DNA from: Isotricha intestinalis
Taxonomy: Eukaryota > Ciliophora > Litostomatea > Vestibuliferida > Isotrichidae
Length of the DNA stretch: 42,085 nucleotides
Direction: 5' to 3'
Assembly (NCBI GenBank): GCA_023807065.1
Contig: JAJJLU010000452.1
Location: 1 to 42,085, forward strand
Made by a program: the position numbers and the translations under genes. The first letter of the stretch is position 1. The number at the start of each line of letters is the position of its first letter. Shown in pieces: positions 1 through 42,085 of this stretch. The notes beneath the pieces were generated by a model. It made no database searches. It was not told the DNA's origin and worked only from the letters and a program-made list of their open reading frames with translations.

Positions 1-12
1 CCCCAATCCCCA
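1..12. repeat. Telomere-like C-rich terminus
   Basis: The window opens with CCCCAATCCCCA, about 1.7 units of a CCCCAAT heptamer, followed at once by AT-rich DNA. C4 runs are almost absent elsewhere in this sequence, so two at base 1 are conspicuous. Ciliate telomeres read C-rich 5' to 3' into the chromosome (C4A2 or C4A4 in well-known genera), and this matches in position, strand and composition. Only a fragment is present, so the repeat unit is inferred from fewer than two copies. Confidence 0.6.
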
Positions 13-238
13 CTTTCAATTTTTTTTTATTATTGTTTTTTATTTTTGTTTTTACTTTTAATTATGCTGAAAATTTAAAATAATTTATTTCAAAAAAAAT
101 AAAAAAAATATTTCCATTAATATTATCATTAATTCCTAAAAAATATAAATATTTAATTATTTATATAAATATGGAATTAATTAATTTTAAATAAGAAAAA
201 ATTATCTCTAAAATAAAAAAATAAACCATTTAAATAAA

Positions 239-859
239 ATGAGACCTCGAACACAATCATTTTCAATGAATTCATATAAAAAATATGATTTAATAAAAAA
301 TTCAAATATAACAAAAATGACAGAAAAAGAAAAAGCATTAGAAACATTAAAAAATTTTAATGAAGAAAATTTAAATAATTTAATTACAATTCCAGAATTA
401 GCTCATAATGTTAATATTGAAGTTCCAAAATATATTGAAATTAAAAAAGCTTATAGAACAAAAAATCCAATTAAATTTCATGAAAAAGCAAAATTAACTA
501 ATTTTGATATGAAAAATGTTGAAGAAATTAAAACAAGTGAAAAAAAAGTTCAGTTCAAAAATTTTTGTTGTATGTTTCATAAAAGTGATGAAGTTGAAGA
601 AGTTAGTGTTGAAAATTTATTAAATATTGATTTGAAGGATTTAAAAAAAATAAAAGAAAAATTACAAAAAATTATTGCTTTTGTTTCTTCTTCTTCTGAA
701 AATGAAAATGTTAAAAATTCTGTAATTCAAGAATTAAATTTAAAATTAGAAGAAATTAAAAATATTGAAGAAAATATGGAAAAAATTTCTGTTAATGTTA
801 AATTAATTAAAGAAATATCTTACAATGATAATAATACTACTATTTATTTTAATAAGTAA
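239..859 (+). CDS. Unknown Lys/Glu/Asn-rich protein, subtelomeric
   Basis: This is a 206-residue single-exon reading frame ending in TAA, with the A-rich sense strand typical of real genes here. The start has an A-rich leader (ATAAAATG), the usual context in this window. I recognise no family. The C-terminal half (about residues 115-190) is charged with regularly spaced Leu/Ile and may form a coiled coil. It is the first gene inside the telomere-like end, only about 230 bases from it. It converges with the next gene, the two stop codons lying 80 bases apart. A cytosolic scaffold-type protein is plausible, but no function can be assigned. Confidence 0.7.
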   Translation: MRPRTQSFSMNSYKKYDLIKNSNITKMTEKEKALETLKNFNEENLNNLITIPELAHNVNIEVPKYIEIKKAYRTKNPIKFHEKAKLTNFDMKNVEEIKTSEKKVQFKNFCCMFHKSDEVEEVSVENLLNIDLKDLKKIKEKLQKIIAFVSSSSENENVKNSVIQELNLKLEEIKNIEENMEKISVNVKLIKEISYNDNNTTIYFNK

Positions 860-939
860 GAAGGTTAATTTAAATATAAAAATGAAAATTTTAATTAATT
901 ACTTTTTATTGATATTTTTTTATTCATAAAAAAAATAAT

Positions 940-3357
940 TTATAGTTTAAATTTAAATAAACTAAAATGCATATTATCATCAACAACATGTATATTATCA
1001 TTATCATCAATTAATAAATAATTATTATCAACATTAATAAAATAAGTATTTTTAGTAAAAATACATCCATAATTTTGATTATTTTTAATTGAAATTTTTG
1101 AAATAAGATTATTTTCACAATTTATATTTAAAAAAGAATCAAAAATAATTTCTCCTTCATCTCTAATTCCACCAAAAATAATAATTGTATTTTTTTCTTC
1201 AATAATTAAATTCGAAATACAATGAATATTTAAATTTATATCTTCACTATTTTTATTTAAAGAAATATAATTCCAAGAATCCATAAGGGAATAATTAATA
1301 TATTCAATTGATTGAGTATATGAATTTTTAGGACAACAAAAACCAAATAAAGCATAAAATTTATTATTTATAAATGAATAAGTTGCATTTGCTCTTTCAA
1401 TATTTAATTCTGGATATTCATTTATTATTCCGTTTTCGAAAGAATAATATTCTACTTTTTTATTATTTTTACCTGAAAAAACTATTATTTTTTTATTTAT
1501 TTTATCTAAATATAAAGAACCTGAATTATGATTATTATTAAATTGACATATTTTTCTTATTGTTTTATTTTGATCATTATAATAATAAAGTATATCTGTG
1601 TTTTTTCCTGTTAAAATAAATAATCCATTTAAAGTATTTAAGATTATAGATTCATCATATAAGAAATTTTGTTTGTAATCATCATATATTTTAATATATG
1701 GATTATTAATTAAAATCATTTTTGAAAATTTTTGATTGTTGACTTCAAATTTAATTAAATTAGAATCTTTATCAATATTAAATAAACATTTTTCAAGATT
1801 ATTAATAATAAAATTATAAGCATCAAAATTTCTTAAACTTTGACTTAAATTATTACTTTTAATTAATAAATCTCTTATATCATTCTTTTTATTATTATAG
1901 TCAATATTTTTATCAGAAACATATTTTTTAAATAAATTATTTTCAAATTCAATATTTTCATTATATCTAATTGGAATTTCTTTTATTTTTGGATTACTTT
2001 TAGAACCAGAAAAAGGTAATTTTAATTTAATTTCTTCTATTTGTTTTGGAGTATTATTTTTTTTATTTAAACTAAATTCACTGGATGATTTTTTCTTATA
2101 TATTAAATTATTATTTCTTTCATCTATAGTTAAATTCATTAATTCTGTTGTTGAAAAAGAATCTTTTGAATCATTTTGGTTTATTTTTGAAAAAGTTTTA
2201 TGTCTCATTGTATTTTTTATTTGATTATATCTACTTTTATAATCTTCAATTTGGTCTTTTAAAATTCTATTTTCTGTTATTAATTCTGAATTTTCATTTT
2301 GTAAATTTTCTAAATTTTGATTTTTTGATAAAAGATTATTTGTTAATATTTCATTTTGACTTTTTAATAAATTTAATTCCTTTTCATGCATATTTGTATT
2401 TAAAGAATCAGTTAATTTATTAGACATTAAAAATAGATTTTGCTTTAATTCATTATTATTCTTTTGATAATCATTTAAAGATATTTTTAATAATTCTATT
2501 TGTTCTTGTGATTCTTTTAATTTATTTTGTAATTCTATTTCTTTTTTATTTGATTCATTTTGAATATTTTTATTATTATTTTCTAATTCTTCATGTTTTA
2601 AATTATATTCATTAAATTTATTTTCACTTTCTATTAATCTTAAATTTAATTTTTTATTTTCTAAACTTAACTTTTCACAAGTTTTTTCAATTTCTTTATA
2701 CATTAAAATTAATTCTTTATTTTTTTTAACAGAATCATCTAATTGTTTTTGTAAGAATAAAATATAATTATCTTGAACAGAAATACCTGAAATTTTTTGA
2801 TCATTATTAGATAAAAATTGAAAATTATTATGAATACTAGTATTATTATTATTAATAGAAACTATTGATTTATTATTAATATTATTATTATTATGGCTTT
2901 GACTTCTAATTTGAGGGCCATAAAAATTTTTAATTTTATTTGGATTAAAATTAATTGAACTATTATTCGATGATATACTTATATTTTTAATTGGATTATT
3001 ATTATTTTTATCATTATTGATTTCTAATAAATCTTTTGAATAATTTATATTTCTTGATATATCAAAATTTAAAGATTTATTTTCTAATGTATGTGAATTT
3101 TTAGATAAGTTATTTGATATAATATTTTGATTTCTTTTGATTAATCCTTTAAAATTTTTAATATTATTACTGTAAAAAAAATTTTGAGGAGAATCATTTT
3201 TATCTTGTGATAAATTTGAATGAATATTTGGATTTGTTTTAAAAATTTTATCATATGAAGGTTGAAATGATTGTCTATTATGAGATGAAAAATTACTTAG
3301 ATATTGATAATTATCTCTTGTTGAAAAATTATTGAAGTTTGTATAATTGTTAATCAT
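940..3357 (-). CDS. Asn-rich coiled-coil protein with kelch-like C-terminal propeller
   Basis: The 805-residue protein has three parts. Residues 1-190 are low-complexity, rich in Asn and Ser. Residues about 190-390 form a long coiled coil rich in Glu, Lys, Asn and Leu. Residues about 550-805 contain repeated short beta-strand units with hydrophobic-Gly endings such as FILTGKN, IIVFSGKN and IIIFGGIRDEG, which resemble kelch blades. Kelch propellers usually bind protein partners, and coiled-coil/kelch proteins in protists often act as scaffolds or tip-complex components, but no orthologue is recognised. It ends in TAA. The kelch assignment rests on strand pattern and GG-like turns only, because the usual Tyr/Trp pair is not consistent. 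Confidence 0.72.
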   Translation of the reverse strand: MINNYTNFNNFSTRDNYQYLSNFSSHNRQSFQPSYDKIFKTNPNIHSNLSQDKNDSPQNFFYSNNIKNFKGLIKRNQNIISNNLSKNSHTLENKSLNFDISRNINYSKDLLEINNDKNNNNPIKNISISSNNSSINFNPNKIKNFYGPQIRSQSHNNNNINNKSIVSINNNNTSIHNNFQFLSNNDQKISGISVQDNYILFLQKQLDDSVKKNKELILMYKEIEKTCEKLSLENKKLNLRLIESENKFNEYNLKHEELENNNKNIQNESNKKEIELQNKLKESQEQIELLKISLNDYQKNNNELKQNLFLMSNKLTDSLNTNMHEKELNLLKSQNEILTNNLLSKNQNLENLQNENSELITENRILKDQIEDYKSRYNQIKNTMRHKTFSKINQNDSKDSFSTTELMNLTIDERNNNLIYKKKSSSEFSLNKKNNTPKQIEEIKLKLPFSGSKSNPKIKEIPIRYNENIEFENNLFKKYVSDKNIDYNNKKNDIRDLLIKSNNLSQSLRNFDAYNFIINNLEKCLFNIDKDSNLIKFEVNNQKFSKMILINNPYIKIYDDYKQNFLYDESIILNTLNGLFILTGKNTDILYYYNDQNKTIRKICQFNNNHNSGSLYLDKINKKIIVFSGKNNKKVEYYSFENGIINEYPELNIERANATYSFINNKFYALFGFCCPKNSYTQSIEYINYSLMDSWNYISLNKNSEDINLNIHCISNLIIEEKNTIIIFGGIRDEGEIIFDSFLNINCENNLISKISIKNNQNYGCIFTKNTYFINVDNNYLLIDDNDNIHVVDDNMHFSLFKFKL

Positions 3358-3804
3358 TTTTTTGAACTAATTAATTATAAAAATTAGATTTATCAAATGA
3401 ATAATTAATAAATTAAAATTTATATTTAATTTAAAAAACAATTAATTTTCAATTTAAATAAATTTAAATTATTTAAATAAAAATTATTAAATATTATTCT
3501 CTTTATTTATTTTCTTTTTAGAAAAAAATTAAAATATATAATTCATTATTCATTAAAAATTCATTATTTATTAAATGTAATTTAATTCCTGAATTATTTA
3601 TAACATTTCTAATACAATATATTTATTCAATATGATTTAAATATAAAAGAAAAAAAAAGAAATTAATATATTTTCAAAATTTTATTTTTATAAAATAAGA
3701 ATTTATAAATAATTTTATCTATGAATTAGTTATAAACAATAAAATTAAGTTATAAATGCTATAACTTTTACAACAAAGATTTTTTTGTTTAAACAATTAT
3801 TTAA
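3358..3804. other. Intergenic spacer, 447 bp
   Basis: This spacer holds the 5' leader of the minus-strand kelch-like gene and the 3' flank of the minus-strand RanBP2-finger gene. It is AT-rich with short A and T runs. I see no open frame of note, RNA gene or repeat in it. Confidence 0.6.
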
Positions 3805-5877
3805 TCACTCTATTTGATTATTTTTCTGATTATTAACATAAGGATAATTAATATTTATATTTCCATTATTAATTATATTCAAAGGGAAATTTCCATACAT
3901 TAATTGAAGAGACATTCCATTAAAATTATTATTATTATCTTTAAGATTATTATTAAAAGAAAAAAGTTGTTGTTGATTAATTAAATTATTATTCAAATTT
4001 AAATTATCAATTATATTTCTTGGAATTTGACATCTATTACAAACTTTTCTAAAACCATAATTTAAATTATTACATTTTGGACAAGTCCAATCACCTCTTT
4101 GTTCTCTTTTTTTTCTTTCTTTTTCTTCTTTTTCTTCTCTTTTCTTTTTTATTTCTGATAATTTTTTTGGTTGCTTTGATATTCCACATCTATTACATTT
4201 ATTTCTTGTTTCATAATTAAAATTATTACATTGATTACATATCCAACCTATTCTTCCAAACATTTCTAATAAATATTCACTTTTATCTAAAACTTCTGGT
4301 TTCTTAATATTTTGATTTTGAAGACTTAAACTTAAATTAAAGTTTGAATTAATATTATTATTAATATTATCATTATTATGATTATTATCATTAATGTTTA
4401 TTTTATTATTAATATTATTATTGTTATTAATGATTATTTTATTATTATTATTATTGCTGTTATTTATGTTATTGCTATTATTCAAAATGGTATTACTTGT
4501 TATGTTTGAATTTGGAAATAATAATATTTTATTATTTGAGATGTTATTTAATACTGAAAGATTATTTGAAGTTTTTATTTCTTCTTTTTGATTAACTAAT
4601 GGTAATATATTCATTGAAATTTGTTGTTTTGGAGTTTTTATTTCATTTTCAATAGATGTTTTTCGGAAAGAATTTTGATTTTTATTCATTGAAAAATTTA
4701 CAGGGTTAAAATTAGTATTATAATTTATATTTATATTTTGATTAATATTTATTTGATTATTTACATTTGAATAAAAATCACAATTACTATTATTATTATC
4801 ACTATAATTATTAAATTGACTATTATTATCTTTAACTCTTTTAGGACTTTCAGTATAATTATAGTAATTATTACTTTCATTATTTTGAGAAGAAATTGTA
4901 TTATCAAAATTAAAATTATTTTGATTTTCTTCTTCTTTTTGTAATTTTTTTTGCAAAATATTATTATAAAAATTAAAATAATTATTAGCGTTAAATCTAC
5001 TAATATCATTATTAGAATTTTGATTTAAAAACTGATTATTATCATATTGACAATCAGAATTTAAATTATCATATTTTTGATACATATCATTAGAATAAGA
5101 TAAATTATTATTATAACTATTATTATTATTATATAAATTCATTGATTTAAAATCAATGATATTACTATTGTTATTCATACTTGAATTATTAATTAAATTT
5201 TTAGGAATATAATTATGAGAATTATTTAAACTATCATACAATTTTTTATCTTCTTGACTTAAATATTCTCTTGTAGAATTATAGTAATAATATATTTGAC
5301 TTTTATTTTGATGATTTCCAATAATACTTTTATTACAATTCCAATCTTTTTCAATATAAAATTCTTTATTAAAAGTTTTATTTAAGTTTTTTTCATTAAA
5401 TTGATTATTAGAATGATAAATATTATTTTTAAATTGCACTTTCTTTCTTTTATAATCAATTTCATTTAAAGCACTTTCTCCAATAGTAATTTTCATATTA
5501 TCTTTATCTCTTTGAACAATAATTTTATTTTCATCTTTAATTTGAATATCACTTGAAGAAGAATCAGGGGAAAAATTATCTTCATCATCACAATTAATTA
5601 AACATATATCACTCATTTTTTTTTTCGGAGGATTATTTGAACGAATTGGACTTAATTGATCTATTTTATTTATTAAATCTTCTGATAACAAATCATTTAA
5701 TATTGAATCTCCTTGAATTGCACTTGAACTATTATTTAATCTTTGTTGATTTTCTAATTCAGAATCTGGAATTGAATTCTGAAATTGAGATAAATTTAAT
5801 AGTAATGCTGTACTAAATAATTTTTCTGTTTTAGAATTCTTTTGAGATGGAGTTTTTTCTTTTTTGGAATTTGACAT
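3805..5877 (-). CDS. Asn-rich protein with two RanBP2-type zinc fingers
   Basis: This is a 690-residue protein ending in TGA. Two zinc fingers lie near the C-terminus, each W-x-C-x2-C-x10-C-x2-C: W545/C547/C550/C561/C564 and W597/C599/C602/C613/C616. Both carry an N-x-N-Y segment after the second Cys. A Lys/Glu-rich linker of about 30 residues separates them. RanBP2-type fingers of this kind (ZRANB2, FUS/TAF15/EWS family) bind single-stranded RNA at GGU motifs, using the Trp and central Asn/Arg residues. About 400 residues in front of the fingers are dominated by Asn with Tyr, Ser and Gln, a prion-like composition. The likely role is RNA binding in nucleus or RNP granules. The RNA role is inferred from the fingers; the rest is unrecognised. 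Confidence 0.85.
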   Translation of the reverse strand: MSNSKKEKTPSQKNSKTEKLFSTALLLNLSQFQNSIPDSELENQQRLNNSSSAIQGDSILNDLLSEDLINKIDQLSPIRSNNPPKKKMSDICLINCDDEDNFSPDSSSSDIQIKDENKIIVQRDKDNMKITIGESALNEIDYKRKKVQFKNNIYHSNNQFNEKNLNKTFNKEFYIEKDWNCNKSIIGNHQNKSQIYYYYNSTREYLSQEDKKLYDSLNNSHNYIPKNLINNSSMNNNSNIIDFKSMNLYNNNNSYNNNLSYSNDMYQKYDNLNSDCQYDNNQFLNQNSNNDISRFNANNYFNFYNNILQKKLQKEEENQNNFNFDNTISSQNNESNNYYNYTESPKRVKDNNSQFNNYSDNNNSNCDFYSNVNNQININQNININYNTNFNPVNFSMNKNQNSFRKTSIENEIKTPKQQISMNILPLVNQKEEIKTSNNLSVLNNISNNKILLFPNSNITSNTILNNSNNINNSNNNNNKIIINNNNNINNKININDNNHNNDNINNNINSNFNLSLSLQNQNIKKPEVLDKSEYLLEMFGRIGWICNQCNNFNYETRNKCNRCGISKQPKKLSEIKKKREEKEEKERKKREQRGDWTCPKCNNLNYGFRKVCNRCQIPRNIIDNLNLNNNLINQQQLFSFNNNLKDNNNNFNGMSLQLMYGNFPLNIINNGNININYPYVNNQKNNQIE

Positions 5878-6295
5878 TTTTTTTTTTATTATTTTTGAAG
5901 TTTTAATTAATTTAATTTTTTTTTAATATTAATTTAACAATAAAAGATATACCAAAGGAAAAAATAAATAAAATATATTAGTCATATTTATGTAAATTTA
6001 ATATTATTTTTTATTGTTTATATTATATTTTTTATTTAAATATTTAGTAAAGGCTATTTTTATATAATAGTTTTTACACTATTCTTTATTAATAATTTTT
6101 GTATTATTGTTATTTATCTTCTCTTGAAAAAAAAAATTTTTCATTTACTTATTTACTAAATATTTTTTGCGTGTTAAAATCTTAAAGATGTCTTAATTCA
6201 GTTTCATTTTATTTTAATTCTTTTGATTTATATATTTTTTACAAAATATATTAAAATACTTTGAAATTCAGTAAAATTAAAATTTATCATTATTA
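5878..6295. other. Spacer with no recognised content
   Basis: This AT-rich stretch lies upstream of the minus-strand RanBP2-finger gene and presumably carries its promoter. The plus strand is T-rich, which in this window is the signature of minus-strand coding origin, but I could not read convincing protein fragments in it. Confidence 0.5.
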
Positions 6296-6610
6296 CTAAT
6301 GGTTTTTAAAGAGATCTTTATAAAAATCTCATAATTTTAAATTTGATTTAAATATATCTTTATTTTCTATTATATTGTCACAATAATATTTTATTTATTT
6401 TCTTCTTTTATGATTTTTGTTTGGAACATTCATTTAGTTTTTTAGATAATTGATTTAAAAAAATATAAATTTTCCAATTTAATACTTTCATTATCATCAA
6501 TTATTGTATTCTAAAAAAATATTTTTTCCTGAAACACCATATTTTTTCCTTTTCCATTTACAAATCTTCAAAATCAAATTTATTTCATAAAAATATTATT
6601 TCTTCATCTT
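6296..6610 (-). pseudogene. Degraded coding remnant
   Basis: Minus-strand translation gives short stretches with normal local protein composition, split between frames by stops and shifts. Examples are DNIIENKDIFKSNLKL then a TGA then DFYKDLFKNH (6296-6379), NQLSKKLNECSKQKS (6408-6453), and KYGVSGKNIF further upstream. The plus strand here is T-rich, the mirror of the A-rich sense strand of intact genes. No family is recognised, and the ends are approximate. It could instead be AT-rich spacer that happens to read well, because K, N and I codons are easy to generate by chance at this composition. Confidence 0.4.
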
Positions 6611-6797
6611 TATAATTAATTTCAATATTTTATTAATTTATTATATTTTTTGAATAAATGAATTTATTTTTTCATAAAATATATTATATTAAAAAATGAA
6701 TATTTAAAATTTTTTCATTATGAAAAAGAATTATTAAACAAGTAAAAAAAAACAATTTAAAATCCAAAATAAAAAAAAAAATATATAAAAAAATAAA

Positions 6798-7085
6798 ATG
6801 TCAAGTACAATAAAAGATATCTTAAACAATGAAAAGAAATTAAATGAAGTAGCAAAAGTAGCATTTGATAGTGTAGATACAGATAAATCAGGTCAGATAG
6901 ATGAAAGTGAATTAGAAAAAGTAATGGCTCAAATTTCAAATGATATGGGAGCAGAACCTCCTTCAAAAGAAGATGTTAAAGAAGTTCTTGAACATTTAGA
7001 TACTGATCATTCTGGAAAAATCGATTTTGAAGAATTTAAAGTACTTATTAAAGATGTTTTAACTGCTATGATTGAAGATAATTAA
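6798..7085 (+). CDS. Small two-EF-hand calcium-binding protein
   Basis: This 95-residue protein consists almost entirely of one EF-hand pair. Loop 1 is residues 27-38 (D27, D29, S31, D35, E38) and loop 2 is residues 68-79 (D68, D70, S72, D76, E79). Both loops are canonical, with Gly at position 6 and Ile at position 8, so both should bind Ca2+. There is no signal peptide or myristoylation Gly. The size is half that of calmodulin or centrin, as in small ciliate and invertebrate calcium-binding proteins. It probably acts as a cytosolic Ca2+ sensor or buffer. The start follows an A-rich leader (AAATAAAATG). It stands alone between degraded regions and is the only intact gene between 5.9 and 8.6 kb. 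Confidence 0.93.
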   Translation: MSSTIKDILNNEKKLNEVAKVAFDSVDTDKSGQIDESELEKVMAQISNDMGAEPPSKEDVKEVLEHLDTDHSGKIDFEEFKVLIKDVLTAMIEDN

Positions 7086-7452
7086 ATCTTTTTATTTAAT
7101 TTTCTTTCTTTTTATTTTTCGAGTTTCAGTTTAAATATGTTTAAATAAGGTTAAAAATTTTTTTTTCTATTATTTTTAAAAATATACTTAAATTGTTTTT
7201 AAAGGATTCTTTGTTATATGGATTTTCCTTTGATTATGGTTTTTTTTTATTTTTTTATGATGAAATAAATAATTAATTAATTATTTTCAACTATTTATTT
7301 GAATTAATAAAAAATTAAATTATTGATGATAAAAAATAATTAAGGAACTAATACTTTAGTTAATAAAGATTTATTCTAAGAATATTATTATCTTTTTTAT
7401 TGGAAATAATAATTTTAAAAATTGGTTATTTAAAATATTATAATGCATTAAA
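7086..7452. other. Spacer, 3' flank of the EF-hand gene
   Basis: AT-rich sequence with T runs downstream of the EF-hand gene. I see no gene, repeat or RNA structure here that I can support. Confidence 0.5.
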
Positions 7453-8400
7453 TTATTTTATTATAAAGACAAGAACAAAACAAGAAACATATTTTCTATC
7501 CTTGATATTTTTCTTATTAAAAATCATATTTTTCCCTAGTTTAATATAATCATCACATTTATTGTTTGTAATATAGGCTTTATCATTAATTATAAGTTAA
7601 TTCCTTTTGATAATAAATCCATTTTTGAAAATATAATAATTAAATAACGTTAATTATTTAAGATTTCTTTTTCATTGTTTTTGAAATAATTTCTTCTAAG
7701 TATTAAAAATTATTTTCTGAATCAATCATTTAATCCAAAATCAGATATTCAGGATTATTATTATTATATTATAATTATTATAATTTTAATATTTCTCATT
7801 TTTATTTTTTAGGAATTAAAATAGAATTGATTCTAATTTGATTTTTTATATCAAGGTTTCAATTTAATTAAATTAAATTTAAAATGAAAAATTATACTGA
7901 AAAATGGTATTCTAATTTTTATTCTTTTATATATAAAGATTTTATTTGGACATATCTTTATTTAAATTGTCATTTTTTTCTTTTTTATAAGTTTACAATA
8001 TCTCAAAATTTTCAAAATTTTTTAAACACTTATTTTTAATTTTTGATTTTATTATTTATGTAATTTTGTACTTTTAATATATTTTATTAAAATATTCTTG
8101 ATATTTACTTCTAATATTTTCATTTCTATTTCATTTAATATTTTATAATTTTATAATAAAAATTTCAATTGAATTTGATAATCTTGTTCAACATTATTTA
8201 ATTTTTCTATGATATATAAATGATTCTTTTTTAATATTTTTTCTTTTTTTCTTCTTCTTTCATTCAATTTTGAATTATCTATTATTTTTTAAAAAGAGAT
8301 GATGAAATATATCAAAGAAACATAATAATGTTAAATTAAAATATTTTTTAAGTTCAGGTAAAAGCATAATTGCCTCATATAATTATTTTCCATATTTAAC
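7453..8400 (-). pseudogene. Decayed minus-strand gene (or genes)
   Basis: No long frame survives, yet the minus strand reads as broken protein. 7453-7596 is an open stretch of about 47 codons containing NDKAYITNNKCDDYIKLGK. 8052-8279 is 76 codons in one frame interrupted by a single internal TAA, including KLNNVEQDYQIQLKFLL before it. Just upstream, about 8275-8381, another frame reads YEAIMLLPELKKYFNLTLL. Composition and codon choice match the intact genes. Frame changes and stops throughout argue for a pseudogene rather than short introns, since no GT...AG pair restores the frames. The parent family is not recognised. It may be one gene or two. Confidence 0.5.
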
Positions 8401-8618
8401 TTTATTTTAATTTATTATTGTATTTTTTAAAAAAAATTCCAAATTTTCTCCTTTAAAAAAAAATTAAATTTAAATTTAAAAAAATACTAAAATTTCACTT
8501 TAAATAAAGAAAAAAAAAATTTAGAATAATTTTTTCTTAAAATAAAAATATATATAAATCATAATAAAAAATATAACTTATCATTATCAAACAATGAAAA
8601 ATAAGTATGTAAAAATCA

Positions 8619-8996
8619 TTAATCATTTTTATTTTTAGAAGGTAACAAAGCAGGTTGAATATTAGGTAAAACACCTCCACTTGTAATAATACCATTACCA
8701 ATTAATTTATTTAATTCTTCATCATTTCTAATAGCTAAAGTAATATGTCTTGGAATAATTCTGTTTTTTTTATTATCTTTAGCAGCATTTCCTGCTAATT
8801 CTAATATTTCTGCTGCTAAATATTCTAATACTGCTGCAAGATATACTGGTGCACCTCCTCCCACTCGAGCTGAGTACTTACCTCTTCTTAAGTAACGAGA
8901 TAGACGACCTATTGGAAATATTAATCCTATTTTAGAGGAACGAGAATGATTTTTTAATTCTAATTTTCCACGACCTAATTTTCCTTTACCTGACAT
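8619..8996 (-). CDS. Histone H2A
   Basis: This is a 125-residue core histone. The N-terminal tail is short ([11 protein letters not shown]), followed by [19 protein letters not shown] (alpha1 region), [20 protein letters not shown] (alpha2), the acidic-patch residues in EYLAAEILE and NDEELNK, and the docking segment [13 protein letters not shown]. It packages nuclear DNA as a dimer with H2B. The C-terminus (SKNKND) has no SQ-[E/D]-hydrophobic motif, so it is not H2A.X-type. It also lacks H2A.Z signatures, so a canonical or divergent replication-type H2A is most likely. No H2B lies next to it. The alpha1-alpha2 segment (about 8841-8920) is clearly more GC-rich than its surroundings, as is common in highly expressed histone genes. 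Confidence 0.97.
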
Positions 8997-9286
8997 TTTC
9001 TTTTTGAAATTTTTATCTTTTTTGGGCTTTTATATTTTTTTTAAAATTAGTTTATTTTAATATTTGAGAATTAGTTTAATTTAGTTTTTATAATTTTTAT
9101 TTTTTGGAATTTATTTTTAGGTTTATATTGCTTTAATAAGATTAATTTATTTTAAATATGAAAATTTTTAATTTCTTTCTTTTGGAAATATTTATATCAA
9201 TTATAAATATATTATTTAATTATTTACATTTTTTAAATAATTTTTTTACATTTAATATTTTTTATTTAATAAATAATAAAAAACAT

Positions 9287-10009
9287 TTATTTATAATATT
9301 TAATTAACTCAGACAAAATATCTTTTTTTTGATCATTATATTTACTATATTTAATTCTTTCACCAATATTAACTTTACTACATAAATTTTTTTTATCATT
9401 AAGAAAAAGATAATCTTCATAATTATTTTTTTCTCTTATAATTTGTTTTGTTAAATTAGGAAGATAATTTTTATTGTAAATTCCATTTCTAAATAATTGA
9501 TCTCTTGATAATTGTTTTGAAAAATCATAATATCTTAATTTATTTCTTAAATCTTGATTATCATTTAATAATTTTTTTTGTTTTTCAAAAAATTCTTCGT
9601 TTTCTTTTTTTTTTCTTTTTCTTTCTTCTTCTTTTTCAAAATTATTTAAAAATATTTCATAAGGTTCTAATTTTCTAATATAACTTGAAAATATATTTCT
9701 TTCTATTTTTTCTTTCTCTTTTTTTTTTTCTTTTTCTATTTTTTCATATTTATTCGATTCTGATTTTAATCTTTTTGAAAGAATATAATCTTTGTTATTT
9801 AGATATGCTTTATTTTTTATATAATAATCAATTTTTCTATTTAATTTTTTTACAAATTCTTCTGTTCTTAAATAAAGACTTTTTTTTCTTGGTTTTTCTT
9901 TTCTTTTTAAATGTTTTAAATCTTCATTTAATTCAATTTCTTTTGTATCTGATTTTAATTGTCCTGTTCCATCGATAAAAATAAAATATGTTGAAGTTTT
10001 AACATTCAT
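9287..10009 (-). CDS. Unknown Lys-rich coiled-coil protein
   Basis: This is a 240-residue single-exon protein ending in TAA. Residues about 30-150 are dominated by Lys, Glu, Arg and Leu with heptad-like spacing, so a coiled coil is expected. The first 18 residues (ending ...TYFIFIDGTGQ) are instead hydrophobic and beta-like. There is no membrane span or known motif. The start at 10009 is the first ATG after the upstream stop-rich leader. It lies between H2A and a pseudogene, all on the same strand. A cytoskeletal or ciliary role is possible for such composition, but I cannot name a family. Confidence 0.65.
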   Translation of the reverse strand: MNVKTSTYFIFIDGTGQLKSDTKEIELNEDLKHLKRKEKPRKKSLYLRTEEFVKKLNRKIDYYIKNKAYLNNKDYILSKRLKSESNKYEKIEKEKKKEKEKIERNIFSSYIRKLEPYEIFLNNFEKEEERKRKKKENEEFFEKQKKLLNDNQDLRNKLRYYDFSKQLSRDQLFRNGIYNKNYLPNLTKQIIREKNNYEDYLFLNDKKNLCSKVNIGERIKYSKYNDQKKDILSELIKYYK

Positions 10010-10364
10010 TATAATTGTTTATTTATATATTATAAAATTTATGATTTCAAATTAATTTTTTAATATAAAATTTCTGATATTTTTAGAAGAAAAGGAAATG
10101 TACATTTTTAAACTTTATATATTGATTTTAAAGAATTGATTAATGAAATTCATGATTTTACATTAATGTTTCAATGGATTATTTTATTTACAAAATAATT
10201 TATAATAAAAACTATTAATTATTTTTAATAGAAAAAACTATTTGAAAAACTATAATAAAAAATGAATAATACTATTAATATAAAATAAAAAAAAAGCAAC
10301 TAAAATATTTATATTTTAATTTTTATCATTCATTTATTATATTTTCAAAATTATTTAATAAAGA
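10010..10364. other. Spacer with no recognised content
   Basis: This stretch holds the 5' leader of the Lys-rich coiled-coil gene and the 3' flank of the neighbouring pseudogene. It is AT-rich, and I see nothing else in it. Confidence 0.5.
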
Positions 10365-10850
10365 TTAATCAAAAATACCTTTATTTATCCTTCGAAGTTG
10401 TATTAAAAAATTAGGATAAGCAATAGGATTAATCGAATTGATATATCCATAATCAAATAAATGACAAATATTTAATAATTCATCAACTTTAGAATTAGAT
10501 ATATTATTTAGAAGAAAATTAAGTTAATTCATATTCTTTAAGCATTAATTGTTTTAAGATTCTTAAAATATTTTTAAAAATTTTATTTTGTTTATCATAT
10601 TATTAATAGTTTCTTTTGATTTTTGAATTATTCTATTTGCAAAAATAATACAATTCATTGTTAAATTTTCTGATGTATTTTTTTTATATTTCATATTATA
10701 TGTATCTTTAAAGTCTTTAGAATTTTTATTGTTTAAATAAAAATTTCTTTTAATTCTTTCCCTATTTTCTCTTTAAATTTTATCATATCAATTTCTTCAA
10801 TATTAGAATTTCTACTCAATTTTCTTTTTTTATTTGATAATATTTTTCTT
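10365..10850 (-). pseudogene. Frameshifted gene of unknown family
   Basis: Minus-strand translation gives one continuous-looking protein of roughly 150 residues that changes frame three times. It starts near 10850 with LSRNSNIEEIDMIKFKEKIG. It shifts by one base in a T run, continues through NLTMNCIIFANRIIQKSKE, shifts again in an A/T run, and shifts a third time before KVDELLNICHLFDYGYI. It ends with PIAYPNFLIQLRRINKGIFD and TAA at 10365. No ATG with an open frame precedes it. The shifts sit in homopolymers, so basecalling errors are an alternative to true decay. Introns do not explain them because no GT...AG pair fits. No family is recognised. Confidence 0.6.
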
Positions 10851-11086
10851 TTTTTTTTTTTATTTTAAACGCATTCTGATATTTTGTATTTTATATCTTA
10901 TTCTCAAATATTTATTTTTTAGTGTTTAACGAAATCATTCAATAAAGTTCTTTCTTAAATTAGTCATTTAATAAAAAAAAATTATTAAAAAAATCAAACT
11001 AAATAAATAATTAAAAAATATAAAACCTTTAAAAAAAATAAATGAATAAATAAATAAATAACATTAAATAAAATATATAAAATCAA

Positions 11087-11941
11087 ATGGAATTTTTAAA
11101 CTATGCTCAATTAATAATAGGGCCAGCAGGTAGTGGAAAATCAACATATTGTAAAATAATGCAAGATCATTGTGAAAATATAAAAAGAACAATAAAGATA
11201 ATAAATTTAGATCCAGCAGCAGAAAAATTTAAATATAAATGTGATTTAGATATTAGAGAATTAATAAATATAGATGAAGTAATGAAAAAAAAGAAATTAG
11301 GTCCAAACGGAGCATTAATATATTGTATGGAATATTTATATGATAATATTGAATTTTTAACAGAATATTTTGATAATAAAGGAGATAATTATTATTATTT
11401 AATAGATTGTCCAGGTCAATTAGAATTATATTCTCATTCAGATATAATGAAGAAAATAACAAATTATTTAAAAAAAAATGGTTTTTCAATAGTTTCAATA
11501 TTTTGTTTAGATTGTACTTTCTTACAAGAACAATCCAAATTTATTTCTGGAAATGTTCTTTCTTTAGCAACTATGATTCAAATGGAATTACCTCATTTAA
11601 CTGTAATGACTAAATGTGATTTAATTAGTAAAAGTAATTTATATAATAAAATCGAAGATGGAATTGAAATGGGAGATTTAATTAAGGAATTAAATAATTT
11701 AATGGGAAAAAAAATGAAGAAATTAAATTCTGCATTAATTAATTTTGTTGAAAATTATTCTCTTGTTCAATTTAATACATTAAATTTAAATGATGAAAAT
11801 TCTATTTCTGCTGTTTTATATAATGCTGATAATGTTTTACAATATTTTGAGTCTCAAGAACCTAAAGATAATTTTTTCGATGGAGCTGAAAGAGATTTAA
11901 ATGGAATTAATTATGATGATAGAATGGATGAAGATTATTAA
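11087..11941 (+). CDS. GPN3: GPN-loop GTPase 3 (RNA polymerase II assembly/import factor)
   Basis: This is a 284-residue GPN-loop GTPase. Visible motifs are the P-loop G12-PAGSGKST-20, the NLDPAAE switch region (residues 40-46), the diagnostic Gly-Pro-Asn at residues 72-74, DCPGQ at 107-111 (G3) and TKCD at 175-178 (G4). The N-terminal YAQLIIGPAGSGKSTYC and the KFISG segment match the GPN3 branch better than GPN1 (which has a long acidic tail) or GPN2. GPN3 works with GPN1 in cytoplasmic assembly and nuclear import of RNA polymerase II. The length matches the family. It is single-exon with an A-rich leader and TAA stop. The next gene follows about 110 bases downstream on the same strand. Confidence 0.93.
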   Translation: MEFLNYAQLIIGPAGSGKSTYCKIMQDHCENIKRTIKIINLDPAAEKFKYKCDLDIRELINIDEVMKKKKLGPNGALIYCMEYLYDNIEFLTEYFDNKGDNYYYLIDCPGQLELYSHSDIMKKITNYLKKNGFSIVSIFCLDCTFLQEQSKFISGNVLSLATMIQMELPHLTVMTKCDLISKSNLYNKIEDGIEMGDLIKELNNLMGKKMKKLNSALINFVENYSLVQFNTLNLNDENSISAVLYNADNVLQYFESQEPKDNFFDGAERDLNGINYDDRMDEDY

Positions 11942-12054
11942 ATATTTAAATTTATAAATTTATATATTTATTAATTTAATTTATTGCTATTTTTTTTTCT
12001 TTTTTGTTTAATATGTTTTTTTATTTATAAATTGAAATTAGATTAATAAAATAA

Positions 12055-13597
12055 ATGTATAACATTTATGTTTATGAAAAGAAAGAAAAAGAAAAAAAAG
12101 AACGTGAAAAGAAGGCAAAAAGTGAAGCAAAATATAAAAAAAAATTTAAAAGTAAGATAATATAATATAAATAATAGAGCAAATTCCAATATTATATGAA
12201 AATTATGAAAGAAGAGTGAAAGATTTCATAACAGAAGTAAAATAATAAAATGAATTTATTTTTTTTAGATGACAGAGCCAAATCATAAAATAACAGTTCA
12301 AGACGTAACAGAAAAAATATTAAACACTCGAGCAGATATGTTAAATAATCAAGAACTTCAAAAACCATTTATTTTCAAAGGTTATAAAACTGAATTAGAA
12401 AGAATAAAAGATACAATAAAAAATAATAGATATTTTTTTAATTTACCTGATCCAAATGATAATAAAACAACAAAAACAAATGAAAATAACATAAAAAATC
12501 AAATGACTTTTAGTGAAAAATACGAAGCAAATTTATTATTTCCATCAACAAAAAGAATAAATAAAGGTTCAATATTGAATTCAAATGAAATAGAATATTT
12601 TGTGAAAAATGATATAATAATTCAGCCTCAAATGAGATTTAAAGCAAGAACAGATTTAGAAAGAGTATATGAAGCATTAAATAGTAAATATTATAGAGAT
12701 GATGAGAAATCAATATTAAGAAGGCAATTAAAAAATATAGATTTATTTACATATAAAAAACCAAAAGATTTATTAAAATTAAATTCTTCAATAAGACAAA
12801 GACAAGAAATGGAAAAAGAAGGAAATGAAAATGAAGAAAATAAAAAAGGATATAAAATAATACCACATCCAAATATAGAAGATAAAGAAGAAGAAAAGAA
12901 AAAGAAAAGAAATATTTATGGTAATTCTAAAGTTTATTATGTTCCAACAATAAATGAAAGATGGAAAAAAAGAACTGATTTAAATGCTGAAGCTGAAGGA
13001 ATGTTAAAAGAATATCATCAAAAAACTCATTTTAAAGCTGCTGAAGAAATTGCAGAAAATAGATTAGATTATAAAAAAATTGAAAATGAATTTAATAATA
13101 ATTTAAATTATACTGTTTCTAATAGTAGTAGATTTATTAGAAAAAATCCTTTTAATTTTGATGATGATATTGAAAAGAAATTAAATAAAATTGAATTTAA
13201 ACCTTATAGTAAAAATTATAATCCTATTAAAAAATATAAAAATGATAATGTTGATCCTGAAAGTATGAAAATTTTAACTAGTTTAGCTTTTAGAAATCCT
13301 GATGATGGGAAAAATAATCTTAATGAAGAAGATGAAAAAAATCAAAGCTTGCAATATGCTAATATTGAAAGTAAAAAAAAATTAATTGATGAAAATAATG
13401 TTCTAATTGGTAATGAAATTTTATATAAGGGAACCCAATTTAATTTAATTGCTAATAGAGTTTTAAATTTATGTAATGTTTATAGAAAGAAAGATAAACA
13501 TAATAATACTAATTTAAAAAAAGGAAATGGAAAAATGATGTTTACTCAAGGAATGACTCTTAATGAATTTGGAAATAAATATAATTTATACGAATGA
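12055..13597 (+). CDS. Unknown charged protein, three exons
   Basis: Reading only the long open frame would start at 12269, but that ATG is internal. The gene begins at 12055 and is spliced: exons 12055-12151, 12178-12236 and 12269-13597. The introns are 26 and 32 nt, each GTAA...TAG, and joining keeps the frame (1485 nt, 494 residues, TGA stop). The joined N-terminus runs ...KYKKKFK/KQIPILYENYERR/... with no break. The protein is rich in Lys, Glu and Asn. The segment MTEPNHKITVQDVTEKIL and the following helices look conserved-domain-like, but I recognise no family. The tail ends MTLNEFGNKYNLYE. Composition suggests a cytoskeletal or ciliary protein. Confidence 0.82.
12152..12177 (+). other. 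Intron 1 (26 nt)
   Basis: GTAAGATAAT...AATAATAG splits a codon after its first base. Removing it joins exon 1 in frame with exon 2 and avoids an immediate TAA. Confidence 0.82.
12237..12268 (+). other. Intron 2 (32 nt)
   Basis: GTAAAATAAT...TTTTTTAG sits between codons. A T-tract precedes the acceptor and the intron contains in-frame stops. Confidence 0.82.
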
Positions 13598-13846
13598 GTT
13601 TTTTTTTATTTATTTTTTTTTATTTTTATTTGATTTTGAAAAAATTGGAAAGAGTTTAATTTTTTTTTCATTTTTTCCGAAAAGATTAAAATTCATTATT
13701 TAGTTATTTTTTTTCATTTTCTTTTCTTATTCTAAAAAAAAATTAAGTATCCTCTAAATATCTTCTTTTAATTTTTTTATATTTAAATTTTTTGATTTTG
13801 TTTTTTAGTAAAATTATATTACATATTAAATGAAAACAATAATATT

Positions 13847-14974
13847 CTAAATATATTTATTTTTAGCATATCTTGAATTAGAAATTTTAAAAGTAGAATT
13901 AAAATTTCTAAAATATTGTTTTCTTTTATTAATTTCATTTTTTGCCATTTTATACCAATTATTACTTTCATTTTTAGGTTCAATAGCATTAATTCCTTTA
14001 AATTTTTTTTTTATTTTTAAAGTTTCAAAAGAAATTTCTTTAAAATCTTTTTTTAATTGTCTTAAATTTATATGATTATTAATTGAAAATTGATGTACAT
14101 TAACATATTTATTAAGTCTATTATCTTCATAATTAATTTGACTATATATTTCTTTTAAATATTTTTGACATTTTAAATCTAAACAAATTTTAGTCTTTTC
14201 AAAATTATTTTTTAATATTTTTTCTTGTTCTATTGAATCTGAAGAATTTTTATCAAAATTAAATTCTTTTTTAATTTCTTCAATTGAAAAAGATTTTTCT
14301 TTTTTATTTTTATTTTTCTTTTTTAAAGAATCTTCAAATTGAATAGCAGAATTAACTTCTTTTTTTAAATTTATATTTTCTTCTTTCACTTTATTACATA
14401 TATTTAATAATCTTTTAATCATATTTTTTTTTCTTTCTTTTAAAGAATGAAATTTAGGAGATAAAAATTTTTCTATATTATTTTTTTTCTCATTAAAATA
14501 ATCTGATATAGTGAAATTTAAATTATGGTTTGGGGTAAATTTTCCTTTGTAAAAAGAAGATTGATTAATATAATATTTTTCTTTTTGAAGACATGGTTTA
14601 TAAGAATAACTTTCTATTTGATTTTTTCTCCAAAAACAATTTTTTGTCATTTCTTTTTTATTTTCAAATATTTTATTTGGACCATATTTTTTTTTCTGTT
14701 CTGAAATATCAATTTCATATTTTAAATTTTTTTCAGAACAGTATTTTTTAATATCATCAATTAAATTATTTTTATTATCACAACTTTTATTATTATTGTG
14801 AAAGGTAATTTTTTTTGGAGATTTTGAATTGTTTTTTGATTCAGGATGAATTAATTTAAATCTATCTTCTAAAAGAGATCTTAAAGAAAAAGAATGTCTT
14901 ATAGCTGATGAATTTGCAGAACAAATATTTGTACTGGATTCATTTTTTTCCATAACATTATAATTATATTTCAT
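13847..14974 (-). CDS. Unknown basic Lys/Asn-rich protein
   Basis: This 375-residue single-exon frame ends in TAG, the only TAG stop used in this window. It is strongly basic, with Ser/Asn-rich N-terminal third and helical, Lys/Glu-rich middle (about residues 180-290). There is no signal peptide, membrane segment or recognised domain. An alternative start at Met8 (MEKNESS) is equally well placed. It is transcribed divergently from the ankyrin gene, with 265 bases between the two starts. I cannot assign a function. Confidence 0.68.
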   Translation of the reverse strand: MKYNYNVMEKNESSTNICSANSSAIRHSFSLRSLLEDRFKLIHPESKNNSKSPKKITFHNNNKSCDNKNNLIDDIKKYCSEKNLKYEIDISEQKKKYGPNKIFENKKEMTKNCFWRKNQIESYSYKPCLQKEKYYINQSSFYKGKFTPNHNLNFTISDYFNEKKNNIEKFLSPKFHSLKERKKNMIKRLLNICNKVKEENINLKKEVNSAIQFEDSLKKKNKNKKEKSFSIEEIKKEFNFDKNSSDSIEQEKILKNNFEKTKICLDLKCQKYLKEIYSQINYEDNRLNKYVNVHQFSINNHINLRQLKKDFKEISFETLKIKKKFKGINAIEPKNESNNWYKMAKNEINKRKQYFRNFNSTFKISNSRYAKNKYI

Positions 14975-15239
14975 TTTTGTTAATATATCAAATATTTGTT
15001 CTTTTGTTCTCTATTTATTAAAGGAAATTTTACATAGTCATTTATACTCATTGATGACTTTAATAACTTCATTGAAAATATTTTTTTTTTTTGAGTTAAA
15101 AAATTTTATATTTTTTTTTTAATTAATTAATTAATAATAAATAAAAAAATGGAAACTTAAAGAAAATTATTTAACTTTAAATAATATTTAAATAAAGAAT
15201 TATAATTCCTAATTTTATAAAAATATAAATAAAAAATAT

Positions 15240-16564
15240 ATGGAAGAATCATCTGAGAAAAAATATACAAATTTTGTAGGAAATTTATCAAGAAACATAA
15301 TGAAAGAATATAAAAGTCAATCAATTAGAAGAAATATATTAGGAAAAGAAATAAATAAAGTATCCAAAATAAATTTTGATAATATGGATAATTCAAATTT
15401 ATCAGAAAATAAAAGAGTAAATTTTTCATCTTTAGGTGCAAGTATAATTAAACAAGAAGAAAAAATGATTCTTTCAAGAAACTTAAATAAATATAAACAT
15501 AATATTTATAATACTGCAAATATAAGTAATAAAAAATCATATGATCCTTATTTAATGAAAGTTTGTAAAAATGCAATTGTGAATGTTTCTGCTCAGTTAC
15601 CTAATTATTTAGAAATAATTGATAAAATCAATAAAGAATTTAATATTAATGAAAACGAAGAAAATGAAGATTTTGAATTTGAAAATGAAAATGATATTGA
15701 ATTAGAAAATTCAAAAATTAATCTTTCAAATATTAATGATGAATCAAAGAAACATATAAATAATTTGAGTAGTTTAGAAACAAATTATAATGAAAGTCAA
15801 ATTAATAGATCAATATCAGTGTAAGAAAAAATAATAAATATTTTTTTTAATAAATTTAGTTTAAAAAGAAAAGTAAGTCGCAATAGATTAGCAAAATCAA
15901 ATGATATAATAAATGAAGAAGAAAAGAAAATAAATGAAGAAAAAATTCAAAAAGAACTTGAAAAAGAAAAAGAAGAACAAAGAAAATTAGAAAGTAAAAA
16001 AATTAATAAAAATAATTTAAAAATATATATAATAAAAATATAGTGAGAAAAAAGAGAAAAAGAATATTAATAAATGTAATAAGATACTTATCAGCAAATA
16101 ATATAAAAGTAGATGAATATATAGAAAATAATCCATTTCCAAAAAAGCCATTTGAAATAAGAGGAAGTGAAGAATTTTTAGAAGCAGTTAAATTTAACAA
16201 ATATGATTTAGTAGTTGAAGCAGTTAAAAAAGATAAAAGATATTTATATCAATTTGATTATAATAAACAAACTTGTTTTCATTGGAGTGCTAAATTAGGA
16301 TATGATAAATTATTAAGATTTTTATGTGAAAATGGAAGTCAATTAAATTCATATGATAGAAAAATGAGAACTCCTATTTTTTTAGCTACTATATTTGATC
16401 AAGTTAAATGTATTGAAATTTTACTTGAATTTGGAGCTAATGCTTATATTTGTGATATTAATGGAAAAAAACCTATTGATGTTGTTATTAGTAATAAAGC
16501 TAGAAATGTCTTAAATTATGCTGTTGAAAAACCTTATAATGATATATATAATAAAAGTAAGTAA
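15240..16564 (+). CDS. Ankyrin-repeat protein, three exons
   Basis: Two short introns hide the full gene. Exons are 15240-15820, 15860-15993 and 16044-16564, giving 1236 nt and 411 residues. The first junction completes a Val codon and the second makes ATG-AGA-AAA across the splice, so the GTG at 16043 is part of an acceptor and not a start. The C-terminal 150 residues hold ankyrin repeats: NKQTCFHWSAKLGYDKLLRF with the following turn, DRKMRTPIFLATIFDQVKC, and NGKKPIDVVISNKARNVL. The middle is a charged Glu/Lys helix encoded by exon 2, and the N-terminal 190 residues are unrecognised. Ankyrin repeats bind protein partners, so this is probably an adaptor. The final exon ends in GTAAGTAA, which resembles a donor site, but no acceptor lies within a short distance. 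Confidence 0.85.
15821..15859 (+). other. Intron 1 of the ankyrin gene (39 nt)
   Basis: GTAAGAAAAA...AAATTTAG. Reading through it meets TAA at once, while removing it continues the frame into a 44-codon charged exon. Confidence 0.82.
15994..16043 (+). other. Intron 2 of the ankyrin gene (50 nt)
   Basis: GTAAAAAAAT...AAATATAG. It carries an in-frame TAG at its end. Removing it links the exon 2 frame to the ankyrin frame after one base of a codon. Confidence 0.8.
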
Positions 16565-17284
16565 TACTTATTTTTTTATTTGTTTTTATTTTGGGTTTTT
16601 ATGAAAATTTTGTTTTTTTTAAATACCTTTTTTTATTTATATTTAATATTAATAAAAATATTTTTTGATAAATTCAAATCAGAAGTTAAATTCTTAAATT
16701 GTTTACAATTAATGGATTCTCACAATTCTTATCACATAAATAATTTGTTGAGTAATTAACTATAATTCTTTCATTATTGTTTTTTCTTCATTCAATAATG
16801 AAAAAATTATTTAATGATAAAATATTGAGTTAATTAAAAAGAATTAAATTTTTAATCAAAAAAAATTGAAAAATAAATCTTTTTTAATATTTCTTTAAAA
16901 AAATATTATAACATCATTTTAAATTTTTTATTTTAATAAAAGGAATAAAAGAAATGAGTAATAAATGAAATGTAATTTTTGAAAAAAGGAAGTTTTGTTT
17001 TTTTGTTAGAATAATATAACAATATAATTTAATAAATTTATATTCTGGACTGCAATATAATAAAAAAGTTTTTTATATGAAATTATAGGATAATAATAAT
17101 AACATTTATTCTATTTAATATTTTATAAGTAGATTTTAGTGCATATTTGCTTTTACTTCAAAATATAGTAATAAAATACTTTTAAAATATTGTAATTTTT
17201 CTATTATATAACCATTTTTTTAATAAATTTATTTTTGTATTTAATCATTGAGACAATAAAAAAAATAATAAATAAAAGTATTAA
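16565..17284. other. Long spacer, 720 bp
   Basis: This AT-rich region lies between two plus-strand genes and must hold the promoter of the alpha-kinase gene. I scanned both strands and saw only short, stop-broken frames, and no RNA gene or repeat. Confidence 0.5.
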
Positions 17285-19960
17285 ATGTTAAAAAAAAAAA
17301 AAAATAGAGATTTAAATGAAAAATTATCAGATACAAAAAAGCCAATAAATATACCAAAAATATCTTTAACTCAAATTTCTTCTGATTTTTCTCTTATTAA
17401 TCATATTCCTGAAATAACAAATAAAGTTTATCTTAGAAGTCATTCAATTAAAATAAAAGATCATAGAGATAAGAAAGAAAAAGAGAAAGAAGAAAAAAAA
17501 ATAAAAAATAAAAAAAGAAAAAGTAAATCACAGAAAAAAGTAAAAAAAAAATTAGATGAAGAAGATGAAATTGATAAAAATAGTGAAAGTGAAATTATTT
17601 CACTTAAAGAAGAAGAGAAAAAAGAAGAAGAAGAGAAAAAAAAAAGTAAAAAAGGTAGAAAAGTAAAAAAAGAGGAAAAAGAAAGAAAAGAAAAAGAGAA
17701 AAAAGAAAAGAAAGAAAAGAGAGAAAAAGAAAAGAAAGAGAAAAAAGAAAGAAAAGAAAAAGAGAAAAAAGAGAAAAAAGAAAAAGAGAAAAAAGAGAAA
17801 AAAGAAAAGAAAGAAAAAAAATATACAATAATGACATCTCGTACAAAAATATTAAATGAAGACTGTCCATTATTTTTAACAGGAAAATGTCCAAAATTAT
17901 TTTGTGACAAAATTCACAATTATTCAAAATTATATCAAATAGAAAACAATGAGAAATTTAAAGAAAATTTAACATATCTTCAAAAAGATTTTTCACTTCT
18001 TCTTCCATATCAAAAAAAATTATTCTCTAACCAAAATTTAGATATATTATTTTTATGTGATTGTACAGGATCAATGCAGCCATATATAAATAAAGTAAAA
18101 GAAGAGTTAAAAAACATAATAAATTTTATATTAGAAAATAATCCCTATGCAAATATAAAAATATCATTTATAGGATATAGAGATATAAAAGATATAAAAA
18201 GATATGAAATAATAGATTTTACATCAGATATAGATTTAATAAGAGATTTTATTGGTAAAATTATTGCTGATGGAGGAGGAGATCTTCCAGAAGATTTAAC
18301 AGGAGCATTAAAAAAAGTATTAGAAATGTCTTGGAGAGAAAAAAGTGCTAAATATGCAATAATAATTAGTGATGCTCCTTGTCATGGAATTAAATATTTT
18401 AAGAATTTAGGTTTAAGTGATGATTTTCCTAAAGGAGATCCTGATGGTTTAATTCCTGAAAAATTTATTGAAGATATTGCTAAAAAAAATATCACTTTAT
18501 ATGCTTTAAAAATTAAATATTATACTGATTATATGTATGAATTGTTTAATGAAGTTTATTCTAAATTTAACCAATTTCATAATCCTATTATTATTTGTGA
18601 TTTAGGAAAAAGTTTAGATAATTTCGGATTCTTAGTTGCTGTTAGTAGTAATACTACTTTAAATAATTTAACTGTTAATCAATTACCTTTAAATGATATT
18701 TTATTTGATTTAGATAAACAAAAAGAAAATGATGATCAAAAAATTTTGATTCAAAATTTACTTACTAGAGTTAAAAATTCTCAAAGTTTAATTAATAATT
18801 CATTATCTAATGATGATATTGTTAAATTAAATGAAAATGTTGATTCAAATAGAACTTATGAAATGTTTGAAAAATTAAATAAAGATAAAAAAATAAAAGG
18901 AATATGTCATAGTTTCATAATAAAAAAAGATAGATATTTAAATATAAATTGGGAAAATCCATATATAAGTCATTATCAAATAGAAACAGAATGTATAATA
19001 GATGATAATCCTTTTAATGAAGGAGCAGAAAGATATGCATATTATATGTATGATACCAAAGTAAAAATGAAATATGTAGCAAAACAAAAAAAAATATATT
19101 CTAAATCTCAAAATAATTTATCTTCATTTCAAAAAGAATTAGAATCAATAACAATATGTCATCATATAGCAAACGAATTCAATGAAAGAATAGTAAATTA
19201 TTTACCAAAAGGGAAGACAAATATATTAATAAATTTCATTCATTCCTATATATATGAAATAGGAAAAGATAAATATTATTATGTAGAAAATTTAATTCCA
19301 GGGAAATATGTAAAATATAATAACAATGCAGGATGGATATCAAATTCAATAGAAGAACAAACTTTATTAGCTCAATCATTTAGTCATTTTTCATATCAAA
19401 TAAGTAAAGGATATTTAATTATAGTAGATTTACAAGGTGTTGGAGGTTATTTAACAGATCCTCAAATTCACTGTTTAAATGGAAATAAATTTGGAAATGG
19501 AAATTTAGGTTATGTTGGTATAATTAAATTCTTTTTAACTCATCATTGTAATAAATACTGTAAATATTTAAATTTAATTCATCCTGTTGATTCTAATTAT
19601 ATTATTGATATTAATAATTTCGATTTTTATGTTGATAAATTTGAAGAACCTGAAAATAAAGATTCTGAAATTTATAAATTATGTGATTTATGTAGAAAAC
19701 CTTTTATGATGAAAAGTGGAATTGCTTTTGAAAATAGAAAAAAATGCTGGGAATGTTTTTGTAATGATTGTGATGAAAAAAGAAAAAAATCTTTCAAAAA
19801 TGGAAATTGTGAAAAATGCGGAAAATTTTTCATGAGTAGTGAATATTTGTTTTTAATGAAAAGAATTCCTTTCACTAAATTATGTATGAAATGTAGACAA
19901 GAAGAAATTAATGAAGAAAGAGAAAAGTTTTACAAAGAGTTTTTTGATAATAAAAAATAA
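17285..19960 (+). CDS. CCCH finger, vWA and alpha-kinase protein (VwkA-like)
   Basis: This 891-residue protein has five regions. Residues 55-185 are a Lys/Glu low-complexity stretch. A CCCH finger follows (C194, C202, C207, H211). A von Willebrand A domain spans about 253-440 with MIDAS D259-x-T-G-S263. An alpha-kinase domain spans about 560-770. The C-terminus is Cys-rich (CDLC, CWECFCNDC, CEKC, CMKC). Kinase residues are all present: K600, the zinc His H701, DLQ at 715-717, D725, glycine loop GNGNLG 737-742, and zinc ligands H753, C755, C759, with TRPM7-like spacing. The vWA plus alpha-kinase pairing is that of Dictyostelium VwkA, which affects myosin II and the contractile vacuole. The kinase should phosphorylate Ser/Thr. 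The added CCCH and Cys-rich domains are not part of VwkA as I know it. Confidence 0.93.
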   Translation: MLKKKKNRDLNEKLSDTKKPINIPKISLTQISSDFSLINHIPEITNKVYLRSHSIKIKDHRDKKEKEKEEKKIKNKKRKSKSQKKVKKKLDEEDEIDKNSESEIISLKEEEKKEEEEKKKSKKGRKVKKEEKERKEKEKKEKKEKREKEKKEKKERKEKEKKEKKEKEKKEKKEKKEKKYTIMTSRTKILNEDCPLFLTGKCPKLFCDKIHNYSKLYQIENNEKFKENLTYLQKDFSLLLPYQKKLFSNQNLDILFLCDCTGSMQPYINKVKEELKNIINFILENNPYANIKISFIGYRDIKDIKRYEIIDFTSDIDLIRDFIGKIIADGGGDLPEDLTGALKKVLEMSWREKSAKYAIIISDAPCHGIKYFKNLGLSDDFPKGDPDGLIPEKFIEDIAKKNITLYALKIKYYTDYMYELFNEVYSKFNQFHNPIIICDLGKSLDNFGFLVAVSSNTTLNNLTVNQLPLNDILFDLDKQKENDDQKILIQNLLTRVKNSQSLINNSLSNDDIVKLNENVDSNRTYEMFEKLNKDKKIKGICHSFIIKKDRYLNINWENPYISHYQIETECIIDDNPFNEGAERYAYYMYDTKVKMKYVAKQKKIYSKSQNNLSSFQKELESITICHHIANEFNERIVNYLPKGKTNILINFIHSYIYEIGKDKYYYVENLIPGKYVKYNNNAGWISNSIEEQTLLAQSFSHFSYQISKGYLIIVDLQGVGGYLTDPQIHCLNGNKFGNGNLGYVGIIKFFLTHHCNKYCKYLNLIHPVDSNYIIDINNFDFYVDKFEEPENKDSEIYKLCDLCRKPFMMKSGIAFENRKKCWECFCNDCDEKRKKSFKNGNCEKCGKFFMSSEYLFLMKRIPFTKLCMKCRQEEINEEREKFYKEFFDNKK
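17665..17821 (+). repeat. 157-nt pure purine tract inside the kinase gene
   Basis: Every base from 17665 to 17821 is A or G on the plus strand. It encodes the KEKKEKK-type stretch, using AAA, AAG, GAA and GAG codons. Shorter purine runs precede it from about 17460. Confidence 0.95.
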
Positions 19961-20040
19961 TTTTATAGTTTATTTTTTCATTACCTTTAAAAATTTTTTT
20001 TTCAAAAATAAAAAATTCTGATTTTTAATATATAAAATAA

Positions 20041-21300
20041 TTATTTAGGTAATAAAATTTTATTAGAATTATGAAATAAGAAACCTTTTTTTTTTAATTT
20101 TAATTCTCCTTTATTAATTAAATTAATCAAATAATTTATTTGTTTTTTTAATCTTATATTATGTATATTTTTTTCCTTAAATAATTTATTTGCTTCATCT
20201 CTTTCTTTATTTATAGTTCTAATATGCTTTTGAAGAAGAAGACTTTGATATTTATAATTTGAAATATGCTGATTTAAAACATTTTGTTTAATATCTTCTC
20301 TATAATTATTCATATCATTTATAAAACATTTATTTTTATTCTCTTTATTCTTTTCAACCAAAAGTTTTTGTTTTTTTTTTAATTTATATTCTAATAATGA
20401 TTTTTCACTTGAAACTCTTTGAAATTTATCTTGAAATTTAATCATATATACTTCTGGAATTAAATAACTTAAAACTTTTTTTTCAGGTTTTTTAAATAAA
20501 TTATCTAATGAATTATTTTTTAAATTTCTCTTGCTTTTTGACTTTTCTAATATATCAAAAATTCTTTGAATACTATTTTTTCCTTTTTGAATTGTTGAAA
20601 AATTTAAACTTGAAGAAGATCTAAATAATTTACTTATTTTATTATATGGAAATAAATCTTTTAATCTTTTATGTTCTTCTTTTAACAATAAAAATCTTTT
20701 ATTTTTATTATTTTTATTCATATCACAAAGTTTGTGAATAATACTTATTTTTTTTAAATCATTTATATTTACATTTAATTTATTTATTATATTGTTTTTA
20801 TCTTCTAATTCTTTTTTTAGTTTAATAACTATTTCTTCATTATTATTATAGTTTGTTAAATTTTTTTTTGTGTCTATTTCATATTTTAATTCATTTAATT
20901 CAATTTTTATATTTTCAATAATATTTTCTTTTAATTTTATTTTACTTTCTAAATCTTTTTCTTTGTTTTCTAATAATTTATTTTTTAAATCTAAAATTAT
21001 TTCCATTTTTTTTGATGAATCATGTTCTTTAAATATATCTTTTTTAATATTATATAATAATCTATTTTCATAAATTATTCTTCTTAATTCAGTATCTTTT
21101 TCAGATAACTTTAAATTAAATTCTCCTAATTGTAATAAAAAATCTTCTTTTTCTTTCTTTTGTTTTAATTTAATATAATTCAATTTATTTTCTAAATTCT
21201 TTATCTCATCTGAGAAAAATTTATCTTCTTTAACTTCATTGCTTTTTTTTCTACTAATATTAATTTTATGTAAATTATTTCCATTGATGTGATTGATCAT
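20041..21300 (-). CDS. Coiled-coil protein of unknown family
   Basis: The frame opens at 21360, but I prefer the ATG at 21300 (MINHINGNN), giving 419 residues. The 20 upstream residues are a hydrophobic run that looks like translated AT-rich leader. Residues about 15-190 have clear heptad character rich in Lys, Glu, Leu and Ile. A basic Ser-rich section follows (SKSKRNLKNN), then a second helical region with repeated Lys/Gln/Leu pattern to the C-terminus. There is no catalytic motif. It converges on the alpha-kinase gene with stops 80 bases apart. Cytoskeletal or basal-body roles are usual for such proteins, but I cannot say more. Confidence 0.72.
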   Translation of the reverse strand: MINHINGNNLHKINISRKKSNEVKEDKFFSDEIKNLENKLNYIKLKQKKEKEDFLLQLGEFNLKLSEKDTELRRIIYENRLLYNIKKDIFKEHDSSKKMEIILDLKNKLLENKEKDLESKIKLKENIIENIKIELNELKYEIDTKKNLTNYNNNEEIVIKLKKELEDKNNIINKLNVNINDLKKISIIHKLCDMNKNNKNKRFLLLKEEHKRLKDLFPYNKISKLFRSSSSLNFSTIQKGKNSIQRIFDILEKSKSKRNLKNNSLDNLFKKPEKKVLSYLIPEVYMIKFQDKFQRVSSEKSLLEYKLKKKQKLLVEKNKENKNKCFINDMNNYREDIKQNVLNQHISNYKYQSLLLQKHIRTINKERDEANKLFKEKNIHNIRLKKQINYLINLINKGELKLKKKGFLFHNSNKILLPK

Positions 21301-21661
21301 AAATGAAAAAATTCTAATAAAAAAATTAAAAATAAATAAATATAAAATTATTACCAACACAATTATATCTAATTATTATCTTCTATTAATAATAAAATGA
21401 ATTATATGAAATAAAATAATAATAACTGTTTAAAAAATATAATTGAACAGTAACATTAAATAAATTAAACTTAAAAGAGATATAAGTGAATTAATTGGAA
21501 CTTTCTCTTCAATTTTATTCCAAATATATTTTATTTACTTAAAAAAATTTGGTTATATTAAATATAAAATAATCACTTAGAGTAATTTGATAAATATTTA
21601 AAAAGTAAATTCTAAATAAATGAAAACATTTAATAATATATTTTCTATATTTGCTATTTTT
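21301..21661. other. Spacer, 361 bp
   Basis: This AT-rich sequence holds the leader of the coiled-coil gene and the 3' flank of the RING gene, both on the minus strand. Nothing else is visible. Confidence 0.5.
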
Positions 21662-22726
21662 TTAAATTGCAACTTCTTTTTTGCAAATAGGACAAATTTT
21701 ATTATCTTTAAACCAGATATCAATACATTGAGGATGAAAAATATGTTTACAGTGCAATATTCTCACAACATTTTTTTCATTAAAAGTTTCTTTGCAAATA
21801 ACACATTCTTTCCATTCAAATTTTTGAGGAGAATAATGTTCAATTTTTAAACATAACTTTTGTTCAGTAGAAAGTCCTTTACTAACATTTCCAATTTTAT
21901 TTTCTAATTCTAATATTTGTTCATAAGTCATATTATCAACATCAATATCATCAATAAAAGAATTATTATATGAATTATTACTTATTGAACTATCATTATT
22001 CCTTTCTTCTAAATTTACACTTGAAAACACATTTTTTTGAAAAATATTTGATTCTTTTTTTATTTGAAATGGATTAAAATGATTATTTTGTTTATATGAT
22101 GTATTATTCATTGGAATAAAAGGATTATTATAATTATTTTTTGATGAAAAATTAATATTATAATTATAATTGTTTGGAATAAATGTATTATTTATATTAT
22201 CAAAATTATTCCTGATATTTATATTATTTAAGTTTAATGGATTATATATATTGTTATTATTTTTTTTTAATTGAAAGTTTTGATCAAAAACTGGAAATTG
22301 TTGATTTTCATTAATATTGTTTTGTAATGAATAATTATCAAAACTTATTGAATTCAATGAATTTAAAATATCATTTTCTTTTTGATTTATTATTTTTATA
22401 TTATTATTTATTATATTATTTTGTAATATATTATTATCATTTATTCCTAACATATTTTCATATTTTTTTACTTTATCATTCAATTGTTTGATTTTTTCAT
22501 TTAATAAATGGATTTGATATTTTAATTGAGAATTTTCATTTTCTAAATTTTTAATTTTTTTTTCTGGAGATATTTTTGTTAACAAATCGAAATTTCTATT
22601 TTTTATTTCACGAGAATTGAAATTAGATTTTGGTTCAATAAAATTTTTATTAGTTTTATTATTATTTACATCATTTAAATTATCTTCGATGTTTGAGAAA
22701 TTAAAGAAACCAGATATTTCAGTCAT
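21662..22726 (-). CDS. RING-H2 finger E3 ubiquitin ligase
   Basis: The start at 22726 (MTEISGFFNF) gives 354 residues and has the usual A-rich leader. The frame extends to 22795, but those 23 residues form a hydrophobic run typical of translated leader. At the extreme C-terminus is a RING-H2: C308-x2-C311, C326-x-H328-x2-H331-x2-C334, C345-x2-C348, with the Trp in DIWF and the CPIC end typical of E2-binding RING-H2 domains. A short coiled coil lies near residues 60-95, then about 170 residues of Asn-rich low complexity. It should transfer ubiquitin from an E2 to an unknown substrate. No transmembrane or PA domain is present, so it is probably cytosolic. It lies just downstream of the IP3R-like gene on the same strand. 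Confidence 0.92.
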   Translation of the reverse strand: MTEISGFFNFSNIEDNLNDVNNNKTNKNFIEPKSNFNSREIKNRNFDLLTKISPEKKIKNLENENSQLKYQIHLLNEKIKQLNDKVKKYENMLGINDNNILQNNIINNNIKIINQKENDILNSLNSISFDNYSLQNNINENQQFPVFDQNFQLKKNNNNIYNPLNLNNINIRNNFDNINNTFIPNNYNYNINFSSKNNYNNPFIPMNNTSYKQNNHFNPFQIKKESNIFQKNVFSSVNLEERNNDSSISNNSYNNSFIDDIDVDNMTYEQILELENKIGNVSKGLSTEQKLCLKIEHYSPQKFEWKECVICKETFNEKNVVRILHCKHIFHPQCIDIWFKDNKICPICKKEVAI

Positions 22727-22911
22727 TTTTTTTAATATATTATATAAAAAAAATAAAATAATAGGTAAATATAATATCATATTTATAATATTCAATAATT
22801 TTTTAATAAATTAGTTTATAAAAAAATTGTTGACAAAAAAAATACTTTTTAGAATTATTTTGCTTCTTAAATTCAATCAATTAATGATTATATCTTTCTT
22901 TAATATTATTA

Positions 22912-25900
22912 TTATTTATAGAATAACATACTTTTACAACATTTTACAGGAAAGCATTGAATATTTCTATCTTTTAAACAAGAAACAATAAAACTTTGAT
23001 CAGCATCTAAATCTTTTTCATTAATCCTTTTAACATAAACAAAAAATTTAATATAATGTTTTAAATTATGTTCATATTTTTGATGTTCGAAAAAATCGAT
23101 TTTTTTTTTCTCAAAATCCAATCTATCAATATTACAAATAAAGCATTTATTTTTAATATCTTCTTCTTTTTCATTACTTTCTTCTCTAATTTGTGAAAAA
23201 GTAGAAACAATGACTCCATTAATCATATTTAATAAGAGTAAAATGACAGTAATGTAAAAGACTAAATCAGAAACCCATCTTAATAAATATAAAGACATTA
23301 TATCAAAACTTTTTTGTTCAATTATATCTCCAATTCCTCCTCCAGCTCTAACACCATGATTGAAGAAATTAATTGTACATTCTAATAAATTTTGACAGAA
23401 ATTTTCTCTAACACCTTCTATTTCAATATTATATTCATTTATTAAGAAATAAAAACCAAAATTTGAATAAAAGAATATTAATATTGCTAAGAAACCTATC
23501 ATACAAACTAATTGAGTTAATCTTATTTTAAAAGCTAAAACTATTTCTTTTATTGTATCTACAAATTTTATTATTGAAAGTAATTGAAGAGCAAATAAGA
23601 AAGAACCATATTCTGAAAAAACTCCTCCAATTCCCATAATAATAATTAATAGAAGTAAATATATTTCATCATTAAATAAAAAAGCATCAAATACATATAC
23701 TTTAATTGCTTCTAATATTGTTAATTTATGATCTTTTCCTAATTCATTTTTTGAAAGTAAAACATAGAAATTATATTTTGATATTATAAATATTATTAAA
23801 AATATTACATCCATTATTACTTGTAATCCTACAAAAAATCTTGTTGAATATTCTAATATTAATTCATTTGATTCATTTACTCCTGTTAAAAAAAGTAATA
23901 AAACAAAATTAATAACTAATGAAATAATAAAATTATAAAAACCAACATTTTTATAATCAATAGTTAATAAATTTTGAATATATTTAGATTTTTTAAAAAC
24001 AGAAGTTTTATATTCTACTTCACTCATAAATAAATTTAAAGCATCAATTAAACTTTTTAATTTAGTGGTTGAAGTACTTCTATCAACATCATGTAAGAAA
24101 TTTTCAATATTATTTTTTGAAATATAATAAAAATGAGGATCAACAATAAAATAAATAATTTTTAATTCTAAATTATCATCATTTTCAACTTTAAATTCAC
24201 ATTTTCTAATAGTTTTATTAAAAAATTTTGAAGTAACAATATAATCATTCATATAATTATGATCAATTGGTTTTACTTTTTCCATTGAAATTGTTTTATT
24301 TCCACCAAATAAAGATAAAGTTCCAATTTGATTAAAATGTTCTATTTCAAAAACTTTACTTGACATTAAATCTTTTTCAGCATATTTTAAAATTTTTTGA
24401 GCTTCATTTAAATCATATTTTTCTCCTATTATTGTTAAAAATAAATACATTTGACTTGCTAATTTAAAGAAATTATCTTCATAAAAATGAGGATTTGTTT
24501 TAAAAATATTTCTTAAATCTCTCATTGAATTAGCATTTAATTCTAAAAAATAAAATAATTTATAAAATTCTTCTTTATTATAATTAATTCTACATAAATG
24601 AGAAATATATAATCCTCTTAAATAAACACAGATAATTTCAAATAATTTATCAGGAGGAAATAGAAAAATAAAAGCTCTAATAATAGAAGAATCAATATTT
24701 TCTTGAGATAAGACATTATTCATTGTAACAAATAAATAATATTTCATATGAAAAGATAATTTATTAAAATAATCATCTTTATCAAATAAAACATTTTTAA
24801 TTTGATTTGCTAAAGAAAGGAAAATAAAACCTTTATTAATGGGATTATTTTCAAAAGTTCCATCTTCTTGAAAAACTTCATAATCAGAAGGTAAATTTTT
24901 TTGATAAAAATTTTTAAAATTTGAAGTATCAGTTCCTTGAATCATTTCAACAATTAAATCACTATATCTAGTATATAATTCAATAATATTTTCATAATTT
25001 TTAAAAGGAGTTAAACTTTTAAAAACTTGACTTTGAAAATCATTTTCAACATGCATACTAAAATTAATAATTTTCATCATAGAACAAATTAAATTAAAAA
25101 ATGAAACTTGTCTAGTATATAAAAATTGTATTTTTTCTTCTTCTAAACCTAAATCTTCACTTTCATAAGTAGTAATATCACTTTTAGAAGAATTTTCTTT
25201 TTCTTTTTCTTTATCTTTATCTTTTAAACTGTTAATAAATTGAGTAAAACCAACTCCAGTTGAAATAGTTGCTCTTTTTTTTTTAACAATATCTTCATTA
25301 TTTATATTTGGAGATAAATTTATTCTTGCATTTGTTGTTGATCCATATCCTTTTCTATGGGAGTATATGTTTTTATTGTTTTGAAGAAATTTTTCTGGGT
25401 CAAAATACATTTCAAAAAATTTACTTTGAAATTCTTTATTATGTCCTTCACATAAATTTTGAATAAATTTAATTGCATTTTTACCCATATGAAATGCTAT
25501 TGTATCAAATTTTCCTATTTTTAATATTTCATCTGATATATTTGTTAAGAAATCTATATCATATATTTTTTTCACTTCATTTAATGTGGAACCTACAATT
25601 AATCTTTGGATTAAATATTCAAAAAAATTGTCTGGAAGATTTAAATCTTCACTTACAAAAGCTTCTTGAAAATTATCTGAATCATTATTGAAAAAGCCAT
25701 TAAAATATATTAAAATATATGCATTTTGAAATTTAAATTTTGTTATTTTTTTTATTTCTGGTTTGTATTTATCTTCTGTTATTATTCTTATGTTAAAATC
25801 TGTTAATATATCAAATAATTTTATTTGAAGGTAGTTTAATATATATATTCCAAAATCTATTTCTAAATCATGTTTACAAAAACGATATGAATCTATTATA

Positions 25901-28900
25901 GATAAATTATCATCATATGTTTTTGATTTAGATTTTTTATATATATTATATAATTTTATTTTCATTATATTTGTTTTTTCTTTTATTTTTTCTGAAACTG
26001 TATTTTGAGTTTGAATTGAACTTTTTGATATTAATCTTGATGATTCATCTTTTTGGAAATTTATTATTTTATGTATATTTTTCTGATATATTTCAAATAT
26101 TTTTGCTAATTCAAAATATTTAATTTTTTCTCCCATTTTTTTAGCATCTACATAAATATCATCTAAAACACTTTTTGTAAGTTCATTTTTAACTGTAAAA
26201 TTTTCATAATTATATATTAATTTTTCTACTTGATATCCTTTTTTATTATCATCTAATATAACATTACTATAAAATGAAATTGTATTTTTTAAAAAGTAAA
26301 AAACTAATTTATAAAAAATATAAACATCTTTTCCATAAATTTCATCAGAATCTAAAACAAAAGAATTAATTAAAGTAAATAAAGGTCTCATGAAAATATT
26401 TTCATAATATTTAAGTGGAAAATGATGATCAACATTATCTTTATTTGAATGAGTAAAATAATAATTAAATTTTTTAATATCATATAAAATAAAAATTTCT
26501 AATAATTCTTTTCCAATTTGAATAATTTGTTCAATTTTAGGAATTTGTTCATCTTTTAAAGAATGTTTACTTAAATGAATTAAATTTATATTATCTTTAA
26601 CGTCAGGCATATATAAATTTTCAAGAGTTTCACTCATTCTTTCAATTTGAAAATGAATAGGTTGTTTTAAAGTAAAATAATATCTTGTTAAAGCATATTC
26701 AACTTCAATTGGAATGTTTTCAAATTTTTTTTCTAAAAACTTCATATAATTATTGATAAATTCATCTCTTGGAATAATATCTGCTTTATCCATATAATTA
26801 TAAAATTCAATATCTGTATCATATAATTCACATAAGAAATTATAATATTGAGGAATAAATTTAATTATATCTTTTTTTTCTTCTATTTCTGATTCTTCCA
26901 TATCTTCTTCTTTTTTTGGCTCTTTTAATCCTAATAATTCTTGAAAATAATCATTTATTCTTTCCATTATATTTTCATTTGTACTTATATAGGAAAAAAC
27001 ATGTTCAAATGCTTCTATTGCGTTTAAAAAATCACTTTTTTGAATTGTTATTTTTTTTATACTCTTAATTGAAATTCTCATTAATTCAGCTAAAATATTT
27101 AAATTATCCTTATTTAATAATAGTAACTCTGAAATAACTTCACTAAAAAAATAAAAATTTTCAAAAGTATATTTTTTATTAATTTCATCTTTTTCATCAT
27201 TTTCATTATCATCACTTTCATTTTCTTCAACATTATTATTACTAATAGTATCATTATTATTACTAGTATTACTATAATTAACATTACTTGTATTATTATT
27301 ACTATTACTACTATTATATTTATTATAATTGTCAACATCAATTCCACAATAAATCATTTCACTTAATCTTTCTAAAAAATCTAAAGTTGTAGAAATAACA
27401 TCATTAAAAGTTACAGCAAAAATTTGTGGTTTAATATTCATAACAAAAGTTAGCATTCTACAATCTCTATTAGCTAAAAGGAATAAAAATTTTAAAAGGA
27501 AATTAATATTATCTATTAAATCATCTTTATTGTAATCAAATCCTTCATCAGGTTGAGGATAAATTTTTCCACATGAATATATATGAATAAATTCTTCTAC
27601 TTTTTGAAAGAAAACAGAATAAAAAATCACTTTTCTTATTTTTTGTAATTTATCAAAGCTTTTATGTTCTGGAGGTGAAAAAATACAATAAGGATGAGAT
27701 ATTTCATCTAAATTAAACCCTTCATTTATCATTAAACCATGAAATTTACTTAATATTTCATTTGCGTTTTCAAAGTAAGTTTCTTGATTACAATCATATG
27801 AAAAATATTGTCTGTTTATATTATTTAAATCAAAGGAAAATATATTTATCGCATCATAATATTTTTGCTCTAAGGAATTTTTTATTTTTACATAACTTGA
27901 AATATTTTCTGGATCAAAATCAATTAAAGATTGAATTTCTTGTTCATTACAATTATATATTGAATTCATATAAAAATCTTCTTTATCTAACATAACTTCG
28001 AAAAATTTTCTTAAATAATAATCAAATATTACTGTTCTTGATATATCATTTTTTCTATCAAAATCTTTAATAGTTAATAAAAATATTTTTGTTAATTTTG
28101 ATGAATCTTCATTTTTTTGAAACATAAAACCTTTTTTTTCAACAGTATCAATTCCTTGGAAATAATCATAACAAACTCTATCATTATTATATATTGTAGT
28201 ATAAATAACACTTTTCATAATATAAAAAACACTATGTTCAATATTTCCTTTTCCTCTTTCAGCATGTAAATTTAAAGTTTCTAAAATTAAATCAAAATAC
28301 CTTTTTCTCCCTTCATTATTCATAATATTGTATTTAATTAAATATTTCATTATTCTATTAAAAGTGGGAAATACATAAGACATTATTCTTTCAAATATAG
28401 AAGGAAATCTTTCATTAACTTTTAATATTGAGTCATATAAATCTAAAATATTAGATCCTAAATCATCTAAGAAAATATCATCTGGAGGTTCTTTACCAAA
28501 TAAATAAAATTTTTTAGTATTATGAATATGAATATATCTTTGATATAAATTCATATTAAATATTGTTCTCACATTCCATAAATTAGTATATTTTAACATA
28601 AATGTTCTGACAATATAATTAAATAATAATTCAGCAAAATAAAATTTAGCAGTGATAAAATTTGTTGCCATATCTTCATCTAAAGAATTTCTTAATTCAT
28701 TTAAAGACATTAAATTAAATAAATCTTTTATTTTATAAGTTCCTAAAAGTGAAGGAACAACATGAAAAAATTTATTTTCCCAAAAAACAGCAAAAGCACT
28801 GAATAATTCTAGAATTTTATAAATAATAAAATTTTTAAAAAACTCTTTATTTAACTCTGGATTTTTTTTAGTACAATATTGATTAATTTGATTGATTAAA

Positions 28901-29589
28901 GTATCTAGATAAATTTGTTTACTTTTAGCAATTTTGAAGAGAATATTAAAATTAAAATTTCTCATATGTTTCTTAAAATCTTTTCTACTTATAAAATCAG
29001 CATTTAATTTGATAACATTAATTTCATGATAATAAGGACAATAGCATACATTTCTTCCATAATCACAATTACTTAAATTATTATCATCGAATTTTAAATT
29101 AAGACAATATTCAACACAAACAGCACAATAAGTAACATTTTCATATTTGTAATATCCTCTATTAGGAGTATGTTCAAAAAATTTAGAATAAAAGCATTGA
29201 GCTTGAGTTTGTGAAGCAAGAATTTTTTCTTTAGCTGTATTTTCCATTTCTTGAGTAATCATATGATTACTTAATCCACATGAACAAATATTTATTCCAG
29301 GTACTTCAAGTGTTGGATGATGATTTTTATGACAAAATTTAGCACATGCTTCACATATTGGCTCAAATCCTTTTGTACCTGATGAACATGGACATAAATA
29401 ATATTTGGCTTGTTTACTACTATCGTTAGCATATGTACAATTCGGTACTCTTATTACTTCTTCTTCTGTTTTTGCTATAAAGTCATCGGATGATGGAAAC
29501 ATCTTCTCTTTGTCTTTCTCTGTTTCTTGAATTACTGGAAATGAATCTAGATTTGTTTTCTGGTATTTTGAGTCTTTTGTTTTAGACAT
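22912..29589 (-). CDS. IP3R/RyR-type calcium channel with N-terminal UBR box
   Basis: This is a 2225-residue single-exon protein ending in TAA. The C-terminus is an IP3-receptor/ryanodine-receptor pore: about six membrane segments from residue 1870 to 2125, selectivity filter GVRAGGGIGD at 2079-2088 (IP3R has GGGVGD), and a linker finger C2149-x2-C2152-x16-H2169-x4-H2174 with exactly IP3R spacing. A RIH-associated domain lies near 1365-1400 (KFIQNLCEGHNKEFQ). It should release Ca2+ from an internal store. The N-terminus has no beta-trefoil or MIR domain. Instead residues 51-105 form a UBR4-like UBR box (C51, C66, C68, C79, C82, C86, H87, H90, C102, C104), and residues 155-184 hold a second Cys cluster. 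UBR boxes read N-degrons in E3 ligases; here the role is unknown. The ligand cannot be IP3 by the usual pocket. Confidence 0.92.
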   Translation of the reverse strand: MSKTKDSKYQKTNLDSFPVIQETEKDKEKMFPSSDDFIAKTEEEVIRVPNCTYANDSSKQAKYYLCPCSSGTKGFEPICEACAKFCHKNHHPTLEVPGINICSCGLSNHMITQEMENTAKEKILASQTQAQCFYSKFFEHTPNRGYYKYENVTYCAVCVEYCLNLKFDDNNLSNCDYGRNVCYCPYYHEINVIKLNADFISRKDFKKHMRNFNFNILFKIAKSKQIYLDTLINQINQYCTKKNPELNKEFFKNFIIYKILELFSAFAVFWENKFFHVVPSLLGTYKIKDLFNLMSLNELRNSLDEDMATNFITAKFYFAELLFNYIVRTFMLKYTNLWNVRTIFNMNLYQRYIHIHNTKKFYLFGKEPPDDIFLDDLGSNILDLYDSILKVNERFPSIFERIMSYVFPTFNRIMKYLIKYNIMNNEGRKRYFDLILETLNLHAERGKGNIEHSVFYIMKSVIYTTIYNNDRVCYDYFQGIDTVEKKGFMFQKNEDSSKLTKIFLLTIKDFDRKNDISRTVIFDYYLRKFFEVMLDKEDFYMNSIYNCNEQEIQSLIDFDPENISSYVKIKNSLEQKYYDAINIFSFDLNNINRQYFSYDCNQETYFENANEILSKFHGLMINEGFNLDEISHPYCIFSPPEHKSFDKLQKIRKVIFYSVFFQKVEEFIHIYSCGKIYPQPDEGFDYNKDDLIDNINFLLKFLFLLANRDCRMLTFVMNIKPQIFAVTFNDVISTTLDFLERLSEMIYCGIDVDNYNKYNSSNSNNNTSNVNYSNTSNNNDTISNNNVEENESDDNENDEKDEINKKYTFENFYFFSEVISELLLLNKDNLNILAELMRISIKSIKKITIQKSDFLNAIEAFEHVFSYISTNENIMERINDYFQELLGLKEPKKEEDMEESEIEEKKDIIKFIPQYYNFLCELYDTDIEFYNYMDKADIIPRDEFINNYMKFLEKKFENIPIEVEYALTRYYFTLKQPIHFQIERMSETLENLYMPDVKDNINLIHLSKHSLKDEQIPKIEQIIQIGKELLEIFILYDIKKFNYYFTHSNKDNVDHHFPLKYYENIFMRPLFTLINSFVLDSDEIYGKDVYIFYKLVFYFLKNTISFYSNVILDDNKKGYQVEKLIYNYENFTVKNELTKSVLDDIYVDAKKMGEKIKYFELAKIFEIYQKNIHKIINFQKDESSRLISKSSIQTQNTVSEKIKEKTNIMKIKLYNIYKKSKSKTYDDNLSIIDSYRFCKHDLEIDFGIYILNYLQIKLFDILTDFNIRIITEDKYKPEIKKITKFKFQNAYILIYFNGFFNNDSDNFQEAFVSEDLNLPDNFFEYLIQRLIVGSTLNEVKKIYDIDFLTNISDEILKIGKFDTIAFHMGKNAIKFIQNLCEGHNKEFQSKFFEMYFDPEKFLQNNKNIYSHRKGYGSTTNARINLSPNINNEDIVKKKRATISTGVGFTQFINSLKDKDKEKEKENSSKSDITTYESEDLGLEEEKIQFLYTRQVSFFNLICSMMKIINFSMHVENDFQSQVFKSLTPFKNYENIIELYTRYSDLIVEMIQGTDTSNFKNFYQKNLPSDYEVFQEDGTFENNPINKGFIFLSLANQIKNVLFDKDDYFNKLSFHMKYYLFVTMNNVLSQENIDSSIIRAFIFLFPPDKLFEIICVYLRGLYISHLCRINYNKEEFYKLFYFLELNANSMRDLRNIFKTNPHFYEDNFFKLASQMYLFLTIIGEKYDLNEAQKILKYAEKDLMSSKVFEIEHFNQIGTLSLFGGNKTISMEKVKPIDHNYMNDYIVTSKFFNKTIRKCEFKVENDDNLELKIIYFIVDPHFYYISKNNIENFLHDVDRSTSTTKLKSLIDALNLFMSEVEYKTSVFKKSKYIQNLLTIDYKNVGFYNFIISLVINFVLLLFLTGVNESNELILEYSTRFFVGLQVIMDVIFLIIFIISKYNFYVLLSKNELGKDHKLTILEAIKVYVFDAFLFNDEIYLLLLIIIMGIGGVFSEYGSFLFALQLLSIIKFVDTIKEIVLAFKIRLTQLVCMIGFLAILIFFYSNFGFYFLINEYNIEIEGVRENFCQNLLECTINFFNHGVRAGGGIGDIIEQKSFDIMSLYLLRWVSDLVFYITVILLLLNMINGVIVSTFSQIREESNEKEEDIKNKCFICNIDRLDFEKKKIDFFEHQKYEHNLKHYIKFFVYVKRINEKDLDADQSFIVSCLKDRNIQCFPVKCCKSMLFYK

Positions 29590-30153
29590 TTTACTTTTTT
29601 ATTTTTTTTTCAAATTTTTTTTTTAATTTTATTTTTTATTCATATTTTTTTATTGTTATATTTGTTTTAAATTGAGATTTACTTTAAAAGAAAGTTAGAG
29701 ATTTATTCAAATGGAAATTATATTAAATATGATAAAATAATGAATTTATATTGAGATATAATTTCAAATATTTAAAAGATTATTTATCATATTATTAAAT
29801 TTTTTAAAATTTATCATGGCTCAGAAAATTTTGAAACATTTGTTATTACATTAAACAATCATTAAAAAACTTGAAATTAAAATATTGTTTTCAATTGAAT
29901 ATGAAGATTTGTTTAAGAAATAATATTTAAAAAGTTAATTCATTTTATAATTTTGATTTAATTAAATTATATTTTATTTATTTCAAAAATATTAGTTAAA
30001 AAACAAAATAAAAAAATTAGTTTTTATGATTAATTGTAATTTTATTAATTTGATGTAATAAAATAAGAAAAAAAATAATTATTTGAAAAAATATTAAATA
30101 TATCTTAAACAGAAATATTTCTTATCCAAAGATTAATTATAATTATTATAAAA
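29590..30153. other. Divergent promoter region, 564 bp
   Basis: This region lies between the start of the minus-strand channel gene and the start of the plus-strand CXXC-finger gene, so it must carry both promoters. It is AT-rich with T runs next to the channel start and A-rich leader next to the other. I see no gene or defined site. Confidence 0.6.
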
Positions 30154-32130
30154 ATGTCAAATAATCCAAAAACAGAGAATCCAAAAGAAGAAGAAACTAA
30201 ATTATTAGGAAATAAAAAAAAGGCAGAAAACGAAATTGAATTAAAAGAGGAAAAAACTAATATATGTCATATATGTGAAAAAGAAAAAAGTTCTTTTCTT
30301 GAATGTTCAAATTGTCATATTTCTTTTTGTAATAATTGCATAAGTAATATTATATCAAAAGAAAAATTTGAAAATTTAATTGCTGATGAAAATGAAAAAA
30401 TAAAATGGCTTTGTTTTATTTGTCAAAAAAATTGTCCTTGTAAAAAATGTTCAAATAATGATATTTGCTTATTATGCAATGAAAAAAATAATTTAAGTAA
30501 TTATAATGAAATAATTAAAAAATTACCTTATTCACAAGAAGAAAATAATATTTTAAAAACAAAAGATAAAGATATTAAAAAAATTTTAGAAAATGAAGAA
30601 AAAATCTTAATTTGTTCAAATTGTATTCAAAAAAATAATATTTTATCTAATTTTTTAAGCGGTAAACCTTTTTCATCTTTAATAGACAATAAAGAAGAAA
30701 AAAATCAAAATTTAGAAAATAAAGAAAAAAAACCAAAAGAAAATATTTTTAATGTTCTTGATAAACAAATAGGAAATAATATAAATTCAAAATCAATAAA
30801 TTTTCCTCAAAGTGAAGTAAATAATATCAATTATCAAAATAATCCAAATTCAAATATAATAAATAATAATATAAATGAAAATTCAAATAAAGATTTACAA
30901 CAAGTTTTTAATGAAGAAAATCAAAAAAATTTTATTCCAGGATTAAATAATAATATTGATAATCAAATTCCTTTTTTTATGAATTTTCCAAGAAATTCAA
31001 ATTTAAATAATAATACAAATAATAATAATACAAAAGAATTAACTTCAACTTTTGCAAAAATTGCAGAATCACTTCAAAATTTTAATAGTCATAATTTACA
31101 AAATAATTTAAATGTTTTATCAAATATTAATCAATTAACTGGAATTATTAGTTCAATGTTAAATGATTCTAATAAAAAAGGAGAAGAAAAAAAAGATGAA
31201 AATTCTAATTCTTCAAATTCAATGATTTCATATATGATGACAATAATAGAAGATTTAAAAAAGCAAATAAATGTTATTCAATATTATACTCAATTACAAA
31301 AATATTTTATAAATTATATAATGAAATATTTAGAATTATTTATGGAGCAAATATCAAATCAAAATTATTTAAATGAACAAAAAGGAAATTATTTTTCTAA
31401 TCAAATACCAAATTTATTTCCAATGCCAATGTCAAATTTAAATAATATGAATCCTCCAGTAATGAATATAATTAAACAAATGCCTATTATTCCTATTAAC
31501 ACTACTACTATTATACCTGGTTTAAATATTCCTAATATTCCTTCTTTAAATTTAAATCAAAATAATAATGATGATAAAAAAGAATCAAATAAAAACACTA
31601 ATTTTAATCTTATGTTCCAACAAAATAATCAAAATTCTAACATTCCTTTAAAAATTAATGGATTAAATCCTATGATTAATAATATTTCTATTCCTAATTT
31701 ACATGAACAAAATATGTTTGCTCAAATTAAAAATTCTCAAAATTCAAATTTAAATAAAATGAATAGTCAATTTATTCCTAATCAAAATAATAATAATCCT
31801 AATTTAAACAATCCAATTCCTAATATTCCAAATCAATTATTTCCTCAATTTAATTTAAATAATCAAAGTATTAATCCTCAGAATTTATTTTTTAATACTC
31901 AAAATAATAATAATAATAATAATGATAATAATATGAGTACAAATATTAATAATTTAGGTAATATTAATAATTTAAATAATAATAGTCAAGGAACTGATTT
32001 TTCTTTTAATCCTTCCATTTTAAATCAACCTAATCCTTTTCTTTATCAAATGTTAATGAATAATCAAAATCCTATTGATTTAAATGATAAAAATGAAATT
32101 AATAATTCGCAGATTAAAAAGGAAAATTAA
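30154..32130 (+). CDS. CXXC zinc-finger protein with long Asn-rich tail
   Basis: This is a 658-residue protein. Residues 38-108 contain paired CXXC knuckles: C38-x2-C41, C51-x2-C54, C59-x2-C62, then W85-x-C87-x2-C90-x3-C94-x-C96-x2-C99 and C105-x2-C108. The W-x-C-x2-C-x3-C-x-C-x2-C block resembles the CDCA7-type zinc finger (zf-4CXXC_R1), a chromatin-associated domain, though a PHD/RING-like finger is an alternative. The rest is low-complexity and dominated by Asn, with Gln, Ile, Pro and Leu, except for a helical segment near residues 360-415. Nuclear or chromatin function is inferred only from the finger. The ATAT1-type gene follows 254 bases downstream on the same strand. Confidence 0.8.
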   Translation: MSNNPKTENPKEEETKLLGNKKKAENEIELKEEKTNICHICEKEKSSFLECSNCHISFCNNCISNIISKEKFENLIADENEKIKWLCFICQKNCPCKKCSNNDICLLCNEKNNLSNYNEIIKKLPYSQEENNILKTKDKDIKKILENEEKILICSNCIQKNNILSNFLSGKPFSSLIDNKEEKNQNLENKEKKPKENIFNVLDKQIGNNINSKSINFPQSEVNNINYQNNPNSNIINNNINENSNKDLQQVFNEENQKNFIPGLNNNIDNQIPFFMNFPRNSNLNNNTNNNNTKELTSTFAKIAESLQNFNSHNLQNNLNVLSNINQLTGIISSMLNDSNKKGEEKKDENSNSSNSMISYMMTIIEDLKKQINVIQYYTQLQKYFINYIMKYLELFMEQISNQNYLNEQKGNYFSNQIPNLFPMPMSNLNNMNPPVMNIIKQMPIIPINTTTIIPGLNIPNIPSLNLNQNNNDDKKESNKNTNFNLMFQQNNQNSNIPLKINGLNPMINNISIPNLHEQNMFAQIKNSQNSNLNKMNSQFIPNQNNNNPNLNNPIPNIPNQLFPQFNLNNQSINPQNLFFNTQNNNNNNNDNNMSTNINNLGNINNLNNNSQGTDFSFNPSILNQPNPFLYQMLMNNQNPIDLNDKNEINNSQIKKEN

Positions 32131-32383
32131 ATTTTATTTTTTAAAATATAATATGTTATTTGAAAAAAATTTGAAAGGAAATATTGTTTTTTAATATATA
32201 TATTTATATAAAATTTATATTAAATAATCTATAAAATATTAAAAAAAGTTAGATAAGAATAACAAAAATAAATGAATTATGAAAAACAATTAATTTTAAT
32301 TATTTTTTGAAAAAAAAAAACAAAAAAAAACAAAATTCTTAAAAATAAAAAGAATAAAACAACCAAAAAAAAACATAAAAAAA

Positions 32384-33343
32384 ATGAAATTCAATTTTGA
32401 CATAGATCATTGCTCAAATTTTTCATCTCATAACGGTATAGTTTTTTTAGATGGAAGTAACCCAGGAAAATTTTCGAGACAAAATTACGAAAATTTATGT
32501 TATTTATTAGATACAGTAGGTAAATTATCAGCAGAAGTAAAATAAATAATATTTAATATACAATATAAAAAAAATTAGGCACAAAATTTAGGAGCTGTTA
32601 TAACAACAGGAAATAAATTTTTTAATTCAGATCAAAGAATATATTTAAAATGTGATGGAAATATTTTTATTGGATTTATTAAAATTGGAAAAAAACATTT
32701 ATTTATTTATGATGATATTGGTAAAATTACTGAAATTAATCCTCTTTGTGTTTTAGACTTTTATGTTTATGATAAATGTCAAAGAAATGGTTTTGGAAAA
32801 ATTATTTTTCAAGAAATGATTGATAAAGAACAAATTGAACCTAGAAAATTAGGATATGATAGACCTAGTGTTAAATTTTTAAATTTTTTAAATAAACATT
32901 ATCAATTAAAAGATTATGTTCAACAAAATAATAATTTTGTTGTTTTCAAAGATTATTTTAATGATGAAAAAAAAAAAGATAAAAGAAATTATAATAACAC
33001 TTACAGTAATTATAATACTTATGAAGGGGATTATAATAGAAATTATTTTAATAATTATGACAGTAATATTAATAATAATAATAAAGATAATAATAATATA
33101 TATGATAATAAGGAAAACAATTATGAAAATAATTTTAGAAAATTAAAAAGAAATGATATTCCCAAAAAACAATCTGGAATACAAAAAATAATGAGAAGAA
33201 GAGAAAATAATAATAATAATAATAATATTGATATTAATATTAAAGATAATAATACTGAAATTGGAAATCAATTTTCTCCTCAAAAAAAAGTTAACTATCA
33301 GTCAAGTTCTTCTGAATATGGTGCTTATTATTATATGAAATAA
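32384..33343 (+). CDS. ATAT1: Alpha-tubulin N-acetyltransferase, two exons
   Basis: Exon 1 is 32384-32536 and exon 2 is 32579-33343, giving 305 residues. The junction creates GKLSAE/AQNLGA, which matches the ATAT1 family sequence and confirms the splice. The protein acetylates Lys40 of alpha-tubulin inside the microtubule lumen, marking stable axonemal microtubules. Visible family features are the start KFNFDID, Q53 (human Q58), the FIGFIKIG strand, LCVLDFYV with C108 (human C120), the acetyl-CoA loop QRNGFG 119-124, and DRPS with D145 (human D157). Spacings between C108, Q119 and D145 equal those of the human enzyme. Residues after about 180 form an Asn-rich tail not needed for the fold. Without the intron the frame would appear to start at 32816, mid-domain. 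Confidence 0.96.
32537..32578 (+). other. Intron in the ATAT1-type gene (42 nt)
   Basis: GTAAAATAAA...AAAATTAG lies between codons. Family alignment across the junction fixes both ends. Confidence 0.93.
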
Positions 33344-33418
33344 AATTTTATTTTTTAAAATCCAATTATTATTCAATTTAAATATATGAAATAAAACAAC
33401 GTAATAAATAATATATTA

Positions 33419-34873
33419 TTAAACCTCAATTTCTTCATCATTTTCTTCACCAAAATTTAGGATTTTAATATTAATAATAAGTTTTCCATTGATTAATTCT
33501 TTAGAATTAATGTCCCCTAAAAGAAATTGTCTTTTTAAAATATATTCTTGAAATAAAAATTGATTGTATATACTAATAGTATCAGAAATAATTTCATTAT
33601 AATTATTTTTATTAGTATTTTTAACATAATCTCCAAAAATTTCTATTTTTTGTTGTTTACCGGCTCTATGAATCTTATACTTAATATCATTTATATTAAT
33701 ATCTCCCTCAGGATAAAATTCAATGATTAAACCTTTTAATGTTGCATAAACTTTATATTTTTTTATTTCATTCACATTAAATTGACTTTTTTTTCCACTT
33801 ATAAAATCTAAATTAATATTTTTAAATCTTAAATTGATAATTTTTTCTTTTTCCACCAAAGGATAAATAATTTTATTATTTTCTACAATCACATCACTTT
33901 CTTCATAAAGTTTTATAGAATCTTTTAAATTAACAAAATTACTTAATTCTTTTTCAGATATTTTTGTTTTTAAATCAAAGTATTGTAAATTAAATTTTTG
34001 GAAAAAATTTTTAAATTTTTCCATAAAATCAAAAGAGTGACCTGATTTAGTCTTAATTTGAGTTTTTAAAAAATCTAATATTCTTGAATTATAATCATAA
34101 ACTTCTTTATTATTATCATTTCCTAAAATAAGATGAAGAAGTAAAATTTCTTTATTTTCATTTATTTCTTTAGAAATATAATAACAATAATTAGTATTCA
34201 TAATTATTCTTTTTTCTAAATTTAATTCTCTTTTTAATATTGCTTCATAATAAAAATCAATTTCTTCTAAACTAGTTAATTTAACTAAATTATGAATAAT
34301 AATAACTTTATCTGTAAATTTTTGTTTAATTGAATTTAATCTTTCTAATTCATTTCCTCCTAAATATGAAATAACATAAATACAAAGTTCTGAAATTTCT
34401 AAAACAAAATTTCTAATGAATAATTCATTTATTTTAGTTGTTATTTCATTATCTTTTTGTCTTTTCATTTTTTCAATTTCTGTTTCGTCTTTATCCATTA
34501 TTTCTAAATTTTTTAAAAAAAATTTAGGAGTTAAATTTGAACCTAAAGAATCTAAAAACACTAAATTATAATCTTTATATGTTTTAAAAAATAAACTTGG
34601 ATTAATTCTTAAATCTGGATTTTGTATACAATTACCCAATATTTTAGATAATATGAAAGTTTTACCTGAAAATTTATCTCCAATTATTCCTACTAAATAA
34701 TCCATTTTTTTTCCTTTAAAATATTCTAAAAATTCTTTTGTTGAATAAAATTTCCATCCACTTTTTATTAAATCTAACATTCTTGTTATTTCTATTGTAC
34801 AATCAAATTTATCTGGTCTTTTTTGTAATTTTGTTCCAAAAAATTTTTCAAAAAAAGAATTTATCATGAACAT
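33419..34873 (-). CDS. P-loop GTPase-like protein with beta-rich C-terminus
   Basis: This is a 484-residue protein. A Walker A/G1 motif lies at residues 65-72 (GDKFSGKT) and a G3-like D108-SLG-111 follows a hydrophobic strand (NLVFLDSLG). The expected G4 N/TKxD is replaced by HNLVKLTS, so base specificity is uncertain. The arrangement resembles large GTPases of the GBP/dynamin-like group, common in protists. The last 130 residues are beta-rich with repeated short strands (KVYATLKGLIIEF, QQKIEIFGDYVKN) and recall an Hsp20/alpha-crystallin-like fold, a tentative reading. There is no membrane span. The start may be Met1 or Met3. It converges with the ATAT1-type gene (stops 75 bases apart) and is divergent from the copine gene with 132 bases between starts. 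Confidence 0.78.
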   Translation of the reverse strand: MFMINSFFEKFFGTKLQKRPDKFDCTIEITRMLDLIKSGWKFYSTKEFLEYFKGKKMDYLVGIIGDKFSGKTFILSKILGNCIQNPDLRINPSLFFKTYKDYNLVFLDSLGSNLTPKFFLKNLEIMDKDETEIEKMKRQKDNEITTKINELFIRNFVLEISELCIYVISYLGGNELERLNSIKQKFTDKVIIIHNLVKLTSLEEIDFYYEAILKRELNLEKRIIMNTNYCYYISKEINENKEILLLHLILGNDNNKEVYDYNSRILDFLKTQIKTKSGHSFDFMEKFKNFFQKFNLQYFDLKTKISEKELSNFVNLKDSIKLYEESDVIVENNKIIYPLVEKEKIINLRFKNINLDFISGKKSQFNVNEIKKYKVYATLKGLIIEFYPEGDININDIKYKIHRAGKQQKIEIFGDYVKNTNKNNYNEIISDTISIYNQFLFQEYILKRQFLLGDINSKELINGKLIINIKILNFGEENDEEIEV

Positions 34874-35005
34874 ATTTAAATATTAATCAATAAAAATTTA
34901 TTTTAACTATTTATAACATTTGGTTATAATTAATTTATTAAATATTTTCTAATATTTTATAGGATTTTTTTTTTGAAATTCAATAAATAGTGAATATTAT
35001 AAAAA

Positions 35006-36862
35006 ATGGGTAATTGTTCTTCACCAAATAAAAAAAATCCAAAAAATAATCAAAACACTGAACTCAATACTAATCCTAATGATTCTTTGACGATGAAAAA
35101 AATTACTGGAAATAAAAATAATAAAAATATAGAAGTAAAAGAAGACCATCAAAAAAATGATAATATTGAAACAAAAAAATTTCCAAATTCAGAAAGAATA
35201 TATGATTTACATTCAAAAGATTTAGACTTTTTAGAAAATTTTAAAAAAAATTATCAAAAAAGAAACTTTCCAAAAGGAGAATATATATTTAACAAAAAAT
35301 TAGATAATAAAATTTTAAATGAATCAGATAAATTATCTACAAAAGTAGAGTTATTTATAAGTTTATTAAACTTAAAAAATGATTCTTTAAATTATAGTGT
35401 TAAAGTTTTCATTTGTAATAATAAAAAATATGGACAATTTGATTTTTTAAAAGAAACTGAACAAAATTTAGGTTTTGAAATATTTTATGGAACAACTTTT
35501 TTATTAGATTATTATTTTGAAAAAGAACAAATTATAAGATGTCAAATTATGGAAGAAGGAAAAAAAATATCAATAATCGAATTTTCCGTGAGTTATATTA
35601 TGGGAAGTCAAAATTTTAAATGTATAAAAAAAATAATAAATCAAAATTCAAAAAATGAAATAGGAGAAATTGAATTAACTTTAAAACAAATTGATAATAC
35701 ATTAGAAAATACAATTTCAGAATTTTCAGATATTGAATTTGAATTTAATGAAAATGATAATTATGAAAGATTTTTTATATTGAATAATTATAATGATGGA
35801 AAAGTATGGAGACCATGTTATAAAAGTATGGAATTTAAATTAAATAATAATAGGTGTAAATTAAAGAAAATAAGAATAGATTCATTTTTTTTAAGAGAAA
35901 CAGAAAATCAAAATATAATAATGGAAATATATAAAACAACAGATTCATATCCTTCATCATATGCACAATTTTCTTTAAATAATATAAACTCTCCAATAAT
36001 AATATATAAAAAGTTAAACAAAACAAATATAACAAACAATAATAATAATGATGATAATAATATAATAGGTAAAATAACATTAGTGCATAAATTAATTAAA
36101 AAATTAACATTCATAGATTATTTAAAAAAAGGAATAGATATAAATTTAGATATTGCAATTGATTATACAATATCGAATGGAAAACCAAATGAGAAAAAAT
36201 CATTACATTATGATGGCGAAGAACCAAATGATTATGAAAAAGCAATTTTATCATGTGGTAAAATTGTTGGTTATTATGATAGAGATCAAATTTTTCCTGT
36301 TTATGGTTTTGGTGGAATTCCAAAAAATGAAAAAGCAGTTAATCATTGTTTTAATATAAATTTTCAAGAATCACCTGATATAAAAACAATAGATGAAGTA
36401 ATTAGAGTTTATAAAAAATCTCTTAAAGAAATAAAATTTTCAGGACCAACTTTTTTTTCTCCTATAATAATAAAAGTAATGGAAGAAATATCTTTAAAAA
36501 TAGAGAAACATCCGAAAGACAATTATTATGAAATATTAATGATATTAACAGATGGAATTATAAATGATATGAAAGAAACAATTAAATTATTAATTGATTG
36601 TGCAAATTTACCTTTAAGTGTTATTATTATTGGAATTGGAAAGAGTGATTTTACAAATATGATAGTTTTAGATGGAGATGAATTTCCTTTAACTGATTGT
36701 AATGGAAGAGTTACTAGAAGAGATTTAGTTCAGTTTGTTCAATATGAACAGTTTAAACAAGGAGGAAAGGAAGAATTAGCTGAAGAAGTTTTAAAGGAAA
36801 TTCCCAGACAAGTTGAAGAATATTATTCTTTAACTGGAAATTTTAATGAAAAGGTGTTTTAA
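35006..36862 (+). CDS. Copine with N-terminal myristoylation motif
   Basis: This is a 618-residue copine. It starts MGNCSS, a Gly2 myristoylation and Cys4 palmitoylation site as in plant BONZAI copines, so it should be membrane-anchored. Two C2-like regions lie at about 110-235 and 245-365. The copine A (vWA-like) domain follows: MIDAS D386-x-T388-x-S390 in DYTISNGKP, PVYGFGGIP, the YGPT-like SGPTFFSP, MILTDGIINDM (D516), and the end RDLVQFVQY to EIPRQVEEYY. Copines are Ca2+-dependent phospholipid-binding adaptors. The C2 regions here lack the usual paired Asp residues (no SDPF and no NxxxD cluster), so Ca2+ control through C2 is doubtful, and lipidation may replace it. It converges with the next gene, the stops being 29 bases apart. 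Confidence 0.95.
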   Translation: MGNCSSPNKKNPKNNQNTELNTNPNDSLTMKKITGNKNNKNIEVKEDHQKNDNIETKKFPNSERIYDLHSKDLDFLENFKKNYQKRNFPKGEYIFNKKLDNKILNESDKLSTKVELFISLLNLKNDSLNYSVKVFICNNKKYGQFDFLKETEQNLGFEIFYGTTFLLDYYFEKEQIIRCQIMEEGKKISIIEFSVSYIMGSQNFKCIKKIINQNSKNEIGEIELTLKQIDNTLENTISEFSDIEFEFNENDNYERFFILNNYNDGKVWRPCYKSMEFKLNNNRCKLKKIRIDSFFLRETENQNIIMEIYKTTDSYPSSYAQFSLNNINSPIIIYKKLNKTNITNNNNNDDNNIIGKITLVHKLIKKLTFIDYLKKGIDINLDIAIDYTISNGKPNEKKSLHYDGEEPNDYEKAILSCGKIVGYYDRDQIFPVYGFGGIPKNEKAVNHCFNINFQESPDIKTIDEVIRVYKKSLKEIKFSGPTFFSPIIIKVMEEISLKIEKHPKDNYYEILMILTDGIINDMKETIKLLIDCANLPLSVIIIGIGKSDFTNMIVLDGDEFPLTDCNGRVTRRDLVQFVQYEQFKQGGKEELAEEVLKEIPRQVEEYYSLTGNFNEKVF

Positions 36863-36891
36863 TTTTTCTTATTTTTAGATTAATATTTTTT

Positions 36892-38457
36892 TTATTTATT
36901 TGGTTTTTCTTTTTTTTTTTTTTCATTTTGAATTTTTTCTTCTTTTATTTCTTCGTCTTTTTCTATTTTTTTTATATTTTCTATTATTTTATAATCCATT
37001 TCATCTACTTTTCTTCTTCTATCAGAATTTAATAATTTAATAATTTGATTCATTCTTAAATATGTTTTAATAATATTTTCAATACCAAGACAATCTCTCA
37101 TAAAATCTTCACTCATATTTAAAATTTTTTTGTTTTTTGTATTAAAAGGGAAAATTTGAATAAGGAAAGAATTACATAAAGAAATTTTCTGAAGAATTCC
37201 TCCTTCAATAATATTATTATTAGTTAAAATTTTTCTAAAAAATTTTTTTTTTTTTACATTATTATGGGTAACAGATTTAATAAAATTACTATTATTCTTA
37301 GAATCAATAGAATTAAAATTAATCATTTTTTCAGAAGAATAAATAGATTTATTAATAGTAAAAGATTTTTCATCTAAAATTTTTTTTCTAGGAATAGAGA
37401 CATCAGAATCACTATTAAAATCATTTATATTTTGATTAAAATTAATATTTCTTTTCATTTGCTCTTGTTTTAAATTTTCATTATGTTTATTAACAATATG
37501 ACTGAAAATAACATAATTATTTTTAGTAGAAGCAAAAATAGACATAAATACTCTTGTTCCTTGAAAAAAAATAGAAGTGATTCCTCCAATTTGAGAAAGA
37601 ATATCTAAAATAGTAGGATAAGTTCTTGAATATTTATCTATATTAACTAAATTTAAATGAAAATTTATTTCTCCTATTTTAGTATCATTTGTTTTTAATA
37701 TTTTATTAGATATTTCTTTTATTGTTAATGACTCATCAAAAAATGCAAAATATAATGATTTTGAATTACTTGAAATTATTCCTGAATTTGTTTCATATTC
37801 TATTGTTTTATAATAATTTTCTATATGAGTATAATATTCTGTTGATAATTTAAATTGTATTGATAATTTTTGAATATTTATTGGATGTTTAAAATTTGAA
37901 TGTTCAATTTTTGGAATACTAAATATAAAATTAAATGGTATTTTATTAATTGTTGATTCATAAGTTAAATTTTGTTTTATTATTTGAAATGTTAAATATG
38001 TCTCTTTTTCATTTAAATAATTTGATAAAGTTATTTTATTATTTCTTCCTATGCAATTGTAATTATTTTTATCAAAGTTAATATTATATTTTAAATTAAA
38101 TAAATCACATTTTTCATATTTTACTTCATTTAAATCTCCATTATTATTTGCTAAAAATATTTTAAAAATATATTTGTCTTTTAATTCATTTTCTAAAATT
38201 TCAGAATTAAAAGCAAAAACTCCATCATTAAAATCAAAGGAATTTGATTCATTTAAACTTATTTTATTATATCCTACATAGTAATTTTTATGTAAACACC
38301 ATTTTACAAATAATTGAACTGAAAAAATTAAAGTAAATAATATCATTAAGATTGTTAATATTGCACCTAAATATGTTGGTCTTCTTTTTTCTTTAAAAAC
38401 ATATAAAATTGGAGAAGGACTTAAAATATCAATTTGATAAAAACATCTCTTTTGCAT
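36892..38457 (-). CDS. Two-span membrane protein of a protist family
   Basis: This is a 521-residue protein with a short cytosolic N-terminus, a membrane span at about 29-52 (after the basic KEKRRPTYLG), and a large extracytosolic region with several N-x-S/T sites. A second span lies around 277-317, led by SRTYPTILDILSQIGGITSI. A basic, Ser-rich cytosolic tail ends in a Lys/Glu run. I know the layout, and the Tyr-Pro-Thr...IGGI motif before the second span, from large, uncharacterised transmembrane families in Tetrahymena and Paramecium. Function is unknown; the topology could suit a receptor or anchor. The last 25 residues are encoded by an almost pure A/G sense stretch. It is divergent from the next gene with 123 bases between starts. 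Confidence 0.8.
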   Translation of the reverse strand: MQKRCFYQIDILSPSPILYVFKEKRRPTYLGAILTILMILFTLIFSVQLFVKWCLHKNYYVGYNKISLNESNSFDFNDGVFAFNSEILENELKDKYIFKIFLANNNGDLNEVKYEKCDLFNLKYNINFDKNNYNCIGRNNKITLSNYLNEKETYLTFQIIKQNLTYESTINKIPFNFIFSIPKIEHSNFKHPINIQKLSIQFKLSTEYYTHIENYYKTIEYETNSGIISSNSKSLYFAFFDESLTIKEISNKILKTNDTKIGEINFHLNLVNIDKYSRTYPTILDILSQIGGITSIFFQGTRVFMSIFASTKNNYVIFSHIVNKHNENLKQEQMKRNINFNQNINDFNSDSDVSIPRKKILDEKSFTINKSIYSSEKMINFNSIDSKNNSNFIKSVTHNNVKKKKFFRKILTNNNIIEGGILQKISLCNSFLIQIFPFNTKNKKILNMSEDFMRDCLGIENIIKTYLRMNQIIKLLNSDRRRKVDEMDYKIIENIKKIEKDEEIKEEKIQNEKKKKEKPNK

Positions 38458-38580
38458 AATATTAAATTTAAATTATATTTAAAAAACCCAAAAAAAATAA
38501 GAAATCATCAAAAGCAAATTAAACAATAATTAAATCTAATAAAAAAAAATAAAAAATAAAAATAAAAAAAAAATAAAAAA

Positions 38581-39264
38581 ATGAATAATAAGTATTTTTG
38601 TCTAATTCTCCTTATTAATTATTCAATATCATCGACAATAAAAAGAGAAGAAAAAGAAGAAGAAAAAATAAAAGAAATAAAAGAAATAAAAGAATTAAAA
38701 CCAAATCCATGGTATGCATATTGGTCTCCAGATTGTTGTATATGCAGTCCTATTTTTCATAGAATAGAAAATAATAATTTTGATGAAAAAGAAGAAATAA
38801 AAATTAAAAAAACACCAAAAACAACAAATATTATATTTGAAACTTTTTTAACTACAATCATCAGAGGTTCTTTATTAAATTTTAAACATATTAAAAAAGG
38901 GAAATACAGAAATTTTTTTGAAAATATTATTAAAAATTTAATTAGTATAATGACAATAAAAAGTTTATTTAGTTTAATAAGTGGAAATAATAGAATATAT
39001 TTTAGGTATTTATTTTTTTTTTGTTCTATTATGTATTATTGCAAAGGTGAAAGTTTATCAATGAGTATTTCTGTTATTGTTTTTTCTTTAATTAGAATTA
39101 TTGGTTATATTTCTTGTGATGAAATTGCTGAAAAATTTTCTAATAATAATATTTATGTTAAATGTATTATTAATGGTGTTCTTACTTATTTTTTAGAAGT
39201 TTATTGTGATTTAGGAGAAATTAATTTAAATCAAATTATTCAAGGAAAATTAAAAAGGTTTTGA
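38581..39264 (+). CDS. Secreted or multi-span membrane protein, unknown
   Basis: This is a 227-residue protein with a signal-peptide-like start (MNNKYFCLILLINYSISS), then a Lys/Glu stretch and a short Cys/Trp segment (NPWYAYWSPDCCICSP). The second half is hydrophobic, with likely membrane segments around residues 115-130, 140-155, 160-178 and 190-205. It ends in TGA. I recognise no family. If the signal peptide is cleaved, the Cys-rich segment faces the lumen. It converges with the coiled-coil gene 114 bases downstream. Confidence 0.72.
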   Translation: MNNKYFCLILLINYSISSTIKREEKEEEKIKEIKEIKELKPNPWYAYWSPDCCICSPIFHRIENNNFDEKEEIKIKKTPKTTNIIFETFLTTIIRGSLLNFKHIKKGKYRNFFENIIKNLISIMTIKSLFSLISGNNRIYFRYLFFFCSIMYYCKGESLSMSISVIVFSLIRIIGYISCDEIAEKFSNNNIYVKCIINGVLTYFLEVYCDLGEINLNQIIQGKLKRF

Positions 39265-39378
39265 TTATGATTTATTTATTTCATTTATTTTTTATTTAAA
39301 AAAGGTATATTTTAATATTTTTTTTTAAAAATATTTATCGTCAAAATAATATAAAATAAATGTAATATATAAAAATAT

Positions 39379-40875
39379 TTAATCTTCATTTCCTTCTTCA
39401 TCATCAAAATTATTTTCATTATCATTTTCATTTTCTTCTTCATTTCCTTCATCATCATTTTCTTTTTTAAGAGGAGCTTTTTCATATTTCATTTGAATTT
39501 CTTGTAATCTTTTAGAAATATTTTTATTTTCCTCATCTTTATCTTTTAAATTGTTTTTTTGACTTTCTAAATGTTTTAAACAATTTTCAATTCTATTTTT
39601 TAATTCCAAAATTTCTTTTCTATATTCATTTAATTGTTGTTTCATTAATTTATTATTTTGTTCATTTTGTTTTAATTGTAATTTTGAATATTCAATTCTT
39701 TTTTTTAAATCTATATTTTTATTATCTAATTCTTTAGTTTCTAAATTATATTTTCTTTGTAAATTAGTTTTTTCATTATCTAATCTTTCAAATCTTTTTT
39801 CATATTTTTCTATTTCTGTTTTAGGTAAAACATTTGATAAAATTTTTTTTTCTTGAGAATTAAAAAGATTAATTTTAGGTAAAATAATATCCATATCTTT
39901 TTCTTTTCCAATTCTTATTCTTTCAGATAAATTTCTTTGAATACCTAAAATTTTTTTTCTTGTTTTTTCTTGATTAATTTTTTCAATTTCATAAGGAGGT
40001 TTTTTAATTTTATGTTTTTTACTAATATATAAATCATTATCATTATTATTATAAATTTCTTCTATTTGTTCTTCATTTAAATCTTTACATTCATCTAATT
40101 TTTCTTGAACATCATAATAAATTATTTGTCTATTTTTATTCATTTTTTCTAAAACTTCTCCTTTTGGAATTTTATTTTCTAATTTTTTTTTAATTACATT
40201 TGAACCTTCATCAGAGATAATTTTTGCATTTTCTTTATTTTCTTTTTTTAATTCAACAATAAATTTTTCTTTTTCTTCAATATCTTTATTTAATTTATTT
40301 TGTTCTATTTCACATTTAAAATGTTCTTTTTGAATTTCTTCTAAATATTTTATTTCATTTTCAATTTCATTATTTTTATTTATTGTTTTTTTTATTTTAT
40401 CAGTCAATTCATTTAATTTATCTATATCTACGTTTTTATCAATATTTTTTCTTAATTTATTTATTTCTTTCTTATAATTTTTTATTAATTCTTCAGAAGC
40501 TTTTATTTCTTCTTCTTTTGAATCATAAACTTGTTGATAAGAAGATAATCTTTCTTTTCTTTCTTTTTCCCAAAATTTGGTTTCATTTAATGTTAATTCA
40601 ATTTTACTTAATTTTGATTCCATTTCTACTTTTAAATTTTCTATTTCTTTAGTTAAATTTAGATTTGTTTCTTCCATTTGATTTATTATTTTATCTTTTT
40701 TTTCTATTTCTTTCTTTTTTTGAGATAATACTTTCTTTCTTTCTTCTAATGTAAATTTTAATTGTTCTTCTGTTTCTTTTATTTCTTTTGTTAAACGATT
40801 TTGCTTTTCCATTTCTTCTTTTTCTTTCTTTTCCATTTCTAATTCATCTTTTGACTTTTTTATTGGTTCTGTCAT
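39379..40875 (-). CDS. Long coiled-coil protein with acidic tail
   Basis: This is a 498-residue protein. Residues 5-230 and 350-460 are strongly heptad-patterned Lys/Glu/Leu/Ile helices, broken by a less regular central part (about 240-345) with Tyr, Pro and Gly (HKIKKPPYEIEK, PKINLF). The last 35 residues are almost only Glu, Asp and Asn. There is no catalytic motif, signal or membrane span. The architecture (two coils, flexible centre, acidic tail) is common in axonemal and basal-body proteins, but I cannot name an orthologue. The start at 40875 (MTEPIKK) has an A-rich leader. The minus-strand neighbour upstream ends 87 bases away. Confidence 0.78.
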   Translation of the reverse strand: MTEPIKKSKDELEMEKKEKEEMEKQNRLTKEIKETEEQLKFTLEERKKVLSQKKKEIEKKDKIINQMEETNLNLTKEIENLKVEMESKLSKIELTLNETKFWEKERKERLSSYQQVYDSKEEEIKASEELIKNYKKEINKLRKNIDKNVDIDKLNELTDKIKKTINKNNEIENEIKYLEEIQKEHFKCEIEQNKLNKDIEEKEKFIVELKKENKENAKIISDEGSNVIKKKLENKIPKGEVLEKMNKNRQIIYYDVQEKLDECKDLNEEQIEEIYNNNDNDLYISKKHKIKKPPYEIEKINQEKTRKKILGIQRNLSERIRIGKEKDMDIILPKINLFNSQEKKILSNVLPKTEIEKYEKRFERLDNEKTNLQRKYNLETKELDNKNIDLKKRIEYSKLQLKQNEQNNKLMKQQLNEYRKEILELKNRIENCLKHLESQKNNLKDKDEENKNISKRLQEIQMKYEKAPLKKENDDEGNEEENENDNENNFDDEEGNED

Positions 40876-40961
40876 TTTTTTTATTTTTTTAATAACTGTT
40901 TTTTATAAAATATTTTTTATTATAATAAATAATTTTTTTAGTTTATTTAATAAAAATTTTA

Positions 40962-42085
40962 TTATAATATATCATTATTATCGTTTTTCTCAATATCACA
41001 TTGTAATTTATGAGTATAAATATTTTCTTTCAAAGCTAATTTTAAATCATCAATTAAATACTTTATCATTTTTTCTTTTTTTAAAGAATCTTTTTCTCCT
41101 ATTTCTTTAACTAATTCAAATTTTTGCTGACAACATTCTTTATTTTCACAATAAAGGATAAAATCACATAAAATTTCTTTAGTTAAATAAAATAAATTAT
41201 CTCTTTGATATTCTTCGAAATCTTGTTTTGAATCGACAATTAAATCAACAGTTAAAGCAAGAACATTTCTAAAATGTAAAAAACAATTTAAAGAACTATC
41301 AACTTCTTTAATTGTTTCATAAAATTTATTTCTTAAATTTTTATATCTTAATATTAATCCTAAGAAATTTAATTTGATACTAATCCAACAATATAATAAA
41401 AATTTTTTATTAACTTTTTGATTAGAATAAATTTTTTCCAAAACAGAAGAATGATACCATAAAAAACAGAATTTTTTATTTAAAGAAGCAATACAAGAAA
41501 TCATATCTAAGAAAGGTAAAGTTTTAATAAAATTATTATCTTCAAATTTAGGTAAAATAAATTTTCTTAATGAAGATAATCTGAAAATAATTTTAAAAAT
41601 AGAGAAATTATTATCTAATAGAAAAAATAATAATAAAATGTAATTTGTACTTAATCCAAATTCTGAATTACTATTATCATCTCCTGAATCTGCATTATCA
41701 CTTATATAAACTGGATTATTTGGAGAATAATTTTTCATTATTGTTTCAAATATTTTATCTATTATATGTTGTAAATATTTTTCATCTATTTTTCTTAAGA
41801 ATATATCATTATTATCATAAAATTTTGTTATCATTTTATTTAAACATTCTACATTAAATGATAATTTATAAGAATTTTGTTATGTCAAATTGACTCAAAT
41901 AAAATTTTCCTACTATATTATTAAAGTAATCTAAAAATATTGTTATTGCTTCACATAATATTTTAGTATTTGTATTTTTTGTTATTTTATTTACGAAATT
42001 AATTAAATTTGGTATTAAAAACATATCTTTAGCATAAGATTTAGTCAAAAAAGTATTTATTTTTTTAAATACTTCTTCTATTCTA
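40962..42085 (-). CDS. Partial helical protein, 5' end outside the window
   Basis: Two exons are visible: 41895-42085 (open to the window edge) and 40962-41848 (ending in TAA). The 46-nt intron 41849-41894 starts GTCAAT and ends TAG. Joining them gives ...GKFYL/KCLNKMITKFYDNN..., in frame. The ATG at 42048 is therefore internal, and the frame continues upstream as EEVFKKINTFLTKSYAKD. The product is helical with many Leu, Ile, Phe and Lys residues, and could be an ARM/HEAT-like solenoid, but repeats are not clear. A Cys-rich patch, YCENKECCQQKF, lies near the C-terminus. The donor GTCAAT differs from GTAA in the other introns, so this junction is less certain. Confidence 0.68.
41849..41894 (-). 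other. Intron in the partial gene (46 nt), atypical donor
   Basis: Read on the minus strand it starts GTCAATTTGA and ends TTTAATGTAG. It removes a TAA and restores one frame, but the donor lacks the GTAA seen elsewhere. Confidence 0.6.

What the first reader, a model, noticed from the sequence alone, without database searches (positions are those of the whole stretch)
22912..29589. IP3R/RyR-type channel with an N-terminal UBR box and no IP3-binding region
The C-terminus has the IP3R pore (GGGIGD filter, exact C-x2-C-x16-H-x4-H finger), while the N-terminus has a UBR4-like UBR box at residues 51-105 and a second Cys cluster at 155-184 in place of the beta-trefoil/MIR domains. A UBR box normally binds N-degron peptides in E3 ligases. 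Its fusion to a Ca2+ release channel suggests gating or turnover linked to a protein N-terminus or another ligand. I do not know of a described UBR-IP3R fusion. This is the best candidate for a new system in the window.
Basis: partly seen in the sequence, partly recalled or inferred. Interest (0 to 1): 0.78.

Follow-up and report, generated by a model that had tools for sequence, protein, structure and literature searches.

The report
Calcium-release channels with UBR zinc module
A gut-type ciliate carries a large family of calcium-release channels, relatives of the IP3 receptor, in which the part that normally senses IP3 is replaced by a pair of zinc domains related to those that read protein ends in the protein-degradation machinery, so the cell probably opens these calcium stores with a different signal.

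Summary
Confirmed. One intact 2225-aa frame (22912-29589, minus) joins an N-terminal UBR box (residues 51-109) and a second UBR-like cysteine module (132-184) to an IP3R/RyR-type channel. Pfam misses the box in this protein, but an 18-piece family profile hits solved UBR boxes (FBXO11 1.3e-8, UBR4 2.6e-7; first unrelated hit 0.37), with 11 invariant ligands (8 Cys, 3 His). Models are helical after the module; residues ~187 onward align to IP3R3 ~617 onward and ~1229-2222 to IP3R3 1719-2611, so the module sits where the IP3-binding core would be. It recurs: 92 of 115 sequences have it, 0 of 23,000 shuffles, including 10 further loci of this genome, which also has four canonical-size IP3R-like channels. 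On a pore tree the UBR-type rows branch apart from canonical ones (99/99). N-degron gating is unlikely; a docking or gating-ring role is favoured. Function untested.

The parts
22912..29589 (-). 2225-aa UBR-type IP3R/RyR-superfamily channel gene (P0001), single open frame
   Evidence: 74 database proteins matched (one of them identical)
29263..29439 (-). UBR box, residues 51-109: C51, C66, C68, C79, C82, C86, H87, H90, C102, C104, H109
   Evidence: invariant in 18 aligned pieces; profile hits UBR boxes in PDB
29026..29196 (-). second, UBR-like cysteine module, residues 132-188: C132, C155, C158, C162, C182, C184 (H188 is not invariant)
   Evidence: six Cys invariant in 22 members; hhalign to the first box over 34 columns, E 1.6e-4 for one comparison, probability 51%
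26356..29031 (-). helical solenoid, residues ~187-1078, corresponding to IP3R3 from ~617 on (region after the IP3-binding core)
24250..25905 (-). ARM3 / RIH-associated region, residues ~1229-1780, with candidate Ca2+-activation residues E1381, H1383, E1548, Q1551
   Evidence: Pfam RIH_assoc matches 6 of 21 members at E <= 1 but not the window protein
23170..24192 (-). juxtamembrane and transmembrane channel domain, residues ~1800-2140
   Evidence: Pfam Ion_trans 1884-2138 E 6.2e-7; the 50 Foldseek rows listed are all IP3R/RyR; hydropathy peaks
23326..23343 (-). selectivity filter GGGIGD, residues 2083-2088
   Evidence: aligned to the IP3R3 filter
23068..23145 (-). C-terminal C2H2 zinc finger of the IP3R/RyR linker domain, residues 2149-2174
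   Evidence: aligned to IP3R3

Best explanation
The gene encodes a member of a distinct class of IP3R/RyR-superfamily calcium-release channels of ciliates. The pore, the C-terminal zinc finger, the candidate Ca2+-activation site and the central ARM solenoid are those of an IP3 receptor. The beta-trefoil/IP3-binding core is absent, and a tandem zinc module (a UBR box plus a degenerate UBR-like box) caps the solenoid instead. The channel is most likely co-activated by Ca2+ but not opened by IP3. The UBR module has lost the N-terminal-amine-binding aspartate, so it probably acts as a protein-docking or subunit-contact module that takes over the gating job of the beta-trefoil ring. Shown by sequence and models: the architecture, its conservation and the separate branch. 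Inferred: channel activity, store location, Ca2+ gating, and the docking/gating role of the module.
Confidence: 0.6

Rival explanations
1. The UBR box is a true N-degron or N-terminus reader, and peptide ends gate or tune the calcium channel.
For: The UBR ligand pattern and profile similarity are kept; UBR boxes of UBR1, UBR2 and UBR4 bind peptide N-termini (PMC10687169, passages).
Against: The amine-binding Asp is absent in 92 of 92 channel boxes, and the position varies (Ser 29, Tyr 21, Lys 15 and others), while the 7 other UBR loci read keep it.
Confidence: 0.12
2. The module controls channel turnover: it recruits ubiquitin machinery to the channel, for example the RING-H2 protein encoded next door.
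For: UBR boxes are mostly parts of ubiquitin ligases (general knowledge); a RING-H2 frame lies 116 bp downstream on the same strand.
Against: One adjacency is not evidence of linkage; neighbours of the other paralogues were not compared; no RING or HECT match in the 21 channel members scanned.
Confidence: 0.1
3. The N-terminal zinc module is only structural: a fold-stabilising cap or subunit contact with no ligand, left when the trefoils were lost.
For: Ligands are conserved while the ligand-pocket Asp is not; two members inside the same branch (P0075, L029) do without it.
Against: Broad retention, and non-ligand residues N55, I78, G98, G105 and N108 invariant in 22 members, which are mostly of the window's own subfamily, suggest a shared surface.
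Confidence: 0.2
4. Artefact: the N-terminus belongs to a neighbouring gene or to a misassembly.
For: None found; there is no transcript evidence either way.
Against: The same order, in one open frame, recurs in many 90%-identity database clusters and in 10 other loci of this genome.
Confidence: 0.01

Closest known systems
Inositol 1,4,5-trisphosphate receptor (IP3R1-3)
   Same: Pore with GGGIGD, C-terminal C2H2 finger, ARM3/RIH-associated region, candidate Ca2+ site and central ARM solenoid.
   Different: No beta-trefoils or IP3-binding core; a tandem zinc module sits in that place.
Ryanodine receptor
   Same: Same superfamily pore and ARM3; an ARM3 profile aligns best with RyR2 (E 1.3e-4), including the CEGHN and E-x2-QG motifs.
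   Different: Less than half the length; no SPRY or RyR repeats among the families matched by 21 members.
Paramecium calcium-release channels, CRC groups I-VI (PMC3213138; abstract, Results parts 1-2 of 4 and passages read)
   Same: Ciliate IP3R-like channels; [quoted passage not shown]
   Different: The main text has 0 occurrences of 'UBR' and 'zinc'. Their sequences could not be fetched, so a hidden UBR box there is untested.
UBR boxes of FBXO11, UBR4, UBR1/UBR2
   Same: Zinc-ligand spacing and profile similarity.
   Different: The N-terminal-amine-binding Asp is lost; no RING or HECT match; fused to a channel.
PKDRR proteins of oomycetes (PMC7399828, abstract)
   Same: Protist channels that recombine RyR-type domains with others.
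   Different: Described as TRP-superfamily channels distinct from ITPR/RyR; here the pore itself is IP3R/RyR-type.

Membership tests
IP3R/RyR channel superfamily | homologous six-helix pore with GGG(I/V)GD filter | tested here: met
IP3R/RyR channel superfamily | C-terminal C-x2-C-x16-H-x4-H zinc finger | tested here: met
IP3R/RyR channel superfamily | ARM3 / RIH-associated region with activating Ca2+ residues | tested here: met
   Pfam RIH_assoc does not match the window protein; the E1946 equivalence rests on the RyR2 alignment and the motif, not on a direct IP3R3 alignment
IP3 receptor proper | beta-trefoil domains and IP3-binding core | tested here: not met
   no Ins145 or MIR match at E <= 1 in the window protein or 20 homologues; secondary structure of the residue 1-1080 model has no trefoil-like set of strands
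IP3 receptor proper | opened by IP3 | not testable with these tools
   needs binding or recording
UBR box (zf-UBR) | set of 11 zinc ligands (8 Cys + 3 His, UBR1/2 type) | tested here: met
   invariant in 18 pieces, ten of eleven in 43 rows; ligand numbers from PMC10687169 passages
UBR box (zf-UBR) | profile similarity above chance | tested here: met
   family profile against PDB. Single sequences are mixed: six ~2200-aa frames pass the Pfam cut-off in the six-frame search and P0081 and P0091 do as whole proteins, but L025 and L026 do not as whole proteins and the window protein does not at all
UBR box (zf-UBR) | three-zinc geometry | not tested
N-recognin | Asp that binds the ligand N-terminal amine | tested here: not met
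   present in 0 of 92; in 7 of 7 other UBR loci read
N-recognin | ubiquitin-ligase module in the same protein | tested here: not met
   no RING or HECT match in 21 members

The most novel reading that the evidence does not exclude
A third gating class of the IP3R/RyR superfamily: intracellular calcium channels opened not by IP3 or by RyR-type coupling but by a protein or peptide partner bound to a tandem UBR module, directly linking protein-quality or protein-signal recognition to calcium release. It may include Paramecium channels that were described as lacking an IP3-binding sequence.
Probability: 0.3. Interest if true: 0.85.

Novelty: new variant of a known kind. Interest (0 to 1): 0.7.

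Why it matters
In Paramecium only some of the 34 IP3R-like channels were reported to have an IP3-binding sequence, which leaves open what opens the others. A conserved zinc module exactly where the IP3 sensor should be gives a concrete, testable candidate for that input in this ciliate, and perhaps in others. It also shows that the ligand-sensing head of this superfamily is replaceable, and that a UBR-type box can sit outside ubiquitin ligases.

Tried and rejected
Single-sequence Pfam for the UBR box was negative for the window protein. Of 21 full-length members 1 matches (E 0.0057) and of 18 pieces 5 match (best 1.7e-7); I relied on the family profile. A B-box reading was considered (E 0.063 in one full-length member; 0.0021 in one piece) and rejected because the profile hits down to E 0.091 are chains named FBXO11, UBR4, BIG, UBR-type, PRT6 or E3 ligase. 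Table 6 (TAA/TAG = Q) was tried and rejected: the frame is intact in the standard code. Foldseek with the N-terminal model gave no match at E <= 0.001 (best 1.1e-3, an exportin; first IP3R rank 38); IP3R stands out only in the second look by VIA-align. No UBR box structure stood out in the listed rows (a UBR4 complex chain is rank 37, matched over the solenoid), which says nothing either way. The number of close paralogues of P0001 in its own genome is unknown because that search never got an answer.

Tree labels: P0080, P0086 and P0087 were labelled UBR-type by eye (degenerate or partly truncated clusters). The pore tree used 39 of 113 sequences with a pore match. Of 115 sequences, 23 lack the pattern: 10 canonical IP3R/RyR rows, 6 that look N-terminally truncated by length (P0059, P0060, P0066, P0068, P0095, P0097), the 3 by-eye rows, and 4 apparently without the module (P0071, P0075, L029, L032). 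P0002 was left out of these counts as identical to P0001. The second-cluster pattern was found in 89 of 92 (missing in P0069, P0079, L033). The ARM3 alignment A7 used 10 of the 11 own-genome UBR-type channels; L023, which has Gln for the first Glu, was not in it.

Full report
What is there. The minus-strand frame 22912-29589 encodes 2225 aa without a stop. The window is the start of contig C252 of a 57.3-Mb assembly and is 14.5-21.1% GC in 2-kb steps. The 18-base telomere-type pattern CCCCAATCCCCAATCCCC occurs 2181 times in the assembly (1150 forward, 1031 reverse); the roughly 100 places listed lie at contig starts on the plus strand and at high coordinates on the minus strand, as expected of contig ends. 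The window itself begins with a short remnant. The same repeat is reported for Entodinium caudatum, Balantidium ctenopharyngodoni and Muniziella cunhai, the last with the standard genetic code (passages). The source is therefore most likely the macronuclear genome of a trichostome (gut-type) ciliate; the species is not identified.

The N-terminal half. Pfam alone misses the UBR box in this protein. The family does not: 72 of the 87 homologues first collected have the UBR spacing. An 18-piece alignment has 8 Cys and 3 His invariant; a 43-row alignment keeps ten invariant and C68 nearly so. The 18-piece profile finds FBXO11 (1.3e-8), UBR4 (2.6e-7), BIG (4.9e-5) and other E3-ligase boxes including PRT6 (0.024-0.091), then unrelated TGFBR2 at 0.37. 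The larger family profile also finds FBXO11 at 2.1e-5. Eight Cys plus three His is the set described for UBR1 and UBR2 (two Cys and two His on Zn1, six Cys and one His on Zn2/Zn3; PMC10687169, passages). Single-sequence results are mixed: six ~2200-aa frames of this genome pass the Pfam cut-off in the six-frame search (25.2-27.2 bits), but two of them scanned as whole proteins score 20.2 and 19.4 (L025, L026) and two further channels show no match (L030, L034). A second cluster follows (C132, C155, C158, C162, C182, C184). Its profile aligns with the first box in the same Cys register over 34 columns, E 1.6e-4 for one comparison but only 51% probability, so I call it UBR-like, not proven. In relative P0086 both clusters look like near-complete UBR boxes by eye.

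A family, not a freak. Over all proteins and loci gathered, 92 of 115 have the pattern in the first 450 residues, against 0 of 23,000 shuffles and 0 beyond residue 450. I read 16 own-genome loci, chosen from zf-UBR, RIH_assoc and Ins145 hits: 10 are further UBR-type channels (L023-L028, L030, L031, L033, L034), 2 lack the module (L029, L032) and 4 are canonical-size (L035-L038). The true number is unknown. Ins145 passes its cut-off in C1205 and C1033 (L035, L036) and in L037; L038 was not scanned on its own. P0081 and P0091 pass the zf-UBR cut-off as whole proteins, P0098 misses it (25.0 against 25.2) and P0089 has no match. A pore tree of 39 rows separates the 28 UBR-type rows plus P0075 and L029 from the 8 canonical rows plus P0071 with 99/99 support; the fewest changes of the label are three, consistent with one gain and two losses if the root lies on the canonical side. 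Caveats: long canonical branches, midpoint root, three labels by eye.

Why N-degron reading is unlikely. UBR2 Asp150 and UBR4 Asp1715, in the CxC motif, bind the ligand's N-terminal amine (PMC10687169, passages; that these lie in the CxC motif is my reading of the residue numbers and of the UBR4 alignment). At that position the 92 channel boxes have Ser 29, Tyr 21, Lys 15 and others, never Asp. The seven other UBR loci read from this genome (L001-L007) all have CDCG, so the loss is specific to the channels among those compared.

How it most likely works (inferred). A Ca2+-co-activated, IP3-independent release channel in which the UBR pair, at the tip of the solenoid, docks a partner or makes the subunit contacts that the trefoil ring makes in IP3Rs. 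No step of this has been shown experimentally.

Literature. Six searches of an open-licence library listed no paper describing a UBR box in an IP3R/RyR channel: 20 of 421 listed; 15 of 714; 12 of 46; 12 of 3,363; 12 of 849; 10 of 10; only the listed items were seen. The Paramecium study of 34 channels (PMC3213138) reports an IP3-binding sequence only in some types and has no mention of UBR or zinc in its main text. Its sequences could not be tested here.

Noticed in passing
window 21662-22795 (-): A RING-H2 frame (377 aa, TTG start) lies 116 bp downstream of the channel on the same strand (zf-RING_2 E 1.3e-11); adjacency not compared at other paralogues.
   Followed up: no
window 17285-19960 (+): Alpha-kinase domain joined to a von Willebrand A domain in one 891-aa frame.
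   Followed up: no
window 32816-33343 (+): Frame matching only the last 48 positions of Mec-17 tubulin acetyltransferase, suggesting an upstream exon or a partial gene.
   Followed up: no
window 35006-36862 (+): Copine-family protein (E 1.1e-59).
   Followed up: no
L029 and L032: Two UBR-less channels of the same genome (about 89% identical to each other); L029 falls inside the UBR branch in the tree, suggesting loss of the module; L032's frame runs to the contig end and was not in the tree.
   Followed up: partly
L035-L038: Four canonical-size IP3R-like channels coexist with the UBR class in the same genome; three carry Ins145 over the cut-off, the fourth (L038) was not scanned on its own.
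   Followed up: partly
P0086 residues ~90-250: A divergent relative in which both N-terminal clusters look like near-complete UBR boxes by eye, the best lead that the second module is a degenerate UBR box.
   Followed up: partly
window 1-13: Short telomere-like stretch ccccaatccccac at the contig start; longer CCCCAAT arrays are listed at the starts of many other contigs.
   Followed up: yes
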